Source: Saccharomonospora glauca K62 (GTDB lineage Bacteria; Actinomycetota; Actinomycetes; Mycobacteriales; Pseudonocardiaceae). From it: 64,000 nt of DNA. Below are positions 1 through 64,000 of this stretch, one piece after another. The notes under the pieces are model-generated. The model did not search any database and was not told the origin of the DNA. It saw only the letters and a program-made list of their open reading frames with translations. The position numbers and the translations under genes were made by a program. Position 1 is the stretch's first letter. Every line of letters begins with the position of its first letter. The DNA is taken from NCBI RefSeq assembly GCF_000243395.2, contig NZ_CM001484.1, positions 1,351,568 through 1,415,567 on the forward strand. Reading direction: 5' to 3'.

Positions 1-24
1 ACCTGTGAAGGCGTGAATTTCGAG

Positions 25-56
25 GGTGACCGGGCAGCGTCGGCGACCCGGTCACC
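25..56 (-). terminator. Stem-loop terminator after the aldolase gene
   Basis: A perfect 10-bp stem (GGTGACCGGG at 25-34 with CCCGGTCACC at 47-56) encloses a 12-base loop. It lies 11 bases past the stop codon of the leftward aldolase gene and has no T-run, as is common in high-GC actinobacteria. Confidence 0.6.
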
Positions 57-66
57 TCGACGTTCG

Positions 67-1002
67 TCAGCTCGCCCGCACGGGGTCGAGCCCGGTCTCG
101 GCGAGCACCGAGGCGATCGCCCGCATCTCGTCGTCGTTCAGCGGGCGCAACGGTGGGTTGGTGGTGGGGTGGGTGATGACGCCGCGCACCGCTAGCGCGG
201 CCTTGAAGGCACCGAGCGCGCCCGCCGTGAATCCGACACGGGAGCGGTCGGCCACGGTGGTGATGCGGAACAGTCGGGCCAGGCGTTCCTGCTCGGCCGC
301 GGCCGTGCGGTGGTCGCCTTCCCGCGCCGCCCGGTGAAGACGCACGTAGCCGTGGGGATCGACGTTGCCGAGGCCCGGCACGATGCCGGCGGCGCCCACC
401 TGCATCGCGGTGTCGGCGAACAGCTCGGACCCGGTCAGGGCGGGAAGATCCGTTCTCCTCAGGATCTCGCGGAAACCGGCGAGATCGCCGCTGGAGTCCT
501 TCAACGCCACCACCAGTCCCTCGTCGGCCAGTTCGGCCACGACGTCGGGCGTCAGGGAGACGTGGACGGCGCTGGGAATGTCGTACGCCACCACCGGTAC
601 GTCCACGGCGGCGTGCACGTACCGGAAGTGGTCGACGATCTCCGCCGCGCCCGGTCGCACGTAGAACGGAGTGGTGACCACCACCGCGTCGACGCCCAGC
701 TCGACGGCCCGTCGGGCGTGTTCGACGACCCTGTGGGTCCCCGTGTCGATCGCTCCGGCGAGCACCGGTACGGCGCCCGCAGCCGTGCCGACCACCACCT
801 CCACCGCCGCTCGGTACCGAGCGGTGTCCAGCAGTGCGATCTCGCCGCTCGACCCACCGACGAAGAGACCGTCCACTCCGGCGTCGAGCTGGAAGGACAC
901 GAGGCGTTCGAGGGAGGCGCGGTCCACGTCCCCGTGTTCGTCCAACGGCGTGACGAGCGGGGGGACGACTCCGTGCGGGGGTCGGGAGAAATCAAGAGCC
1001 AC
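67..1002 (-). CDS. DHDPS/N-acetylneuraminate lyase family aldolase
   Basis: A 311-residue class I aldolase of the DapA/NanA family. Visible family residues are the GGSSGE carboxylate-binding motif (about 49-54), the catalytic Tyr of VAYDIP (about 140) and the Schiff-base Lys of ALKDSSGDL (about 168). The Lys context resembles N-acetylneuraminate lyase more than biosynthetic DapA. I chose the GTG at 1002 because GGAAAGGAAAG precedes it; an ATG at 1062 would overlap the upstream gene far more. The start overlaps the end of the transporter gene by 11 bases, so the two are probably translationally coupled. A sialate transporter partner suggests sialic acid or another sugar acid as substrate. This is inferred; a 2-keto-3-deoxy-acid aldolase is the main alternative. 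Confidence 0.85.
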   Translation of the reverse strand: MALDFSRPPHGVVPPLVTPLDEHGDVDRASLERLVSFQLDAGVDGLFVGGSSGEIALLDTARYRAAVEVVVGTAAGAVPVLAGAIDTGTHRVVEHARRAVELGVDAVVVTTPFYVRPGAAEIVDHFRYVHAAVDVPVVAYDIPSAVHVSLTPDVVAELADEGLVVALKDSSGDLAGFREILRRTDLPALTGSELFADTAMQVGAAGIVPGLGNVDPHGYVRLHRAAREGDHRTAAAEQERLARLFRITTVADRSRVGFTAGALGAFKAALAVRGVITHPTTNPPLRPLNDDEMRAIASVLAETGLDPVRAS

Positions 1003-2440
1003 TGCTTGCTTTCCTTTCCGGTGTGGACAGTGCGGGAGCGTCGGCGGGCACCCGCAGCGCACGGCCGAGCCGTGCGGGCAGGTCTAAACCGATGATGAGG
1101 GCAACCACGACGGTCAGCGACACGGAAAGCGTGGTGAGCGCCGAACCCAGGCTGCCGAACTCCTCGGCGATGGCCGCGCCCGCGAGCGGGGCCACGGCCC
1201 CGCCGAGCGCGCCGACGTTGTAGGAGAAGCCCAGGCTCGCCGCGCGCAACCGGGTGGGGAAGTGGTCGCCGATGAACTTCGGCAGCAGTCCCGAGATTCC
1301 CTGGCTGGTGGCCTGCATGGCGAACAGGAGCACCCACAGCAGCACGACGTTGCCCGCGGGCAGGGCGAACACGGGGAACACGAACGCCAGGGAGGCGAAG
1401 AGGCCGAGTACGTAGGCGCGGCGGGTGCCGAGCTTGTCGCCGACCACGCCCGCCAGGCAGGACCCGGCCGCGTAGCCGAGGCCGGCCCACGTCAGCGCGG
1501 TGGAGACCGCTCCCGCGTCGTAGCCGAGCTCGGTCTTGAGGTAGGTCGGCAGCAGTGACTGGATGGGCCACGAGTACAGGAACGCGCAGAACACCGTGAA
1601 CGTGATCGCGAGCATCACCGGCCACGAGCGGCCCGCGAGTTGCACGGCGAACGCCGTGAGACACAGCACCGAGAGCGCGACCAGATACGGGGTGGCGTCT
1701 CCCCCGGTCCGACTGAAGATCAGCACCAGCGCGCCCGACAGCACCGCGGCCAGCGCGATGTTGACGACGCTTCTCCTCGGGGCGAACAACACCGAGGACG
1801 TGGTGGTCTCGTCATGTCGTCCGCCGACCCGCTCCCGCCACTCGGCGGCCTCGGGCAGGGAGCGGCGCAGGTAGATCGTGAGAGCGATCGGCACGATGCC
1901 CGCGTAGAAGAGCCAGCGCCATCCCGCCGCGGGCACGACGACCTCGTAGGCGAGGGCGGCGAGCACGGTGCCGATCGGGTAGGCCGACAGCAGGAATCCG
2001 GTGGCGCGGTTGCGCATGGACGTCGGCCAGGACTCCATGACGTACGTCGCGCTGGCCCCGTACTCGCCCGCCATGCCGATGCCGACGATCGCGCGGAAGA
2101 CGAACAGCGACCAGTAGTCCCAGGCGAACCCGCACAGGCCGCTGCCGAGGGAGAAGGCGAGGATGGCCAGGATCATCGCCGGTTTGCGGCCGAGGTGGTC
2201 GCCGATCGCGCCGAGGACGAGCCCACCCAGCCAGCGGGACACGAAGGCCGCGGAGACGAGTGTCGAGGCCTGGGTGAGGGAGAGTTCGAAGTCGGCGGCG
2301 ATCTCCGTGAGGACGAGCGTGATGAGGATGAAGTCGAATCCGTCGAGCAGGTAGCCCAGCCAGGCGGCGAAGAACGCCCGGCGTTGGGAGCGGTCGAGCC
2401 GGCGGAACGAATTCGGGGTGTCGGGCGGCGTCGTTGCCAT
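992..2440 (-). CDS. MFS transporter, sialate:H+ symporter (NanT) type
   Basis: A 482-residue integral membrane permease of the major facilitator superfamily with about 12-14 hydrophobic segments. The N-terminal AAWLGYLLDGFDF, the loop GRKPAM and the stretch MAGEYGASATYVMESWP closely resemble Escherichia coli NanT as I remember it. It probably imports a sialic acid or related sugar acid with protons. The ATG at 2440 has GGAGG 8 bases upstream. It is first in a two-gene leftward operon with the lyase-like aldolase and diverges from a GntR regulator, with a palindromic operator 24 bases before its start. No nanK, nanE or nagA homologue is in view, so the substrate is an inference. Confidence 0.85.
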   Translation of the reverse strand: MATTPPDTPNSFRRLDRSQRRAFFAAWLGYLLDGFDFILITLVLTEIAADFELSLTQASTLVSAAFVSRWLGGLVLGAIGDHLGRKPAMILAILAFSLGSGLCGFAWDYWSLFVFRAIVGIGMAGEYGASATYVMESWPTSMRNRATGFLLSAYPIGTVLAALAYEVVVPAAGWRWLFYAGIVPIALTIYLRRSLPEAAEWRERVGGRHDETTTSSVLFAPRRSVVNIALAAVLSGALVLIFSRTGGDATPYLVALSVLCLTAFAVQLAGRSWPVMLAITFTVFCAFLYSWPIQSLLPTYLKTELGYDAGAVSTALTWAGLGYAAGSCLAGVVGDKLGTRRAYVLGLFASLAFVFPVFALPAGNVVLLWVLLFAMQATSQGISGLLPKFIGDHFPTRLRAASLGFSYNVGALGGAVAPLAGAAIAEEFGSLGSALTTLSVSLTVVVALIIGLDLPARLGRALRVPADAPALSTPERKASSGS

Positions 2441-2463
2441 GACCGGGACCTCCGGGAAGACTG

Positions 2464-2483
2464 GACATAGGATGTCCTATGTC
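2464..2483. promoter_or_regulatory. Palindromic operator, probable GntR site
   Basis: A perfect inverted repeat with 9-base arms, GACATAGGA and TCCTATGTC, separated by TG. It lies between the divergent transporter and GntR genes, 24 bases from the transporter ATG. Size and position fit a FadR-subfamily GntR dimer; the cognate regulator is inferred from adjacency. Confidence 0.75.
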
Positions 2484-2572
2484 GGCGCGTACCGTAGTCC
2501 GGGAGGCAGACCGAACGCAAGGCCCGGTCGGCGAACACCGTGGTGACGATGGGGGCCGCGGGCGCGAACCTC

Positions 2573-2578
2573 TAGACT
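2573..2578 (+). promoter_or_regulatory. -10 box of a leaderless GntR transcript
   Basis: TAGACT matches the actinobacterial -10 pattern TANNNT and lies 8 bases before the GTG at 2587, which has no Shine-Dalgarno sequence. A leaderless transcript is inferred. Confidence 0.45.
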
Positions 2579-2586
2579 CGCGTGGC

Positions 2587-3315
2587 GTGACAACCTCGAC
2601 GGCGGGTGGGCGCAGGCACGGTGCACGCGCCAACCAGCGGGCGCTGCAGGAGGCGATCAAACGACTGATCGTCGAGCGGGGACTCGCTCCGGGCGCGCCG
2701 CTGCCCACCGAGGTCGAGCTGATGCGGGAGCTCGACGTCAGCAGGCACCCGTTGCGGGAGGCCATGAAGGCCCTCGAAGCCGTCGGCATCGTCGACATCC
2801 GCCACGGATACGGCACGTACGTGGGGTCGATGCCCCTGACGGGGCTGGAGGCCGGACTGGCGTTCCGCGGGGCCTTGTCGCTGCGCGGCGACTACACCGA
2901 CATCCGGGACCTGCTGGAAGTGCGGGAGGTCCTGGAGAGCGGGCTCGTGGGCCGGGTGCTGGACGCCTACGACCGGCTCGACTTCGACGCGCTGGCCGCC
3001 GCGGTGACCACAATGGAACGCGAGGCCGAGGAGGGCCGGTACGCGCCCGAGGCGGACTGGCGGTTCCACGAGACCCTGTATCGCCCTTTGGGCAACGACC
3101 TCGTCCTCGATCTGCTGCGCGTGTTCTGGCGGGTGTTCAACACGCTCGACCCCGAACTGCCGAGGGCGAACGACACCCCGGCCCTGGTCGCCCGCAGGCA
3201 CCGGGCGATCCTGGACGCCCTGCGCGCCGGGGACGAGCGCGCCCTGCGCACCGCCGTCGACGACCACTTCCGGGGCATCCGGGCGCGGGTGCCCGATCGG
3301 GGCCGCTCGGCCTGA
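2587..3315 (+). CDS. GntR (FadR subfamily) transcriptional regulator
   Basis: A 242-residue regulator with an N-terminal winged helix-turn-helix (LPTEVELMRELDVSRHPLRE, then a GYGTYV wing, roughly residues 15-80) and a C-terminal all-helical FadR-type effector domain (about 95-235) carrying the spaced His residues (FHETLY, HRAILD, DHF) that usually bind a metal. It probably represses the divergent transporter and aldolase genes by binding the palindrome at 2464-2483 and sensing their substrate or product. The GTG at 2587 is chosen because the DNA-binding domain follows directly and a -10 box sits just upstream; an ATG at 2479 would lie inside the operator. Confidence 0.85.
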   Translation: MTTSTAGGRRHGARANQRALQEAIKRLIVERGLAPGAPLPTEVELMRELDVSRHPLREAMKALEAVGIVDIRHGYGTYVGSMPLTGLEAGLAFRGALSLRGDYTDIRDLLEVREVLESGLVGRVLDAYDRLDFDALAAAVTTMEREAEEGRYAPEADWRFHETLYRPLGNDLVLDLLRVFWRVFNTLDPELPRANDTPALVARRHRAILDALRAGDERALRTAVDDHFRGIRARVPDRGRSA

Positions 3316-3337
3316 CCCCCGGCCGGCTCTCGGCGGT

Positions 3338-3352
3338 AAAACGTTTCGTTTT
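3338..3352. promoter_or_regulatory. AT-rich inverted repeat, candidate operator
   Basis: AAAACG-TTT-CGTTTT is a perfect 6-base inverted repeat in an otherwise GC-rich intergenic gap, 30 bases before the proposed start of the ABC ATPase gene. AT-rich sites of this form are typical of TetR-family repressors of exporters; no tetR gene lies nearby. Confidence 0.45.
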
Positions 3353-3381
3353 TGTCGCAGGGGTCTGGCAGTGTTGTCGTC

Positions 3382-4326
3382 GTGTGTGACGACAGTGGGG
3401 TCGAAGACGTCCTCGTTCGGGCGAAAGGACTGGTCAAGCGTTTCGGCGAGTTCGAGGCGGTGCGGGGGATCGACCTCGAGGTACGCAGGGGAGAGGCGTT
3501 CGGCTTCCTGGGTCCCAACGGCGCGGGCAAGTCCTCGACCATGCGCATGATCGCCTCGACGTCACCGCGGTCGGGCGGAAGTCTGACGGTGCTCGGGATG
3601 GACCCCGACAAGGAGGGGCCCCGTATCCGCGCGAGGCTGGGCGTGGTGCCGCAGCAGGACAACCTCGACCTCGAACTGACGGTACGCCAGAACCTCCAGG
3701 TGTACGGGCGCTACTTCGGACTGTCGCGAGCCACCGCGCGGGCCAGGGCCGAGGAACTGCTCGACTTCGCGCAGCTCGCCGACCGCGCCGACGCCGAGGT
3801 GGAATCGCTGTCCGGCGGGATGAAACGCAGGCTCACCATCGCGCGGTCGCTCGTCAACGACCCCGAGCTGCTGCTGCTCGACGAACCCACCACCGGGCTC
3901 GACCCCCAAGCCCGGCATCTGTTGTGGGACAAGCTGTTTCGCCTCAAGTCGCAAGGCGTCACCTTGCTCATCACCACGCACTACATGGACGAGGCGGAGC
4001 AACTCTGCGACCGGCTCGTCGTGATGGACGGCGGGCGGATCGTCGCCGAGGGCTCCCCGGCCGACCTCATCGCCCGGTACTCGACGCGCGAGGTGCTGGA
4101 GTTGCGGCTGCCGAGGGAGGAGCACGAGCGGGCGGCCGCCGCCGTCACCGATCTCGGCAAACGTATCGAGGTGCTGCCCGACCGCATCCTCGTCTACGCC
4201 GACTCGGGGGAGGTGGTGTTGGAGGCCGCTCGCGCGCGGGGCGTGCGTCCTCTTTCGAGTCTGGTGCGCCGGAGCACGCTGGAGGACGTGTTCCTCCGGC
4301 TCACGGGCAGGAGCTTGATCGAATGA
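3382..4326 (+). CDS. ABC exporter ATP-binding protein (DrrA/NodI type)
   Basis: A 314-residue cytoplasmic ATPase of an ABC-2 type exporter. Walker A is GPNGAGKSS (about 44-52), the Q-loop VPQQD, the signature LSGGM (about 143-147), Walker B LLLLDEPTTGLD (about 163) and the H-loop TTHYMDEA. A C-terminal domain of about 80 residues resembles that of drug and polysaccharide exporters. The start is uncertain: I prefer GTG 3382, with CAGTGT 7 bases upstream as a possible leaderless -10 box, over TTG 3352. Its stop overlaps the next ATG (ATGA), so it forms an operon with two permeases. The exported substrate cannot be read from the sequence. Confidence 0.85.
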   Translation: MCDDSGVEDVLVRAKGLVKRFGEFEAVRGIDLEVRRGEAFGFLGPNGAGKSSTMRMIASTSPRSGGSLTVLGMDPDKEGPRIRARLGVVPQQDNLDLELTVRQNLQVYGRYFGLSRATARARAEELLDFAQLADRADAEVESLSGGMKRRLTIARSLVNDPELLLLDEPTTGLDPQARHLLWDKLFRLKSQGVTLLITTHYMDEAEQLCDRLVVMDGGRIVAEGSPADLIARYSTREVLELRLPREEHERAAAAVTDLGKRIEVLPDRILVYADSGEVVLEAARARGVRPLSSLVRRSTLEDVFLRLTGRSLIE

Positions 4327-5150
4327 CCGCCGTCGAACAGCGGTCCCGGAGCGTGGCGTCCGAGGTCCGGGTCGTCGGTGCGTGGCGGGGCGCCTGGTTG
4401 CGCGTCGAGGGATTGTGGACGTGGTACCGGAGGTACTGGACGTCGAACCTGTACTCGTCGGGGTTGCAACCGCTTCTGTACCTGCTGGCGATGGGGGTCG
4501 GTTTCGGCTCGCAGGTGCGACCCGGAGCGCTCACGCAGGGTGTCTCGTACGTGCAGTACGTGGCTCCCGCCCTGCTGGTGGCCGGGGCGGTGCAGTTCGC
4601 GATCGGCGAGTCGACCTATCCCGTGCTGTCGGGTTTCAAGTGGCAGAAGGACTACCTGGCCATCACCGCCACACCCGTCACGCCGGGCCAGGTGCTGGGC
4701 GGTCACTTCCTCTGGGTCGGGCTGCGGGTTCTTCTCGCCGTGGTGGTGTACGCGGTGATCGCGGCGTTCTTCGGCGCCTGGACCGGGCCGGGCGTGGTGG
4801 CCGCCGCGCTGGTGGGACTTATGACCGGACTCGCGTGCGCGGCCCCGGTGACGGCGTTCGCCGCCACCACCTACGACGAGGGCACGCGGTTCTCCTCGCT
4901 GTTCCGGTTCGTGGTCATTCCCATGGTGTTGTTCGCCGGCACGTTCTTCCCGATCTCGGAGATCCCTCTCGGGCTGCGGTGGCTCGCCTGGATCTCCCCG
5001 CTGTGGCACGGCAACGAACTCGCCCGAGGGGTGACCCTCGGCGGCCTCGACTTCGGGCCCGCGATCGGCCACGCGGCGGTGCTCGTGGGGCTGTTCGGGC
5101 TCGGTGGGCTGTTGGCCCGGCGCTTCTTCTACCGAAGGCTGGTGGTGTAG
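4323..5150 (+). CDS. ABC-2 type transporter permease 1
   Basis: A 275-residue membrane protein with about six transmembrane segments and a cytoplasmic N-terminus of about 45 residues (WYRRYWTSNLYSS). The organisation follows the NodJ/DrrB ABC-2 permease family; the PLWHGNELARG stretch near the C-terminus is typical. The ATG at 4323 overlaps the ATPase stop by 4 bases, which indicates translational coupling. It probably pairs with the following permease as a heterodimer powered by the upstream ATPase. Confidence 0.85.
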   Translation: MTAVEQRSRSVASEVRVVGAWRGAWLRVEGLWTWYRRYWTSNLYSSGLQPLLYLLAMGVGFGSQVRPGALTQGVSYVQYVAPALLVAGAVQFAIGESTYPVLSGFKWQKDYLAITATPVTPGQVLGGHFLWVGLRVLLAVVVYAVIAAFFGAWTGPGVVAAALVGLMTGLACAAPVTAFAATTYDEGTRFSSLFRFVVIPMVLFAGTFFPISEIPLGLRWLAWISPLWHGNELARGVTLGGLDFGPAIGHAAVLVGLFGLGGLLARRFFYRRLVV

Positions 5151-5153
5151 GCG

Positions 5154-5999
5154 ATGACGATCACCGACAGCACGAGGGCGCGGGCGCGGCCGCGCGGGTC
5201 CGGTGGGCTTCTGCTGCGTGTCCTGCCGCCGTCCCTCTATGCCGGCAGGGCGCACACCCTCATCGAGCGGTCGGCGCTGGTGTACTCCCGCGCGTGGCTG
5301 GTCTTCGTCTCGGGGGTGTTCGAGCCGCTGTTCTACCTGCTGGCGTTCCGGGTCGGTTTCGGAAAGCTCGTCCCCGAGGTCACGGGCCCCGGTGGCACCA
5401 CGATGAGCTACGTGGCCTTCGTGGCCCCCGCATTGCTCGCCGCGTCCGCCATGAACGGCGCCGTGTTCGACGCGACGTTCGGCGTGTTCTTCAAGTTCCG
5501 CTACGACAAGACCTACGAGGCCGCGCTCAGCACTCCCCTGGGGCCGTTCGACATCGCGCTCGGTGAGATCGGGTGGGCGGTGCTGCGCGGAGCGCTCTAC
5601 GCGGTGGCGTTCTTCGGGGTCATGAGCGCGATGGGGCTGGTCACCACGCCGTGGGCGGTGCTGGTGATACCGGTGGCGGTGCTCGTGTCGTTCGCGTTCG
5701 CCTCGGTGGGGATGGTCTGCGCGACGCTGCTGCGCACCACGTCGCAGTTCGACTACATCCAGCTCGCCGTGATGCCGCTGTTCTTCTTCTCGACGACGTT
5801 CTACCCGTTGTCGGTCTATCCGGAGCCGCTCCGGTTGCTCGTGCAGTGCCTGCCGCTCTACCACGGCGTGGAGCTGTCACGCGGGTTCGCCGCCGGGGTC
5901 CTCGACTGGTCGATGGTGGGACACGCGGCGTATCTCGTGGTGCTCGCCGCCGTGGGGGTGTACGGCGTGTCCCGTCGACTGCACACGTTGTTGCGGTGA
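5154..5999 (+). CDS. ABC-2 type transporter permease 2
   Basis: A 281-residue membrane protein with about six transmembrane helices, paralogous to the preceding permease: FEPLFYLLAFRVGFG aligns with QPLLYLLAMGVGFG, and LPLYHGVELSRG with PLWHGNELARG. It starts 3 bases after the previous stop. Having two separate permease genes with one ATPase suggests a heterodimeric channel. Substrate unknown; lipid-linked glycans or a hydrophobic drug are the usual cargo of this family. Confidence 0.85.
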   Translation: MTITDSTRARARPRGSGGLLLRVLPPSLYAGRAHTLIERSALVYSRAWLVFVSGVFEPLFYLLAFRVGFGKLVPEVTGPGGTTMSYVAFVAPALLAASAMNGAVFDATFGVFFKFRYDKTYEAALSTPLGPFDIALGEIGWAVLRGALYAVAFFGVMSAMGLVTTPWAVLVIPVAVLVSFAFASVGMVCATLLRTTSQFDYIQLAVMPLFFFSTTFYPLSVYPEPLRLLVQCLPLYHGVELSRGFAAGVLDWSMVGHAAYLVVLAAVGVYGVSRRLHTLLR

Positions 6000-6105
6000 C
6001 GGTCCGTCGGTCGCCCGAACGGCTCCGTGGGGTCGGCGCGGGTTGAGCCGTCGTCCCGTGGGGAATCCCACCCCGAGGGCAGTGTGAGCGGGAACGGAGC
6101 ACGAC

Positions 6106-6582
6106 GTGGGTAGGAAACGGGGTTCACTCGTCGGACGGCCGACCCGGAAGCGCACCGTGAGGTGGCCGAGGCCGTCGCACCTGCCGGTACGGCTGACCAC
6201 CGGCGCCTTCATCTTCAACTCGGGTTACTCCAAGCGGGGAGCGGACGAGGCGACGGCGGGACAACTGCACGGCTTCGCCTCCGGCACGTACCCGCCGCTC
6301 AAGGGCGTGCCTCCGAGCAAGTTCGTTCGGCTGCTGTCGACGGGGGAGATGGTGCTGGGGGCGGCGCTCATGGTGCCGGTGGTGCCCTCGGTCGTCGTCG
6401 GGGCCGGTCTCGCGGCGTTCTCGGCGGGCCTGGTGGGCATGTACCTCAAGACGCCCGGCATGCGTATGGAGAAGAGCCTGCGTCCCACCCAGGAAGGTCT
6501 GTCGCTGGCCAAGGACGTGTGGTTGCTCGGCATCGGCGCGTCGTTGGTGTTGGACGACCTTCTGGAACGTCGCCACCCGTGA
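6106..6582 (+). CDS. DoxX-like small membrane protein
   Basis: A 158-residue protein with an N-terminal basic segment and three or four hydrophobic stretches (VRLTTGAFIFNSGYSKRG, then about 75-110 and the C-terminal WLLGIGASLVLDDLL). The order, and the stretch between the first two membrane segments, recall the DoxX/DUF4267-like families, but no catalytic motif is visible. The GTG start at 6106 has GGAACGGAG upstream. It follows the ABC operon by 106 bases and is convergent with the subtilase gene. Function unassigned. Confidence 0.65.
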   Translation: MGRKRGSLVGRPTRKRTVRWPRPSHLPVRLTTGAFIFNSGYSKRGADEATAGQLHGFASGTYPPLKGVPPSKFVRLLSTGEMVLGAALMVPVVPSVVVGAGLAAFSAGLVGMYLKTPGMRMEKSLRPTQEGLSLAKDVWLLGIGASLVLDDLLERRHP

Positions 6583-6609
6583 GGGCGGCTCCGCCGCTCG
6601 GCGGTGACG

Positions 6610-7992
6610 TCATCGTGACGCTCCGGCCAGGGCGGCCACGGCGTCGACGCGCCCGTGGCCGTAGAACCCGTTGTAGCCGGTGTAGCCCTCGCAGTACGCG
6701 TCCTGGAGGCCGTTGCCGGTCAGGTCGTAGTCGCTCGGGCACGGCACCGCGGTGGCCGTGTCGGTGAGGGTCTTGCGCAGTTGGTCCGGCGTGGCGTCGG
6801 GGTGTTCGGAGGCCACCAGGGCCGCGACTCCCGCCACGTGAGGTGCCGCCATCGACGTGCCGCACAGGGTGCCGTACCCACCGGGCACGGTCGACAGGAC
6901 GCAGTCGCCACGATCGCCGCCGGGGGCGGTCAGATCGATCACGCCGAGGCCGTAGGCGCTGTACCCGGCCTTGTGACCGGTACGCGTGGACGCGGAGACC
7001 GACACCGCTTCCCGAAGCCCCGCGGGCAGGGCCTCGCAGGCGTGCGGATCCGAGCGAGCGTTCACGCCGAGTCGGGTCGGTGTCAGCTCGGTGGCCTTGT
7101 TGGACGCGGCCACGACGGTGAGTGTGCCTTTCGCGTGCGCGTAGTGAAGGGCCCGGCTCAGCGCCTCGCGCACGACGTCGTGCCCCGGACCTCGCGCGCA
7201 GACCGCCGGCCACGGTGCGACGAGGAAACTGCCGTTGACCACGGTGAAGCCGTGCTTCGCGGCCCACAGCAGTCCGCACACGGCGGCCTCGGGGCTCACC
7301 CGGCCGTTGTCGTCGATCACCCGCACCGACGCCACTCGCACTCCGGGCGAGATTCCCGTCACGCCGTGTCCGTCGTCGGCCGCGGCGAGGACTCCCGCGA
7401 CGTGTGTGCCGTGGGCGGAGGTCGTGGGCCGCCAGGTCTCCGGAGCCGGATCCGGAGACCCGGACAGACAGCCCACCGACAGCGTGCGATCGACGGCGTG
7501 CCGCAGGTCGGGGTGGTCGGGGTCGACACCGGAGTCGAGCACCCCGACCACGACGTCGTCGCTGCCCCGTTGCCGCGCGTGGGCCCGCTCGGCCCGAACG
7601 GCCCTGAGGTTCCACTGCTGGTCGGTGAGGTCCGCGACGCCGTCGGAGCCGGTGTGCGGTCGTGGCGCGGGAAGGTTCGACACGACGTCGTCCCCGGTCC
7701 GCTCGGAGCTGAAGGCGTGGTGAGGGGCCAGCCGGTCGGTGAAACGGTCGTCGGACGAATCGGCCACCCCGACCCCGATCTCCGGGTAGTAGGTCCGCAG
7801 TTCGCCGCACGCGGTGTTCACCGACTCGGTCGCGGCGGTGGGTGAGGGGCGTGTCTCGAACACCACGAGATACCGCTGGGTGGGCCAGTCGGAGGCGCAG
7901 TCCGCGGCCTCCGGGGCGGCGTCGGCCCCGATCGGGACGCCGCCGAGCACGAGCGCGGCGGTGAGCAGGGCCACCCCTGCGGTTCTCCGCAC
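6610..7992 (-). CDS. Secreted subtilisin-like serine protease (S8)
   Basis: A 460-residue preproprotease. A signal peptide (RR followed by AGVALLTAALVLGGVPIGADA) precedes a prodomain of about 100 residues, then the S8 catalytic domain with Asp of VLDSGVD (about 153), His of AHGTHVAG (about 194), oxyanion Asn of VVNGSF (about 252) and Ser of GTSMAAPHVAG (about 379). All triad residues are present, so it should be active outside the cell. Several Cys pairs suggest disulfides. The GTG at 7992 is preceded by GGAGG with 5-base spacing; a GTG at 7998 is possible. There is no C-terminal transmembrane anchor, unlike mycosins. Confidence 0.88.
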   Translation of the reverse strand: MRRTAGVALLTAALVLGGVPIGADAAPEAADCASDWPTQRYLVVFETRPSPTAATESVNTACGELRTYYPEIGVGVADSSDDRFTDRLAPHHAFSSERTGDDVVSNLPAPRPHTGSDGVADLTDQQWNLRAVRAERAHARQRGSDDVVVGVLDSGVDPDHPDLRHAVDRTLSVGCLSGSPDPAPETWRPTTSAHGTHVAGVLAAADDGHGVTGISPGVRVASVRVIDDNGRVSPEAAVCGLLWAAKHGFTVVNGSFLVAPWPAVCARGPGHDVVREALSRALHYAHAKGTLTVVAASNKATELTPTRLGVNARSDPHACEALPAGLREAVSVSASTRTGHKAGYSAYGLGVIDLTAPGGDRGDCVLSTVPGGYGTLCGTSMAAPHVAGVAALVASEHPDATPDQLRKTLTDTATAVPCPSDYDLTGNGLQDAYCEGYTGYNGFYGHGRVDAVAALAGASR

Positions 7993-8472
7993 TCCCACCT
8001 CCGGCGTGTCCGCGTGTCGGGTGTCTCTCCCCGTATCAGCGCACGGTAACGAGCAGGTCAGAGGCCGACAACCGGAACGGGGGAGCCGAGCCCGGCGGAC
8101 TCGTTGCCGAACGCGAACGATGACGCCGGGGGCGTATGGGATACTGGGTGTCGGTCGCCGGGTTGGCGCCGCCGTCGGCGAGGTGGCGGACAGCCCTGGG
8201 CGACCCGGCGATGAGCTGGGAGAACCGCTCGTTGGTCGCCGCCACACATCCGGTGTCGGGCGGCTCGACGACGTGGCGACGCTTTGCGGGGCGTTCGAGG
8301 TCGACCGGTTCGTCGTCGCGGGACCGTCATCAGGGCCGTGCCGGTGTCCCCGGCCCTCTGGTGGCATGACAGGCAAGGATTTCCGTCACGGTGATCTCAC
8401 CAGGGCGGTATACAACAGAGAACGGCCCCTGTGCGGCCGCGTGACGAACGCGCCCGGGGGCGGAGGAGATGT
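7993..8472. other. 480-bp divergent intergenic region before rne
   Basis: This holds the promoters of the leftward subtilase and the rightward rne. I see no gene with convincing codon bias. The only clear signal is TATACA at 8409-8414. A long leader on rne could carry an autoregulatory element, as in Escherichia coli, but no conserved structure is recognisable by eye. Confidence 0.4.
8409..8414 (+). promoter_or_regulatory. Probable -10 box of rne
   Basis: TATACA is a strong -10 match and unusually AT-rich for this genome. It predicts a transcript start near 8421 and a leader of about 50 bases ending in GGAGGAG before the ATG at 8473. No clear -35 element is seen. Confidence 0.5.
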
Positions 8473-11400
8473 ATGTCGAACGCGGAGACACCCGCCGAGA
8501 ACACTGGCGGGACTGCCGCCACATCCACCGCACGTGCGTTGGCCGAGCTTCCGGACAAGACCAGGGTTCACCTGCTGGCCAAGTTGCTGGGCACCAGTAG
8601 CCGTGAGGTGTTGGCCGCGTTGGCCAATCTCGGGCACACCGCGCGTAGTCCGCAGTCGGGCGTCGCGAAGGACGTCGCTTTGCGGGTGGCGGAGGAGTTC
8701 GGGGTGGTCGTGGCCACGGAGGCGGAAGAAGCGACCGAGGACGAGGCGGAGAACGTCGGTGTCGATTCCGGCGCCCCGGTGAACTCGGAAAACGAGACGA
8801 ACGAGGAGAACGAGCGCCCGGAGCCGGTGGCCGAGGAGACCGAGAGGGCCGAGGCCGGACGGACGCCGACGGAACCGGCCGGAAAGCCCGCTCTGCAGGA
8901 GCGCCGGGACGAGGCCGAGGAGCGGCAGGCGCCCGCCGTGACCACGCCGGTCACCCCGGCCGCTCCGGCTGCCCCGATGGTGCCGCCCGCGCTCGCGCCC
9001 ACCGGAGCGGAACCGGAGGCGAGCCTGCCGCACACGCCGATCTTCGCGGCGCCGTCCCCGCTGTTCCTGCCGCCGGACCCAGTGGCGGCCGTGGCGCCCT
9101 CGAACACGTCGACCCGCCGGGACTCCGGCGAGACGTCCGACGAGGGAAGCGAGCCGGCCCAGGACCGCAGCGGCGAGGGTGACGGAAGCGAGGGCGGAAG
9201 CCGTCGTCGTCGCCGTCGTGGCCGTCGGGGCCGAGGCCGCGGCAAGGGTGGTGAGGACACGAGCACCACCACCGAGCAGCAGGACTCCTCGGAGGGCGAC
9301 AGCTCCGGTGAGGCCGCTGCCTCCTCGGTCTCCCCGGCCTCCTCGGAGGAGGAGTCCACCGGGCAGGAGGACGGCGACTCCGCTCAGGGCCGTGACGAGC
9401 AGGGCGCGGCCCAGGAGGAGTCGGAGACCACCACGACGATCACCAAGCGCCGTCGCCGTCGGCGGCGTCGCAAGAGCGGGGACGGTGACCACGCCGAGAC
9501 CGCCGCGTCCTCGGACGATCCGCCGAACACCGTCGTGCACGTCCGCGACCCCAAGCCCGCCGAGGAGAAGGAGAGCAAGGCCGAGGACGGCGTGCGCAGC
9601 GTCCGGGGGTCCACCCGGTTGGAGGCGAAGCGCCAGCGCCGTCGCGACGGCCGGGAGGCGGGCCGCAGGCGGGCCCCGATCCTGTCGGAGTCCGAGTTCC
9701 TCGCGCGACGCGAGTCGGTCGAGCGCACGATGGTGGTGGCCGAGCGCGGCGACTCCACGCAGATCGGTGTGCTGGAGGACGGCGTGCTCGTGGAGCACTT
9801 CGTCACCTCGGCCGGTAGTGGCTCGATCGTCGGGAACGTCTACCTCGGGCGGGTCCAGAATGTGCTGCCGTCGATGGAGGCCGCCTTCATCGACATCGGC
9901 CGGGGCCGCAACGCCGTGCTGTACGCGGGGGAGGTCGACTGGGACGCCGCGGGTCTGGAGGGCAAAGCGCGCAAGATCGAGCAGGCCCTGTCCACCGGTG
10001 ACCACGTGCTGGTGCAGGTCACCAAGGACCCCGTCGGTCACAAGGGTGCGCGGCTGACCACGCAGATCTCCCTGCCCGGCCGGTTCCTCGTGTACGTGCC
10101 CTCGGGAGGCGCCACCGGTATCTCCCGAAAGCTGCCGGAGAACGAACGCCGCAGGCTCAAAGACATCCTCAAAAGGATCGTCCCCGCCGACGCCGGTGTG
10201 ATCATCCGGACGGCGTCGGAGGGCATCAGCGAGGAGGAACTCGCCAGGGACGTCCGCAGGCTCGAAGCCCAGTGGCAGGTCATCAAGGAGAAGGCCGATG
10301 CCGCGAGCGGCAAGAAGGGCGGCGCGCCCGCCCTGCTGTACGAGGAGCCGGACCTGCTGGTGAAGGTCGTGCGCGACCTGTTCACCGAGGACTTCAGCAA
10401 GCTGGAGATCCAGGGCGACACCGCGTGGGAGACCATCCACGCCTACGTCGAGCACGTCGCTCCGGACCTGCTCGACCGCGTCAAGCGCTATGTCGGTACC
10501 GGGGACCTGTTCGCCGAGTACCGCATCGACGAACAGCTGATGAAGGCGCTCGACCGCAAGGTGTGGCTGCCGTCCGGTGGCTACCTGGTGATCGACCGCA
10601 CCGAGGCCATGACGGTGATTGACGTCAATACCGGCAAGTTCACCGGCTCGGGCGGCAACCTGGAGGAGACGGTCACCCGGAACAACCTGGAGTCGGCCGA
10701 GGAGATCGTCCGTCAGCTCCGGCTGCGGGACATCGGCGGCATCATCGTGATCGACTTCATCGACATGGTGCTGGAGTCGAACCGCGAGCTGGTGTTGCGC
10801 AGGCTCACCGAGTGCCTCGGACGGGACCGCACGCGCCACCAGGTGGCCGAGGTGACGTCGCTGGGCCTGGTGCAGATGACGCGCAAGCGCGTCGGCACGG
10901 GCCTGCTGGAGGCGTTCTCCACCACCTGCGAACACTGCAAGGGTCGCGGCGTGATCGTGTCGACCGAGCCCCACCGGGGCAACGGGCACGGCGGAGGAGG
11001 CCACCACGGTCACCAGGGCGGTCAGCACTCCTCCCGGCGTTCGCGCAACAAGGCGAAGGCCGCTGAGCAGGAGGCCGCAAAAGCCGCCGAGCAGGCCGCG
11101 CAGACCCCCACGCCGGAACAGCGTGAGTCGGCGGTGTCCGCCGTGCAGGCGATGGCCAACGCCTCCAAGGCCGTCTCGGCGAGGAACTCGGATACCCCGG
11201 CCCCCGATCGGGACGCCGAGCGCCCCGACGACGCGAAGGACACCGGGAAGGCCGAGCAGAAAGCCAAGCCCGAGTCCGAGCAGAAAGCCAAGCCCGAGTC
11301 CGAGGAGAAGCGCAACGGCGTCGTGCCCTCGGCCTCCGCGTCCGCCGATCGCACCGGCTCGACCGACCGCACCGAGGCGACCGGACGGACCGAGGCGGGC

Positions 11401-11532
11401 GGCGCGTCTTCGACCGAGGCGAAGGACGAGGCACCGGCCGTGAGCGCGCCTGCCGTGCGCACGGCCCGGCGGCCCCGTCGTGCCGCGAGTCGTCCCGCGG
11501 GACCACCGGTTCCCGTCCGGGACAACGGCTGA
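8473..11532 (+). CDS. rne: Ribonuclease E/G
   Basis: A 1019-residue endoribonuclease for mRNA decay and rRNA or tRNA processing. From the N-terminus: an IF2-N-like helical domain (about 20-75), a long disordered acidic region broken by Arg/Lys patches (RRRRRRGRRGRGRG, RRRRRRRRK), an S1 RNA-binding domain and catalytic core from about residue 410, the Mg-binding Asp residues in VIDVNTGKF (about 717) and IIVIDFIDM (about 760), and the Zn-link CEHCKGRG (about 818). The tail is disordered, with a perfect tandem repeat of EQKAKPES. The ATG at 8473 has GGAGGAG 4 bases upstream. The catalytic core in the middle of a long disordered chain is the actinobacterial RNase E form. Confidence 0.93.
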   Translation: MSNAETPAENTGGTAATSTARALAELPDKTRVHLLAKLLGTSSREVLAALANLGHTARSPQSGVAKDVALRVAEEFGVVVATEAEEATEDEAENVGVDSGAPVNSENETNEENERPEPVAEETERAEAGRTPTEPAGKPALQERRDEAEERQAPAVTTPVTPAAPAAPMVPPALAPTGAEPEASLPHTPIFAAPSPLFLPPDPVAAVAPSNTSTRRDSGETSDEGSEPAQDRSGEGDGSEGGSRRRRRRGRRGRGRGKGGEDTSTTTEQQDSSEGDSSGEAAASSVSPASSEEESTGQEDGDSAQGRDEQGAAQEESETTTTITKRRRRRRRRKSGDGDHAETAASSDDPPNTVVHVRDPKPAEEKESKAEDGVRSVRGSTRLEAKRQRRRDGREAGRRRAPILSESEFLARRESVERTMVVAERGDSTQIGVLEDGVLVEHFVTSAGSGSIVGNVYLGRVQNVLPSMEAAFIDIGRGRNAVLYAGEVDWDAAGLEGKARKIEQALSTGDHVLVQVTKDPVGHKGARLTTQISLPGRFLVYVPSGGATGISRKLPENERRRLKDILKRIVPADAGVIIRTASEGISEEELARDVRRLEAQWQVIKEKADAASGKKGGAPALLYEEPDLLVKVVRDLFTEDFSKLEIQGDTAWETIHAYVEHVAPDLLDRVKRYVGTGDLFAEYRIDEQLMKALDRKVWLPSGGYLVIDRTEAMTVIDVNTGKFTGSGGNLEETVTRNNLESAEEIVRQLRLRDIGGIIVIDFIDMVLESNRELVLRRLTECLGRDRTRHQVAEVTSLGLVQMTRKRVGTGLLEAFSTTCEHCKGRGVIVSTEPHRGNGHGGGGHHGHQGGQHSSRRSRNKAKAAEQEAAKAAEQAAQTPTPEQRESAVSAVQAMANASKAVSARNSDTPAPDRDAERPDDAKDTGKAEQKAKPESEQKAKPESEEKRNGVVPSASASADRTGSTDRTEATGRTEAGGASSTEAKDEAPAVSAPAVRTARRPRRAASRPAGPPVPVRDNG
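11254..11301 (+). repeat. Two 24-bp tandem repeats in the rne tail
   Basis: Two perfect copies of a 24-bp unit (11254-11277 and 11278-11301) each encode EQKAKPES in the disordered C-terminal tail. This is a likely site of slippage and length variation between strains. Confidence 0.8.
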
Positions 11533-11605
11533 GTCTCCGGCGCGGCGCACCGAGGTGTCACCGCTTCCGGGGCACCCCGGTGCGTCACGTGAGGAAAGGA
11601 CTCAG

Positions 11606-11642
11606 TACCCTATTAGACGGCCCGCGTTCAGGGCGGGCCGTC
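11606..11642 (+). promoter_or_regulatory. rplU promoter and 5' hairpin leader
   Basis: TACCCT (11606-11611) fits a -10 box. A perfect 10-bp hairpin follows at once: GACGGCCCGC at 11616-11625, a 7-base loop, GCGGGCCGTC at 11633-11642. If transcription starts near 11618 the hairpin caps the rplU-rpmA message and could serve autoregulation or stability. It could instead be the rne terminator; no T-run follows. Confidence 0.5.
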
Positions 11643-11682
11643 GTAAGCCCCAACCAAGTAGTCGAGTAATCAGGAGACTTCC

Positions 11683-11997
11683 GTGTCGGCGTATGCAGTC
11701 GTCAAGACCGGCGGCAAGCAGTACAAGGTCGCCGTCGGCGATGTCGTCGAGGTCGAGAAGCTCGACGGCGAGCCGGGCACCGAGCACACCCTTCCCGCCG
11801 TGATGGTGGTTGACGACGGCAAGGTCACGACGGACGCCGACGCGTTGGCGAAGGTCTCGGTGACGGGCAGGATCGTCGAGCAGACCAAGGGCCCGAAGAT
11901 CCGTATCCACAAGTTCAAGAACAAGACCGGCTACCACAAGCGGCAGGGTCACCGGCAGCGGCTGACTCGTCTTGAGGTCACCGGCATCAACAAGTGA
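11683..11997 (+). CDS. rplU: 50S ribosomal protein L21
   Basis: A 104-residue large-subunit protein, full family length. It shows the diagnostic start ([13 protein letters not shown]) and the C-terminal [14 protein letters not shown] signature. The GTG start is preceded by AGGAGA. It lies 15 bases upstream of rpmA in the conserved L21-L27-Obg order and has a hairpin leader of its own. Confidence 0.97.
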
Positions 11998-12012
11998 GGA
12001 ACCTGACCAGCC

Positions 12013-12270
12013 ATGGCACACAAGAAGGGCGCGTCCAGCTCTCGTAACGGCCGTGACTCCAACCCGAAGTACCTCGGCGTCAAGCGGTTCGGCGGTCAGG
12101 TCGTGAAGGCGGGCGAGATCCTCGTCCGTCAGCGCGGTACCAAGTTCCACCCCGGTGTGAACGTCGGCCGGGGCGGCGACGACACGCTGTTCGCTCTCGC
12201 TGCGGGCTCCGTGGAGTTCAGCACGAAGCGTGGCCGCAAGACGGTCAACATCGTGCCGGTTGAGGCCTGA
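12013..12270 (+). CDS. rpmA: 50S ribosomal protein L27
   Basis: An 85-residue large-subunit protein near the peptidyl transferase centre. The conserved start [16 protein letters not shown] and [10 protein letters not shown] are present. There is no N-terminal cleavage extension of the Firmicute type, so the mature N-terminus begins at the ATG-encoded end. It is followed by a strong terminator that separates it from obgE. Confidence 0.97.
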
Positions 12271-12298
12271 CCGGCCCGGCCAGCGCACGCTACTCGAA

Positions 12299-12342
12299 AC
12301 GAGGGGCGGGCCCGGAACACCTCCGGCCCCGTCCCTCGTTTT
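12299..12342 (+). terminator. Rho-independent terminator after rpmA
   Basis: A long stem pairs 12299-12315 with 12323-12339 across a 7-base loop, with one G-U pair and one mismatch, followed by TTTT. This is the clearest intrinsic terminator in the window and makes obgE a separate transcription unit. Confidence 0.85.
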
Positions 12343-12380
12343 GCTGTGATAGGTGTTCCCTGCCCCAGGAAGGCGGCTCA

Positions 12381-13838
12381 ATGGCATCCCGGTTCGTGGA
12401 TCGCGCGGTGATTCATGTCGCCGCGGGCGACGGCGGGAACGGTTGCGCGTCGGTGCACCGTGAGAAGTTCAAGCCGCTCGGAGGTCCGGACGGCGGCAAC
12501 GGTGGGCACGGCGGCGACGTGGTGCTCGTGGTCGACCCCGGCGTGCACACGCTGCTCGACTTCCACTTCCGTCCGCACGCGCGCGGGGGCAACGGCAAGC
12601 AGGGGCAGGGCAGCCACCGCAACGGAGCCGCCGGGGAGACGCTCGAACTGCGCGTTCCGGACGGCACCGTCGTGCTCAGCACGGACGGCGAGGTGCTGGC
12701 CGACCTCGTCGGGGCCGGGACCCGCTTCGTGGCCGCCCGTGGTGGCCGGGGTGGGCTCGGCAACGCCGCGCTCGCGTCGAAGGCCCGGAAGGCTCCGGGG
12801 TTCGCGTTGCTGGGTGAGCCCGGCGAGGAACGTGACCTCGTGCTGGAGCTGCGGTCGGTCGCCGACGTCGGGTTGCTCGGCTTCCCCTCGGCTGGCAAGT
12901 CGTCTCTGATCTCCGTGCTCTCCGCCGCCAAACCGAAGATCGCGGACTACCCGTTCACGACCCTGGTGCCGAACCTGGGCGTGGTGACGGCGGGCGACAT
13001 GGTGTTCACGATGGCCGACGTGCCGGGGCTCATCCCCGGAGCGAGCCAGGGCAAGGGACTCGGCCTCGACTTCCTGCGCCACATCGAGCGGTGTGCGGTG
13101 TTGGTGCACGTGGTGGACTGCGCCACGTACGAACCGGGACGCGACCCCGTCTCGGACGTTGACGCCCTGGAGGAGGAGCTGGCCCGGTACACCCCGGCGT
13201 TGGGCGGCGACCTGGGGTCGCGGCCGAGGCTCGTGGTCCTCAACAAGATCGACGTGCCGGACGCCGCCGAGCTGGCCGAGCTGGTGAGGCCCGAGTTCGA
13301 GGCGCGGGGCCTGCGCGTGTTCGAGATCTCCACCGTGACGCGGAAGGGCCTGCGGGAGCTCACCTACGCGCTCGGGGAGATCGTCGAGGCCTACCGTGCC
13401 TCGCAGCCGCCACCGACGCCGACCAAGGTCGTCGTGACCCCGAAGGCCGTGGACGACGGGGGCTTCACCGTGGAGCCCGACCCGGAGGAAGAGGGCGGCT
13501 TCGTGGTGCGGGGCGCCAAGCCCGAACGCTGGGTCCGGCAGACGAACTTCGCCAACGACGAGGCCGTCGGCTACCTCGCCGATCGGTTGAACCGGTTGGG
13601 GGTGGAGGAGGAGCTGGCTCGGCTCGGTGCCCAGCCCGGCTGCCCCGTGACCATCGCCGGTGTCACGTTCGACTGGGAGCCGTCCACGCCGGGTGTCGCC
13701 GGCAAGCTGGCCGGTCGCGGCACCGATCCACGGCTTGAGGCCTCCGGCCGGGTGACCGCGGCCGAACGCAAGGAGGCCCGGCGCCTGCGGCGCGAGGGTA
13801 CCCCCGACGAAGACGACTCCGCGAGCACCGATGAGTGA
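12381..13838 (+). CDS. obgE: GTPase Obg/CgtA
   Basis: A 485-residue ribosome-associated GTPase linked to 50S assembly and growth control. It has the Gly-rich Obg fold (about 1-158), then a GTPase domain with G1 [11 protein letters not shown]3 [10 protein letters not shown] and G4 NKID, and the C-terminal OCT domain (about 345-425) plus a charged tail. The ATG follows AGGAAGG. Its last 8 bases overlap proB, so the two genes are coupled, as in other actinobacteria. Confidence 0.96.
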
Positions 13839-14946
13839 GGTACGGGACGCCATCGCCCGCGCCGGGCGCCTGGTGGTGAAGGTCGGGTCGTCCGCGCTCA
13901 CCACCGCGGGCAGCGGACTCGACGTCGCGCGGCTCGACGCGCTCGTCGACGCCATCGCCGACCGCGTGGCCCGAGGGACCCAGATCGTGCTCGTCTCCTC
14001 GGGAGCCATCGGTGCGGGGTTGGCGCCGTTGTCGCTCGGAGCGCGGCCGAAGGACCTGGCCACCCAGCAGGCGGCCGCGAGCGTCGGCCAGTTGGCGCTG
14101 GCCCACGCCTACGCCGAGTCGTTCGGCAGGTACTCGCTCACCGTGGGGCAGGTGCTGCTGACGGCCAACGACGTGGTGCACCGCGCGCACTACCGCAACG
14201 CCCAGCGCACGTTCTCCCGGCTGCTGGCCCTCGGTGCGGTGCCGGTGGTGAACGAGAACGACACGGTGGCCACCGAGGAGATCCGCTTCGGCGACAACGA
14301 CCGGCTCGCCGCGCTCGTGGCGCACCTGATCGGGGCCGAAGGTCTCGTTCTGTTGTCCGACGTGGACGCTCTGTACGACGGCGACCCGCGTTCCGGGAGC
14401 ACGCGGAAGATCACCGAGGTGACGTCGGAGTCCGATCTGGAGGGCCTGTCCGTCGGCCGTTCCAGTTCCGGACTCGGCACGGGTGGCATGATGTCCAAGG
14501 TTGCCGCCGCGCGGACGGCCGCCGCGGCCGGGATTCCCGTGTTGATCGCCGCCGCGGAGCAGGCGCGTTCGGCGTTGGGTGACGCGGACGTCGGCACGGC
14601 CTTCACACACGCGTCGACCCGGATGCCCGCGCGGAGGTTCTGGCTCGGGTACGCGGCGGGGTCCCGTGGACGGCTATGGCTGGACGACGGTGCCGTGACC
14701 GCCGTGGTACGACACCGCCGTTCGCTGTTGGCCGCCGGGATCATCGGGGTGGACGGCGATTTCCAGGCCGGCGACGTGGTCGATCTGGTGAGCCCGGAAC
14801 AGGTCGTGGTGGCGCGGGGCGTCGTGGCCTTCGACGTCACCGAGCTGCCGGAGCTGATCGGACGTTCCTCGCACGAGCTCCCGCCGGAACAGCGGCGTGA
14901 GGTGGTCCACGCCGACGACCTGGTGCCGCTCCGCCGTCGTCGCTGA
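13831..14946 (+). CDS. proB: Glutamate 5-kinase
   Basis: A 371-residue enzyme that phosphorylates glutamate in the first step of proline synthesis and is usually feedback-inhibited by proline. The amino acid kinase domain ([38 protein letters not shown]) fills residues 1-260, and a PUA domain (about 275-365) follows. It overlaps obgE by 8 bases. proA is not in the window. Confidence 0.95.
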
Positions 14947-14975
14947 CCCGCGCGGGCCGTCCCTTCGCGACACGG

Positions 14976-16268
14976 TCAGCGCAGTTCGGTGCCGCTGGTC
15001 TCCGGCAGCCGCCGGATCACGAAGAACGCCACCACCGCCGCCACCGCGACGTAGGCGAAGAACGCCGTCTCCCACCCGGCCGTGGACAACGCCGTGAGCA
15101 GCAACGGCGCCGTGCCCCCGAACACCGCGACGGTGAGGTTGTACCAGGCGCCGATCCCCAGGCCCCGTAGGGAGGTCGGGAACAACTCGCTCATGATGGC
15201 GGGCGCGATGGACGTCATCGCGGTGTAGAGGCCGAGGCCCACGCAGAACATGAGGAGGAGGTTGCCGAGTCCCGGTCGCGCGAGGAAGGACAGCGGCAGC
15301 ACTAGAACCGCCGTGCTCGCCGACCACACCAGTAGTTGCGGTCGGCGGCCGATCCGGTCGGACAATGCGCCCATCGGGTACTGTAGCGCCACGAACAGCG
15401 CCGTGGCGAGGGACAGCGCGAGGAACACGTCCACGTCGTCCGCGCCGCGCGAGTCCACGGCGAACGGCGTCAACGCGCTGAAGAACGTGTAGTAGCACAG
15501 CGTGGAGAGCATGCTGAAGCCCACGAGCTGTCCCACGGCCTTCGGGTGACGCCGCAGCGTGGTCCACAACGGGCGGCGCATCCGGCGGGCCGCGGAGACA
15601 TTGCTGTGGAACTGTTCGGTCTCGGCGAGGGTACGCCGCAGCCACAGGGCGACCAGACCGAGGATCCCGCCGAGCAGGAACGGCAGCCGCCAGCCCCACG
15701 ATTCGAGCTGTGCCGTGGTCAGGAAGCGAGCGAGGGTGAAGCCCAGGACGGACGCGAGCAGCACGGCCGTGCCGGTGGAGATGTAGAAGAACGAGGAGTA
15801 CCGGCCGCGTCGCTCCGCGGGCGCGACTTCGGCGAGGTAGGCCGAGGCGTTGGACACCTCGCCGCCGAGCGAGAGTCCCTGCGCGATGCGGGCCAGAAGG
15901 AGCAGCAGTGGAGCCAGCCAACCGATCTGTTCGTACGTGGGGAGTAGCCCGATCACCACCGACCCGCCCGCCATGAGGCTGATCGTGAAGAGCATCGCGG
16001 GCTTACGACCGCGCAGATCGGCGAACCGGCCGATCAGCAGTCCACCGAGGGGCCGGAAGAAGAACGCCAGCGCGTAGGTGGCGAACGTGTTGAGCTGTGC
16101 GAGTTCGCCGGGGAAGAAGGCGCTCGCGAAGTAGATGCTGAAGGTCGCGTAGATGGTCCAGTCGAACCACTCCAGGGCGTTGCCCGCGCTGGCGGCGAAC
16201 AACTTGCGGACGGGGAGGCGGTGATGTTCGATCCGCCCTTCGGGGGTATCCACTCCCGGCTTCGCCAT
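14976..16268 (-). CDS. MFS metabolite:H+ symporter (ProP/ShiA/KgtP type)
   Basis: A 430-residue, roughly 12-helix permease. The start NALEWFDWTIYATFSIY and the stretch FFRPLGGLLIGRFADLRGRK are signatures of the metabolite:H+ symporter family that carries osmolytes, shikimate, citrate or 2-oxoglutarate. The ATG at 16268 has GAGGAA upstream and is preferred to an earlier ATG at 16355. The gene is convergent with proB and divergent from nadD. A proline or betaine substrate next to proB would be plausible but cannot be shown. Confidence 0.85.
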   Translation of the reverse strand: MAKPGVDTPEGRIEHHRLPVRKLFAASAGNALEWFDWTIYATFSIYFASAFFPGELAQLNTFATYALAFFFRPLGGLLIGRFADLRGRKPAMLFTISLMAGGSVVIGLLPTYEQIGWLAPLLLLLARIAQGLSLGGEVSNASAYLAEVAPAERRGRYSSFFYISTGTAVLLASVLGFTLARFLTTAQLESWGWRLPFLLGGILGLVALWLRRTLAETEQFHSNVSAARRMRRPLWTTLRRHPKAVGQLVGFSMLSTLCYYTFFSALTPFAVDSRGADDVDVFLALSLATALFVALQYPMGALSDRIGRRPQLLVWSASTAVLVLPLSFLARPGLGNLLLMFCVGLGLYTAMTSIAPAIMSELFPTSLRGLGIGAWYNLTVAVFGGTAPLLLTALSTAGWETAFFAYVAVAAVVAFFVIRRLPETSGTELR

Positions 16269-16373
16269 GACGTTTCCTCTCCGTGTACCCCCCGCACTCG
16301 TTCGGTCGTGAAATGTGCCACACGAAACGGTGTCGGGAAAGGTCCTCACCATCACGGTGGTTGCATTGCAGGG

Positions 16374-16393
16374 GCCGCCGGCATCCCGGCGGC
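16374..16393. repeat. Short perfect hairpin upstream of nadD
   Basis: GCCGCCGG-CATC-CCGGCGGC forms an 8-bp stem with a 4-base loop, 13 bases before the TAAGGT box of nadD. It covers the likely -35 region and may bind a regulator. Confidence 0.45.
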
Positions 16394-16406
16394 ACGGTGC
16401 AGCGTC

Positions 16407-16412
16407 TAAGGT
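16407..16412 (+). promoter_or_regulatory. -10 box of leaderless nadD
   Basis: TAAGGT lies 8 bases before the nadD ATG, which has no Shine-Dalgarno sequence. A leaderless transcript is inferred. Confidence 0.5.
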
Positions 16413-16420
16413 GGGTTGTC

Positions 16421-17014
16421 ATGTCCGCACGTCGGCTCGGGGTCATGGGCGGCACGTTCGATCCCGTCCACAACGGTCACCTCGTGGCCGCGAGCGAGGT
16501 ACAGCATCGGTTCGGCCTCGACGAGGTGATCTTCGTACCCACCGGCCAGCCCTGGCAGAAGGCGGGCCGGGAGGTGTCCAAGGCGGAGGACCGTTATCTG
16601 ATGACGGTCATCGCCACCGCGTCGAACCCGGTGTTCTCCGTCAGCCGTGTCGACATCGACCGGGGTGGCCAGACCTACACCGTCGACACCCTGCGCGATC
16701 TCCGCGCGGAGTATCCCGACGACGAGCTGTACTTCATCACGGGTGCCGACGCCCTGGAGCAGATCCTGACGTGGCGCGACGTGGACGAGCTGTTCGACCT
16801 CGCGCACTTCATCGGGGTCACTCGGCCGGGATACCAGTTGAACGGCCACCACCTGCCCAAGGGGCGGGTGAGCCTCGTCGAGGTCACCGCGATGGCCATC
16901 TCGTCGACCGCGTGCCGCGAACGCGTGCGCAACGGGGAGCCCGTGTGGTACCTCATGCCCGATGGTGTGGTGCGTTACATCAACAAGCGGAAGCTGTACC
17001 TGCCGAAGCAGTAA
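16421..17014 (+). CDS. nadD: Nicotinate-mononucleotide adenylyltransferase
   Basis: A 197-residue cytoplasmic enzyme that makes nicotinate adenine dinucleotide from NaMN and [15 protein letters not shown] (about 9-20) is the nucleotidyltransferase HxGH site and [10 protein letters not shown] (about 157) the second conserved motif. The ATG at 16421 starts directly before the catalytic fold; upstream in-frame codons would extend into the MHS transporter promoter. rsfS follows, as in mycobacteria. Confidence 0.95.
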
Positions 17015-17083
17015 CGCCGACGCGGACGGGGAAAAGCCGAGGTGACGTCGGCCCCGTCGGCGACGTCGGTGAGGAATAGTGCC

Positions 17084-17089
17084 TAGGGT
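17084..17089 (+). promoter_or_regulatory. Possible -10 box upstream of rsfS
   Basis: TAGGGT sits in the 132-base gap between nadD and rsfS and would start a transcript near 17096, with a leader of about 50 bases ending in AAGGAG. Confidence 0.35.
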
Positions 17090-17146
17090 GGACGCACCGC
17101 TGCGGGTAGGCTTTTTCGGCATACGTTCTACTCAGTAAGGAGCACC

Positions 17147-17548
17147 GTGGCAGCGACGGCCGAAGCTCGAGACCTCGCGACCGCGGCCGCGCGCGCGGCG
17201 GCGGACAAGAAGGCGACCGACGTGGTGCTGCTCGACGTGTCGGAGCGGCTCGTGATCACCGATGTCTTCGTGATCGCCTCCGCGCCCAACGAGCGGCAGA
17301 TCGGGGCCATCGTCGACAACATCGAGGAGAAACTGCGCATCGCCGGTCACAAGCCGGTGCGCAGGGAAGGCGCCAGGGAAGGGCGCTGGGTGCTGCTCGA
17401 CTACGTCGACGTCGTCGTGCACATCCAGCACACTGAGGAGCGCGCGTTCTACGGCCTGGAGCGGTTGTGGAAGGACTGCCCGCGCATCGAGGTGGACGGA
17501 CTGGAGCCCGGCGACACGGACGGTGACCAAGGAGCGGACGCCTCGTGA
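17147..17548 (+). CDS. rsfS: Ribosome silencing factor RsfS
   Basis: A 133-residue protein of the Iojap/RsfS family that binds L14 on the 50S subunit and blocks subunit joining in slow growth. The stretches DVSERLVITDVFVIASA, EGAREGRWVLLDYVDVVVH and FYGLERLW are family hallmarks. The GTG at 17147 follows AAGGAG. Its last 4 bases overlap the next start (GTGA). Confidence 0.94.
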   Translation: MAATAEARDLATAAARAAADKKATDVVLLDVSERLVITDVFVIASAPNERQIGAIVDNIEEKLRIAGHKPVRREGAREGRWVLLDYVDVVVHIQHTEERAFYGLERLWKDCPRIEVDGLEPGDTDGDQGADAS

Positions 17549-18156
17549 CGCTGCGGCGGCTCGTGCTGTGGCGGCACGGTGAGACCGATTTCAACGCGGC
17601 CGGGCGGATGCAGGGCCAGCTCGACTCGGCGTTGACCGAGGTCGGGTGGAACCAGGCGAAGTTCGCCGCGCCCGCGCTCGCCCGGTTCGAGCCGGACCTC
17701 GTCATCGCCTCCGACCTGCGGCGTGCCACCGACACCGCCACCGTGCTGACGGAGGCGTTCGACCTCCCGCTGCGCCTGGACAAGCGGCTTCGGGAGACCC
17801 ACCTGGGGGAGTGGCAGGGGCTCACCGGCGCCGCCGTGGACGAGCGCGCGCCGGGGGAACGCGAACGCTGGCGTCTCGACGCCACGTGGGCTCCGCCCGG
17901 CGGCGAGTCCCGGCTGGAGGTCGCCGAGCGGGCCTATGAGGTGGTCGCCGACCTCCTGCACGGCGACGAGGACGTCCGGACCGTGTTGTTCGCCGCGCAC
18001 GGCGGGCTGATCCTCGCGCTGACCGCGAAGTTGTTGCGGCTTCCCGTCGAGCTGTGGCCGTCGCTCGGGGGCATCGCCAACTGTCACTGGGTGGAGTTGG
18101 AGCGCCGGGACGACGTGTGGAGGCTGCGCGCGTACAACGCGGGAATCACCGGGTGA
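17545..18156 (+). CDS. gpgP: Histidine phosphatase, GpgP-type
   Basis: A 203-residue phosphoglycerate mutase-like phosphatase with the catalytic RHGET (about 10-14) and second His in AAHGGLI (about 150). Gene order (nadD, rsfS, this gene, SGNH gene, degV) matches the Mycobacterium tuberculosis locus in which this position is glucosyl-3-phosphoglycerate phosphatase. That enzyme makes glucosylglycerate for methylglucose lipopolysaccharide. The specific activity rests on synteny; a generic phosphatase is the alternative. It overlaps both neighbours by 4 bases. Confidence 0.8.
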   Translation: MTLRRLVLWRHGETDFNAAGRMQGQLDSALTEVGWNQAKFAAPALARFEPDLVIASDLRRATDTATVLTEAFDLPLRLDKRLRETHLGEWQGLTGAAVDERAPGERERWRLDATWAPPGGESRLEVAERAYEVVADLLHGDEDVRTVLFAAHGGLILALTAKLLRLPVELWPSLGGIANCHWVELERRDDVWRLRAYNAGITG

Positions 18157-18923
18157 GTGATCACTCGCCCCGACTTCTGGTGTTCGGGGACTCGCTGAGT
18201 TTCCACGGACCGGAAGGCGGCCACCCGGCGGACGAGCCGAGGTTGTGGCCCAACGTCGCCGCGCGGGCGCTCGGGGGAAGCGCCGAGCTCGTGGCGGGTG
18301 CCGGGTGGACGGCTCGGGACGCGTGGTGGGCGATGATCGGCGACCCGAGGGTGTGGGCGGAACTGCGCCGCGCGGACGTCGTGGTGCTCGCGGTGGGAAG
18401 CATGGACACGGTGCCCTCGCCGTTGCCGACGTACCTGCGCACGGGGCTGCGGTACCTGCGGCCCGACCCGTTGCGGCGGGCCGCGCGCCGAGCGTACCGG
18501 GCCGCGCAGCCCGTGTTGTCGGTCGTGCTGCGGGGATGGCCGTCGGCGTTGCCCACTCGGTTGACCGTGCGTTACCTCGACACGGCGGTGTCGGCGTTAC
18601 GGGTGCTCCGGCCGTCACTTCCCGTGGTGGGGTGGCTGCCGTCGGTGCATCATGCGGCCTCGTATGGCTATGTGCAGACCGCGCGGCCTCGCACCGCCGC
18701 CGCCATCGCGAGGTGGGCCGCCCGCGTGGACGTCCCGGTGCTGGACGTGCCCGCCGTCGTCGCCTCCCACGTTCTCGGCGGTCACGGCAATCCCGACGGA
18801 ATGCACTGGGGGTGGGAGGGGCACGCGGCGGTGGGGGCGGCGATGGCCGACCTGATTCGCCCGCTCCTCACCCGACGAGGTAACGCCGCCACGAACGCCG
18901 ATCGGCTCGGCCACGTAGGCTGA
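18153..18923 (+). CDS. octT: SGNH-hydrolase-fold acyltransferase, OctT-like
   Basis: A 256-residue SGNH/GDSL protein with the nucleophile motif FGDSLSF (about 10-16) and the C-terminal Asp-His pair in DGMHWGWEGH (about 213). In mycobacteria the gene at this place is the diglucosylglycerate octanoyltransferase of methylglucose lipopolysaccharide synthesis. The GTG overlaps the preceding stop by 4 bases, so expression is coupled to the gpgP-like gene. Function is by synteny and family. Confidence 0.75.
   Translation: MSDHSPRLLVFGDSLSFHGPEGGHPADEPRLWPNVAARALGGSAELVAGAGWTARDAWWAMIGDPRVWAELRRADVVVLAVGSMDTVPSPLPTYLRTGLRYLRPDPLRRAARRAYRAAQPVLSVVLRGWPSALPTRLTVRYLDTAVSALRVLRPSLPVVGWLPSVHHAASYGYVQTARPRTAAAIARWAARVDVPVLDVPAVVASHVLGGHGNPDGMHWGWEGHAAVGAAMADLIRPLLTRRGNAATNADRLGHVG
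18916..18921 (+). promoter_or_regulatory. -10 box of leaderless degV
   Basis: TAGGCT lies 6 bases before the GTG start of the DegV gene, with no Shine-Dalgarno sequence between. Confidence 0.5.
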
Positions 18924-18927
18924 CCGC

Positions 18928-19782
18928 GTGACGGTCGCGGTTGTCACGGACTCAACAGCCCACCTGCCCGAGGGGTTCGCGGAGCGGTACGGCATCGGTG
19001 TCGTGCCGTTGCACGTGCTCGTCGACGGCGTGTCCTCACTCGACGGTGTCGAGTTCGGTCCGGCGGCGCTGGCCGGGGCACTGGAACAGCGGAAGATCGT
19101 CACCACGTCGCGTCCCACCCCGGCGGCCTTCGCGGCGGCCTTCCGGGAGGCGTTGGACGGGGGCGCCGACGCGGTCGTGTCCGTCCACCTGTCCAAGAAG
19201 TTGTCCGGCACGTGGGAGGCCGCCGTGTTGGCGGCCCAGGAAGTGGGGCCCGACCGGGTGCGGGTGGTCGACTCGCGCACCGTCGCGATGGGGCTGGGGT
19301 TCGCCGCTCTCGAAGCCGCGGAGACGGCGCGGCGGGGCGCGGGCGTCGAGGAGGTCGAGGCCGCGGCCGTGGCCGCCGCCGAGGCCTCGGAGACGTTCTT
19401 CGTGGTCGAGACTCTGGAGTATCTCCGCCGTGGTGGGCGGATCGGGCACGCCGCGGCGTTGTTGGGCACGGCGCTCGCGGTGAAACCGGTGCTGCACATG
19501 GCGGAGGGGGAGATTCGTCCACTGGAGAAGGTGCGCACGATGCAGCGTGCGTTGAACCGGCTGGTGGATCTCGTCGCCGAGGCCGCGGGTGACGACGCGG
19601 TGTCGATCGCCGTGCACCACCTGGCCTCCCCCGACCGTGCCGCTCAGCTCGCCACGCGGATCGACGAGCGCGTGCCCGGTTCGACGGGGTGCGTGGTGTC
19701 CGAGTTGGGGGCGGGGGTCGGTGCGCACACCGGTCCCGGTGTGGTCGGGGTCGTGGTGCGCCGAGGCGTCCGGACGCGGTGA
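18928..19782 (+). CDS. DegV family fatty-acid-binding protein
   Basis: A 284-residue DegV protein. The start (VAVVTDSTAHLPE), TSRPTPAAF (about 56) and VHLSKKLSGTWEAA (about 87) are typical of the two-domain EDD fold that binds a fatty acid. Relatives hand fatty acids to kinases for phospholipid synthesis in Firmicutes; the role in actinobacteria is unknown. The position next to octT recurs in mycobacteria. Confidence 0.88.
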   Translation: MTVAVVTDSTAHLPEGFAERYGIGVVPLHVLVDGVSSLDGVEFGPAALAGALEQRKIVTTSRPTPAAFAAAFREALDGGADAVVSVHLSKKLSGTWEAAVLAAQEVGPDRVRVVDSRTVAMGLGFAALEAAETARRGAGVEEVEAAAVAAAEASETFFVVETLEYLRRGGRIGHAAALLGTALAVKPVLHMAEGEIRPLEKVRTMQRALNRLVDLVAEAAGDDAVSIAVHHLASPDRAAQLATRIDERVPGSTGCVVSELGAGVGAHTGPGVVGVVVRRGVRTR

Positions 19783-19825
19783 GAACCCCGTCGCGGGGAG
19801 CGAGTGGTTCCCGTCGCGACGGAAG

Positions 19826-19852
19826 TTGTCCACAGTCCCGTGGTTGTCCACA
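19826..19852 (+). promoter_or_regulatory. Two DnaA boxes
   Basis: TTGTCCACA occurs perfectly at 19826-19834 and 19844-19852, same strand, 18 bases start to start, inside the longer repeat GTTGTCCACAG. TTGTCCACA is the DnaA box form favoured in high-GC actinobacteria. The pair lies 42 bases before the comEA -10 box. Confidence 0.7.
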
Positions 19853-19893
19853 GGGGGTGGAACTTTCCCTCGTGGCGGGCGGTGTGGCGTTCG

Positions 19894-19899
19894 TAGCGT
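19894..19899 (+). promoter_or_regulatory. -10 box of leaderless comEA
   Basis: TAGCGT lies 7 bases before the comEA GTG at 19907. GGAGG is present but only one base from the start codon, too close to act as a ribosome binding site. Confidence 0.45.
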
Positions 19900-19906
19900 C
19901 GGAGGC

Positions 19907-20785
19907 GTGTTCAAGACCACAGCTGACTCCGTGCACCCCGAGGACCGTCGACAGCGGCGAGTAAAGGACGGCGACGAAGGGCCGGAACCGAGTGCGTCTC
20001 CTCGGGTGCGGCTGGCCCAGTTGGCCGCCGAGGTGCAAGGGCGTTCGGAGCACGCCGAGACCGCGGAGCGGTCCTCACCGCGTCATGGCGCTCCCCTCGG
20101 GGAGACGACGGTCGCCGGGCTCGTGGAGCGATGGAGGCCCGGTGCTCGACGTGCGGTGACGGGGCGCCGTGGGCGAGGAGTGATTGCCGCGGCCGTGATC
20201 GGCGTGCTGGGCGGCGGTGTCGTCACGGCGATGGTGCTCGGTAGCGCACCCGAGCCGGAGCGGCCGCCGCCACTGCCCTCCGTCCGGCAGGTGTCGGCGT
20301 CGCATTCGGTCTCTCCCCGTTCGTCCCCCTCGACGGTGCCGACCTCTCTCGTGGTCAGTGTCGTCGGCACCGTCGCCGAGCCCGGTCTGGTCACCGTGGA
20401 GCCGGGGGCCAGGGTGGCCGACGTCATCGAACTCGCCGGCGGGGCGAAGCGGGACACCGACCTGCTGACGGTGAACCTGGCGCGCCGGGTGTCGGACGGC
20501 GAACAGATCTACGTCGGTGTGACACCGCCTCCGGGGGTGAGTCCCCGCCCGTCCGGTGCGGAGGGAGCCCCATCGGCCACCGGCACCACGGGGAAGGTCG
20601 ACCTGAACTCGGCCGATCGGGAGCTGTTGCAGACCTTGCCGGGCGTGGGGGAGGTGACGGCGGAGCGAATCCTGGAATGGCGCGAGCGACACGGCGGGTT
20701 CACGTCGGTCGAGCAGTTGCGGGAGGTCGACGGCATCGGCGCCAAACGGTTCGCGCGCCTGCGTGATCAGGTGACGGTCGGGTGA
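19907..20785 (+). CDS. comEA: Competence protein ComEA
   Basis: A 292-residue DNA-binding membrane protein. A basic cytoplasmic N-terminus (about 1-85) leads to one transmembrane helix (VIAAAVIGVLGGGVVTAMVL, about 90-110), a SLBB domain (VVSVVGTVAEPGLV and on, about 145-210) and a C-terminal helix-hairpin-helix pair (VDLNSADRELLQTLPGVG, then DGIGAKRFARL). It should bind incoming DNA outside the membrane for the ComEC channel. The GTG at 19907 is followed 12 bases after its stop by comEC. Confidence 0.92.
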   Translation: MFKTTADSVHPEDRRQRRVKDGDEGPEPSASPRVRLAQLAAEVQGRSEHAETAERSSPRHGAPLGETTVAGLVERWRPGARRAVTGRRGRGVIAAAVIGVLGGGVVTAMVLGSAPEPERPPPLPSVRQVSASHSVSPRSSPSTVPTSLVVSVVGTVAEPGLVTVEPGARVADVIELAGGAKRDTDLLTVNLARRVSDGEQIYVGVTPPPGVSPRPSGAEGAPSATGTTGKVDLNSADRELLQTLPGVGEVTAERILEWRERHGGFTSVEQLREVDGIGAKRFARLRDQVTVG

Positions 20786-20797
20786 CGGGGGACGACG

Positions 20798-23326
20798 GTG
20801 GTTCTGCGAGTCACCGGCCACCCGACCCCGGTGGAGGCGGGAAGGCACGACTGGCGGTTGGTCCCGGCTGCCGTGACGGTATGGGCGGGTACGGCGGCCG
20901 GGCTGTTGTGGGGTTGGTGGGCGTGCCCGGTTTGCGGCGTCGTCGCGGGCGCCGGTGCGGTGAGGCTGTGGCGGTGGGCGTCGCGTGGCGATCGGGACCG
21001 GCGTCGCTGGCGTCCCGCCGCCGGGGTTTTGCTGGTGTGCGGGCTGCTCACGGTGTGGCCGACCACGGCCCGGCTGTACGCCGCGGAGCACGATCCGTTG
21101 CGGGAACGGGCGCGACGAGGGGACGAGGTGTCATTGACGGCCGTGGTCGCGCAGCGCCCTCGGCCCGTGCACACGAGTGGGTACGGGGCGCGGCCCGGTG
21201 GAGTCCGGTCGGTGCTCGTGCCCGTCGACGTCGTGGCCGCGAGCTCCGGTGGAGAGGAGATCCCCTCCGCGGGCCGGGTGCTGTTCGTGGGAGACGCGAA
21301 GTTCTGGAGCGACGTCCGGGTCGGCCAGTGGGTGAGGGTCCGCGCGGAACTGGCACCCGCTCGTCCGCACGAGATGACGGTCGCGGTCGGGTACGTGCGC
21401 GAGCCACCCGAACCGGAGGGGGAACCGCCGTGGTGGCAACGTGCCGCCGAGGAGCTGCGGGAGAAGTTCCGGGCCGTCTCCGGCGTGTTGGGGGAGGAGC
21501 CCGCGGGGCTGCTTCCGGGGCTCGTCGTCGGGGACACGAGTGCGTTGCCCGAGCGCGTGGAGCGGGAATTCCTTACCTCGGGGATGTCGCATTTGACCGC
21601 CGTCTCGGGTTCCAACGTGGCCATCGTGTGCGGTGCGGTACTGGTGGTGGCGCGGATGTCGCGGTGCGGGCCGCGCACGTCGGCGGTGCTCGCCGGTCTC
21701 GCGTTAGTCGGTTTCGTCGTCCTCGTGGGCTACGAGCCGAGTGTCCTGCGCGCCGGTGTGATGGGCGCGGTGGCACTGCTCGCCTTGGTGTTGGGACGTC
21801 GGGGATCGGCCTTGCCCGCACTGGCCGCGGCGGTGTGCGTGCTCGGCCTCGCGGACCCGGAGATGGCCGTGAGCATGGGGTTCGTGCTGTCGGTGGTGGC
21901 CACGGCGGGGTTGGTGCTGGTGGCGCCGCGCTGGTCTCGGGCATTGGTCCGACGAGGACTGCCCGAGGGAGTGGCCGACGCGGTGGTGGTGCCGACGGTG
22001 GCGTTCCTGGTGACCGCTCCGGTCATCGCCGGCATGGCGGGCGAAGTGAGCCTGGTGTCCGTCGGCGCGAACCTGTTGGCGGCTCCGGTGGTGGCTCCGG
22101 TGACCGTGTTGGGCGCGCTGGCCGCGGTGCTCGCGCCGTGGTGGCCCGATGCGGCCGAGCTCGTCGTGCACGTCGTGGGGCCGGGAGTGCAGTGGTTGAT
22201 CCTCGTGGCGCGACACGCGGCGGCGATTCCCGGCGCCGTGCTGCACTGGCCGTCGGGATGGTGGGGTGCGGGGCTCGCGGCACTCGCCGTGGCCGTGGTC
22301 GTCTGCGGGGTGCGGTATCGCCGAACCCGGTCGCTGCTCGTGCTTGTCGTGGTCGTGGTGGTCGCGCTCACCGTGTCCACGCGGGTGTGGGCGCCGGGTT
22401 GGCCACCCGACCGTTGGGTGCTCGTCGCCTGCGACGTGGGGCAGGGCGACGGTCTCGTGCTGGCCACGGGAGAACCGGGGCGGGTGGTGGTCGTGGACAC
22501 CGGACCCGACCCGGCGTTGCTCGACCGCTGCCTCGATCGTCTCGACGTCGAGCGCGTGCCGCTGGTGGTCCTGACCCATCTGCATGCCGACCACGTCGGT
22601 GGGCTGGCCTCGGTGTTCGACGGCCGTGCCGTGGGAGCGGTGGCCGTGGGCCCGGGGCGCAGTCCGGCCTGGGCGTGGGACGACGTGCTCCGCGTGACCA
22701 CCGCGCGCGGCGTACCGATGGTGGAGCTGACGGCGGGCGATCGGCTGACGTGGCCCGAACTCCGGCTCGACGTGCTGGCCCCCACCGCGCCGGTCGCTCC
22801 CCCCACCGAGGACGCCGACGGCACCGCGGTCAACAACGGCTCGGTGGTCCTCCGTGCCACGACACCAGCGGGCCGGGTCCTGCTGACCGGGGACGTGGAA
22901 CTCGCCGCGCAGGCGGACCTGCTGGCGGCGGGGGAGGACCTTCGCGCGGACGTCCTCAAGGTGCCGCATCACGGCAGCAGGTACACGCTTCCGACCTTCC
23001 TTACGGCGGTGTCGCCGCGAGTCGCGGTCACCAGCGTGGGGGCGGACAACTCCTACGGCCACCCCAGTTCCGTGACGTTGCGGGCGCTTGCGGAGGCGGG
23101 AGCGCTGGTGGCCAGAACCGACACCGGGGGCGACACGGCCGTCGTGCTGGACGAAGGTGAACTCGCCGTGGTGGCGCGGGGTGCGGCGCCGCGACGACGG
23201 CCGTGTCGATCCGGAGGACTCAGTCGTCGAGCGCGGCCTGCACGGCCTCCACCGACGGCGGCACGGTGGCCTTGGGGCCGACGCGGTCGCCGAGGGCGTC
23301 GAGGGTCTTCAGTCCGTCTCCGGTGA
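20798..23326 (+). CDS. comEC: ComEC/Rec2 competence channel
   Basis: An 842-residue multi-pass membrane protein with a DUF4131-like N-terminal part (about 15-190), the Competence domain helices (from SGMSHLTAVSGSNVAIV, about 265, to about 530) and a C-terminal metallo-beta-lactamase domain with THLHADHVGG (about 595) and PHHGSR (about 726). It should carry one DNA strand into the cell. The last 36 or so residues are Arg/Pro-rich low-complexity sequence that runs antisense into the 3' end of the ThrC-family gene for 107 bases; the domain itself ends before that. Confidence 0.92.
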   Translation: MVLRVTGHPTPVEAGRHDWRLVPAAVTVWAGTAAGLLWGWWACPVCGVVAGAGAVRLWRWASRGDRDRRRWRPAAGVLLVCGLLTVWPTTARLYAAEHDPLRERARRGDEVSLTAVVAQRPRPVHTSGYGARPGGVRSVLVPVDVVAASSGGEEIPSAGRVLFVGDAKFWSDVRVGQWVRVRAELAPARPHEMTVAVGYVREPPEPEGEPPWWQRAAEELREKFRAVSGVLGEEPAGLLPGLVVGDTSALPERVEREFLTSGMSHLTAVSGSNVAIVCGAVLVVARMSRCGPRTSAVLAGLALVGFVVLVGYEPSVLRAGVMGAVALLALVLGRRGSALPALAAAVCVLGLADPEMAVSMGFVLSVVATAGLVLVAPRWSRALVRRGLPEGVADAVVVPTVAFLVTAPVIAGMAGEVSLVSVGANLLAAPVVAPVTVLGALAAVLAPWWPDAAELVVHVVGPGVQWLILVARHAAAIPGAVLHWPSGWWGAGLAALAVAVVVCGVRYRRTRSLLVLVVVVVVALTVSTRVWAPGWPPDRWVLVACDVGQGDGLVLATGEPGRVVVVDTGPDPALLDRCLDRLDVERVPLVVLTHLHADHVGGLASVFDGRAVGAVAVGPGRSPAWAWDDVLRVTTARGVPMVELTAGDRLTWPELRLDVLAPTAPVAPPTEDADGTAVNNGSVVLRATTPAGRVLLTGDVELAAQADLLAAGEDLRADVLKVPHHGSRYTLPTFLTAVSPRVAVTSVGADNSYGHPSSVTLRALAEAGALVARTDTGGDTAVVLDEGELAVVARGAAPRRRPCRSGGLSRRARPARPPPTAARWPWGRRGRRGRRGSSVRLR

Positions 23327-24482
23327 TCAGCAGCACCGTCTCGGCGTCCGGGTCGAGCTTGCCGGTCTCGACGAGCTTCTTCGCGGTCGCGACGGTGACG
23401 CCCCCGGCGGTCTCGGTGAAGATGCCCTCGGTGCGGGCCAGCAGCCGGATGCCTGCCACGATCTCGTCGTCGCTGACGTCGGCGATGGCTCCGCCCGTGC
23501 GACGCACGGTGTCGAGGACGTACGGTCCGTCGGCGGGGTTGCCGATAGCGAGCGAACGGGCGATGGTGTCGGGTCGCACCGGGCGCACCACGTCGTGTCC
23601 GTCGCGGAACGCCGCGGAGACCGGGGAGCAGCCGGTGGCCTGGGCGCCGAACACGCGGTACGGACTCGCTTCCACCAGACCGAGTTCACCGAGCTCCCGG
23701 AATCCTTTGTCTACTTTGGTCAGCTGGGAGCCCGACGCGATCGGCACCACGATCTGCTCCGGAATCCGCCAGCCGAGCTGCTCGGCGACCTCGAAGGCGA
23801 GTGTCTTGGAGCCCTCCGAGTAGTAGGGGCGCACGTTGACGTTGACGAACGCCCAATTCTCGTGCTCGGCGGCGAGTTCGGTGGCCAGCCGGTTGACGTC
23901 GTCGTAGTTGCCGTCCACCGCGATCAGGGCGCCGTCGTACACGGCGGTCGTGAGTACCTTCGCCCGCTCCAGTGACGAGGGGATCAGGACCACGGACTGC
24001 CAGCCCGCCCTGGCGGCGGCCGCCGCGACCGCGTTGGCGAGATTGCCGGTGGACGGACAGGCGAGGGTGTCGAAGCCGAACTCGCGGGCCGCGGCCAGCG
24101 CCACGGCCACCACCCGGTCCTTGAACGAGTGCGTTGGGTTGCCGGTGTCGTCCTTGACCCACAACCGGCGCACGCCGAGTGCCTTCGCGAGTCGGTCGGC
24201 GCGCACCAGCCGGGTACAGCCGGGCTCGGTGTTCGGGATCTCCTCGACGTTCGACGGAACGGGAAGCAGTTTCTTGTAACGCCAGATGTTGCGGGGCCCG
24301 GATTCGATGTCCTCCCGGCGCACGCGCCCGAAGTCGTAGGCGACCTCCAACGGAGAGAAGTCGTGCGGGGAGACGAACTCCGGAGCCAACGGCTGGCGGT
24401 GGCCCTCCTCCTTCGACACGAGTTCCACGGCGGGGCCGAGGTCGACGGCACGACGGGAGGATGTGGGCGCAATTGCGGTCAT
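23220..24482 (-). CDS. thrC: Threonine synthase family PLP enzyme (ThrC or MetM-like)
   Basis: A 420-residue fold-type II PLP enzyme. The PLP Lys is in PTHSFKDR (about 121), STGN (about 143) grips the phosphate, and GSQLTK is the family glycine loop. The sequence class is threonine synthase, which converts O-phosphohomoserine to threonine. However, a SAM-I riboswitch controls it, which points to methionine metabolism: a ThrC paralogue making homocysteine from O-phosphohomoserine has been described in Streptomyces (MetM, as I recall; not checked here). The ATG at 24482 has GAGGAAGGA at a good distance; the in-frame ATG at 24500 lies inside the riboswitch P1 helix and is rejected. It is convergent with comEC. 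Confidence 0.88.
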   Translation of the reverse strand: MTAIAPTSSRRAVDLGPAVELVSKEEGHRQPLAPEFVSPHDFSPLEVAYDFGRVRREDIESGPRNIWRYKKLLPVPSNVEEIPNTEPGCTRLVRADRLAKALGVRRLWVKDDTGNPTHSFKDRVVAVALAAAREFGFDTLACPSTGNLANAVAAAAARAGWQSVVLIPSSLERAKVLTTAVYDGALIAVDGNYDDVNRLATELAAEHENWAFVNVNVRPYYSEGSKTLAFEVAEQLGWRIPEQIVVPIASGSQLTKVDKGFRELGELGLVEASPYRVFGAQATGCSPVSAAFRDGHDVVRPVRPDTIARSLAIGNPADGPYVLDTVRRTGGAIADVSDDEIVAGIRLLARTEGIFTETAGGVTVATAKKLVETGKLDPDAETVLLITGDGLKTLDALGDRVGPKATVPPSVEAVQAALDD

Positions 24483-24495
24483 CGCGAGGTCCTTC

Positions 24496-24625
24496 CTCAT
24501 CTTTCCCGCTGACGCGGGGCGGAATTGGCACCGATGCCGTCAGCTACCTCGCGGAATCCGAGATGACAGGCTGACGCCGGTTGCCGGGGCTTCAACGGGC
24601 CGGTCCCTCTGCCCCTCTGGATGAG
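24496..24625 (-). ncRNA. SAM-I riboswitch (S-box leader)
   Basis: Read on the minus strand, CTCATC (P1 5') is followed by AGAGGGGCAGAGGGACCGGC, then TTGAAGCC and GGCAACC, all core S-box positions. P3 is CGTCAGC with GCTGACG, then GGTGCCAATTCC, P4 CCCGC-GTCA-GCGGG, and the closing P1 strand GATGAG (24501-24496). P1 pairing is perfect over 6 bases. The P1 3' strand runs straight into GAAGGA, the ribosome binding site of the gene at 24482. SAM binding should therefore hide the start region and turn translation off. No separate terminator is seen. Confidence 0.92.
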
Positions 24626-24723
24626 CTATTCGGTTGTGGTCCGCCGGTGATCGCGGCGACGACACGTAGCGTACGGCATGGAGCGCGCCGCGCGCCATGT
24701 GCTGCGAACCGGCTCCCACATGG

Positions 24724-24729
24724 CAGGAT
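24724..24729 (+). promoter_or_regulatory. -10-like box of leaderless holA
   Basis: CAGGAT lies 6 bases before the holA GTG at 24736. It departs from TANNNT at the first base, so support is modest. Confidence 0.35.
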
Positions 24730-24735
24730 CGAGAC

Positions 24736-25716
24736 GTGAGTCGTCCAGTTACCACGCCCCCGCCACTGCATCTGGTGCTCGGTGAGGAAGAACTGCTCGT
24801 CGAACGAGCGGTCCGGGAAGCACTCGACACCGCCCGCCTGGCCGACCCGGCGGCCGACGCGACTCGCATCCCGGTGAGCGAACTCACCCCCTCGTACTTC
24901 GCCGAACTGGTGAGTCCCTCGCTGTTCAGCGAGGGTCGAGTCATCGTGCTCGACTCCGCCCAGGAGATCGGCCAGGAGAACGCGGACGCCGTGCTGTCCT
25001 ACGTCGCCGACCCCGCGGACGGCATCGTGCTGATCGTGGTGCACAGCGGCGGCGGGCGGAGCAAGGCCGCGAAGTCGCTGCCCGCGGCGCTGCGCAAGGC
25101 GGGCGCCGTCGTCACGGAGTGCCCGAAGATCACCAAGCCCGCCGAGCGGGAGGCGTTCGTCCGCAACGAGGTCCGGAGGGCCGGCGGTCGGATCGACGCC
25201 GCCGGTGTGGTGGCGCTGATCGATGCCGTGGGCACGGATCTGCGGGAGCTGGCGTCGGCGGCGGCGCAGCTGGTGGCCGACTCGGGGGGATCGGTCGACG
25301 AGGAGGCGGTGCGGCGCTACCACCGCGGCCGCGCGGAGGTGACGGGGTTCCAGGTCGCCGAGAAGGCGGTGGCCGGTGACGGGGCGGCCGCGTTGGAGTC
25401 ACTGCGCTGGGCTCAGCAGATCGGGGTCGCCCACGTACTGTTGGCCGACGCCCTCGCCGACGCGGTGCGCACGATAGCCAGGGTGTCCGCGGCCGGACGG
25501 GGGCACCCGAACCAGTTGGCGGGCGAGCTCGGCATGCCGCCGTGGAAGATCCGCAAGGCGCAGGGCCAGTCGAAGGGCTGGAGCTCCGCGGGGCTCGCCA
25601 AGGCCATGCGGGTGGCCGCGCGGGTGAACGCCGACGTCAAGGGCGCCGCGGCCGATCCGGGCTACGCCCTCGAACGCGCCGTCCTCGACATCGTGGCCGC
25701 CCGACGCCAGCGGTGA
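24736..25716 (+). CDS. holA: DNA polymerase III subunit delta
   Basis: A 326-residue clamp-loader subunit that opens the sliding clamp. The N-terminal AAA-like domain starts PPLHLVLGEEELLVERAV; a three-helix lid and collar region follow, with the conserved C-terminal ELGMPPWKIRKAQ and QSKGWSSAGL stretches. The order comEC-holA-rpsT is widely conserved; here the ThrC-family gene is inserted between comEC and holA. A shared terminator with rpsT ends it. Confidence 0.93.
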   Translation: MSRPVTTPPPLHLVLGEEELLVERAVREALDTARLADPAADATRIPVSELTPSYFAELVSPSLFSEGRVIVLDSAQEIGQENADAVLSYVADPADGIVLIVVHSGGGRSKAAKSLPAALRKAGAVVTECPKITKPAEREAFVRNEVRRAGGRIDAAGVVALIDAVGTDLRELASAAAQLVADSGGSVDEEAVRRYHRGRAEVTGFQVAEKAVAGDGAAALESLRWAQQIGVAHVLLADALADAVRTIARVSAAGRGHPNQLAGELGMPPWKIRKAQGQSKGWSSAGLAKAMRVAARVNADVKGAAADPGYALERAVLDIVAARRQR

Positions 25717-25750
25717 TCGCGGCCTCGTAGACCGCGGGCGAACATGACGA

Positions 25751-25781
25751 AACCCCCGGCCGAGAGCTCGTGCCGGGGGTT
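25751..25781. terminator. Bidirectional terminator between holA and rpsT
   Basis: AACCCCCGGC (25751-25760) and GCCGGGGGTT (25772-25781) form a perfect 10-bp stem around an 11-base loop, between two convergent genes. Confidence 0.8.
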
Positions 25782-25797
25782 GTCGGGCGCGGGTCCC

Positions 25798-26058
25798 TCA
25801 GAGCTTGTTGACGCGCTGCGCCATCGCCGACTTCTTGTTGGCGGCCTGGTTCTTGTGGATGACGCCCTTGCTGACAGCCTTGTCGAGCTTGCGCGCGGCC
25901 ACCCGCTGCAGCTCCACGGCCTTCTCCTTGTCCCCGGCCTCGGCGGCCTCGCGGAACTTGCGGATCGCGGTCTTCACCGACGACTTGATCGACTGGTTGC
26001 GCAGACGGCGCTTCTCGTTGGTCTTGATGCGCTTCATCTGGGACTTGATGTTGGCCAC
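25798..26058 (-). CDS. rpsT: 30S ribosomal protein S20
   Basis: An 86-residue small-subunit protein that binds 16S rRNA. The start [20 protein letters not shown] and the tail [20 protein letters not shown] are diagnostic. The GTG start follows AGGAG. It is transcribed toward holA. Confidence 0.97.
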
Positions 26059-26167
26059 GCGCGCTCCTTCATCTCTCGTGGTGGTTCGTTGCCGCGCTGT
26101 TACGGCCCCGGATCAGGGACGATCCGGGTTTCCTCCCCGGCGGAATGCCGCACGGCAACAGCTAAAC

Positions 26168-26173
26168 AGCCTA
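26168..26173 (-). promoter_or_regulatory. Possible -10 box of rpsT
   Basis: On the minus strand TAGGCT lies in an unusually AT-rich stretch and would give a leader of about 100 bases for rpsT. A neighbouring TTTAGCT is an alternative. Confidence 0.35.
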
Positions 26174-26231
26174 ACAACGTCACCACGCCGTGGAATGCCG
26201 TACCCCGGTGGGGGCGTGAGACCGTGGGGAC

Positions 26232-26615
26232 ATGGACGTGTTGAGCAGCCGAATTCTGCTGAATCCGAAGGACCCCGCCATCACCACGGCGTTCTACCGG
26301 GACATCCTCGGGTTGGCGATCTACCGCGAGTTCCCCGGTGGCACGGTCTTCTTCCTCGGCGGTGGCTTCCTGGAGATCGTCGGTCGGGGCGAGGCGGAGC
26401 GGACCGACGACGTCGCGCTGTGGCTGCAGGTTCGCGACCTCGCCGCCACGGTGGCCGAGCTGCGGGACAAGGGGGTCGTCCTCGATCGCGAGCCGCGCCG
26501 TGAACCGTGGGGACTCGACGAGGCGTGGTTGTCCGATCCCGACGGTACGCGGATCGTGCTGGTGGAGGTGCCGTCCGACCACCCCTTACGGGTCGACGTC
26601 CGCGCCCCTCGGTGA
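26232..26615 (+). CDS. VOC superfamily (glyoxalase-like) protein
   Basis: A 127-residue protein with one pair of beta-alpha-beta-beta-beta modules: AITTAFYRDILGL near the start, FLEIVGRGE mid-chain, and DPDGTRIVLVE near the end, where the Glu is the usual metal ligand. VOC members include dioxygenases, glyoxalase I and drug-binding resistance proteins; nothing here fixes the substrate. It is a single gene, divergent from rpsT and convergent with the methyltransferase gene. Confidence 0.82.
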   Translation: MDVLSSRILLNPKDPAITTAFYRDILGLAIYREFPGGTVFFLGGGFLEIVGRGEAERTDDVALWLQVRDLAATVAELRDKGVVLDREPRREPWGLDEAWLSDPDGTRIVLVEVPSDHPLRVDVRAPR

Positions 26616-26655
26616 AGGCGGTCGCCACGACGTTCCCGGTGGCTCACCAGTGAGG

Positions 26656-27255
26656 TCACCGGTGAGGCCGGTACGTCCGAAGCTGTGCCGCCCGCGCCGC
26701 CAGTGGTCCCGGAGGCTGCCAGGTCCACGTCTGCGTGTCGGTGAATCCGGCGGCCTCCACCTCGGCCACCAGGTCGTGTCGGGTCACCGGTAGCCACTTC
26801 TGGTGCACCGAGAGCACCATCCGCCCACCGGGGCGGAGGACGCGGTGCAGTTCGGCGAACGCGGCGGGCCGGTCCTCCCACAACTGCACGTTGTTGACGC
26901 TTAAGACGACGTCGACGGAGGCGGGATCGACCCCGGTCCGGGCGGCAGTGGCGTGCCGTAGCACGACGGTGCCCGCCTCGACGGCGTCGGCGCAGCGCCT
27001 GGCACACAGCTCCAGCATCTCGTGCGAGGGGTCGACGCCGATCACCCGGTGAGCCCTGGCGGCCGCCTCCGCGAGCCCGACCCCCGGACCCGGTCCGACG
27101 ACGAGCACGGTCTCCTCCGCCGTCAGTTTCGCGATCTCCACGACGTGGCGTTCGGTCGCCGCGTTCCCGCGGGCCATCACCACCCCGCCGAGTCGGCCCA
27201 AAGCGCCGCGGGGATGTCCGAAGGCGCGGTCGAGTACCTGTCCGAGAGAGCTCAT
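26656..27255 (-). CDS. Class I SAM-dependent methyltransferase
   Basis: A 199-residue methyltransferase of the UbiE/Methyltransf_11 type. Motif I is [15 protein letters not shown] (about 50-64), motif [13 protein letters not shown], motif [15 protein letters not shown] and post-motif [13 protein letters not shown]. The substrate is unknown. It diverges from lepA across 114 bases. Confidence 0.85.
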
Positions 27256-27369
27256 ACTCCGAGGTCAGCACGAAACCGTGCCGTGCGCATCGGGGATCAC
27301 CCCGGAATTCGTGCGCGGCGCGGCATGGGAACATGGAGTTCACCAGCCACGAGTAACCCCGAGGTACGA

Positions 27370-29241
27370 GTGACACAACCACGCCCGTCAGCTGACGCCA
27401 CGTTCACGCCGCCGGAGTTCATCCGCAACTTCTGCATCATCGCCCACATCGACCACGGCAAGTCGACCCTGGCCGACCGCATGCTGCAGCTCACCGGTGT
27501 GGTCGAGGAACGCACGATGCGGGACCAGTACCTCGACCGCATGGACATCGAGCGGGAGCGGGGCATCACGATCAAGGCGCAGAACGTGCGCCTGCCGTGG
27601 CGGTACGAGGGCCGGGACCACGTGCTGCACCTCATCGACACGCCGGGGCACGTCGACTTCACCTACGAGGTCTCCCGTGCCCTGGAGGCCTGTGAGGGCG
27701 CGATCCTGCTGGTGGACGCGGCGCAGGGCATCGAGGCGCAGACCCTGGCGAACCTGTATCTCGCCCTCGACAAGGACCTCCACATCATCCCGGTCCTCAA
27801 CAAGATCGACCTGCCCGCCGCGGAGCCGGACAAGTACGCGGCCGAGCTGGCGGGCATCATCGGCTGCGAGCCCGACGACGTGTTGCGCGTGTCGGCCAAG
27901 ACGGGCGAGGGCGTGCGGGAACTGTTGGACCAGGTCGTCGCCCAGGTGCCGCCCCCCGAGGGGGACCCCGACGCGCCGCCGCGGGCGTTGATCTTCGACT
28001 CCGTGTACGACACCTACCGTGGCGTGGTCACCTACATCAGGGTCGTGGACGGCAAGATCACGCCGCGGGAACGCATCAAGATGATGTCCACCGGCGCCAC
28101 CCACGAGCTGTTGGAGGTCGGCGTCATCTCTCCGGAGCCCAAGGCGTGCGACGGGCTCGGCGTGGGAGAGGTCGGCTACCTGATCACCGGCGTCAAGGAC
28201 GTCCGCCAGTCGAAGGTCGGTGACACCGTCACCTCGGACCGCAAGGCGGCCACCGAGCCGCTGGCCGGGTATCGCGAGCCCGTGCCGATGGTGTTCTCGG
28301 GCCTGTACCCGGTGGACGGCTCCGACTACCCGGACCTGCGCGAGGCGCTCGACAAACTGCAGCTGAACGACGCCGCGCTGAGCTACGAGCCCGAGACCTC
28401 GGTGGCGCTGGGGTTCGGGTTCCGTTGCGGCTTCCTGGGGCTGTTGCACCTGGAGATCACCAGGGCCAGGTTGGAACGCGAGTTCGGGCTCGATCTGATC
28501 GCCACCGCCCCGAACGTGGTCTACCACGTGTTCATGGAGGACGGCAGCGAGCACGTCGTCACCAACCCCTCCGACTGGCCGTCGGGCGGCAAGATCGCCG
28601 AGGTGCGGGAGCCGGTCAGCAAGGTCACCGTGATCGCGCCCTCGGAGTTCATCGGCGCGATCATGGAGCTGTGCCAGAGCAAGCGTGGCCAGCTCCTGGG
28701 CATGGACTACCTGTCGGAGGACCGGGTCGAGCTGCGGTACAAGCTGCCGCTCGCCGAGATCATCTTCGACTTCTTCGACGCGTTGAAGTCGCGTACCCGC
28801 GGCTACGCGTCGTTGGACTACGAGGAGGCCGGCGACCAGGCCGCCGACCTGGTCAAGGTGGACATCCTGCTGCAGGGCGAGCCGGTGGACGCGTTCTCGG
28901 CGATCGTGCACAAGGACGCCGCCTACTCCTACGGCAACCGGATGGCCTCTCGGCTGCGTGAGCTGATCCCCCGGCAGCAGTTCGAAGTGCCGATCCAGGC
29001 TGCTGTGGGGTCCCGCATCATCGCCCGCGAGACGATCAAGGCGATTCGCAAGGACGTTCTCGCCAAGTGCTACGGCGGTGACATCTCGCGGAAGCGCAAG
29101 CTGCTGGAGAAGCAGAAGGAAGGCAAGAAGCGCATGAAGACGGTGGGCCGCGTCGAGGTGCCGCAGGAGGCGTTCGTGGCCGCGTTGTCCACCGGTGACG
29201 GAGACAAGGGCGACAAGGGGAAGGGCAAGGGCAAGAAGTAG
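27370..29241 (+). CDS. lepA: Elongation factor 4 (LepA)
   Basis: A 623-residue translational GTPase that acts on stalled or assembling ribosomes. G1 AHIDHGKST, the switch RGITIKAQ, G3 DTPGHVDF, G4 NKIDLPAA and the LepA-specific C-terminal domain ([25 protein letters not shown]) are all present. The GTG at 27370 is preceded by GAGG and stands just ahead of the conserved [11 protein letters not shown]. The Lys/Gly-rich tail is a short extension. Confidence 0.96.
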
Positions 29242-29254
29242 CCCGGCCAGTGGT

Positions 29255-29273
29255 CCACACCTGTGGCGTGTGG
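29255..29273 (+). terminator. Weak stem-loop after lepA
   Basis: CCACAC and GTGTGG form a 6-bp stem with a 7-base loop 13 bases after the lepA stop, followed by TTTC. Confidence 0.35.
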
Positions 29274-29321
29274 TTTCGTCCATAACCGGTGGGCGCGTCA
29301 CACCGCCGGCGGGCCTCTTCG

Positions 29322-29327
29322 TACGCT
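29322..29327 (+). promoter_or_regulatory. -10 box of a leaderless oxidoreductase gene
   Basis: TACGCT lies 6 bases before the ATG at 29334, without a Shine-Dalgarno sequence. Confidence 0.5.
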
Positions 29328-29333
29328 GGTGCC

Positions 29334-30386
29334 ATGTTCGACAGCCTGCGCGTGCCCGTGATCGCCGCGCCGATGGCCGGTGGCCCCTCCACGCCCGAGC
29401 TCGTCGCCGCGGTGGGGCGAGCCGGAGCCTTCGGATATCTGGCGGGTGGGTATCTCACCGCCGCGAATTTGGCCGAGCAGATCGCCACCGTGCGGCGCCT
29501 ATCGGACGCCGCGTTCGGCGTGAACCTGTTCGTGCCGGGGATCCGCTCCACTATGGACCTGAGCGCGTACGTCGAGCGGATGGAGCACGAGGCACGGCGG
29601 TACGGGATCGAGGTGGGCGAGCCGCGGTGGGACGACGACGGCTACTCGGCGAAGCTCGACCTGCTGGTCGAGGCGCGGGTGCCCGTGGTCTCGTTCACGT
29701 TCGGGCTGCCCGCCGGTTCGGACATCGAACGGCTGCACGAGGTGGGCACCACCGTGGTCGTCACGGTGACGTCGCCGGAGGAGGCGCGCCAGGCGGCGGA
29801 GATCGGCGCCGACGCGCTGTGCGTGCAGGGTTTCGAGGCGGGCGGCCACCGGAGCGTGTTCGCCGACGACCCGGCCGACCCCTACGGCGGCCCGTTGTAC
29901 GGCTTGCTGGCGAACGTGCGACTGTGCGCGGCGGTCACCGACCTGCCACTGGTGGCGGCGGGAGGCATCGTGCGGGGAGCCGACGTGGCGGCCGTGGTGA
30001 CGGCCGGAGCGGTGGCCGCGCAACTGGGGACCGCGTTCCTCCGGGCCGACGAGGCGGGGACGAACCCCACCCAGCGCCGGGCACTCGCCGCCGGTGACCG
30101 TCCCACGGCGGTGACGCGGGCGTTCAGCGGCCGTCCCGCGCGCGGGCTGGTCAACCGGTTCCTGCGGGAGCACTCCGAGCAGGCGCCCGCCGCCTACCCG
30201 CAGTTGCATCGGCTGACCAAGCCGATCCGGGCAGCCTCCGGCCGGGCGGGTGACCCCGAGGCCATGTCGCTGTGGGCGGGCCAGACCTACCCGCTGGCCG
30301 AGGAGGGACCCGCCGAGGCGATCGTCGACCGGTTGTGGAACGAGGCGCGCGAGGCCCTGCGCGGGGCGACCCGCCGCTTCGAGTAG
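29334..30386 (+). CDS. Nitronate monooxygenase family FMN enzyme
   Basis: A 350-residue TIM-barrel flavoenzyme of the 2-nitropropane dioxygenase family. APMAGGPSTPELVAAV near the start, CVQGFEAGGHRS (about 162, with the catalytic-type His) and VAAGGIVRGADV for FMN phosphate binding are visible. Members oxidise nitronates, or act as enoyl-ACP reductases (FabK), so the exact role is open. Start chosen at ATG 29334 directly before the family N-terminus. Confidence 0.87.
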   Translation: MFDSLRVPVIAAPMAGGPSTPELVAAVGRAGAFGYLAGGYLTAANLAEQIATVRRLSDAAFGVNLFVPGIRSTMDLSAYVERMEHEARRYGIEVGEPRWDDDGYSAKLDLLVEARVPVVSFTFGLPAGSDIERLHEVGTTVVVTVTSPEEARQAAEIGADALCVQGFEAGGHRSVFADDPADPYGGPLYGLLANVRLCAAVTDLPLVAAGGIVRGADVAAVVTAGAVAAQLGTAFLRADEAGTNPTQRRALAAGDRPTAVTRAFSGRPARGLVNRFLREHSEQAPAAYPQLHRLTKPIRAASGRAGDPEAMSLWAGQTYPLAEEGPAEAIVDRLWNEAREALRGATRRFE

Positions 30387-30452
30387 ACGCCCACGCGGTC
30401 GGACGGTTCCGGAAGGACGGGCAAGCGACGTTTCGACGGGACGGCGTCGCGC

Positions 30453-30470
30453 CGGCCCCTCTACGGGCCG
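30453..30470. terminator. Weak hairpin between convergent genes
   Basis: CGGCCC-CTCTAC-GGGCCG gives a 6-bp stem midway between the convergent monooxygenase and quinone reductase genes. No other signal is seen in this 141-base gap. Confidence 0.35.
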
Positions 30471-30527
30471 AGAGCCGAAAGCGAGACCGAGTGGGCGCGA
30501 CGCGGCACCCCGCGCCGCGCCCCGTTC

Positions 30528-31493
30528 TCAGCGCGTGAAGACGATCTTGCCCGAGGTGCGGCCCTCCAGCATGTCGGCGAACCCGGAGGCGGCCTCGGTC
30601 ATCGGCAGTTCGGCTCCGATCCGCGGCCGGATCCCGGCGAGCTCGACGTAGGAGAGCAGGTCGGCGAGCTCGTCGCGGGTTCCCATGGTGGAGCCGACCA
30701 CACGCAGCTGCAGGAAGAACACCCGCTGCAGGTCGGCGCTCGGGTCGGGGCCACTGGTGGACCCGGAGACCACGACGATGCCGCCGGGCTTCAGCGACTT
30801 CAGCGAGTGCGACCACGTGGCCTTGCCCACGGTCTCGAACACGGCGTCCACCCGCTCCGGCAGGCGGGCACCCGGCTCGAAGGTGGCGTGGGCGCCGAGC
30901 TGCTCGGCCAGCGCGCGCTTCTCCTCCGTGCGGCCGGTCACCCACACGCGGAACCCCGCGGCGCGGCCGAGCTGGACGAGCGCGGTGGCGACCCCACCGG
31001 ACGCGCCCTGCACCAGCATCGTCTGGCCGGGCCGCAGCCCCGACTTCACGAACAACATGCGGTAGGCGGTCAACCACGCCGTGCCCATCGTGGCGGCTTC
31101 CGCGAACGAAAGTCCGGCGGGCTTGGGCAGCACGTTGCGGGCGGGGACCACCACACTGTCGGCGAAGGTGCCCTGGTATTTCTCCGTCAGCAACGTGCGT
31201 TTCGGGTCCAGCGTGTCATCGCCCCGCCACGCGGGGTCGTTGATGACGGAGTGCAGCACCACCTCGGTGCCGTCCTCCAGCACGCCGGCCCCGTCGCACC
31301 CGAGAATCATCGGGAACTGATCCGGCTTGATCCCCACCCCCCGCAGGGTCCAGATGTCGTGCATGTTCAGGCTGGCGGCGCGGATCGACACCCGCACCCA
31401 GCCCTCGGGCACCTCGGGGTCGGGACGCTCGCCCACGACGAGCGAGGACAACGGATCGTCGGCGTTGGGTTCCTTGGCGTAGACGGCGAACAT
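30528..31493 (-). CDS. MDR zinc-independent alcohol dehydrogenase/quinone oxidoreductase
   Basis: A 321-residue medium-chain reductase. The GroES-like N-terminal domain lacks the catalytic Cys of GHE-type zinc enzymes, and the Rossmann fold has GASGGVATALVQLGRAAG (about 160). Such proteins reduce quinones or enoyl-thioesters with NADPH. The C-terminal half has the GSTMGTRDELADLL stretch seen in this subfamily. It diverges from a small membrane protein gene across 32 bases, and both seem leaderless. Confidence 0.85.
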   Translation of the reverse strand: MFAVYAKEPNADDPLSSLVVGERPDPEVPEGWVRVSIRAASLNMHDIWTLRGVGIKPDQFPMILGCDGAGVLEDGTEVVLHSVINDPAWRGDDTLDPKRTLLTEKYQGTFADSVVVPARNVLPKPAGLSFAEAATMGTAWLTAYRMLFVKSGLRPGQTMLVQGASGGVATALVQLGRAAGFRVWVTGRTEEKRALAEQLGAHATFEPGARLPERVDAVFETVGKATWSHSLKSLKPGGIVVVSGSTSGPDPSADLQRVFFLQLRVVGSTMGTRDELADLLSYVELAGIRPRIGAELPMTEAASGFADMLEGRTSGKIVFTR

Positions 31494-31499
31494 GGCGTC

Positions 31500-31505
31500 A
31501 ACCTA
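31500..31505 (-). promoter_or_regulatory. -10 box of the leaderless MDR gene
   Basis: On the minus strand TAGGTT lies 6 bases before the ATG at 31493. Confidence 0.45.
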
Positions 31506-31512
31506 CCTGGCG

Positions 31513-31518
31513 TACGCT
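31513..31518 (+). promoter_or_regulatory. -10 box of the leaderless small membrane gene
   Basis: TACGCT lies 7 bases before the GTG at 31526 and only 7 bases from the opposing -10 box, so the two promoters overlap. Confidence 0.45.
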
Positions 31519-31525
31519 CAGTTAC

Positions 31526-31750
31526 GTGTTCGACGGAGTGGCCCGCTGGTGGGACGGCTTCGAGCTGTGGCTCGCGCAGCAGTGGTTCCCCATTCAGTTC
31601 GTGCTGGTGATCGCTGTCCTCCTACCGCTGTGTGCCGCGATGGCGTGGGTGGTGCACCGGGGAGTGGATGTGGTGGCCGACCTGCTCGCCGGGCTGCGGC
31701 GCCCCGACACCACGGAGCGTGGTGGCGGGAGGTCCGATGCTGTCTCGTAA
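31526..31750 (+). CDS. Small membrane protein of unknown function
   Basis: A 74-residue protein with an aromatic N-terminus (WWDGFELWLAQQWF) and one transmembrane helix (FVLVIAVLLPLCAAMAWVV, about 25-43), then a charged tail. It starts a three-gene set with the anchored protein and the barstar gene; its end overlaps the next start by 14 bases. Not a family I recognise. Confidence 0.7.
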   Translation: MFDGVARWWDGFELWLAQQWFPIQFVLVIAVLLPLCAAMAWVVHRGVDVVADLLAGLRRPDTTERGGGRSDAVS

Positions 31751-32021
31751 ACGAATCCGCATCGCGCTCATTGCTCTGATCGTGCTGGCGATCGTGGGAT
31801 GGTTCGCACAACGGGCTTTCGGGGTTGGAAATCAAGGGGTCCTTGGGAGTAGCCTGCCGGGCGCGGAACCGGCTTCCGGGGGCGTGACGACGTGCGACGT
31901 CCTCGCGGTGCCGCAATGGGACCAGTCGAGCTTCGGAACCAGGGAGACGTTGGTGGTTCACACATCAGCCGGTATCTGCGGGACGGATGCCCCGCAGCGT
32001 GTCACGGTGGCAGTGCAGTGA
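31737..32021 (+). CDS. Small anchored or secreted protein upstream of barstar
   Basis: A 94-residue protein with a basic N-terminus and hydrophobic helix (IALIALIVLAIVGWFAQ, about 8-24), then an extracytoplasmic part of about 65 residues with two Cys (DVLAVPQWDQSS, GICGTD). In other actinobacteria a secreted guanyl-specific RNase often precedes barstar; here the Glu, Arg and His motifs of that RNase are absent. GGGAGG precedes the ATG at 31737. The gene overlaps the previous one by 14 bases and its stop shares one base with the barstar start. It may be a degenerate or truncated toxin, or an unrelated protein. Confidence 0.65.
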   Translation: MLSRKRIRIALIALIVLAIVGWFAQRAFGVGNQGVLGSSLPGAEPASGGVTTCDVLAVPQWDQSSFGTRETLVVHTSAGICGTDAPQRVTVAVQ

Positions 32022-32392
32022 TGACCGTCAAGCCTAAGCTGGACTCGAAGACACTCGCCGACCAAGCGCGCGCCCGCGGCGCGTACCCGCACGTGGTGGA
32101 CACGGCGGCGTATCCGGACCGGGGGAGCACGCTCGATGCCATCGCGGCGGCACTGTCGCTGCCGGAGCACTTCGGCCGCAATCTCGACACCCTGTACGAC
32201 GGGCTGACCGATCTGTCGTGGCTTCCGCCGGGGGAGCATGTGCTGATCTGGCGGGCCGCCGACGTACTCAAGCGCGCCGATCTCCGGTCGTACCTCGTGG
32301 TGCACGGGGTGCTCTCCGACGCCCAGCGCGCTCTCACCCCACGTAAGGGGCAGCCGGACGGGCGTAGCCTCACGGTGGTGCTCGCCGACTGA
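32021..32392 (+). CDS. Barstar family RNase inhibitor
   Basis: A 123-residue protein of the barstar (barnase inhibitor) family. FGRNLDTLYDGLTDLSWLPP carries the conserved Asn-Leu-Asp-Leu/Asp surface that blocks the RNase active site. It acts in the cytoplasm. The ATG at 32021 overlaps the TGA of the preceding gene (TGATG), so translation is coupled. No RNase gene is recognisable nearby, so the target is unknown. Confidence 0.85.
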   Translation: MTVKPKLDSKTLADQARARGAYPHVVDTAAYPDRGSTLDAIAAALSLPEHFGRNLDTLYDGLTDLSWLPPGEHVLIWRAADVLKRADLRSYLVVHGVLSDAQRALTPRKGQPDGRSLTVVLAD

Positions 32393-32447
32393 CCAACGGG
32401 CCGGGTCCACGACGTCGCTCGACGCCGTGGACCCGGACACCCCGGCG

Positions 32448-33224
32448 TCAGGGACGCTCGGGAACCCACCGGGGCTTGCGCTTCTCCGCGAACGCGGCGA
32501 TGCCCTCCTGGCCCTCCTCGCTGGCGAAGAACCGCGCGGACAGGGCCTGCAACTTCTCGAAGGTCTCGGGCATCGTGCGGGCCGTCTCCCCCTGCAGGAG
32601 TTCCTTCGTGGCCGCGAGTGCGGCCGGCCCACCCAGGGTGAGGGAGGTGACGTAGCGGTCGACCGTGGCGTCGAGTTCGTCCGCGGGCACGGCGGCGTTG
32701 AGCAGCCCGATCTCGGCGGCACGCCGGGCGTCGAAGGTCTCACCCGTGAGGAACAGCTCGTGGGCGGCTCTGGGGTTCAGTCGGGGGAGCACGGTCACCG
32801 AGATCACGGCCGGAATGACACCGATCCGGACCTCGGTGAACGCGAACGTGGCGGTGTCGACCGCGACGGCGATGTCCGTGGCGGCGACCAGGCCCACCCC
32901 GCCGGCGCGCGCGGGACCGGCGAGCTTGGCCACGACCGGCTTCGGGCTCGTCCACAGCCGCTGGAGCAGGGCGGGGAACTCGTTGACGCCCTGCTGCCCC
33001 GCCCCGGCGCCCTTGGCCTCCTTCAGGTCCATGCCCGCACAGAAGACGGGGCCGGTGTGGTCGAGCACGATCACGCGCACCGCGTCGTCGTCGATGGCGC
33101 GCTCCAGGCTTGCGGCGAGTTCCGAGCGCAGTTGCGCGGACAGCGCGTTGCGGTTGTGCGGGGAGTCCAGGGTTATCGTGGCGACTCCAGCGGCGGCGGT
33201 GTAGTGCACCAGTTCGTCAGACAT
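32448..33224 (-). CDS. Enoyl-CoA hydratase/isomerase family protein
   Basis: A 258-residue crotonase. The CoA oxyanion-hole stretches are NRNALSAQLRSEL (about 26) and GPARAGGVGLVAATDIAVA (about 100); FCAGMDLKEA (about 62) is typical. A catalytic Glu of true hydratases is not obvious at the second position (the segment reads RIGVIPAVIS), so isomerase or another crotonase activity is possible. The ATG at 33224 follows AAGGTG. The 21-bp repeat array lies just upstream. Confidence 0.85.
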   Translation of the reverse strand: MSDELVHYTAAAGVATITLDSPHNRNALSAQLRSELAASLERAIDDDAVRVIVLDHTGPVFCAGMDLKEAKGAGAGQQGVNEFPALLQRLWTSPKPVVAKLAGPARAGGVGLVAATDIAVAVDTATFAFTEVRIGVIPAVISVTVLPRLNPRAAHELFLTGETFDARRAAEIGLLNAAVPADELDATVDRYVTSLTLGGPAALAATKELLQGETARTMPETFEKLQALSARFFASEEGQEGIAAFAEKRKPRWVPERP

Positions 33225-33261
33225 GGTGCACACCTTGGCACACCCGCGTCCCGCTGCCACC

Positions 33262-33413
33262 GTGTCCGCAGCCTGTGCACGCGTGTCCGCAGGTTATGTG
33301 CGGGTGTTTGCACTTACCGTACCGAGGTCGCCACACGGCGTACCGACACCGCGTACCGGAACTGCGGACACGCGTTCGAGAACTGCGGACACGCGTGCAC
33401 AACCTGCGGACAC
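33262..33413. repeat. Inverted array of 21-bp-period repeats
   Basis: The core GTGTCCGCAG occurs on the plus strand at 33262 and 33283, with a degenerate copy GTGTTTGCAC at 33304. It occurs on the minus strand at 33413-33404, 33392-33383 and 33371-33362, with a degenerate copy near 33349. Every spacing between the six main units is exactly 21 bases. The outer arms (33262-33282 and 33393-33413) match as inverted repeats at 19 of 21 positions. The right arm is translated in frame as VSA-containing heptads at the end of the chelatase gene. Confidence 0.9.
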
Positions 33414-34130
33414 GGCGTAGCGGCGCAGGACGACGTCGGCCACTCGGGTGTCGGCGCCGAGAGGGGCGGCGATCAGCACGCCCGGTTCGGCCTCGTTCGC
33501 CAGTCGCGCCACCCGGTCGGGCAGCAAACCCGGCGCGAGGAACCACGACGCGACGGCGAATCGTCGGGCACCACGGGCGCGTAACGCGACCAGCGCCGAC
33601 CGCACGTCGGGCCGGGTCGCGCTCGCGAACGCCGGGGTCACCAGGCAGGCGTGCCGTTCCTGCCACTCTCGCGCGAGCTCCCCGACCACCGCGTTCGCCG
33701 AGGCGTGCGAGGACCCCACGGCCGCCAGCACGAGCCCCAGCTCGGGGTCGTCCGGGGCTGCGCCCGCCTCGGTGACGCGGTCCAGCGCCACCGCCTGCAG
33801 TGCCGGGTCGGGGCCGAGGACGGAGGCCACCGTGACCCGCAGGTGCGGCGACCGGGCGGTCACGTCGGCGACGATCGCGGGCAGGTCGACGCGGGCGTGG
33901 TAGGCGCTGCCCAGCAGCAGGGGCACCGCTACGACGTGCCGGTGCCCCTCGTCGTGCAGGCGGAGGAGCGCCTCGTCCGTCCTCGGGGACGACAGGTCGA
34001 GGAACGACTCCCGAACGTCCAGTTCCGGGGCTTTTCCGCGCAGCACGCCGACGAGGTCGCGCACGGTGGCCGCGGAGCGGGGATCACGGCTTCCGTGCGC
34101 CACCACCAGCAGCGCGGGATGTCGGTTCAC
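33294..34130 (-). CDS. Sirohydrochlorin chelatase, CbiX/SirB type, with repeat-encoded tail
   Basis: A 278-residue two-module chelatase. The N-terminal LLVVAHGSRDPRS (about 6-18) has the metal-binding His, LLLGSAYHARVDLP (about 82) the second site, and VLAAVGSSHASAN starts the second module. Within a sulfate assimilation operon it most likely inserts iron into sirohydrochlorin to make siroheme for the sulfite reductase. The GTG overlaps the cysN stop by 4 bases. The last 40 or so residues (VSAGCAR, VSAVLER, VSAVPVR) come from the 21-bp repeat array and look added to a complete domain. Confidence 0.88.
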   Translation of the reverse strand: MNRHPALLVVAHGSRDPRSAATVRDLVGVLRGKAPELDVRESFLDLSSPRTDEALLRLHDEGHRHVVAVPLLLGSAYHARVDLPAIVADVTARSPHLRVTVASVLGPDPALQAVALDRVTEAGAAPDDPELGLVLAAVGSSHASANAVVGELAREWQERHACLVTPAFASATRPDVRSALVALRARGARRFAVASWFLAPGLLPDRVARLANEAEPGVLIAAPLGADTRVADVVLRRYAVSAGCARVSAVLERVSAVPVRGVGTPCGDLGTVSANTRT

Positions 34131-35413
34131 CGGTGTTCGTTCGGGCTCAGCGCGGCGAAACGCTCGCCGACGAGCCCAGCGGCCAGGGTGTCGCCGCTGG
34201 CCGGGTCGATCACCAGGAACGCCCCGGTGCGGGGGCTGTCGGCGTAGTCGTCCACGGGAATCGGCTCGGCCAGTCGCAGCGACACGGCACCGATCTCGTT
34301 GAGTTCCAACGACTCGGGGGCCGGGACGGTCGACAGTGTCTGCTCGTCGAAGCGGGAGCCGAGTTCCCGGACCAACGCCTGCACGGTGCGGGTGCCGTGC
34401 TTGACGAGCACCCTGGCGCCCGGCCGCAACGACGTGCTCGACAACCAGCACAGCGTGGCGTCGAACTCGTCGGTCACGGTCGGTCGCTCCGAGGCCGACG
34501 CGATCAGGTCACCGCGCGCGATGTCGATGTCGTCGGCGAGCAGCAGGGTGATGGAGGTGCCCGCACCGGCTTCGGTGAGCGGGCCGTCCGGGGTGTCGAT
34601 GCGCTCGACGGTGCTCCGCAGCCCGGCGGGGAGCACCACGACCTCGTCGCCGGGCCGCACGGTGCCCGCCGCGATCTGCCCGGCGTAGCCGCGGTAGTCG
34701 GGGTACTCCTCGGTCCGGGGCCGGATCACGTACTGCACGGGGAAGCGGAACGCGGCCTCGTGCGGGTCCGGTGCCACCGGCACGGTCTCCAGGTGCTCCA
34801 GCAGCGTCGGGCCCTGGTACCAGGGGGTGTTCTCCGAACGGGTGGCCACGTTGTCCCCGTGCAACGCCGACACGGGGATGGCCAGCACGGCCTCCTCGGC
34901 GTATCCGAGCGAGGTGGCGTGCGCGGTGAACTCCTTGGCGATGACGGAGAACGCCGAGGAGTCGTAGTTGATCAGGTCGATCTTGTTCACGGCCAGCACC
35001 AGGCGTGGCACCCCGAGCAGAGCGAGCACGGCCGCGTGGCGCTTGGTCTGCTCCACCACGCCCTTGCGGGCGTCCACGAGCAGCACGGCGAGCTGCGCCG
35101 TCGAGGCGCCCGTGACGGTGTTGCGCGTGTATTGCACGTGTCCCGGCGTGTCCGCGAGCACGAAGCTCCGCTTCGGGGTCGCGAAGTACCGGTACGCCAC
35201 GTCGATCGTGATGCCCTGTTCGCGTTCGGACCGCAGTCCGTCCACCAGGAGGGAGAGGTCGGGGGTGGACAGCCCCTTGTCGACGCTCGCGCGTTGCACG
35301 GCGTCGAGCTGGTCGGCGAGTACCGACTTCGTGTCGTAGAGCAGACGCCCGACGAGTGTGGACTTCCCGTCGTCCACGCTTCCGGCGGTGGCCAGCCTCA
35401 GCAGACTCGACAT
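34127..35413 (-). CDS. cysN: Sulfate adenylyltransferase subunit 1 (GTPase)
   Basis: A 428-residue EF-Tu-like GTPase that drives ATP sulfurylase. G1 GSVDDGKST, the switch REQGITIDVAYRYF, G3 DTPGHVQYTRN and G4 NKIDL are present. The length matches CysN alone, without a fused APS kinase. The start is 1 base after cysD, and the GTPase motif follows the ATG at once. With cysD it makes adenylyl sulfate from sulfate and ATP. Confidence 0.96.
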   Translation of the reverse strand: MSSLLRLATAGSVDDGKSTLVGRLLYDTKSVLADQLDAVQRASVDKGLSTPDLSLLVDGLRSEREQGITIDVAYRYFATPKRSFVLADTPGHVQYTRNTVTGASTAQLAVLLVDARKGVVEQTKRHAAVLALLGVPRLVLAVNKIDLINYDSSAFSVIAKEFTAHATSLGYAEEAVLAIPVSALHGDNVATRSENTPWYQGPTLLEHLETVPVAPDPHEAAFRFPVQYVIRPRTEEYPDYRGYAGQIAAGTVRPGDEVVVLPAGLRSTVERIDTPDGPLTEAGAGTSITLLLADDIDIARGDLIASASERPTVTDEFDATLCWLSSTSLRPGARVLVKHGTRTVQALVRELGSRFDEQTLSTVPAPESLELNEIGAVSLRLAEPIPVDDYADSPRTGAFLVIDPASGDTLAAGLVGERFAALSPNEHR

Positions 35414-35414
35414 T

Positions 35415-36335
35415 CTAGAAGTACCCCTCCCGCTTGCGGTCCTCCATGGCGGCTTCCGACAGCCGGTCGTCGGCCCTGGTGGCGCCACGCTCGGTGAGCC
35501 GGCTGGCCTGAACCTCGGCGATGACCTCGTCGACGGTGGTGGCCGTGGACTCCACGGCACCGGTGCACGAGCCGTCCCCGACGGTGCGGTACCGCACCAT
35601 CAGTTCCTTGACCTCCTCGCCTTCGCGCGGCCCGCCCCACGGGCCCTCGGTGAGCCACATGCCGTCGCGGCGGAACACCTTGCGGGTGTGGGCGTAGTAG
35701 ATCGCGGGAAGCTCCACGTTCTCCCGTTTGATGTAGTGCCACACGTCGGCCTCGGTCCAGTTGGACAGGGGGAAGACGCGCACGTGTTCGCCGGGGCGGT
35801 GCCTGCCGTTGTAGAGGTTCCACAGCTCCGGACGCTGCCGGCGAGGGTCCCACTGGCCGAATGCGTTGCGGAGGCTGAAGATGCGTTCCTTGGCGCGGGC
35901 GCGTTCCTCGTCGCGCCTGCCGCCCCCGAACACGGCGTCGAAGCGGTGTTCGGCAATGGTGTCGAGCAGCGGCTGGGTCTGCAGCGGGTTGCGTGTGCCG
36001 TCGGGACGCTCCTGGAGTCGTCCGTCGTCGATCCAGTCCTGCACCTTCGCGACCACGAGCCGCAGCCCGTACTTCTCCACCACGTGGTCGCGGAAGGCGA
36101 TGACCTCCTCGAAGTTGTGCCCGGTGTCCACGTGCAGCAGGGGGAACGGCACCGGCGCGGGCCAGAACGCCTTGATCGCGAGGTGGACCAGCACCGTGGA
36201 GTCCTTGCCACCGGAGAACAGGATCACCGGCCGGTCGAACTCACCGGCGACTTCGCGGAAGATGTGCACCGCCTCCGATTCGAGGACGGCGAGGTGGTCC
36301 CGCGCCACGTCGGTCGCGGACTGCGCAGTCGTCAT
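35415..36335 (-). CDS. cysD: Sulfate adenylyltransferase subunit 2
   Basis: A 306-residue ATP pyrophosphatase-type subunit. PVILFSGGKDSTVLVHLA (about 36) is the PP-loop, LLHVDTGHNF follows, and the C-terminal DRKREGYF is the CysD signature. The ATG at 36335 has GAAGGGAA upstream. A tRNA-3'-end-like element lies in the 64-base gap between it and cysH. Confidence 0.96.
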   Translation of the reverse strand: MTTAQSATDVARDHLAVLESEAVHIFREVAGEFDRPVILFSGGKDSTVLVHLAIKAFWPAPVPFPLLHVDTGHNFEEVIAFRDHVVEKYGLRLVVAKVQDWIDDGRLQERPDGTRNPLQTQPLLDTIAEHRFDAVFGGGRRDEERARAKERIFSLRNAFGQWDPRRQRPELWNLYNGRHRPGEHVRVFPLSNWTEADVWHYIKRENVELPAIYYAHTRKVFRRDGMWLTEGPWGGPREGEEVKELMVRYRTVGDGSCTGAVESTATTVDEVIAEVQASRLTERGATRADDRLSEAAMEDRKREGYF

Positions 36336-36348
36336 GATTCCCTTCCCT

Positions 36349-36376
36349 TGGTGTCGAGCCCCGGTCTCGAACCGGG
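36349..36376 (-). other. tRNA 3'-end-like fragment
   Basis: On the minus strand a perfect T-arm (CCCGG, TTCGAGA, CCGGG) is followed by 7 bases, one discriminator A and CCA, exactly the layout of a tRNA 3' end. No matching 5' acceptor strand or anticodon arm precedes it, so it is a fragment or a chance likeness. It lies between cysH and cysD. tRNA 3' ends are common attachment sites of integrative elements. Confidence 0.4.
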
Positions 36377-36399
36377 CCCTTCCCGCGGAGTCGTGAACG

Positions 36400-37104
36400 T
36401 CAGGCGTGCAGGCCGCACTCGGTCTTCGACGTGCCCGCCCAGCGTCCGCTGCGCGGGTCGGCACCGGGAGCCACCTTCGCGGTGCAGGGGGCGCAGCCGA
36501 TGGACAGGTAGCCCTCGCCGACGAGGGGGTTCTGCAGGATGCCGTGTCGCCGGATGTAGTCGTTGAACTCGTCGTCGGTCCAGGCGGCGATGGGGTTGAC
36601 CTTGACGAGGCCGTTGCGCTCGTCCCACATGACGACGGGGGTGTTCGCCCGCGTCGGTGCGTCCACGCGGCGTACTCCGGTGACCCAGCAGGAGTACGAC
36701 GCGAGAACCCGGCGGAGCGGCACCACCTTGCGCAGGTGGCAGCACCGGTTCGGGTCGCGTTCGTGGAGCCGCGGGCCGTACTCGGCGTCCTGCTCGGCCA
36801 CGCTCTGCTCGGGTTGCGCGTTGATGATGCGCACCCGCGGGTAGACGGTGGCGACGGCGTCGCGTGTCCCGATCGTCTCGGCGAAGTGGTAGCCGGTGTC
36901 GAGGAAGAGGACGTCGATGTCGGGCTTGACCTTCGTGGCGAGGTCGATGAGGACGGCGTCCTGCATGTTGGAGGCGACGATGAGGTCGTCGCCGAACTGC
37001 TCCACCGCCCACCGCAGTGCCTCGTCGGCGCTCGCGTCCGCCAGTTTCTCGGACGCCTCGGTCGCCAGAGTCTTGAGCTCGTCCCGCGAAGCTGCTGCGG
37101 TCAT
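36400..37104 (-). CDS. cysH: Adenylylsulfate (APS) reductase
   Basis: A 234-residue reductase that converts adenylyl sulfate to sulfite with thioredoxin. The Cys-Cys pair in NRCCHLRK (about 121-122) and CAPC (204-207) would ligate a 4Fe-4S cluster, the mark of APS rather than PAPS reductase; the catalytic Cys is in the C-terminal TECGLH (about 230). This agrees with the lack of an APS kinase gene. GGAGGT precedes the ATG at 37104, which overlaps the stop of the zinc-ribbon gene. Confidence 0.95.
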   Translation of the reverse strand: MTAAASRDELKTLATEASEKLADASADEALRWAVEQFGDDLIVASNMQDAVLIDLATKVKPDIDVLFLDTGYHFAETIGTRDAVATVYPRVRIINAQPEQSVAEQDAEYGPRLHERDPNRCCHLRKVVPLRRVLASYSCWVTGVRRVDAPTRANTPVVMWDERNGLVKVNPIAAWTDDEFNDYIRRHGILQNPLVGEGYLSIGCAPCTAKVAPGADPRSGRWAGTSKTECGLHA

Positions 37105-37271
37105 CGACTTACCTCCGGTATCCGCAAACCGACGAATTGCACCGCGAAGACCCGCCGGCAGGAGCCGCATAGCCAGGCCGTGTCGTCCTCCGGTCGAAGA
37201 TCCTCTTCGCCACAGTACGGACAGTGGAAGGGGGTGACACGGGTGGCGCGACCGGGTACCGACTCGCTCAT
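37101..37271 (-). CDS. Small zinc-ribbon protein of the sulfite reductase operon
   Basis: A 56-residue protein with CPYC and CGSC (about 17-20 and 35-38), a likely zinc or iron ribbon. It overlaps the sulfite reductase gene and cysH by 4 bases each (ATGA), so it is translated between them. A small gene at this position is also found in Streptomyces cys operons, as I recall. A role in electron transfer or assembly of the reductases is possible but unproven. Confidence 0.8.
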   Translation of the reverse strand: MSESVPGRATRVTPFHCPYCGEEDLRPEDDTAWLCGSCRRVFAVQFVGLRIPEVSR

Positions 37272-38950
37272 GTCAGGTCCGCTTCCTCGGCCCGAGCCAC
37301 CCACTGCGCGAACCGCTCACCGTCTTTGCGTTGGGCGACGTAATTGCGTATGACACGTTCCACGTAGTCCGTCAACTCGGCGGCGGTGACCTTGTGCCTC
37401 CGCAGTTTACGGCCGAATCCCGCGTCGAGGCCCAGACCACCACCGAGGTGCACCTGGAATCCTTCGACCTGCTTGCCCTCGGCGTCGGTGACGATCTGTC
37501 CCTTGAGTCCGATGTCGGCGACCTGGATGCGGGCGCACGAGTTGGGGCAGCCGTTGAGGTGCACGCTCACCGGGTGTTCGAGCTCGGACTGGACGTCGGC
37601 CAGCCGCTGTTCGAGTTCGGACACGAGTCGCCGCGCGCGGTCCTTGGTCTCGACGATCGCGAGTTTGCAGAACTCGATTCCGGTGCAGGCCATGACGCCG
37701 CGCCGCCACGGCGAGGGGGCGGTGTCGAGACCGATCTCGGCGAGTTCGGCGCGGAGACCGTCGATCTCCGAGGCGGGCACGTCGAGTACGAGCAGCTTCT
37801 GCTGCGGGGTGAGTCGCACGCGGTTGGACCCGGCTCGCTCGGCCGCCTTGGCCGCTGCGATAAGCATCGATCCGGAGGTACGGCCGGCGACGGGGGCCGC
37901 GCCGACGTAGTAGAGCCCGTCCTTCTGCCGATGCACGCCGACGTGGTCGACCGGGTGGTCGGGCACCTCGGGGGCCGGGCCGTCGCGCAGGGGACGCCCG
38001 AGGTACTCCCGCTCCAGCACCTCGCGGAACTTCTCGGCGCCCCAGTCCTTCACGAGGAACTTGAGCCGGGCACGGGAACGGAGCCTGCGGTAGCCGTAGT
38101 CGCGGAACACGCTCACCACGCCGGCCCACACGTCGGCGACCTCGTCGAGTGCCACCCACGCGCCGAGTCGGACGCCGAGCATGGGGTTGGTGGACAGCCC
38201 ACCGCCCACCCACAGGTCGAAGCCGGGGCCGTGCTCGGGATGGTCGACACCGACGAACGCCACGTCGTGGATTTCGTGTGCGACGTCGGGAAGACCCGAG
38301 ACGGCGGTCTTGAACTTGCGCGGAAGGTTGGCGAACTCGGGCGCCCCGAGGTAGCGGCGGCGGATCTCCTCGATCGCCGGGGTTCCGTCGATCACCTCGT
38401 CGGCGGCGATGCCCGCCACGGGCGACCCGAGAATCACGCGAGGGCTGTCGCCGCACGCCTCGACGGTGGACAGGCCGGCGGCCTCCAGCTTCTCCCAGAT
38501 CGTGGGCACGTCCTCGATCCGGACCCAGTGGTACTGGATGTTCTGCCGGTCGGTGATGTCGGCCGTGTCGCGGGCGTGGGTCTGGGACAGCTCGCCGATG
38601 AGCGCGAGCTGTCCGGTGGTCAGCGCGCCGCCGTCGATGCGCACGCGCAGCATGAAGTAGCGGTCCTCGAGCTCCTCCGGTTCCAGTGTCGCCGTCCGCC
38701 CGCCGTCGATTCCGGGCCTGCGCTGGGTGTAGAGGCCGTACCAACGGAAACGCCCCCGTAGGTCGCCGGGGTCGATGGAGTCGAATCCCCGGTGGGCGTA
38801 GATGTTCTCGATCCGAGCCCTGACGTTGAGCGGGGGATCATCCTTTTTGGATCGCTCGTTGGCGTTGAGTGGTTCCCGGTAGCCGAGGGCCCACTGCCCC
38901 TCGCCACGAGGGCGTCGGGTGCGGGGGGCGCTGCCTGTCTGTGGGGCCAT
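37268..38950 (-). CDS. Assimilatory sulfite reductase (ferredoxin), SirA/NirA type
   Basis: A 560-residue siroheme and 4Fe-4S enzyme that reduces sulfite to sulfide. Two nitrite/sulfite reductase half-domains repeat; the cluster ligands are Cys 422, 428, 468 and 472 (CTGIEFC, GCPNSC). FRWYGLYTQRR (about 68) and EACGDSPR (about 165) contain the Tyr and Cys that are cross-linked in mycobacterial relatives. GGAGG precedes the ATG. It is the first structural gene of the operon, 135 bases after the leader peptide. Confidence 0.94.
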   Translation of the reverse strand: MAPQTGSAPRTRRPRGEGQWALGYREPLNANERSKKDDPPLNVRARIENIYAHRGFDSIDPGDLRGRFRWYGLYTQRRPGIDGGRTATLEPEELEDRYFMLRVRIDGGALTTGQLALIGELSQTHARDTADITDRQNIQYHWVRIEDVPTIWEKLEAAGLSTVEACGDSPRVILGSPVAGIAADEVIDGTPAIEEIRRRYLGAPEFANLPRKFKTAVSGLPDVAHEIHDVAFVGVDHPEHGPGFDLWVGGGLSTNPMLGVRLGAWVALDEVADVWAGVVSVFRDYGYRRLRSRARLKFLVKDWGAEKFREVLEREYLGRPLRDGPAPEVPDHPVDHVGVHRQKDGLYYVGAAPVAGRTSGSMLIAAAKAAERAGSNRVRLTPQQKLLVLDVPASEIDGLRAELAEIGLDTAPSPWRRGVMACTGIEFCKLAIVETKDRARRLVSELEQRLADVQSELEHPVSVHLNGCPNSCARIQVADIGLKGQIVTDAEGKQVEGFQVHLGGGLGLDAGFGRKLRRHKVTAAELTDYVERVIRNYVAQRKDGERFAQWVARAEEADLT

Positions 38951-39277
38951 GTCCTGGTCCTCCGGAGCTGGTGTCGGGTCCTGGCGGGATGCGCATGACG
39001 AGTCCGTGCGGGCGGCGTCCGGTGGGAAGCCGGCCGGGCACCGGTCCTCGGCGCGCGAGCCGGGACCGCCGGGCTCGGCGATCGGTCAGCGACGGCACAG
39101 GCTGCTGTTCACTCGCAAGTAGTCGACATGGCGTCGCACCACGAGAAGCACACCTGGCGTAGTCACGGGCTCACCGTCGCACGTGCCCCGGAGCACGTCC
39201 AGGACGGTTCGCATCGTGAGAAGCGACGTCCGACGGTCCCGTCGGTGACCGGGAACACCGGGTTCGTCGCGCCCGCG
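38951..39277. other. Divergent region between sulfite reductase and hemW
   Basis: This 327-base gap holds the leader peptide (39086-39142), about 135 bases of GC-rich leader before the sulfite reductase start that could fold into attenuator hairpins, and the hemW promoter side. I could not settle a unique terminator/antiterminator pair by eye. Confidence 0.4.
39086..39142 (-). CDS. Cysteine leader peptide of the sulfate reduction operon
   Basis: An 18-residue reading frame, MVRRHVDYLRVNSSLCRR with a GTG start; GTG 39139 would remove one residue. It has the form of actinobacterial putative leader peptides found before sulfur genes: an RRH-D-LR core, then a Ser-Ser-Leu-Cys-Arg end. The Cys near the end would make ribosomes pause when Cys-tRNA is scarce. 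It ends 135 bases before the sulfite reductase ATG. Attenuation control by cysteine is inferred. Confidence 0.7.
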   Translation of the reverse strand: MVRRHVDYLRVNSSLCRR

Positions 39278-40519
39278 ATGCCGCCGACCTCGAAGAACGC
39301 GCCGGGTGCGACACTGGGGCACGTGGGTGAGTCGACAGTTCCGTTCGAGCTTCCTTCCTCCGCGCTGGACGGAGTGGGCAGCAGACCGTTCGGCGTGTAC
39401 GTGCACGTGCCGTTCTGCGTGACGCGCTGCGGGTACTGCGACTTCAACACCTACACGGCGGGGGAATTGGGCACGGCCGCCTCACCCGAGTCCTGGCTCG
39501 ACGGCCTCCGCCGGGAACTGGACCTCGCCGCGAAGCTGCTCGGCACGCCCCCGCCCGCCGACACGGTGTTCGTCGGGGGCGGGACCCCGTCCCTGCTCGG
39601 TGCCGACGGGTTGGGCGACGTGCTCGCCGCCGTGCGGAACTCGTTCGGGCTGACCCCGGACGCGGAGGTGACCACCGAGTCGAACCCCGAGTCCACGTCG
39701 CCGGAGTTCTTCGCCGGGTTGCGTGAAGCGGGGTACACGCGCGTGTCGCTGGGCATGCAGTCGACGGCCCCGCACGTTCTGAAGGTGCTCGACCGTGTGC
39801 ACACCCCAGGCCGTCCCACGCGGGCCGCCGTCGAGGCACGGGAGGCGGGGTTCGAGCACGTGAACCTCGACCTCATCTACGGCACCCCCGGAGAACGGCC
39901 CGAGGACCTGCGGGCCTCCGTTGAGGCGGTGCTCGCCGCGGGCGTGGACCACGTCTCGGCCTACGCGTTGATCGTGGAGGAAGGCACGGCACTGGCCCGC
40001 CGGATTCGTCGCGGGGAGCTGCCCCCTCCCAACGACGACGTGCTCGCCGACGACTACGAGCTGATCGACTCGATGCTCACGGCCGCCGGGCTGCGGTGGT
40101 ACGAGGTGTCCAACTGGGCGGCCTCCCCGGAGGCCAGGTGCAGGCACAACTTCGGTTACTGGCTCGGCGGCGACTGGTGGGGCGCCGGTCCCGGCGCCCA
40201 CAGCCATGTCGGCGGGGTGCGGTGGTGGAACGTCAAGCATCCCGCGCGGTACTCGTCGGTGCTCGCGCGCGGGGAGCTGCCCGTGGCCGGACACGAACGG
40301 TTGACCGAGGACGACCGGCACCTGGAGCGCGTGATGCTCGAACTGCGTCTCGCGGAGGGGCTGCCGTTGGCCGCTCTCGCTCCCGACGAGGTGGAGCGGG
40401 CGCACCGTGCCGTGGCCGACGGGCTGCTGGACTCCGCCGCCGCGGCCGAGGGCCGGGCGGTGCTCACCGACCGGGGGCGGTTGCTCGCCGACGCCGTGGT
40501 GCGCCGTCTCGTGGCGTAG
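39278..40519 (+). CDS. hemW: Radical SAM heme chaperone HemW
   Basis: A 413-residue radical SAM protein. CVTRCGYC (Cys 47, 51, 54) binds the 4Fe-4S cluster, GGGTPSLL (about 102) is the SAM motif, and the C-terminal HemN domain has HNFGYWLGGDWWG. The first cluster motif lacks the extra Cys of true HemN, so heme delivery, not coproporphyrinogen dehydrogenation, is expected. The start is uncertain; ATG 39278 leaves a short Pro/Ser-rich lead, and GTG 39245 is possible. In mycobacteria it also lies next to the sulfite reductase genes. Confidence 0.9.
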   Translation: MPPTSKNAPGATLGHVGESTVPFELPSSALDGVGSRPFGVYVHVPFCVTRCGYCDFNTYTAGELGTAASPESWLDGLRRELDLAAKLLGTPPPADTVFVGGGTPSLLGADGLGDVLAAVRNSFGLTPDAEVTTESNPESTSPEFFAGLREAGYTRVSLGMQSTAPHVLKVLDRVHTPGRPTRAAVEAREAGFEHVNLDLIYGTPGERPEDLRASVEAVLAAGVDHVSAYALIVEEGTALARRIRRGELPPPNDDVLADDYELIDSMLTAAGLRWYEVSNWAASPEARCRHNFGYWLGGDWWGAGPGAHSHVGGVRWWNVKHPARYSSVLARGELPVAGHERLTEDDRHLERVMLELRLAEGLPLAALAPDEVERAHRAVADGLLDSAAAAEGRAVLTDRGRLLADAVVRRLVA

Positions 40520-40531
40520 CCGGCCGAGGGG

Positions 40532-41707
40532 TCACGAGCGTCGGACGACGCGGATCGTCAACCCCGCCCCGGCGAGGCGGGTGAGCAGGGCGTCTCCCAT
40601 CGCCACCGTCGGGGTGACCTGCCCCGAGGTGGCGGGCAGCTTGTCGAACGCCAGGCACAACGCCGACTCCGCGAGCATCTTGGCGGTCTCGTCGTAGCCG
40701 GGATCACCTCCGGCGAACTCGGTGACGACACGCTCGCCGCCGCCCTCGCCGACGAACCGAACGGCGAACCACGACCGCATCCGCCGTTCCTCGCTCGGGC
40801 CCTCCCCCGGCTTGCGGAGATGACCGAGGGCGTCGCGCACGGGGGCGAATCGGGCCAGGACCCCGAGCGCGCCGAGCCCGAGACCGGCCACGGCGACGGT
40901 CGGCAGTCGTTTCACCGAGGCGTAGTGCCGGTAGGTGAAGTCCGGGCCGTAGCGGTCGAGTGCGGCGGCGGAGCGCCCCACGATCTGCGGGTCGATGGTC
41001 GGCAGGGGCACCATCCAGCGCCCGGTCTCCCGGTCGCGGTACAGCGGTCCCTTCGGCAGGTGAACCCGGCGGTCGGGCGGACGCTTCTCCACCTCGCGGC
41101 GCCGTCGCGCGGCCCGCGCCATCTGTCGGCGCCGGGAGAACACCGTGAGCGCGGAGGCGTAGGTACCTCCCGAGAACTCCGCGTGGACCCGGAGCTGACC
41201 TTCCACGGTCAGCGGCACGTTCTTCGGCAGGTGCTGGACGGTGAAGTAGACGCCCAGGTCGTAGGGCACGGAGTCGAAGCCGCAGGCGTGCACCAGGCGG
41301 GCGCCGGTCGCGCGGGCCGTCTCGTGGTGCGCGAGGTACATCCGGTCGACGAACTCCGGTTCGCCGGTGAGGTCGACGTAGTCGGTGCCACTGCGGGCGC
41401 ACGCCGCCACGAGTGCTTCGCCGTAGTGCAGGTAGGGGCCCACCGTGGTGATCACCACGCGGGTGGATTCGGCCAGCCGCCGCAGCGACTCGGTGTCGGC
41501 GACGTCGGCTTCGAGCAGGGGGAGCGCCGCGCAGTCCGCGTTGATCCGCGCGAGGCGGTCGCGCAGCCGTTCGAGTTTGGCGGGGCTGCGGCCCGCGAGC
41601 GCCCAGCGGCAGCTCTCCGGGGCGTGGCGGGCCAGGTACTCCGCGGTCAGTCCGCCGGTGAACCCCGTCCCACCGAAGAGAACAAGGTCGTACTCCCGCT
41701 CGGCCAT
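40532..41707 (-). CDS. Trans-acting enoyl reductase/saccharopine dehydrogenase-like
   Basis: A 391-residue Rossmann protein. YDLVLFGGTGFTGGLTAEYL (5-24) is the NAD(P)-binding start and GPYLHYGEALVAACARSGTDYVD is typical of the family. FDSVPYDLGVYF is shared with mycobacterial trans-acting enoyl reductases that work with polyketide synthases. No such synthase is in view, so the substrate is unknown. GGAGGG precedes the ATG at 41707. Confidence 0.85.
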   Translation of the reverse strand: MAEREYDLVLFGGTGFTGGLTAEYLARHAPESCRWALAGRSPAKLERLRDRLARINADCAALPLLEADVADTESLRRLAESTRVVITTVGPYLHYGEALVAACARSGTDYVDLTGEPEFVDRMYLAHHETARATGARLVHACGFDSVPYDLGVYFTVQHLPKNVPLTVEGQLRVHAEFSGGTYASALTVFSRRRQMARAARRRREVEKRPPDRRVHLPKGPLYRDRETGRWMVPLPTIDPQIVGRSAAALDRYGPDFTYRHYASVKRLPTVAVAGLGLGALGVLARFAPVRDALGHLRKPGEGPSEERRMRSWFAVRFVGEGGGERVVTEFAGGDPGYDETAKMLAESALCLAFDKLPATSGQVTPTVAMGDALLTRLAGAGLTIRVVRRS

Positions 41708-41818
41708 GTGTCCCTCCGTGGTGTCGCCGTGTTCTATGCGTAACACGCCGTAGGCGGACATGGCCCCGGAGGTGACGAGAGTCAAGCCGGTTGGACGCGT
41801 CCGACGAGGAACGACCCG

Positions 41819-41844
41819 GATTGAAAGCTCGGGCACCGGGGTAC
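41819..41844 (+). promoter_or_regulatory. SigB/SigF-type promoter
   Basis: GATT, 16 bases, then GGGTAC match the consensus GNNT-N14-16-GGGTAY of actinobacterial stress and developmental sigma factors. The transcript would start a few bases before the ATG at 41855. Confidence 0.55.
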
Positions 41845-41854
41845 CTGCTCGATC

Positions 41855-42037
41855 ATGACCGAGAATCACGACCTCGCCCCCGAGGCGGACGTCACCGAGC
41901 AGCAGCTTCCGGCCACCGACACGGTCGACTACCCGGTCGAGCCGGACGTGCCGATCGAGGCCGACCCCGCCGATGTCGCCGAACAGGCGGCCGTGGTCCC
42001 CCATGACGAGGACGACGAGTTCCGTCCGGGTACCTGA
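41855..42037 (+). CDS. Small acidic protein of unknown function
   Basis: A 60-residue, very acidic protein (many Asp, Glu, Pro; no Cys) ending VPHDEDDEFRPGT. It is probably disordered. It has no clear Shine-Dalgarno sequence, but a GATT-N16-GGGTAC promoter ends 10 bases before the ATG, which suggests a stress-induced, nearly leaderless gene. It lies 75 bases before whiB. No family recognised. Confidence 0.6.
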   Translation: MTENHDLAPEADVTEQQLPATDTVDYPVEPDVPIEADPADVAEQAAVVPHDEDDEFRPGT

Positions 42038-42112
42038 GGTGTGAGCTTCTCGCAACCGGGGTAAACGGCCCCCACTGACGCGGTTCGTACAAGCACGGAG
42101 GTGACACCACCG

Positions 42113-42409
42113 ATGGCCGACACGTCTCGCCTGCCCACCCCGGTCGCCGAGGTCTGGGAGTGGCAGCGACACGGCAATTGCCGGAATCTCGACAGCTCCG
42201 TGTTCTTCCATCCTGACGGAGAACGCGGTTTCGCGCGCGCCGATCGGGTCGCGAGGGCCAAGGAGATCTGCCGGACGTGCCCCGTGATCGTGCAGTGCCG
42301 GCACCACGCGCTGACGGTGCAGGAGCCGTTCGGGGTCTGGGGCGGGCTTGACGAGACCGAACGTCGCGAGGCGATCGCCCGGCGTAAGAAGCTCCAGCCG
42401 ACGGCCTGA
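42113..42409 (+). CDS. WhiB family iron-sulfur regulator (WhiB3/WhiD-like)
   Basis: A 98-residue Wbl protein. Cys 23, 53, 56 and 62 (C-X29-C-X2-C-X5-C) bind a 4Fe-4S cluster that senses redox or nitric oxide; GVWGG (74-78) is the turn that contacts the sigma factor, and RRKK ends the DNA-binding tail. The start MADTSRLPTP and FFHPDGERG resemble WhiB3 and WhiD. GGAGGT precedes the ATG at 42113. Confidence 0.92.
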   Translation: MADTSRLPTPVAEVWEWQRHGNCRNLDSSVFFHPDGERGFARADRVARAKEICRTCPVIVQCRHHALTVQEPFGVWGGLDETERREAIARRKKLQPTA

Positions 42410-42449
42410 CGCGTCGAGCCCCGTTCGCCGTCGGAAGGAGGCCGGAACG

Positions 42450-43433
42450 GTGCGGTTGGGGTACACGTTGCTCACCGAACAGGCCGGGCCTCGTGCTCTC
42501 GTGGAGCACGCGGTCCGTGCCGAGCGGGTGGGCTTCGACTTCGCGGTCATGAGCGACCACTACTCGCCGTGGCTGGACTCGCAGGGGCACGCCCCGTACG
42601 CGTGGAGTGTGCTCGGTGCGGTCGCGCAGGCCACGGACCGCGTGGAACTCATGACTTACGTGACCGCCCCGATCATGCGGTACCACCCCGCCGTGGTGGC
42701 CCAGAAGGCCGCCACCGTGCAGTTGCTGTCCGAGGGCCGGTTCCTTCTGGGGCTGGGCGCGGGGGAGAACCTCAACGAGCACGTGGTGGGCCGAGGATGG
42801 CCACCGGTCAACGTGCGCCACGACATGCTGGCCGAGGCACTGCGGATCATCAACGACCTGTTCGACGGCGGTTACACCAACTTCGACGGCGAGTACTACC
42901 GGGTCGACTCGGCGAAGTTGTGGGACCTGCCGGAGGTGCGGCCTCCCGTCGGTGTCGCGGTGTCGGGGGACCAGTCGGTGCGGCGGTTCGCCTCGCTGGC
43001 CGACGCGATGATCGCGGTGCAACCGGAGGAGCGGTTGTGTTCGTTGTGGGACGCCGAACGCGTCGCGGCGAACGCCGAGACGTCCCGCAAGATCGGCCAG
43101 CTCCCGGTGTGCTGGGACTCCGATCCGGAGGCCGCCGTGGCCCGTGCGCACGACCAGTTCCGGTGGTTCGCGGGTGGCTGGAAGGTCAACGCCGAACTGC
43201 CGGGAACGCAGGCGTTCGCGGCAGCCACGCAGTTCGTGACCCCAGCCGACGTCGCGGCCTCGATCCCGTGTGGAGCCGACGTCGAGCGAGTGGTGGACGC
43301 GGCCGAGCCGTTCTTCGCCGCGGGTTTCACCGATCTGGCGCTCGTCCAGATCGGCGGGGAGCACCAGGGTCCGTTTCTCGACGTGGCCGAGCGGGAACTG
43401 TTGTCGGCTCTGCGAGAAGCGGCACCGCGCTGA
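42450..43433 (+). CDS. F420-dependent LLM-class oxidoreductase
   Basis: A 327-residue luciferase-like TIM barrel. FDFAVMSDHYSPWLDSQGHA (about 30-49) is the family cofactor region and LGLGAGENLNEHV (about 100) the second signature. It resembles F420-dependent glucose-6-phosphate dehydrogenase-type proteins. The substrate is not evident. GTG 42450 has GGAAGGAG upstream. It is in line with whiB, 40 bases away, and convergent with the sigma factor gene. Confidence 0.85.
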   Translation: MRLGYTLLTEQAGPRALVEHAVRAERVGFDFAVMSDHYSPWLDSQGHAPYAWSVLGAVAQATDRVELMTYVTAPIMRYHPAVVAQKAATVQLLSEGRFLLGLGAGENLNEHVVGRGWPPVNVRHDMLAEALRIINDLFDGGYTNFDGEYYRVDSAKLWDLPEVRPPVGVAVSGDQSVRRFASLADAMIAVQPEERLCSLWDAERVAANAETSRKIGQLPVCWDSDPEAAVARAHDQFRWFAGGWKVNAELPGTQAFAAATQFVTPADVAASIPCGADVERVVDAAEPFFAAGFTDLALVQIGGEHQGPFLDVAERELLSALREAAPR

Positions 43434-43457
43434 AAGGGGAGCCCGGCGCGGGGAGTC

Positions 43458-44060
43458 TCAGGGGAGCGCACCGGCCAACGTGCGCAGCCGGGCCAGGGCC
43501 CGGTGCTGCGAGGTACGCACGTTGGCCGGTGACAGTCCCAGTGCTCGCGCGGTCTCGCGTGTGGACAGCCCCGCGACGACGCGGAGCAGGAGGATGTCGC
43601 GTTGCCTGGTCGGTAGTTGGCGTAGCAGCCGGTTCAGCTCCCTGCCGAGTTCGGCGTTGAGCGACCTCGGTTCCGGATCGTCGCGGTCGTCGCTCGATCG
43701 TTCGGGAGGGTCGGGGGTGGGGCGACTGCGTTCGCGGGCCAGGAGCCGGAACGCGTCGGCCACCTTGTTCGAGGCGATCGCCCTCACGACGAACAGGAAC
43801 GAGCCGCCGCGGTCGTGGTAGTCCGGCAGGGCCTGCAACACGGCGACGCAGATGTCCTGGGCGACGTCGTCCGCGCAGAGGTAGCCGAAGTCGCGCCTGC
43901 CCAGTTTGGCATGGCAGTACCGCGTCACGACGGGCGCGATCATGCGGGCCAACGTGTGGCGGGCCGGGATGTCGCCCTCGGCGGCGTCGCGGACCACGGG
44001 ATCGATCTGCTCCACGGTCAACGTGGGGGCGGGCGGACCACCGGAGGCGGCACTGTCCAT
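43458..44060 (-). CDS. ECF sigma-70 family sigma factor (SigD/ShbA-like)
   Basis: A 200-residue sigma factor with region 2 (ARHTLARMIAPVVTRYCHAK, then LCADDVAQDICVAVLQALPDY and VRAIASNKVADAFR) and region 4 (LPTRQRDILLLRVVAGLSTRETARALG and SPANVRTSQHRALARLR). The sequence recalls SigD of mycobacteria and ShbA of Streptomyces. No anti-sigma gene is adjacent. The ATG at 44060 follows GGAG and is preferred over an upstream TTG. It is convergent with the F420-type gene. Confidence 0.9.
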   Translation of the reverse strand: MDSAASGGPPAPTLTVEQIDPVVRDAAEGDIPARHTLARMIAPVVTRYCHAKLGRRDFGYLCADDVAQDICVAVLQALPDYHDRGGSFLFVVRAIASNKVADAFRLLARERSRPTPDPPERSSDDRDDPEPRSLNAELGRELNRLLRQLPTRQRDILLLRVVAGLSTRETARALGLSPANVRTSQHRALARLRTLAGALP

Positions 44061-44182
44061 CGTCGGCTCCACGGGCGGCAAGGGAACGCCGTCGGTCCGG
44101 CAGCGGCGGCGAGCGTGCGAGAGGTCGGCCGCGACGAGGACCGGTGCGGGAGAGCGGTGCCGTGGCCACGACCGTGGGCTTC

Positions 44183-44188
44183 ATGCTA
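44183..44188 (-). promoter_or_regulatory. Possible -10 box of the sigma factor gene
   Basis: On the minus strand TAGCAT, with TGGTTC 17 bases upstream as a weak -35, would give a leader of about 115 bases before the ATG at 44060. Confidence 0.35.
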
Positions 44189-44246
44189 GGTGGTGACGTG
44201 ACGGCGAACCAGGGGATGCGCCGACCGATCCCGCGACCGCCGGGTG

Positions 44247-44555
44247 TCACCACGGCAGTGCCACGAGCGCGAGGACGGCCGCCGCCGTCACCAGGAACGC
44301 CACGGCGGCGAGAGCCGTCCTCGGCGGCGCGGGCGGGGTGACGCGGCGGAGGTCCCGGTCGCGTTTCACGCCCGCGACCGTGAGGACCACCGTGGTGAGG
44401 GCGGTGCACGCCGCGGCGGCGGTCAACGAGCTCCATCCCGTGCGTGCCGTGTGGTACAGCAACAACAACGACACCGCCCCGGCACCCAGCGCGCTGCGTT
44501 GCCAGGCTAGTCCCGTGCGTTCGGACGGCAGCCCGCGCTCCGGTTCGCCGCTCAT
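44247..44555 (-). CDS. DUF202 membrane protein
   Basis: A 102-residue protein with GLPSERTGLAWQRSALG (about 8-24), the DUF202 signature, and three hydrophobic segments. Its start overlaps the previous DUF202 gene by 4 bases. Function unknown; the pair probably forms a membrane complex. Confidence 0.82.
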   Translation of the reverse strand: MSGEPERGLPSERTGLAWQRSALGAGAVSLLLLYHTARTGWSSLTAAAACTALTTVVLTVAGVKRDRDLRRVTPPAPPRTALAAVAFLVTAAAVLALVALPW

Positions 44556-44893
44556 CCCGTCACCACCAGGACGGCCGCCACCACGGTGATGACGAGCACC
44601 ACCGCCGAGACGACGGGCAGCAGTGGACTGCGGGGCAGCGGCTCCCCGCGGCGCATGGCCCGTTGGATACGCCACCAGCGTGGGTAGGCGAGGGCGGACA
44701 GCAACGTGGCCAGGCCGACGCACAGCGCCGCCAGGAGTGTGCGAGCCGACTCGGTGGCCAGGCCCGGCACCAACTGGTGCACCGCGACGCCTCCGGCGAC
44801 GAGCCCGAGCGAGGTACGAATCCAGGCGAGGAAGGTGCGTTCGTTGGCGAGGGTGAACCGGTAGTCCGGATCGGTTTCGTCGTGATCGGTCAC
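44552..44893 (-). CDS. DUF202 (YidH-like) membrane protein
   Basis: A 113-residue protein with FTLANERTFLAWIRTSLG (about 12-29) and three transmembrane segments. GTG 44893 gives the usual length of the family; a GTG at 44926 would add 11 residues. It is translationally coupled to the second DUF202 gene (ATGA). Confidence 0.8.
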   Translation of the reverse strand: MTDHDETDPDYRFTLANERTFLAWIRTSLGLVAGGVAVHQLVPGLATESARTLLAALCVGLATLLSALAYPRWWRIQRAMRRGEPLPRSPLLPVVSAVVLVITVVAAVLVVTG

Positions 44894-44942
44894 GTCACCA
44901 CGATGAGGGGTGCTCCGATCCGACACGGACGGTGGTCGTCGG

Positions 44943-45365
44943 TCACTCGGTGTCGGCGACGGCCTTCACGGCTTCGTCCACGTCGGAATGGACGGGCATC
45001 TGCGAGACGAGGCCCGTGGCCTCCAGAGGACGCAGGACCACGCGTTTGGTGGCCACGACCGCCCACGCGAGCTTGTCGTTCGTCGCCTTCTCCGACAGCT
45101 CGGCCAACACGGACAGTCCCGCGGAGCCGAGGAATCCGACACCGTCGAGGTCGATCACGAGCCCGTTGCCGGCGCTCGTGTGCTGTTCCACCCACTGCCG
45201 CAACTCCGGGGCCGACAGCAGGTCCACCTCGCCGGAGACGTGCGCCACCACCACGTCGCCCGACCGTCGTTCGGTGTCGATGCGCATGCCGTGGCTGTCC
45301 AGTGGGCGTGGCTGCGCGGCAGGCGTCGACTGGGAGGTCAGGGTGTTCGGGTCGGTGCTACGCAC
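44943..45365 (-). CDS. STAS-domain anti-sigma factor antagonist
   Basis: A 140-residue RsbV/SpoIIAA-like protein: an N-terminal tail of about 28 residues, then the STAS domain (VVVAHVSGEVDLLSAPELRQ) with the phosphorylatable Ser in GFLGSAGLSVL (about 85). In its unphosphorylated form such a protein sequesters an RsbW-type kinase and frees a stress sigma factor. No kinase gene is close. GTG 45365 follows AGGG. It diverges from the DUF5709 gene whose promoter looks SigB-like. Confidence 0.87.
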   Translation of the reverse strand: MRSTDPNTLTSQSTPAAQPRPLDSHGMRIDTERRSGDVVVAHVSGEVDLLSAPELRQWVEQHTSAGNGLVIDLDGVGFLGSAGLSVLAELSEKATNDKLAWAVVATKRVVLRPLEATGLVSQMPVHSDVDEAVKAVADTE

Positions 45366-45558
45366 TGTGTTGTCCCTCCGTAGCGGTTCGGACAGGGCAC
45401 ACGGGCGGACGTTCGAGATCCCGGCGTGAACGAAGTGCGGGGGATGAAGTCTGCCGTGGTTCGCGGCTGCCTCGTGCCAACCGCTCTTCCCACCGTAGGA
45501 AGGCCGCCGTCCGTGGCGCAACCTTTTGCCCGTTCTGCTCACCCGGACTTTGCACAGC

Positions 45559-45584
45559 GTTTGAGGGGGCCACTGTCCGGGTAC
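45559..45584 (+). promoter_or_regulatory. SigB/SigF-type promoter of the DUF5709 operon
   Basis: GTTT, a 16-base spacer and GGGTAC are a full match to the consensus of actinobacterial SigB/SigF-type sigma factors. Transcription would start near 45592, 49 bases before the ATG at 45641. Confidence 0.65.
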
Positions 45585-45640
45585 ACCGGTACTTCTACTT
45601 CGCACTCCGCGAACACGTGACCACGCAAGGGAGGGTGCCG

Positions 45641-46123
45641 ATGAGTGATGGCGGCGAACCAGTGACTCCGCCGCAGGACACCGGCATGCCGGACAGCGCC
45701 GAGACCGATCCGGCCGCGCTCAATAGCGCCGAGGACCTGGACGAGGATCGGCTGCGGCTCGATCCGCTCGAAGAGGGCATGGACCCGCCGGAACACTGGA
45801 GCGAGGCCGATCGCTACGGCATGACCCCGTTCGAACAGCAGCAGGGGGAATCCCTCGACGAACGCGTGCGGCAGGAGCGCCCCGACGTTCGGGAGACGGA
45901 TCTCCCCGAGCGTCCCGTCGCCGCGACCCCCGACGACGAACTGGACGAGACAGTGGACGACCTCGCGGCCGACGACGTCGCGGTGGACGCCGAACCCGTG
46001 CCGCCGGACGAGGATTTCGGACGATTCGAGGGCCGGGGCGTGGGGACGGAGCGGAACGCGGACCAAGCGGACGGACCGGTGGTGAACGCCCGTACTCCCG
46101 AGGACCCGGAGGCCGGACGGTGA
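45641..46123 (+). CDS. DUF5709 family protein
   Basis: A 160-residue acidic soluble protein. DLDEDRLRLDPLEEGMDPPE (about 30-49) and the nearby YGMTPFEQQQGESLDERV are the DUF5709 signature. It is mostly charged and likely disordered outside this core. AAGGGAGG precedes the ATG. The SigB-type promoter suggests a stress role; function unknown. Confidence 0.85.
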   Translation: MSDGGEPVTPPQDTGMPDSAETDPAALNSAEDLDEDRLRLDPLEEGMDPPEHWSEADRYGMTPFEQQQGESLDERVRQERPDVRETDLPERPVAATPDDELDETVDDLAADDVAVDAEPVPPDEDFGRFEGRGVGTERNADQADGPVVNARTPEDPEAGR

Positions 46124-46581
46124 GTTCGGCGGGTGCGGAAGTGCGAGGGCTCGCCGAACGCCTCGTGAAGGTCGTTCGACGTGACGACGTGGAAGGACTG
46201 TCCGCGTTGCTCACACGTGTCGTCAGCCCTCCCGACGACCGCCTCTACGAGCCCGTGCTCGCGGAGCTCGTGACAGCGGTGGTGAGGGAGCTCCGGCGAG
46301 ACGACGCGGACGAGGGACAGCCGCGGGGAACCTACACCGCCGACCTGGTGGACGCGGACCACAACGACGTCCCCATCGACGAGGTCGACCCGGCTCTTCG
46401 CGCGGTGCTGCGTGCCGTGCTGGCGCAGCTCAACGGCGACGTCGACGACGCACGGTTCCAACTCTCGCTGGTGGCCGCCGACCCGGAGCCGCTCGCCCGG
46501 CTCGACGCGCTGTGGCACGCCCTGCTGTGGGTCAGTGTGCTCGACGACTCGGCCACCGACCGCGGGGCCGACCCGAACTGA
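46120..46581 (+). CDS. Conserved hypothetical protein in the DUF5709 operon
   Basis: A 153-residue, helix-rich acidic protein without Cys or membrane segments (RGLAERLVKVVRRDDVEGL, then LVTAVVRELRRDD). Its GTG overlaps the DUF5709 stop by 4 bases, so the two are co-translated. No family recognised. Confidence 0.75.
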   Translation: MSSAGAEVRGLAERLVKVVRRDDVEGLSALLTRVVSPPDDRLYEPVLAELVTAVVRELRRDDADEGQPRGTYTADLVDADHNDVPIDEVDPALRAVLRAVLAQLNGDVDDARFQLSLVAADPEPLARLDALWHALLWVSVLDDSATDRGADPN

Positions 46582-46612
46582 CGGCGACGACGCTCGGGGC
46601 GAGGGGTTTCAC

Positions 46613-47242
46613 GTGGTGCGTCACGAGGGAGCGCGGAACTACCTACCTCGGGAGCGGAGCCTGTCGGCGTTGCGTGAGGCGGCGAGGGGATGCCGGGGTT
46701 GCGACCTCTACGCCGACGCGACCCAGACGGTCTTCGGAGAGGGACCGGAGCATGCCCGGATCGTCATGGTGGGCGAGGTTCCCGGCGATCGAGAGGATCG
46801 CGAGGGGGCACCGTTCGTCGGCCCCGCGGGCGGATTGCTCGATCGCGCCCTCGCCGAGGCCGGTATCGACCGGGACACCGTGTATCTGACCAACGCCGTC
46901 AAACACTTCCGTTTCGACACCAAAGGCGGCAGGCGCGTCCACAAGACACCGACTCGGTCGCAGACCGTGGCGTGCAAGCCGTGGTTGATGGCCGAACTGG
47001 ACGCCGTCCGGCCCGAATTGGTGGTCGCCCTCGGTGCCACGGCGGCGCAGTCCTTGTTCGGCCCGGACTTCCGGGTGAGTTCCCGGCGCGGACAGGTGCT
47101 GGAACTACCGGAGATCGACGACCCACCGCTCGCCGTCGCGACCGTGCACCCGTCGGCCGTGCTCCGAGCCCGAGACGCCGATCGCGAACGCGCGTACGCC
47201 GCGTTCGTCGCCGACCTCACCACGGCGGCGCGAGCACTGTGA
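46613..47242 (+). CDS. UdgX family uracil-DNA glycosylase
   Basis: A 209-residue family 4-like uracil-DNA glycosylase. CRGCDLY (about 26) and further Cys residues would bind a 4Fe-4S cluster, GEVPGDREDREG (about 53-64) is motif A, and the inserted GGRRVHK loop (about 104-110) has the His that in UdgX forms a covalent bond with the uracil-site sugar. It is 31 bases after the preceding gene and may share its SigB-type promoter. GTG 46613 and 46616 are both possible. Confidence 0.88.
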   Translation: MVRHEGARNYLPRERSLSALREAARGCRGCDLYADATQTVFGEGPEHARIVMVGEVPGDREDREGAPFVGPAGGLLDRALAEAGIDRDTVYLTNAVKHFRFDTKGGRRVHKTPTRSQTVACKPWLMAELDAVRPELVVALGATAAQSLFGPDFRVSSRRGQVLELPEIDDPPLAVATVHPSAVLRARDADRERAYAAFVADLTTAARAL

Positions 47243-47342
47243 CCGCCGCGGGAGTCCGGCCGCTCGGCGCGGGGGCGGCGAATCGGCGCGAATGCCCCTA
47301 CGGTGGGAGTGGCAGCTGTACTCCAATGAAGGGAACACCGAC

Positions 47343-47636
47343 ATGCTCGCCATGACCGACGCTGCCGCCGAGGCGATCAACGTTCTGACCGCCCAGGACG
47401 GGCAGGACTCCGCCGGGCTGAGGTTCGCGCTGCGGGAGGAGACGGAGGAAGGGGCACAGCTCGCGTTGTCGATCGCCTCGGAGCCCGAAGCGGGCGACCA
47501 GGTTCTCGGCACGGACAGCGGTGCCAGGGTCTTCCTCGAACCCCAGGCCGCGACGTTCCTCGACGACAAGGTGCTCGACATCCAGCAGGACGAGGAGGGT
47601 CAGCTCAACTTCGCCGTGATGCTGCAGCAGGGTTGA
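47343..47636 (+). CDS. HesB/IscA-like protein without cysteines
   Basis: A 97-residue protein with the beta-rich plan of A-type iron-sulfur carriers (MTDAAAEAINVLTAQ, GLRFAL, then FLDDKVLDIQ), but none of the three Cys that bind the cluster. Actinobacterial relatives are annotated HesB-like or adhesin-like. It cannot carry an iron-sulfur cluster in the usual way. ATG 47343 follows AAGGGA. Confidence 0.72.
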   Translation: MLAMTDAAAEAINVLTAQDGQDSAGLRFALREETEEGAQLALSIASEPEAGDQVLGTDSGARVFLEPQAATFLDDKVLDIQQDEEGQLNFAVMLQQG

Positions 47637-47705
47637 TCCGTTTGGTCGTCGGTCATCGGTGGTACGTCGCTTCCGAGCACACCGGACAGGGGCGACCACC
47701 GATGA

Positions 47706-47722
47706 CCCGCCGGGCCGGCGGG
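47706..47722. repeat. GC palindrome before the alcohol dehydrogenase gene
   Basis: CCCGCCGG-G-CCGGCGGG is a near-perfect palindrome with 8-base arms, 17 bases upstream of the ATG. It may act as an operator or a leader hairpin. Confidence 0.45.
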
Positions 47723-47739
47723 CGAGCGAGGGAGACGCC

Positions 47740-48924
47740 ATGAAGGCCGTGACCTGGCAGGGGAAACGCGACGTTCGGGTGGAGGAAGTACCCGACCCGA
47801 AGATCGAGAAGCCCACCGACGCGGTGATCAGGGTGACCTCGACGGGCATCTGCGGGTCCGACCTCCACCTCTACGAGGTACTCGGTGCCTTCCTCGACCC
47901 CGGCGACATCCTCGGCCACGAACCGATGGGGGTCGTCGAGGAGGTCGGCAGCGAGGTCGAGAACCTCAAACCGGGCGACCGGGTGGTCGTGCCTTTCAAC
48001 GTCTCGTGTGGACATTGCTTCTACTGTGACCGGAACTTGTACTCGCAGTGCGAGACCACCCAGGTCACCGAACACGGCAAGGGTGCCGCGCTGCTGGGGT
48101 ACACCAAGCTCTACGGGCAGGTTCCCGGTGGTCAGGCCGAGCGGCTGCGCGTGCCCTTCGCGAACTTCGGACCCATCAAGGTGCCGGAAGGGCCGCCCGA
48201 CGAGCGGTTCCTCTACCTGTCCGACGTGGTGCCCACCTCCTGGCAGGCCGTGGAGTACGCCGACATCCCCGTCGGGGGTTCCGTTCTGGTCCTGGGGCTC
48301 GGGCCGATCGGGCAGATGTGCGCGCGAATCGCCTTCCACCGGGGCGCCGGCAGGGTGCTCGGCGTCGATCTCGTGGACGAGCGCCTCGACATGGCGCGCA
48401 GGTACGGCGTCGACACGATCGACCTGCGGGAGCACAAGCACGTGGCCGAGGCGGTGCGCGACCGCACCGACGGTCGGGGCACCGACTCGGTGATCGACGC
48501 CGTGGGCATGGAGGCGCACGGTGCGCCGGTGACGGGGCTGGCCCAGCAGCTGGCGACGCTGTTGCCCGCTCCGCTGGCCGCCAAGGCCGTGGAGAAGATG
48601 GGGATCGACCGGCTGGCCGCGCTCCATACGGCCATCGACGCCGTTCGCCGCGGCGGCACGATCTCATTGTCCGGTGTGTACGGTGGCATGGTCGACCCGT
48701 TGCCGATGATGACCTTGTTCGACAAGCAGATCCAGCTCCGCATGGGACAGGCGAACGTGCGTGCCTGGGTCGACGACATCATGCCGTTGCTCACCGGCGA
48801 CGGCGACCCGTTGGGCGTCGAGGACCTCGCCACCCATCACCTGCCGCTGACGGAGGCGCCGGGGGCCTACGAGATGTTCCAGAAGAAGCGCGACGGCGCT
48901 ATCAAGATCGTGCTTCAGCCGTAG
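47740..48924 (+). CDS. Zinc-dependent alcohol dehydrogenase (FDH-like subfamily)
   Basis: A 394-residue medium-chain dehydrogenase. The catalytic zinc site uses Cys of GICGSDLH (about 38) and GHEPMG (about 65); the structural zinc is held by CGHCFYCDRNLYSQC (about 90-104). LGLGPIGQM starts the Rossmann fold. The insertion around residues 265-290 is typical of the glutathione-independent formaldehyde dehydrogenase-like subfamily. The substrate is unproven. GAGGGAG precedes the ATG; the 3' end overlaps the glycerate kinase gene by 10 bases. Confidence 0.9.
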   Translation: MKAVTWQGKRDVRVEEVPDPKIEKPTDAVIRVTSTGICGSDLHLYEVLGAFLDPGDILGHEPMGVVEEVGSEVENLKPGDRVVVPFNVSCGHCFYCDRNLYSQCETTQVTEHGKGAALLGYTKLYGQVPGGQAERLRVPFANFGPIKVPEGPPDERFLYLSDVVPTSWQAVEYADIPVGGSVLVLGLGPIGQMCARIAFHRGAGRVLGVDLVDERLDMARRYGVDTIDLREHKHVAEAVRDRTDGRGTDSVIDAVGMEAHGAPVTGLAQQLATLLPAPLAAKAVEKMGIDRLAALHTAIDAVRRGGTISLSGVYGGMVDPLPMMTLFDKQIQLRMGQANVRAWVDDIMPLLTGDGDPLGVEDLATHHLPLTEAPGAYEMFQKKRDGAIKIVLQP

Positions 48925-50033
48925 GCCCGCATCGAGCGGACGACCGAGGCCGTCGCGGCGCGCAGCAGCTCGGCCGCTCGCCGTAGGGCGTCCTCGCTCG
49001 ACACCGCGTCGTCCACGAGGGCGCGCCAGGCCGTGATCCCCGCCGTGGTGAGGTCGTCCGGGGGCAACACGATGCGGCCCGCGACGGCGGCCACCGGCAC
49101 CCCGGCTCGCCGGGCGAGTTCGGCGACCCCGGCCGGGGCCTTCCCGGCCAGGCTCTGTGCGTCCAGGGAACCCTCGCCGGTGATGACGAGGTCGGCTCCC
49201 CGGACGGCGTCGGCGACTCCCGTGACGGCGGCGACCAGCTCGAAGCCCGACTCGACCTCGGCGCCCAGGGCGATGGCGGCTCCGGCGACGCCGCCTCCCG
49301 CCCCCGCGCCGGGGACCTCGGTGATCTCGCGGGCACCCGCGCGGGTGAGCGCGTCCGCCCAGGCGCGCAGGCCCGCTTCGAGGTGTCGCACTTCCGCGGC
49401 ACCCGCGCCCTTCTGGGGGCCGAACACCGCCGCGGCTCCGTAGGGACCCAACAGCGGGTTGGTGACGTCGGTCGCCACCTTGAGATCGACGCCGGTGAGC
49501 AGCCGTCGTACCTCGGTGAGGTCCACGGTCGCCACCGAGGTCAACGCTCCGCCTCCCAGCTCCACCGGATTGCCTCGCGCGTCGTGGATCGTCGCGCCGA
49601 GCGCACGCAGCATGCCCGCGCCGCCGTCGGTGCTCGCCGTGCCGCCCACCGTCAGCACCACGCCGTGGGCGCCGTGTTCGACGGCGTGCCGGACGAGTTG
49701 GCCGACGCCGTGGGTGTGGGCGCGCAGTGCCGTCCGCGGGTCCGGGTCGACGTACTCGATCCCGCAGGCACGGGCCGATTCCACGTAGGCCCGGTCGTCG
49801 AGGACCACGTAGTGCGCGGCGACCGGTTCCGACAGCGGACCGGTGACCTCGACGTCGATCCTGCGGCCGCCCGCGGCGAGCAGGACGTCGAGGGTGCCCT
49901 CACCACCGTCGGCGACGGGGCAGCGGTCGACGCGGGCGTCGACGACGTCGCGGACCCCCGCCGCCATGGCCTCGGCTGCCTCGACCGCGGTGAGGCTGCC
50001 CTTGAACTTGTCCGGGGCGACGACCACGCGCAC
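48915..50033 (-). CDS. Glycerate kinase (GarK family)
   Basis: A 372-residue kinase. APDKFKGSLTAVEAAEAM (6-23) is the family start, CPVADGGEGT (about 38) and GGTASTDGGAGM (about 130) line the active site, and TGEGSLDAQSLAGKAP (about 286) is highly conserved. It phosphorylates glycerate, usually to 2-phosphoglycerate. It starts 2 bases after the hydroxyacid dehydrogenase gene, with GGAG upstream. Together they would turn glyoxylate or hydroxypyruvate into a glycolytic intermediate. Confidence 0.93.
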   Translation of the reverse strand: MRVVVAPDKFKGSLTAVEAAEAMAAGVRDVVDARVDRCPVADGGEGTLDVLLAAGGRRIDVEVTGPLSEPVAAHYVVLDDRAYVESARACGIEYVDPDPRTALRAHTHGVGQLVRHAVEHGAHGVVLTVGGTASTDGGAGMLRALGATIHDARGNPVELGGGALTSVATVDLTEVRRLLTGVDLKVATDVTNPLLGPYGAAAVFGPQKGAGAAEVRHLEAGLRAWADALTRAGAREITEVPGAGAGGGVAGAAIALGAEVESGFELVAAVTGVADAVRGADLVITGEGSLDAQSLAGKAPAGVAELARRAGVPVAAVAGRIVLPPDDLTTAGITAWRALVDDAVSSEDALRRAAELLRAATASVVRSMRAYG

Positions 50034-50035
50034 GG

Positions 50036-51001
50036 TCAGCTCCGCACCGGAGTCGGGGGTTCCTCGCCGCGCAGCACGGCGACGGCGTTGCGTGCGGCGA
50101 GCACGGCCATCGCCGTGCGGGTCTCCGTGGTGGCCGATCCCAGGTGCGGGGTGAGGGCCACGTTCTCCAGTTCCAGGAGCGCGGGATGGACCTCGGGTTC
50201 CTTTTCGAACACGTCGAGTCCCGCGCCCGCGATCACGCCCCGCGCGAGGGCCTCGGCGAGGGCCTCCTCGTCCACCACGGGGCCTCGGGTGGTGTTGATC
50301 AGAAACGCGGTGGGCTTCATCGAAGCGAGCGCGTCGGCGTCGATGAGGTGTCGCGTCTGCGGGGTGAGCGGGCAGTGCAGTGAGACCACGTCGGAGGAAC
50401 GCAGCAGTTCCTCCAGGGGCAGGTACCGGGCCGACAGTTCTCGTTCGACGTCCTCGGCGGCACGGCGGCGTCCGGTGTAGACGATGTCCATGCCGAAGGC
50501 CCGTGCCCGGCGGGCGACGGCCGTGCCGATCTGGCCGAGTCCCACGATGCCGAGTGTCTTGCCCTGCAGGCCGGTGCCGAGCAGGAAGCCGAGGTGGAAC
50601 TGCCACGGTTTGCGGTCGCGCAGCAGCCGCTCGCCCTCCCCGAGTCTGCGGGTCACCGACAGCAGCAGACCGAAGGCCAGGTCGGCGGTCGCGTCCGTGA
50701 GGACTCCGGGGGTGTTGGTGACGACGACGTCGCGGGCGTGCAGCGCCGGAACGTCGATGTTGTCGTAGCCGACGGCGATGGTGGAGACCACCTTCAGCTG
50801 GGGGCCCGCCGCGTCGGCGAAGGCTCCGTCCACCCGGTCCTGCAGCGTGCTCACCACCGCGTCGGCGCCCGCGACGGCGGCGTGCAGTTCCTCGGTGGAC
50901 AGCAGGTGGTCGGGTTCGGGAAGCCACACCTGTCCCGCCTCGCGCAGCAGCTCCAGGGCGGGCTCGGGGATCTTCCTGGTCACCACGATCCGGGGTTTCA
51001 C
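50036..51001 (-). CDS. D-2-hydroxyacid dehydrogenase (hydroxypyruvate/glyoxylate reductase)
   Basis: A 321-residue NAD(P)-dependent dehydrogenase. GLGQIGTAVARR (about 151) is the nucleotide motif, and the catalytic Arg, Glu and His are in INTTRGPVVDE (Arg), FEKEPEVHP (Glu) and LTPHLGSAT (His, about 286). The sequence fits the GRHPR group. The start is a GTG with GAGGA upstream. It heads a two-gene operon with glycerate kinase, which supports hydroxypyruvate or tartronate-semialdehyde-type use. Confidence 0.91.
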   Translation of the reverse strand: MKPRIVVTRKIPEPALELLREAGQVWLPEPDHLLSTEELHAAVAGADAVVSTLQDRVDGAFADAAGPQLKVVSTIAVGYDNIDVPALHARDVVVTNTPGVLTDATADLAFGLLLSVTRRLGEGERLLRDRKPWQFHLGFLLGTGLQGKTLGIVGLGQIGTAVARRARAFGMDIVYTGRRRAAEDVERELSARYLPLEELLRSSDVVSLHCPLTPQTRHLIDADALASMKPTAFLINTTRGPVVDEEALAEALARGVIAGAGLDVFEKEPEVHPALLELENVALTPHLGSATTETRTAMAVLAARNAVAVLRGEEPPTPVRS

Positions 51002-51084
51002 GTCGCGGTCGTCCTCTCCCTGTGGTGGGCGGGCAATGCCGGTTGCACCTTAACGGGATCGGCCGTTCTTGACGACGCTGATAC

Positions 51085-51118
51085 GTTCACATGCAGAACT
51101 TTTGTGCGTAATGCGAAC
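51085..51118. promoter_or_regulatory. Candidate IclR-type operator
   Basis: GTTCACAT (51085-51092) and ATGCGAAC (51111-51118) form an imperfect inverted repeat (7 of 8), and GTGCGTAATGCGAAC (51104-51118) is itself nearly palindromic. It lies between the hydroxyacid dehydrogenase and thiolase genes. IclR regulators of aromatic catabolism bind GTTCG-type sites, and an IclR gene follows the thiolase. Confidence 0.4.
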
Positions 51119-51290
51119 GAAGTGGTGGCATGAGCGGCACGTTGAGCGGCACCGCACTGCGGTGGGAGTGGCTGATGTGCCGGAGCCCGTATCCGAGACG
51201 GCGGCGACGGAACCACCGGGACCGCGGAGGCCGCCCGTACCGCGCCGAGGCGCGAACGGCAGCCGACCAGAACTTCTCAGGAGGCACACC

Positions 51291-52466
51291 ATGACCGACG
51301 TGTTCGTGCTCGACGCGGTGCGGACGCCGTTCGGACGCTACGGCGGTGCGTTGTCCGGCGTACGGCCCGACGACCTCGCGGCACACGTGCTGCGGACGTT
51401 GGAGGAACGTCACGAGCTCGACCCGGAGATCGTCGACGAGGTCGTGTTCGGCGACGCGAACGGCGCGGGGGAGGACAACCGCAACGTCGCCCGGATGGCG
51501 ACCCTGCTCGCGGGGTGGCCCACGAGCGTTCCCGGCAGCACGGTCAACCGCCTGTGCGGGTCCGGCCTCGACGCTGTCATCCAGGTGAGCAGGCAGATCG
51601 CGCTCGGCGAGGCGTCGGTGGCGGTCGCGGGTGGCGTGGAGTCGATGAGCCGCGCGCCGTGGGTGCTGCCCAAGCCGGGGAAGGCGTTCCCGAACGGCAA
51701 CGAGACGCTGTACTCCACGGCCCTGGGCTGGCGCATGGTCAACCCGAGGATGCCCGAGCAGTGGACGATCTCGCTCGGGGAGAGCACCGAACTGCTCGCG
51801 CGGCGGTACGGCATCGGCCGCGACCAGCAGGACGAGTTCGCGTTACGCAGTCACCGCGCCGCCGCGAAGGCGTGGGACGAGGGCTTCTACGACGCCCACG
51901 TCGTGCCGGTGAAGGGCACGGAGCTGCGTCGCGACGAGGGCATCCGGCCCGACACCTCGCCTGAGAAACTCGCGAAGCTCAAGCCGGTCTTCCGCACCGA
52001 CGGCACGGTGACGGCGGGCAACGCCTCGCCGCTGTCCGACGGCGCCTCGGCGGTCCTGCTCGCCGACCGGGCCGGAGCCGACCGGATCGGCGCGTCTCCC
52101 CTGGCCAGGATCGCCGGACGCGGGGCGGCCGGCGTCGATCCCGACGTGTTCGGCATCGGGCCCGTGAAGGCGGCCGAGATCGCGCTCAAGCGCGCGGGCA
52201 TCGGGTGGGGCGATCTCGCCGCGGTGGAGCTGAACGAGGCGTTCGCCGCGCAGTCGCTCGCGTGCCTGGCCGACTGGCCCGAACTCGACCCCGACATCGT
52301 GAACGTCCACGGCGGCGCGATCGCGATCGGGCACCCTCTCGGAGCGTCGGGCGGGCGCATCCTCGGCACGTTGGCGCACCACCTGCGCGCGCGGGGAGGT
52401 GGCTGGGGACTGGCCGCCATCTGCATCGGCGTCGGCCAGGGACTCGCCGTGGTGCTGGAGGCCTGA
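51291..52466 (+). CDS. Thiolase, beta-ketoadipyl-CoA thiolase-like
   Basis: A 391-residue thiolase. The acyl-Cys is in VNRLCGSGLDA (about 87), with NEAFAAQS (about 315), the His of AIAIGHPLGASGGR (about 348) and the second Cys of AICIGVGQG (about 379). The N-terminus (FVLDAVRTPFGRYGGALSGV) is close to PcaF-type thiolases that finish the beta-ketoadipate route. Plain acetyl-CoA acetyltransferase is the alternative. AGGAGG precedes the ATG. The next gene is a PcaR-like regulator. Confidence 0.88.
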   Translation: MTDVFVLDAVRTPFGRYGGALSGVRPDDLAAHVLRTLEERHELDPEIVDEVVFGDANGAGEDNRNVARMATLLAGWPTSVPGSTVNRLCGSGLDAVIQVSRQIALGEASVAVAGGVESMSRAPWVLPKPGKAFPNGNETLYSTALGWRMVNPRMPEQWTISLGESTELLARRYGIGRDQQDEFALRSHRAAAKAWDEGFYDAHVVPVKGTELRRDEGIRPDTSPEKLAKLKPVFRTDGTVTAGNASPLSDGASAVLLADRAGADRIGASPLARIAGRGAAGVDPDVFGIGPVKAAEIALKRAGIGWGDLAAVELNEAFAAQSLACLADWPELDPDIVNVHGGAIAIGHPLGASGGRILGTLAHHLRARGGGWGLAAICIGVGQGLAVVLEA

Positions 52467-52538
52467 GCGGAGTGCCGAAGCCGCTCGGGCGGCGCTCACT
52501 CTCCGAGATGGAAGGGCTCCGGAGGGAGCTTGTCGCGA

Positions 52539-52544
52539 TAGGTT
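52539..52544 (+). promoter_or_regulatory. -10 box of the leaderless IclR gene
   Basis: TAGGTT lies 6 bases before the ATG at 52551, without a Shine-Dalgarno sequence. Confidence 0.5.
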
Positions 52545-52550
52545 GGAATC

Positions 52551-53345
52551 ATGGAGTCGGGCAGCGGTCGGGCCGCACATCACGTGCAGTCGCTGGAGCG
52601 AGGGCTGGCCGTGATCAAGGCGTTCGGGGCGGGGACACCGCGGCTCACGCTCAGTGACGTGGCGAGGACGACCGGGCTCACGCGGGCCGCCGCCCGCCGC
52701 TTCCTGCTGACTCTCGCCGACCTCGGCTACGTCCGTTCGGACGGTCGGTACTTCGGCCTCACCGCCAAGGTGCTCGAACTCGGCTACGCGTTCCTGTCGA
52801 GTCTGTCCCTGCCCGAGGTGGTGCAGCCGCATCTCGAACGGCTGTCGGCGGAGGTGCGGGAATCCTGCTCGATGTCGGTGCTCGACGGCACCGACATCGT
52901 CTACGTCGCCAGGGTCGCCGTGTCGCGCATCATGACCGTGAGCATCGACGTGGGAACACGGTTTCCCGCCCACGCCACGTCGATGGGGCGCGTGCTGCTG
53001 GCGGGGCTCGACGAGGACGCGCTCCGCGCGTACCTGGACGCGGCGACGTTCGACCGACTGACCCCGCGCACCATCACCTCGGCCTCGGCGTTGCGCGCCG
53101 AGCTCGACGTGGTGCGCGAACGGGGTTGGGCGTTGGTCGACCAGGAATTGGAGGAGGGGCTGCGGTCGGTGGCCGTTCCCCTCCACGACAAGAACGGCAA
53201 GGTGGTGGCTGCCGTGAACATCTCGACGCACGCGAGTCGCACTTCCCCGGAGGAGGTGCGCACCGGTCTGTTGCCCCGCTTGCGGGAGACGGCCGAACGC
53301 ATCGAGGCCGAGCTGGCCGTCGCTCCCGCGGCGCGGGTGTCATGA
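52551..53345 (+). CDS. IclR family regulator, PcaR-like
   Basis: A 264-residue regulator. The N-terminal winged helix (VQSLERGLAVIKAFG, LTLSDVARTTGLTRAAARRF, about 12-70) is followed by the IclR effector domain (YVARVAVSRIMTVSIDVGTR, about 120). This segment is typical of the Pca/Pob regulators of aromatic acid breakdown. It probably controls the upstream thiolase, perhaps through 51085-51118. Its stop overlaps the MocA-like gene by 4 bases, which ties it to the molybdenum hydroxylase locus. Confidence 0.88.
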   Translation: MESGSGRAAHHVQSLERGLAVIKAFGAGTPRLTLSDVARTTGLTRAAARRFLLTLADLGYVRSDGRYFGLTAKVLELGYAFLSSLSLPEVVQPHLERLSAEVRESCSMSVLDGTDIVYVARVAVSRIMTVSIDVGTRFPAHATSMGRVLLAGLDEDALRAYLDAATFDRLTPRTITSASALRAELDVVRERGWALVDQELEEGLRSVAVPLHDKNGKVVAAVNISTHASRTSPEEVRTGLLPRLRETAERIEAELAVAPAARVS

Positions 53346-53932
53346 GGACCGCGGGGCTGTTGCTGGCCGCCGGGGCCGGGCGCCGGTTCGGCAGGCCCAA
53401 GGCACTCGTCGAGGTCGACGGCGAGGCACTGGTGACCCGTGCCGTTCGGGTGCTGGCCGAGGGTGGCTGCGATCCCGTCGTCGTCGTGTTGGGCGCGCGA
53501 GCCGACGACGTGCGCACGCTGCTGCCGGGTCGGGTCACGACGGTGAACGTGCCGGACTGGCAGGAGGGCATGAGCGCCTCCCTGCGGGAAGGCCTGCGGA
53601 CGTTGGCGCACCTCGTGCCGGTGCCGGACGCGGTCCTGGTCCATCTGGTGGATCTCCCCGGTGTCGGGGCGGACGTCGTCTCCCGCCTGCGCGCCACGGC
53701 GGGGCCGGAGTCCGTGGCCCGTGCCACCTACGGGGGCGTGCCGGGACACCCGGTGCTGCTCGGCCGCCGGTGGTGGGCCGACGTCGCCGACGTCACGCGC
53801 GGCGACGTCGGCGCGCGCGAGTGGTTGCGGGGTCGATCCGACCTCCAGCTCGTGGAGTGCGGCGATTTGTCCGAGGGTACCGACGTCGACTCGCCGGCCG
53901 ATTTGCCGGGCAGGAGAGCGGACGAAGGATGA
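53342..53932 (+). CDS. Molybdenum cofactor cytidylyltransferase-like (MocA)
   Basis: A 196-residue nucleotidyltransferase. LLLAAGAGRRFGRPKALVEV (6-25) is the NTP-binding motif and VHLVDLPGVGADV (about 102) has the metal-binding Asp. MocA adds CMP to molybdopterin for enzymes of the xanthine dehydrogenase/CO dehydrogenase family. Its place before the maturation and hydroxylase genes supports this. It is translationally coupled to the IclR gene. Confidence 0.88.
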   Translation: MRTAGLLLAAGAGRRFGRPKALVEVDGEALVTRAVRVLAEGGCDPVVVVLGARADDVRTLLPGRVTTVNVPDWQEGMSASLREGLRTLAHLVPVPDAVLVHLVDLPGVGADVVSRLRATAGPESVARATYGGVPGHPVLLGRRWWADVADVTRGDVGAREWLRGRSDLQLVECGDLSEGTDVDSPADLPGRRADEG

Positions 53933-53968
53933 CGGGGCCGGAACGCCGCCGTCGTGAGTGGAGCCCAG

Positions 53969-53974
53969 TAGGCT
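53969..53974 (+). promoter_or_regulatory. -10 box of leaderless moxR-like gene
   Basis: TAGGCT lies 7 bases before the GTG at 53982, so the gene probably has its own leaderless promoter besides read-through from the MocA gene. Confidence 0.45.
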
Positions 53975-53981
53975 CGGCCGT

Positions 53982-54893
53982 GTGACAGCCGACAGCAGCG
54001 GAGGCCCCGGCACGGAAGGCACGTTGCCGGAGACACCCGACGACCTCGCCAAGATCCTCGAACGGTCGGGCTACCTCGCCGACACGGGCGTGGCCACGGC
54101 TGCGTTCCTGGCCCTGCGCATGCGGCGGCCACTGTTCTGCGAGGGGGAACCGGGCACCGGGAAGACGTCGCTGGCGGTGGCGCTGGCGGAGGCGCTCGAC
54201 CTGCCGTTGATCCGGTTGCAGTGCCACGAGGGCATCGACGCGGGACAGGCGTTGTACGAGTGGGACTTTCCCCGGCAATTGCTGCACTTGCGGGCGCTGG
54301 AGGCGGCCGAGGGCGGGCGATTGGACGCCGCCACCGCGGAGCAGTCCCTCTACACGGAGCGGTTCCTTCTGGCTCGGCCGTTGTTGCGAGCGCTCACCTC
54401 CGCGCCGTGTGTGCTCCTGATCGACGAGATCGACCGCGCCGACGACGAGTTCGAGGCGTTTCTGTTGCAGTTGCTCGACGAGAACGCCGTCACGATTCCC
54501 GAGTACGGTCAGGTGCGGGCCGAGATCCCACCGCTGGTGGTGCTCACCTCCAACCGCACCCGCGAGGTCCACGACGCGCTCAAGCGCCGCTGCCTCTACC
54601 ACTGGGTGGAGCATCCGGACCTCGACCGCGAGATCGCGATCCTGCGGCGCCGGGTCCCCGGTCTCGGCGATCGGCTGTCCCGGCAGATCGCCGAGGCGGT
54701 GCAGCGGTTGCGCACCCTGGAGCTGCTCAAACCGCCCGGCGTGGCCGAGGCGATCGACTGGGCGCAGGCCCTGACGGCCCTGGGCAGGGACGAACTCGAC
54801 GCCGCCTCCGCCGCCGTCACGCTCGGGGCCGTGCTGAAGTACAGCGAGGACCTCGACCGCGTGCGGGCCGCGCTCGACTCGCTGCTGGGTTGA
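53982..54893 (+). CDS. MoxR family AAA+ ATPase (CoxD-like)
   Basis: A 303-residue AAA+ chaperone. Walker A is GEPGTGKTS (about 54), Walker B CVLLIDEIDRADDEFEAFLL (about 145) and sensor 1 VLTSNRTREVHDALKRRC (about 187). CoxD-type members remodel the active site of molybdenum hydroxylases with a VWA partner. The VWA gene follows after 57 bases. Confidence 0.9.
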   Translation: MTADSSGGPGTEGTLPETPDDLAKILERSGYLADTGVATAAFLALRMRRPLFCEGEPGTGKTSLAVALAEALDLPLIRLQCHEGIDAGQALYEWDFPRQLLHLRALEAAEGGRLDAATAEQSLYTERFLLARPLLRALTSAPCVLLIDEIDRADDEFEAFLLQLLDENAVTIPEYGQVRAEIPPLVVLTSNRTREVHDALKRRCLYHWVEHPDLDREIAILRRRVPGLGDRLSRQIAEAVQRLRTLELLKPPGVAEAIDWAQALTALGRDELDAASAAVTLGAVLKYSEDLDRVRAALDSLLG

Positions 54894-54950
54894 CGGGGTT
54901 TCGGCGCCGTGGACATGGACCCCCGTCCCCCGGAGCGGGAGAATGAGGAC

Positions 54951-56081
54951 ATGGACACGCGGGCTCCGCTCGACTCGGCGCGTGACCCGCTACCCGGTCT
55001 GGTCGGGTTCGCGGCGGCGTTGCGGGAGGCCGGGGTGCGTTGCGACGCGCACCGGGTGAGGGCCTATCTCGACGCGGTGGAGCGCGTGGACGTCGCCGAT
55101 CCTCGGCAGCTCTACTGGGCGGGCAGGGTCGCCCTGTGCTCCGAACCCGACGACCTGCCCCGCTACGACGAGGCGTTCGCCGCCTGGTTCCGCGACGAAC
55201 CGCCCGTGCGGCGACGCAACACCGTGCCGGTGCCCATGCGGCCGCGGATCGCGGCCCTCGTGACGCAGCCGTCGGGAACCGGCGAGGGGGAGGGAACGGA
55301 CGAGCGGTTGAGCGTGGCCGCCGGTGACGCCGAAGTCCTGCGGCACCGCGACCTGTCCGAACTCACCAAGGCCGAACGACGCCACCTCCGCGAACTGCTG
55401 GACACGTTGCGCCCTGAGCTCGCGCGCCGGCCGTCGCTGCGGTACCGGACCGCGCGCCGGGGTCGTCTCGACGCGAGCCGCACGCTGCGGGCGATGCTCG
55501 CCGACGGCGGGGAGCCCGGCCGCCTCGTCCGCGCCGCGCGGCGGACGCGTCCTCGCAGGACGGTGCTGCTCGTGGACGTGTCGGGGTCGATGAAGCCCTA
55601 CGCGGACGCCTTGCTGCGTTTCGCCCACGTCGTGGCGCGGGCGGAGCCTTCCGCCGTGGAGGTCTTCACGTTGGGCACCCGGCTCACCCGCGTGACACGG
55701 CAGCTGCGGCAACGGGACCCGGAGCGGGCGATGCTCGACGCCGCGGGCGCGGTCGCCGACTTCGCCGGGGGCACGAGGCTGGGCGAGACGCTGCGCGTGT
55801 TCCTCGACCGCTGGGGCCAGCGTGGGATGGCGCGCCGCGCCACCGTCGTCGTCTTCTCGGACGGTTGGGAACGTGGCGACGCCCGCTTGTTGGGTGAGCA
55901 GGCCGCCCGGCTGCGTCGTCTCGCCCACCGGGTGTTCTGGGTCAATCCGCACGCCGGGCACGCGGGCTACGAGCCCGTGCAGTCCGGCATCGCCGCGGTC
56001 CTGCCCCACGTGGACCGGCTGCTCGCGGGACACAGCCTGGCCACGCTCGAACGACTGCTGAGGGAGATCGCACATGCGTGA
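54951..56081 (+). CDS. VWA domain protein (CoxE-like)
   Basis: A 376-residue protein with a helical N-terminal region and a von Willebrand A domain (about 215-370) that has the metal site DVSGSMKPY (about 218). CoxE proteins work with the MoxR ATPase in cofactor maturation. ATG 54951 has GGGAG and GAGG upstream and is preferred over a GTG at 54909. It overlaps the XdhC gene by 8 bases. Confidence 0.9.
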   Translation: MDTRAPLDSARDPLPGLVGFAAALREAGVRCDAHRVRAYLDAVERVDVADPRQLYWAGRVALCSEPDDLPRYDEAFAAWFRDEPPVRRRNTVPVPMRPRIAALVTQPSGTGEGEGTDERLSVAAGDAEVLRHRDLSELTKAERRHLRELLDTLRPELARRPSLRYRTARRGRLDASRTLRAMLADGGEPGRLVRAARRTRPRRTVLLVDVSGSMKPYADALLRFAHVVARAEPSAVEVFTLGTRLTRVTRQLRQRDPERAMLDAAGAVADFAGGTRLGETLRVFLDRWGQRGMARRATVVVFSDGWERGDARLLGEQAARLRRLAHRVFWVNPHAGHAGYEPVQSGIAAVLPHVDRLLAGHSLATLERLLREIAHA

Positions 56082-57198
56082 CGTGCTGGACGAACTCCAC
56101 CGCCGGTGGGAGGCGGGGGAGACCGTGGGAGTCGGGACCGTGGTCGCCACCTTCTCGTCGGCACCGCGCGCGCCCGGAGCGGCCATGCTGGTGGGGCCCG
56201 AGGGCGACGTGGTGGGCAGCGTCTCCGGAGGCTGTGTCGAGGGCGCGGTGTACGAGCTGGCGCAGCAGGTCGTGCGAACCCGCACGCCGGTGTTGCAACG
56301 CTACGGCGTCAGCGACGACGACGCGTTCGCCGTGGGACTCACCTGCGGCGGCATCATCGACATCTTCGTCGAGCACGTCGACCGCGAGTCGATGCCGGAG
56401 CTGCCGGAGCTGGTCACCTCGGTGCGTGAGGGCACCCCGGTGGCCGTGGCGACGATCGTCGAGCACCCCGATCCGGCGTTGCTGGGCAGGCGGATGCTGG
56501 TGTGGCGGGACCGCGTGGCGGGCGGGTTCGGCTCGGCCCGGATCGACGACGCCGTGGCCGACGACGCGCGGGGACTGCTCGCCTCCGGACGGACGGCGAC
56601 CCTGCACTACGGCCCCGAGGGGCAGCGGCGAGGCGAGGGCATGGCCGTGTTCGTGAACTCGTTCGAGCCGCCACCCAGGATGCTGGTGTTCGGCGCCATC
56701 GACTTCGCCGCCGCGATGGCGAGGATGGGGTCCTTCCTGGGCTACGAGGTCACGGTGTGCGACGCCCGCCCGGTGTTCGCCACGAAGAGTCGCTTCCCCG
56801 ACGCCGACCGCGTGGTCGTGGACTGGCCGCACCGGTACCTGGCCGCCGAGGCCGAGGCCGGTCGGGTGGACGGCCGGACGGTGATCACCGTGCTGACCCA
56901 CGACCCGAAGTTCGACGTCCCCGTGTTGCAGGTGGCGTTGCGGCTCGACGTCGGTTACGTCGGCGCGATGGGCTCGCGCCGTACCCACGACGACCGCATG
57001 CGCCGGCTGCGGGAGGCGGGCATGACCGACGCCGAGCTGAAACGACTCGCGTCGCCGATCGGGCTCGACCTCGGGGCGCGCACGCCCGAGGAGACCGCCG
57101 TGTCGATCGCCGCCGAGATCATCGCCCTGCGCTGGGGCGGTGGCGGGCGCCGGTTGTCCGACCTCGACGGCCGCATCCACGCCGAGCGGCACCGCTGA
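56074..57198 (+). CDS. XdhC/CoxF family maturation factor
   Basis: A 374-residue protein with the XdhC N-terminal domain (GTVVATFSSAPRAPGAAML, then GSVSGGCVEGAV, GLTCGGIIDI) and a C-terminal Rossmann domain (MLVFGAIDFAAAMARMG, then YVGAMGSRRTH). It binds molybdenum cofactor and inserts its sulfurated form into xanthine dehydrogenase-type enzymes. It completes the maturation operon; a set of inverted repeats follows its stop. Confidence 0.92.
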   Translation: MRDVLDELHRRWEAGETVGVGTVVATFSSAPRAPGAAMLVGPEGDVVGSVSGGCVEGAVYELAQQVVRTRTPVLQRYGVSDDDAFAVGLTCGGIIDIFVEHVDRESMPELPELVTSVREGTPVAVATIVEHPDPALLGRRMLVWRDRVAGGFGSARIDDAVADDARGLLASGRTATLHYGPEGQRRGEGMAVFVNSFEPPPRMLVFGAIDFAAAMARMGSFLGYEVTVCDARPVFATKSRFPDADRVVVDWPHRYLAAEAEAGRVDGRTVITVLTHDPKFDVPVLQVALRLDVGYVGAMGSRRTHDDRMRRLREAGMTDAELKRLASPIGLDLGARTPEETAVSIAAEIIALRWGGGGRRLSDLDGRIHAERHR

Positions 57199-57253
57199 GC
57201 CGTTCGGCGCCGCTCAGCGCGTGGTCGACCACTCCGGTGTCTTGCGCCGAACG
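57193..57253. repeat. Three interlocked inverted repeats after xdhC
   Basis: CGCTGAGC (57193-57200) pairs with GCTCAGCG (57212-57219). CGTTCGGCGC (57201-57210), the loop of that hairpin, is a perfect 10-base inverted repeat of GCGCCGAACG (57244-57253). Between them is the perfect palindrome GTGGTCGACCAC (57221-57232). The first hairpin covers the xdhC stop codon. The set can fold in exclusive forms or as a pseudoknot; it may be a terminator between convergent genes. Confidence 0.7.
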
Positions 57254-57297
57254 AGTTCCTCCACGGCTCCGGGCAACGTCGTCTCGAAGTCGAGCGC

Positions 57298-57717
57298 TCA
57301 GGCCCAGACCGGGGTGACCCGGATCTTCGCCATCCGGTCGTAGAGGTCGCGGACCTGCTGCTCGAACACCCGCCATCGCGCCGGGTCACCGGTCTTGCGG
57401 TTGGCCATCAGGTACTCGTCGGGCACCCCGTCGACAACCTCGATCCGGGCCGTTCCCCGCAGCAACAGGGCACGGGGTGGCTCGGTGGCGGTGTCGATGG
57501 TCAGCGCCACCCGCTCGTCGGCGCGGAGCGCGGCGACCTTGGCGGCGGTGGGGACCGTGCAGATCACGACGTGCGTGCCGTCCCAGTGGAATCCGACCGG
57601 GACGACGCGGGGGAATCCGTCGGGGCCGTGGTAGGCGATCCGCGCCAGTGGCGCGGTGCGCAGCAGCTCCCGCGCGATGGGTTTGTCCAGCTCTCGCCGG
57701 ACGGCTTCGTCGGGCAT
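57298..57717 (-). CDS. Pyridoxamine 5'-phosphate oxidase family protein
   Basis: A 139-residue split-barrel protein of the PNPOx-like/F420-binding group. LLRTAPLARIAYHGPDGFPR (about 19-38) starts the barrel and VAALRADERVALTID follows; flavin or F420 binding is likely. Relatives are often annotated as general stress or TIGR03618-like proteins. It interrupts the molybdenum hydroxylase locus on the opposite strand. The ATG at 57717 has a GGGGG run upstream. Confidence 0.83.
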   Translation of the reverse strand: MPDEAVRRELDKPIARELLRTAPLARIAYHGPDGFPRVVPVGFHWDGTHVVICTVPTAAKVAALRADERVALTIDTATEPPRALLLRGTARIEVVDGVPDEYLMANRKTGDPARWRVFEQQVRDLYDRMAKIRVTPVWA

Positions 57718-58046
57718 CGTCGCCCCCCGAAAATCGTCGTTCCTTCCCTCGCACGCTACGGAACCGGGCGGGCCGGGGGAAGTCGGGCGCCCGCTCGGCA
57801 GCGAGGGACACCGAGGGACCGGGGCGGCCGACATCGCCCGTCCCGGTGGCGCGAAACGCGGGTTTTGTCGCTGCGCTGGAAAGTCACCTCCCGATGGAGG
57901 GAGCGCCCACCGGTTCGACGGCCGCAGGGGTTGTCGTCGTCGCGGAGACGTAGCAGGGTTGCGTGTGAGGCCGATCACGAGATGATCGGCTGAGGCCGTT
58001 CCACCCGCGGCCCGCTGCGGCGGGTCGAGCCAGTACAGGAGGCCCC
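57718..58046. other. 329-bp divergent region before the hydroxylase subunit genes
   Basis: This gap contains the promoters of the leftward PNPOx-like gene and the rightward small subunit gene, and an inverted repeat at 57970-57990. I see no further gene in it. Confidence 0.4.
57970..57990. promoter_or_regulatory. Inverted repeat upstream of the small subunit gene
   Basis: GCCGATCA-CGAGA-TGATCGGC has perfect 8-base arms, 57 bases before the ATG at 58047. It could be an operator of the hydroxylase operon or a leader hairpin. Confidence 0.5.
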
Positions 58047-58589
58047 ATGCGCATCACCGTCACCGTCGACGGAACCCGCTACACCGACGAGGTCGAGCCG
58101 CGCACACTTCTCGTTCACTACCTGCGCAACCAGCTCGGCAAGGTCGGCACCGTGGTGGGGTGCGACACCAGCAACTGCGGCGCGTGCACCGTGCACCTGA
58201 ACGGGCAGAGCGTGAAGTCCTGCTCGGTCCTCGCCGTCCAGGCCGACGGCGCCGAGGTCACGACGATCGAGGGACTCGCGCGCGACGGCGAACTGCATCC
58301 GGTGCAGCAGGCGTTCCGGGACAACCACGCGCTGCAGTGTGGTTTCTGTACTCCCGGAATGATCATGCAGGCCCTCGATCTGCTCTCCGAAAACCCCGAT
58401 CCGGACGAGAAGGCCGTGCGTGAGGGATTGGAGGGCAACCTCTGTCGCTGTACCGGTTACCAGAACATCGTCCGGGCGGTGCGGGACGCGGCCGAGCGGA
58501 TGAGGCCCGGAGCCGGGCCGGCGGCCGAGCGGGTCGGTGAGACCACGGGCACCGCGACGGCGTCGAGCATGGGTGGAGGTGCCGAGTAA
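58047..58589 (+). CDS. Molybdenum hydroxylase small (2Fe-2S) subunit, CoxS-like
   Basis: A 180-residue iron-sulfur subunit. Cys 39, 44, 47 and 59 ([10 protein letters not shown]) bind the plant-type cluster, and Cys 98, 101, 133 and 135 (QCGFC, LCRC) the second. It passes electrons from the molybdenum centre to the FAD subunit. The stop overlaps the large subunit ATG by one base. Length is slightly over the usual 160, with a Thr/Ala/Gly-rich tail. Confidence 0.93.
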
Positions 58590-61030
58590 TGACCGCCACG
58601 ATGGAACCGGAGATCGGCAAGGCCCGGCGCCGCAAGGAGGACGCGCGGCTGATCACCGGCCGGACCCGCTGGACCGACAACATCACCCTGCCCGGCATGG
58701 TGCACTTCGCCGTGCTGCGCAGCCCCGTCGCGCACGCGCGCATCACGCGGATCGACACGTCGGAGGCCGAGCGGATGCCGGGTGTCGTCGCGGTGTACAC
58801 CGCCGACGACCTCGATCCCGAGGGCGCCATCGGCATGCCGTGCGCGTGGCCCATCACCCCGGACATGAAGTGGCCGAGGCGTCCGATGCTGGCGCAGGGC
58901 ACCGTCAACTACGCGGGTGAGGGAATCGCCGTCGTCGTGGCGCGCAGCCCCGGCGAGGCGTACGACGCGCTCTCCGAGATCGACGTCGAGTACGACGAGC
59001 TGCCCGTGGTGCTGGGGCTGGAGGCGGCGATCGCCGAGGACGCGCCGCTCGTGCACGCCGACCTGGGGACCAATCGCAGCGCCGTGTGGACGTTCGACTC
59101 CGCCGAGGCGGGAACGGGCGATGACGTCGAGCAGGCCATCGCGAACTCGGAGGTCGTGCTGCGGAAGCGGTTCCGGCAGCAGCGGCTCATCCCGTCGTTC
59201 ATGGAACCCCGCTCCGTGGTGGTGGACCCGACGGCCGCGCAGCTCACCATGTGGTCGGCCACCCAGATTCCGCACATCACCAAGACCCTGGCAGCGCTGA
59301 CGCTCGGTATCCCGGAGCACCAGCTCCGCGTCATCGCCCCCGACGTGGGAGGCGGGTTCGGCGGCAAGCTGGCCGTGATCCCCGAGGAGTTCCTCGCACT
59401 GCTCATAGCCAAAAAGCTCGGCAGGCCGGTGAAGTGGACCGAGTCGCGGTCGGAGTCGATGGTGGCCGCACACCACGGTCGCGACCAGCTCCAGGACATC
59501 ACCATCTGCGCCACGCGGGACGGCAAGCTCACCGGGCTGAAGGTGGAGTTGCTCGCCGACATGGGCGCCTACCTCAGTCTGGTCGGTCCGGGCGTGCCGA
59601 TCCTCGGCGCGTTCATGTTCAACGCGATCTACAAGATCCCGGCGTACCACTTCACGTGCACGAACGTGTTCACCAACACCACCGTCACCGACGCCTACCG
59701 GGGCGCCGGACGGCCGGAGGCCACGTACGCCATCGAACGCATGATGGACGAACTCGCCGCCGAGCTCGGCATGGACCCGGTGGAGTTGCGCCGGAAGAAC
59801 TGGATCACCCACGACGAGTTCCCCTACACCACCGTCGCGGGGCTGACCTACGACTCGGGCAACTACGAGGCCGCCACCGAGAAGGCCCTCCAGTTGTTCG
59901 ACTACGAGGGACTGCGCCGGGAGCAGCGCGAGCGGCGGGAACGCGGCGACACCGTGCAGCTCGGTATCGGCGTCTCGACGTTCACGGAGATGTGCGGCCT
60001 GGCGCCGTCGCGGGTGCTCGGGTCGCTCGACTACTCGGCGGGTGGCTGGGAGCACGCCTCCATCCGGATGCTGCCCACCGGCAAGGTGGAGGTCATCACC
60101 GGGGTGTCGCCCCACGGGCAGGGCCACGAGACGGCCTGGAGCCAGATCGTGGCCGACCGGCTCGGGGTGCCGTTCGAGGACGTGGAGATCCTGCACGGCG
60201 ACACCCAGTCGTCGCACAAGGGGCTCGACACCTACGGGTCGCGTTCCCTGGCCGTGGGCGGGATCGCGGTCGTGAAGGCCGCCGAGAAGGTCGTGGCCAA
60301 GGCCCGTCGCATCGCCGCGCACATGATGGAGTGCTCGGAGGACGACCTGGAGTTCTCGGGTGGCACGTTCAAGGTCAAGGGCACCGACCGGTCCACCGGC
60401 ATCCAGGACATCGCCCTCGCCGTGTTTGCGGCGCACGACCTGCCGGACGACGTGGAACCGTCGCTCGACGCCGAGGCGACCTTCGACCCGGAGAACTTCT
60501 CCTTCCCGCACGGCACCCACCTGTGCGCGGTGGAGGTGGACACCGAGACCGGCCGGGTGGCGATCCGCAAGTACGTGTGTGTGGACGACGTCGGCACGGT
60601 GGTCAACCCGCTCATCGTCGAGGGGCAGGTCCACGGCGGACTCGCGCAGGGCATCGCGCAGGCGCTGTTCGAGGAGGCCGCGTTCGACGAGAGCGGCACA
60701 CTGATGTCCGGCACGTTCGCCGACTACCTGCTGCCCTCGGCCGCGGACCTGCCGTCGTTCACCGCCGAGCGCACCGAGACGCCCGCGACCACCAACCCGC
60801 TCGGGGTGAAGGGCGTGGGCGAGGCGGGCACCATCGCCTCCACCCCGGCCGTCGTGAACGCCGTCGTCGACGCGGTGCGGCACTTCGGGGTGAACGACAT
60901 CGAGATGCCGTGCACGCCCATGCGGGTGTGGCGGGCGATCCATACCGGAGAACGAGCCGCGGGTGGCACCGGCACCGAGGCCGGTGGAGGACTCGGCTCG
61001 ATCGACGCCGAACACGGAGGTGCGCAGTGA
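58589..61030 (+). CDS. Molybdenum hydroxylase large subunit, CoxL form II-like
   Basis: An 813-residue molybdopterin-binding subunit of the xanthine dehydrogenase superfamily. The active-site loop reads AYRGAGR (369-375), the form II signature, not the AYXCSFR with the copper-binding Cys of true CO dehydrogenase (form I). The catalytic Glu is in GVGEAGT (about 744); GGGFGGK (about 254) is the cofactor motif. It should hydroxylate an unknown, perhaps aromatic or N-heterocyclic, compound. The MocA gene suggests the cytidylated cofactor. It overlaps the medium subunit gene by 4 bases. Confidence 0.92.
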   Translation: MTATMEPEIGKARRRKEDARLITGRTRWTDNITLPGMVHFAVLRSPVAHARITRIDTSEAERMPGVVAVYTADDLDPEGAIGMPCAWPITPDMKWPRRPMLAQGTVNYAGEGIAVVVARSPGEAYDALSEIDVEYDELPVVLGLEAAIAEDAPLVHADLGTNRSAVWTFDSAEAGTGDDVEQAIANSEVVLRKRFRQQRLIPSFMEPRSVVVDPTAAQLTMWSATQIPHITKTLAALTLGIPEHQLRVIAPDVGGGFGGKLAVIPEEFLALLIAKKLGRPVKWTESRSESMVAAHHGRDQLQDITICATRDGKLTGLKVELLADMGAYLSLVGPGVPILGAFMFNAIYKIPAYHFTCTNVFTNTTVTDAYRGAGRPEATYAIERMMDELAAELGMDPVELRRKNWITHDEFPYTTVAGLTYDSGNYEAATEKALQLFDYEGLRREQRERRERGDTVQLGIGVSTFTEMCGLAPSRVLGSLDYSAGGWEHASIRMLPTGKVEVITGVSPHGQGHETAWSQIVADRLGVPFEDVEILHGDTQSSHKGLDTYGSRSLAVGGIAVVKAAEKVVAKARRIAAHMMECSEDDLEFSGGTFKVKGTDRSTGIQDIALAVFAAHDLPDDVEPSLDAEATFDPENFSFPHGTHLCAVEVDTETGRVAIRKYVCVDDVGTVVNPLIVEGQVHGGLAQGIAQALFEEAAFDESGTLMSGTFADYLLPSAADLPSFTAERTETPATTNPLGVKGVGEAGTIASTPAVVNAVVDAVRHFGVNDIEMPCTPMRVWRAIHTGERAAGGTGTEAGGGLGSIDAEHGGAQ

Positions 61031-61881
61031 TCCCGGCCCCGTTCGACTACCTCGCCCCGTCCACAGTGGATGAGGCCATCCGGGCGCTGTCCGAGGCGGG
61101 GGAGGACGCCAAGGTCATCGCGGGCGGCCAGAGCCTGCTGCCCGTGCTGCGCCTGCGCATGGCGGCCCCCACCACGTTGATCGACCTCGGCCGGATCGCC
61201 GAACTGCGTGGGGTGCGCGACGACGGCGACGCCATCGTGATCGGCGCCATGACCACGCACCACGAGGTGCTGCACGACCCGCTGATCGCCGACCACGCGG
61301 AGCTGCTGGCCAAAGCGACGGCTACCGTGGCCGACCCGCAGGTGCGCCATCGCGGCACGTTCGGTGGCTCGCTCGCCCACGCCGACCCGGCCGGTGACCT
61401 CCTGGCACCGACCCTCGCGCTGGGCGCGGACATGGTCGTGCGGGGTATGGACGGCTCCCGCACCGTCCCGGCGGCGGAGTTCTTCTCCGACTTCTTCACC
61501 ACCGCCATGCGTCCCGACGAGATCCTCGTGGAGGTTCGGGTTCCCAAGCACACCGGTTGGCGAGCGCACTACGAGAAGTTCAACCGCGTCGCCCAGGCGT
61601 GGTCGATCGTGGCCGTGGCCGCCACCGTGCGGACGGAGGGCGGAAACATCGCCGAGGCGAGGATCGGCCTGACCAACATGGCGTCGGTGCCGGTACGGGC
61701 CCGTGCCGTCGAGGAAGCCCTGGTGGGGCAGCCCGCCACGGCCGACGCCATCCGGGCGGCCGCCGAGCGCGCGGCGGAGGGCACCAGCCCCGCCGCCGAC
61801 AACAACGCCGACGCCGAGTATCGGCAGCACCTTGCTCGGGTACTCACCGGCAGGGCACTCACCTCGGCGGTCACCGGCTGA
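61027..61881 (+). CDS. Molybdenum hydroxylase FAD subunit, CoxM-like
   Basis: A 284-residue FAD-binding subunit. AGGQSLLPVLRLR (about 38) and TFGGSLAHADPAGD (about 113) are the two FAD contacts of the vanillyl-alcohol-oxidase-like fold in this family. The CO dehydrogenase-type C-terminal domain follows. The GTG overlaps the large subunit stop (GTGA). Confidence 0.93.
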   Translation: MIPAPFDYLAPSTVDEAIRALSEAGEDAKVIAGGQSLLPVLRLRMAAPTTLIDLGRIAELRGVRDDGDAIVIGAMTTHHEVLHDPLIADHAELLAKATATVADPQVRHRGTFGGSLAHADPAGDLLAPTLALGADMVVRGMDGSRTVPAAEFFSDFFTTAMRPDEILVEVRVPKHTGWRAHYEKFNRVAQAWSIVAVAATVRTEGGNIAEARIGLTNMASVPVRARAVEEALVGQPATADAIRAAAERAAEGTSPAADNNADAEYRQHLARVLTGRALTSAVTG

Positions 61882-61901
61882 GTTCTCCCTCGCGGCTGTG
61901 T

Positions 61902-61970
61902 TCCCGAGGCCACGTTCGGTAGTGATCGCCGAGTTACAGTGGCCTCGGGACGGCCTTGGTGATCAAGGCC
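61902..61970 (+). terminator. Two consecutive perfect hairpins after the FAD subunit gene
   Basis: TCCCGAGGCCAC (61902-61913) pairs perfectly with GTGGCCTCGGGA (61939-61950) around a 25-base loop, and GGCCTTG-GTGAT-CAAGGCC (61952-61970) follows at once. They lie in the 126-base gap before coxG and probably end or reduce transcription of the subunit operon. Confidence 0.65.
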
Positions 61971-62007
61971 CATGCACAGTGAAGGACATGAGGAAGGAGG
62001 TCGGCCC

Positions 62008-62739
62008 GTGCGGCTCGACCACGAATTCACCGTTCCGGCGCCCATCGACGAGGTATGGAGGGCGGTACTGGACCCGGAACGCGTCGCGCCCTGCATGCCG
62101 GGGGCGACCCTCACCTCCGTTGAGGGGGACAAGTTCAAGGGCACGGTGAAGGTCAAGCTCGGGCCGGTGTCCTTGCTGTACAAGGGATCGGGCGAGTTCC
62201 TCGAGAAGAACGCCGACGAGCGCAAGATCGTGATCAAGGCGTCCGGCAAGGACTCCCGTGGCGCGGGGACGGCCGCGGCCACCGTGACCGTGACCCTCAC
62301 CGCCGAGGGCGGCTCCACGAAGGGCGCCGTGGCCACCGATCTCAACGTCACCGGCAAGCCGGCGCAGTTCGGTCGCGGCATGATCTCCGAGGTCGGCGGC
62401 AAGATCCTGGACAACTTCGCCGCCAACCTCGCCGACATGCTCGGTGAGGCGAGCGAGGGCAAGGGTGAGGACACCGCCGCGGGCGAGTCGAAGACCTCCG
62501 AGGGCGCCACGGCGGGAGCCACGACGGAGACCGCCGGAGGAGCCGGGGCGGATGCGGCCACCGGAAGGCCGAAGCTGGAGAGCGTCAAGCCCACGGCTTC
62601 CACGCCGAGGGAGGCCGAGCCGATCGACCTGGTCGATTACGCGGGTGCCTCCGTCGCCAAGCGCGTCGCGCCCGCGCTCGCCGCGCTGGCGGCTCTCTTC
62701 GCCTTCCTCGCGGTGAGGAGGCTGCTCCGCCGCCGCTGA
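62008..62739 (+). CDS. CoxG-like SRPBCC protein with C-terminal membrane anchor
   Basis: A 243-residue protein. The SRPBCC/CoxG domain (VPAPIDEVWRAVLDPERVAP, then CMPGA, about 8-150) is followed by an Ala/Thr/Glu-rich linker and a C-terminal hydrophobic helix (about 218-237) ending in RRLLRRR. CoxG proteins tether CO dehydrogenase-type enzymes to the membrane in carboxydotrophs. AGGAAGGAGG precedes the GTG at 62008. The linker is longer than the core needs and likely disordered. Confidence 0.87.
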   Translation: MRLDHEFTVPAPIDEVWRAVLDPERVAPCMPGATLTSVEGDKFKGTVKVKLGPVSLLYKGSGEFLEKNADERKIVIKASGKDSRGAGTAAATVTVTLTAEGGSTKGAVATDLNVTGKPAQFGRGMISEVGGKILDNFAANLADMLGEASEGKGEDTAAGESKTSEGATAGATTETAGGAGADAATGRPKLESVKPTASTPREAEPIDLVDYAGASVAKRVAPALAALAALFAFLAVRRLLRRR

Positions 62740-62845
62740 CACGGTGGTCGGGAACCCGGACACACTCACGTTTCGGGTGCGCGGGGCGACATCCGGGTGT
62801 GCCCTCCTCGGGAAGATGACCGCTCGATCGGGCGTTGCACTCGGC

Positions 62846-63913
62846 ATGCGGGCTGATCACGAAACCGACGTCGTCGTCATCGGTGCCGGACAGGCGGGAC
62901 TGTCGTCGGCCTACTTCCTGCACCGTGCGGGCTTGCGCGACGACGTCGGTTTCGTGGTGCTCGACCACGGCAAGCGTGCCGGTGGTGCCTGGCAGTACCG
63001 CTGGCCGACGTTGCGGATGAACCGGGTCCACGGTGTCCACGACCTGCCCGGATTCCGCCTCGCCGAGATCGCCTTCGAGCCCACCGACTCCGCCGCCGAG
63101 GTGATGGCCGCCTACTTCGCCGAGTACGAGCGCGTGTTCGACCTGCCCGTCCGGCGGCCCGTGAGCGTGCGTGCCGTGCACCGGGTGCCCGACGGCCGGT
63201 TCCTCGTCGTCACCTCGGGGGAGACGTGGCTCGCCCGAGGCGTGATCAACGCGACGGGGACCTGGGACAAGCCGTTCTGGCCGTACTACCCCGGCAGGGA
63301 GGAGTTCCGGGGGAGGCAACTGCACACCGCCGACTACACCGGGCCCGCGTCGATGGCGGGCGCGGACGTCGTCGTGGTGGGTGGTGGGACGTCGGCGGTG
63401 CAGCTGCTCGTGGAGATCGCGGAGGTCGCGGGCAGCACCACCTGGGCCACGCGGCGGCCCCCGGTCTTCCACGAGGGGGAGTTCACCCCGGAGTACGGGC
63501 GCGAAGTCGTCGCCGAGGTCGACCGGCGGGTCCGGGAGGGGAGGCCGCCCGGCAGTGTCGTCGGGGTGACCGGGTTGACGTTGACGCCCGAGGTGCGAGC
63601 CGCTCGGGACGCCGGGCTGTTGGAGCGGCGGCCGATGTTCGCGCGTATCACCCCGCACGGCGTGTGGTGGCCGGACGGGCGGTGGCAACACGCCGACGTG
63701 ATCCTGTGGGCGACGGGTTTCCGCCCGGCGTTGGACCATCTGGCGCCGTTGCGGCTACGCGGACCGGGCGGGGGCATCCGGATGAACGGCACGCGAGTGG
63801 TGGGTGTGCCGCGACTGCGTCTCGTGGGATACGGTCCGTCGGCGAGCACCGTGGGCGCGAACCGGGCCGGTCGGGAGGCCGTGCGGGGTCTGCTGGCGGA
63901 ACTCGGTCGATGA
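62846..63913 (+). CDS. FAD-dependent NAD(P)-binding monooxygenase-like protein
   Basis: A 355-residue flavoprotein with two dinucleotide-binding motifs: VVVIGAGQAGLSSAYFL (about 9-25) for FAD and VVVVGGGTSAVQLLVEIA (about 174-191) for NADPH, and WATGFRP (about 290). It resembles the CzcO/YdhS-like group of flavin monooxygenases. The start is uncertain; ATG 62846 begins just before the FAD motif and ATG 62816 is possible. The stop overlaps the following start by 4 bases. Confidence 0.83.
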   Translation: MRADHETDVVVIGAGQAGLSSAYFLHRAGLRDDVGFVVLDHGKRAGGAWQYRWPTLRMNRVHGVHDLPGFRLAEIAFEPTDSAAEVMAAYFAEYERVFDLPVRRPVSVRAVHRVPDGRFLVVTSGETWLARGVINATGTWDKPFWPYYPGREEFRGRQLHTADYTGPASMAGADVVVVGGGTSAVQLLVEIAEVAGSTTWATRRPPVFHEGEFTPEYGREVVAEVDRRVREGRPPGSVVGVTGLTLTPEVRAARDAGLLERRPMFARITPHGVWWPDGRWQHADVILWATGFRPALDHLAPLRLRGPGGGIRMNGTRVVGVPRLRLVGYGPSASTVGANRAGREAVRGLLAELGR

Positions 63914-64000
63914 CGGCTGACACCGCTGCGGAGACCTCCGTATGCGACCGATGTGGTTATTCGTTCGAAACGAATTTTGCCTTGCGGAAAATGTTATTTT
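63910..64000 (+). CDS. Partial zinc-ribbon protein, cut by the window end
   Basis: An ATG overlapping the monooxygenase stop (ATGA) opens a frame that runs off the window: MTADTAAETSVCDRCGYSF, then ETNFALRKMLF. Cys 12 and 15 (CDRC) suggest a zinc ribbon. From about 63950 the DNA becomes AT-rich, unlike any other coding region here, which suggests imported DNA or an AT-rich regulatory overlap. Family unknown. Confidence 0.55.
   Translation, partial: MTADTAAETSVCDRCGYSFETNFALRKMLF

Follow-up and report, generated by a model that had tools for sequence, protein, structure and literature searches.

A probable MetM-type homocysteine synthase under a SAM-I riboswitch, with no MetO detected, in Saccharomonospora glauca K62

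The riboswitch and the start of the gene

In the window, which is the whole stretch of 64,000 nucleotides of S. glauca K62 DNA that was analysed, a gene of the ThrC family on the minus strand has a SAM-I riboswitch aptamer directly on its 5' side. The features are listed below in window positions.

24494..24627, minus strand: SAM-I (S-box) riboswitch aptamer (RF00162, 79.3 bits)
24620..24625, minus strand: 5' strand of P1, CTCATC (sequence and fold)
24538..24576, minus strand: P3 hairpin, which carries a long insert; CGTCAGC 24576-24570 pairs with GCTGACG 24544-24538 (sequence and fold)
24505..24518, minus strand: P4 hairpin, CCCGC 24518-24514 pairing with GCGGG 24509-24505 (sequence and fold)
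24496..24501, minus strand: 3' strand of P1, GATGAG, one base before AAGGA (sequence)
24490..24494, minus strand: ribosome binding site AAGGA, 7 nt 5' of ATG 24482 (sequence)
23220..24482, minus strand: metM, ThrC-family PLP enzyme, 420 amino acids from the likely start, in an open reading frame that begins at 24500 (PF00291, TIGR00260)
24120..24122, minus strand: codon of the expected PLP Schiff-base lysine in NPTHSFKDR, K127 when counted from ATG 24500 (conservation)
34127..38950, minus strand: CysN-, CysD-, CysH- and sulfite-reductase-like genes, as context (Pfam)

The original prediction had named a SAM-I riboswitch with its P1, P3 and P4 parts and had proposed RF00162 as the check, and both the parts and the match were found. 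The cmscan search of the whole window gave RF00162 at 24627-24494 of the minus strand, with a score of 79.3 bits in comparison to a gathering score of 44.4 (E 5e-17), as the sole match above any gathering score. The match covers the full model (1-108), that is, a complete aptamer; the core S-box parts, including GGTGCCAATTCC, are present in the leader sequence, and its free-energy fold yields the P1, P3 and P4 helices with a z of -2.19 relative to shuffled sequences. Compared with the SAM-I family (RF00162), the window aptamer is complete but its P3 bears a long insert, with 36 bases skipped by the CM alignment, and the 3' strand of its P1 abuts the ribosome binding site, an arrangement that had also been predicted.

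The first ATG of the reading frame, at 24500, falls within the 3' strand of P1, and the start codon is likely to be ATG 24482 instead, as judged from the sequence; AAGGA precedes the latter, and close relatives show a start at the equivalent place. No intrinsic terminator-like site was found in 24300-24800, and intrinsic termination was thus rejected as the expression platform. Because of this result, and because 13 nt separate the 3' strand of P1 from the start, SAM-dependent control should operate at the level of translation. At high SAM the aptamer would close P1 against the ribosome binding site and translation would be shut off, and at low SAM P1 would open and MetM would be made. In a search by motif, the aptamer core was recognised in 129 of 141 metM loci, whereas the core motif matched nothing in the remaining 12. 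The 3' strand of P1 was located in 128 of these 129, its end lying 8 to 20 nt 5' of the first in-frame start codon. Among the loci compared, the P1 strands show little variation.

Assignment of the gene to MetM

The threonine synthase model TIGR00260 matches the window protein at 279.6 bits in comparison to a cut-off of 167.1, its highest-ranking family models are those for threonine synthase, and the solved structures nearest to it by sequence are also threonine synthases. Both results favor an ordinary second threonine synthase, in which the SAM switch would balance the threonine and methionine branches. TIGR00260, however, matches both MetM and ThrC and does not tell them apart, and MetM is therefore likely to be misannotated as thrC. 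In addition, a second thrC beside hom and thrB, which the original prediction had suggested looking for, does exist: the genome carries a separate hom-thrC-thrB operon elsewhere, with the canonical thrC between hom and thrB, so that the window gene is a paralogue, neither the sole nor the operon-linked thrC. Switching threonine synthesis off at high SAM would also contradict pathway logic, and the distribution of MetX described below, together with a carrier gene adjoining metM in 75 of 141 loci, points to sulfur chemistry. A second threonine synthase is thus considered highly improbable.

According to PMC12172450, Hasebe et al. (2024, AEM 90:e01247-24) found MetM, a homocysteine synthase, in Streptomyces. 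The citing paper (PMC12172450) also states that a SAM riboswitch lies upstream of S. albulus metM and names S. albulus metO as the counterpart of a sulfur-carrier gene. The activities that it describes for a related enzyme, a Microcystis ThrC which is 51.6% identical to MetM, are weak threonine formation and threonine deamination, and these count against the MetM reading of the window gene. The S. albulus MetM/MetO system shares with the window a ThrC-like PLP enzyme, an upstream SAM riboswitch and O-phosphohomoserine as the presumed substrate, but in the window genome no metO was detected and metY-metX is present in addition.

MetM orthologues were identified in 136 of 197 genomes of the class, the window genome counted. 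Members of the group have at least 59% identity and at least 373 bits, in comparison to at most 41% and 223 bits for other ThrC-type proteins among the matches listed. The window MetM is 60% to 72% identical to those of the 75 loci adjoining a MetO-type carrier gene, and the sequences with and without MetO are interleaved in one tree. Among 141 aligned MetM rows, 132 positions are at least 97% conserved, and at 62 of the 132 the ThrC of this genome has another residue or none, also near STGN and the NxRPYYSEGSK stretch. The lysine of NPTHSFKDR, which we take from the family to be the catalytic Schiff-base residue, is at least 97% conserved in these rows and is common to ThrC. Canonical ThrC thus resembles the window MetM in Pfam family, PLP lysine motif and O-phosphohomoserine (presumed for MetM), and differs from it in these 62 positions and in the N-terminus, which is longer in MetM.

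The association with the riboswitch extends across the class. A SAM-I riboswitch was found just 5' of metM in 61 of 61 MetM-bearing genomes selected from the 136, and RF00162 also matched before metM in all 80 of the loci that came from titled records. An upstream SAM riboswitch, found in every MetM genome or locus tested with RF00162, could thus serve as a simple marker for calling MetM. When the 61 genomes were combined with 16 genomes without MetM (77 in total), MetX was present in 15 of the 16 in comparison to 29 of the 61 (Fisher p = 6e-4, kinship ignored), and MetA was present in 0 of 77.

In general, MetM orthology, the class-wide riboswitch link and the MetX pattern favor a methionine enzyme, as had been predicted for this thrC-like gene, and its sequence relationships make it most likely a MetM, a homocysteine synthase using O-phosphohomoserine, rather than a threonine synthase. 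It would take O-phosphohomoserine from the threonine branch and convert it to homocysteine instead of threonine. A predicted homocysteine synthase in about two thirds of the sampled class genomes is then likely to carry the name thrC, and would be overlooked in metabolic models.

Since metY-metX is also encoded in the window genome, MetM is not its only route and a single metM deletion, the test that had been proposed, may not give auxotrophy even if the MetM reading is correct. This raises the explanation that metM is a redundant, drifting leftover in genomes with MetY-MetX, which would agree with the distribution of MetX: 10 of the 15 genomes in the class sample that have no MetO possess it, and so do 22 of the 28 from Pseudonocardiaceae. 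It would also agree with the appearance of L110, a single locus among the 52 in the window clade, which looks frameshifted near its end, possibly through a draft error. On the other hand, no stop codon occurs in the aligned reading frames of the 141 MetM rows, the riboswitch is above the cut-off in all 52 clade loci, and MetX is absent from 11 of 43 MetO-less genomes; a drifting leftover is therefore improbable.

Absence of MetO and the possible source of sulfur

A MetO-type carrier gene lies directly 3' of metM in 75 of the 141 loci, downstream of metM as we presume metO to be in S. albulus. It is missing in 66 loci, namely the window locus, 51 others of the same clade and 14 elsewhere. No metO was found within 3 kb downstream of the window metM or, by a six-frame search with a metO profile, in 7.3 kb of the window, and two genome-wide profile searches (PF02597 and a carrier alignment) gave none at the search cut-offs; a displaced or overlooked metO near metM was thus rejected. 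The only carriers found in the genome were CysO, ThiS beside thiG and MoaD beside moaA. The MoaD/ThiS-like partner (MetO) that the original prediction had proposed to look for thus stands neither beside metM nor, by the two profile searches, elsewhere in the genome. ThiS and MoaD were set aside as likely donors because they adjoin thiG and moaA, and the CysO of a mec-cysO-cysM operon is the genome's only carrier of the CysO/MetO type.

On these profile searches, the window system is a MetO-less variant and not a complete MetM/MetO system, and MetO has probably been lost in this lineage. No signature residue separates MetM proteins with MetO from those without: of the positions conserved in the former, none has been lost in over four of the eight lineages. 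Among the 61 MetM-bearing genomes the association between MetO and MetX was not significant (p = 0.14).

Since MetM and its riboswitch are retained although MetO is repeatedly absent, the question arises of whether MetM borrows the carrier of the cysteine pathway. A strong CysO-type carrier is kept in 43 of 43 MetO-less genomes examined (15 of the class sample and 28 Pseudonocardiaceae). CysO presence is not diagnostic because it is also common with MetO and without MetM: by match counts, 45 of the 46 genomes that bear MetO have a second carrier, and 8 of the 16 that have no MetM contain a strong one. In the 11 MetO-less genomes that also have no MetX, 7 of which have CysO as the sole such carrier, MetM would by elimination be fed by CysO or by free sulfide.

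Direct use of free sulfide in the MetO-less lineages, as by O-acetylhomoserine sulfhydrylases, would need no carrier and would agree with the 66 loci missing MetO and with the CysD-, CysN-, CysH- and sulfite-reductase-like genes of the window. The genes of the predicted "sulfide supply operon" do exist, but lie about 10 kb from metM. The retention of a strong CysO-type carrier in all 43 genomes speaks against direct sulfide, but, given its wide occurrence, weakly either way, and we regard this alternative as possible but rather unlikely.

The most likely donor would be the CysO thiocarboxylate, by the chemistry of CysM on O-phosphoserine; free sulfide would be the other candidate. As described in PMC3227635, the mycobacterial CysM/CysO/Mec system resembles this proposal in its PLP enzyme, O-phospho amino acid and thiocarboxylated ubiquitin-like carrier, and differs in that CysM uses O-phosphoserine, cysM is a separate gene in the window genome (L005) and MetM is ThrC-like. 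For the explanation as a whole, that is, a SAM-I-switched, MetO-less MetM making homocysteine with sulfur most likely from CysO or alternatively from sulfide, our confidence is high. More tentatively, and with slightly less than even confidence, we suggest that in Pseudonocardiaceae and several other MetO-less actinobacterial lineages one thiocarboxylated CysO serves both CysM and MetM, with Mec freeing both products; if so, sulfur would be divided between cysteine and methionine by just one ubiquitin-like protein together with a SAM-I switch.

SAM-riboswitch-controlled MetM is already known from Streptomyces, and the new part is apparently the MetO-less state. MetM without MetO appears unreported: among the matches listed, titles and the starts of abstracts gave no recognised MetO-less MetM or CysO-fed homocysteine synthesis, and Hasebe et al. 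(2024) may discuss it.

A second, weaker carrier was not found in the window genome, and two neighbours of one example of it (L297) gave no lead. It is present in 8 of 28 Pseudonocardiaceae genomes, where it could substitute for MetO in some species, and it is commoner in those without MetX (4 of 6) than in those with MetX (4 of 22; p = 0.038).

Gene identity

The metM protein matches PF00291 and scores 279.6 bits (cut-off 167.1) with the threonine synthase model TIGR00260, while the canonical ThrC of the window genome scores 279.2 bits over a 295-residue part, so TIGR00260 cannot separate MetM from ThrC. This genome, an assembly of 4.56 Mb in 2 contigs with 99.97% completeness, contains 11 PF00291 matches, one of which (locus L007) is thrC, flanked by hom and thrB; since this separate thrC exists, the metM gene of the window is a paralogue of thrC. 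The original suggestion that the gene may be a methionine enzyme misnamed thrC was supported at the level of sequence evidence, and the refuting case, in which it would be the only thrC in the genome, did not occur; the enzyme and its SAM switch are already known from Streptomyces. PMC12172450 describes the identification by Hasebe et al. (2024) of the Streptomyces homocysteine synthase MetM, with O-phosphohomoserine as substrate, and a SAM riboswitch upstream of S. albulus metM, and mentions metO of this species.

MetM-type proteins were found in 136 of the 197 class genomes, window genome counted; the other 135 (six partial) showed 59% to 73% identity to the window protein, and the next-best matches, among those listed, reached at most 41% identity and 223 bits. 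The closest titled relatives showed 93% (an unclassified actinomycete MAG) and 89% to 90% identity (Amycolatopsis, Prauserella and Saccharomonospora), which places the genome in Pseudonocardiaceae or close to this family. At 132 positions conservation was at least 97% in the 141 MetM loci; 62 of these differ or are missing in the window-genome ThrC, and 70, including the PLP lysine motif, are shared. In one Pseudonocardia draft contig (L110, 3001-4268) metM is apparently frameshifted near its end, the match length not being a multiple of three, which is possibly an assembly error.

The SAM-I riboswitch upstream of metM

The covariance-model scan confirmed the predicted SAM-I riboswitch: RF00162 matched the leader at 24627-24494 on the minus strand over the whole model (79.3 bits, gathering score 44.4, E 5e-17), and no other RNA-family match anywhere in the 64 kb window exceeded its gathering score. 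The aptamer helices that had been named are present in the sequence and form in the free-energy fold of the leader.

Features of the metM leader (sequence and fold)
24625-24620 pairing with 24501-24496, minus strand: P1 helix
24494-24490, minus strand: ribosome binding site AAGGA, 7 nt upstream of ATG 24482

One base separates the P1 3' strand from AAGGA. ATG 24500 falls within the P1 3' strand, and the likely start is the later ATG 24482, a position at which close relatives also have one. The spacing from P1 to the start is 13 nt and the terminator search of the leader returned no terminator-like site between them, which suggests that metM is controlled, Rho aside, at the level of translation. 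In the 141 loci, the motif search found the aptamer GGTGC block in 129, and the P1 3' strand in 128 of those; in these 128 the first in-frame start codon follows the end of P1 by 8 to 20 nt, and all 128 leaders carry an AGG, GGA or GAG stretch, the final two P1 bases included. By eye, many metM leaders share a small GAGG..CCTC hairpin spanning the ribosome binding site (window 24476-24506, minus strand), possibly an element of the expression platform; in the window leader it folded no better than shuffles (z -0.97).

In 77 genomes chosen from the 197 (61 with and 16 without MetM), RF00162 matches were compared with metM coordinates. The results showed a match just upstream of metM on the same strand in 61 of 61, that of G100 being short and 272 nt upstream; 3 of the 16 genomes without MetM had any match, one of them below cut-off. 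The riboswitch also preceded metM in 80 of 80 loci from titled records (four batches, each 20/20), which were found by six protein patterns; since one of these spans the start region, the choice of loci is partly tied to the leader. The window genome has one further SAM-I site (G000:C1:3767080-3767169, minus strand, locus L013; 63.9 bits), before the gene of an ABC ATPase whose NIL domain resembles those of methionine importers and which probably is one; the RF00162 search of the genome placed none before thrC or metY-metX. According to a 2005 survey (PMC1262725), no conserved RNA structures were found ahead of methionine or threonine operons in Actinobacteria.

Lineages without MetO and probable alternative homocysteine routes

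With the carrier profile, metO was found directly 3' of metM in 75 of the 141 loci (offset -4 to +183 nt), in agreement with S. albulus, where metO lies downstream of metM. It was not found downstream in the other 66, namely the window, the 51 others of its 52-row clade and 14 further loci; L174 offered just 1.2 kb of downstream sequence. Of the 75 MetO frames, 62 end with nothing past the aligned end (some perhaps cut by a contig end), 11 have one extra Cys, one Ala and one Cys-Ala. On the FastTree tree the most parsimonious history of the MetO state needs 6 changes, with at least 3 of them forced by well-supported branches. The ThrC rooting is unsafe (long branch); between gain and loss, loss is favoured by the metO-like gene that adjoins the Microcystis homologue (PMC12172450).

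Of the 16 genomes that lack MetM, 15 have homoserine O-acetyltransferase MetX (NF001209, E <=1e-30), as against 29 of the 61 that carry MetM (Fisher p = 6e-4, kinship uncorrected), and MetA (PF04204) was found in 0 of 77. Two interchangeable routes to homocysteine would be expected to leave this distribution. In the window genome the genes for both are present, metM as well as adjacent metY and metX. The exception, G010, lacks MetM, MetX and MetA at the cut-offs used, and could be an auxotroph, have a gap or use another route.

Candidate sulfur donors

In mycobacteria, CysM joins O-phosphoserine to the CysO thiocarboxylate and Mec frees cysteine (PMC3227635); MetM with MetO would perform the same chemistry, one carbon longer. 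A MoaD/ThiS-like carrier had been anticipated; the window genome holds three ThiS-family matches genome-wide, none of them a MetO beside metM.

ThiS-family matches in the window genome
L005 2369-2647, minus strand: CysO, in mec-cysO-cysM
Beside thiG: ThiS
Beside moaA: MoaD

All 15 MetO-less genomes of the 77 have one strong CysO/MetO-type carrier, with a second weak one in three (G012, G035, G086), and cysM lies near the strong carrier in 14 of 14 fetched, window genome apart. The 28 Pseudonocardiaceae genomes likewise have one strong carrier each with cysM nearby (28/28). Eight of them (G203, G205, G208, G209, G210, G213, G214, G218) have a further CysO-like carrier that matches more weakly (51-85 bits), more commonly in those lacking MetX (4/6) than in those with it (4/22).

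MetX is absent in 11 of these 43 MetO-less genomes (5 of 15 and 6 of 28), seven of which have a single CysO/MetO-type carrier (G095, G196, G008, G085, G022, G199, G207); the PF04204 search also found no MetA in the first five. All seven retain MetM and the riboswitch (loci L062 and L081 included), MetM being the only homocysteine route and CysO the only carrier of this type found. Because no other route or such carrier was found in them, MetM, by comparative inference, plausibly draws its sulfur from CysO or sulfide, although genes may be missing from draft assemblies, and the searches could have overlooked a different route or a MetX scoring under the cut-off. The presence of this carrier is of limited weight: by match counts a second carrier besides MetO is also present in 45 of 46 MetO-bearing genomes, and a strong carrier in 8 of 16 genomes without MetM. 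CysO is a candidate donor by elimination. Judged from the publications listed by the literature searches, two points are apparently new: the class-wide association of the riboswitch with metM, and the lineages that lack MetO and have CysO for a candidate donor.

The window-genome CysO ends in GGAR, not GG, and residues beyond GG are seen in CysO of 18 of the 28 Pseudonocardiaceae (L269-L296); given these extensions, trimming, perhaps by Mec, may be required ahead of thiocarboxylation. In the window, a sulfate-assimilation cluster (34127-38950, minus strand) carries CysN-, CysD-, CysH- and sulfite-reductase-like genes; next to this cluster is a gene with a CbiX domain (33294-34451).
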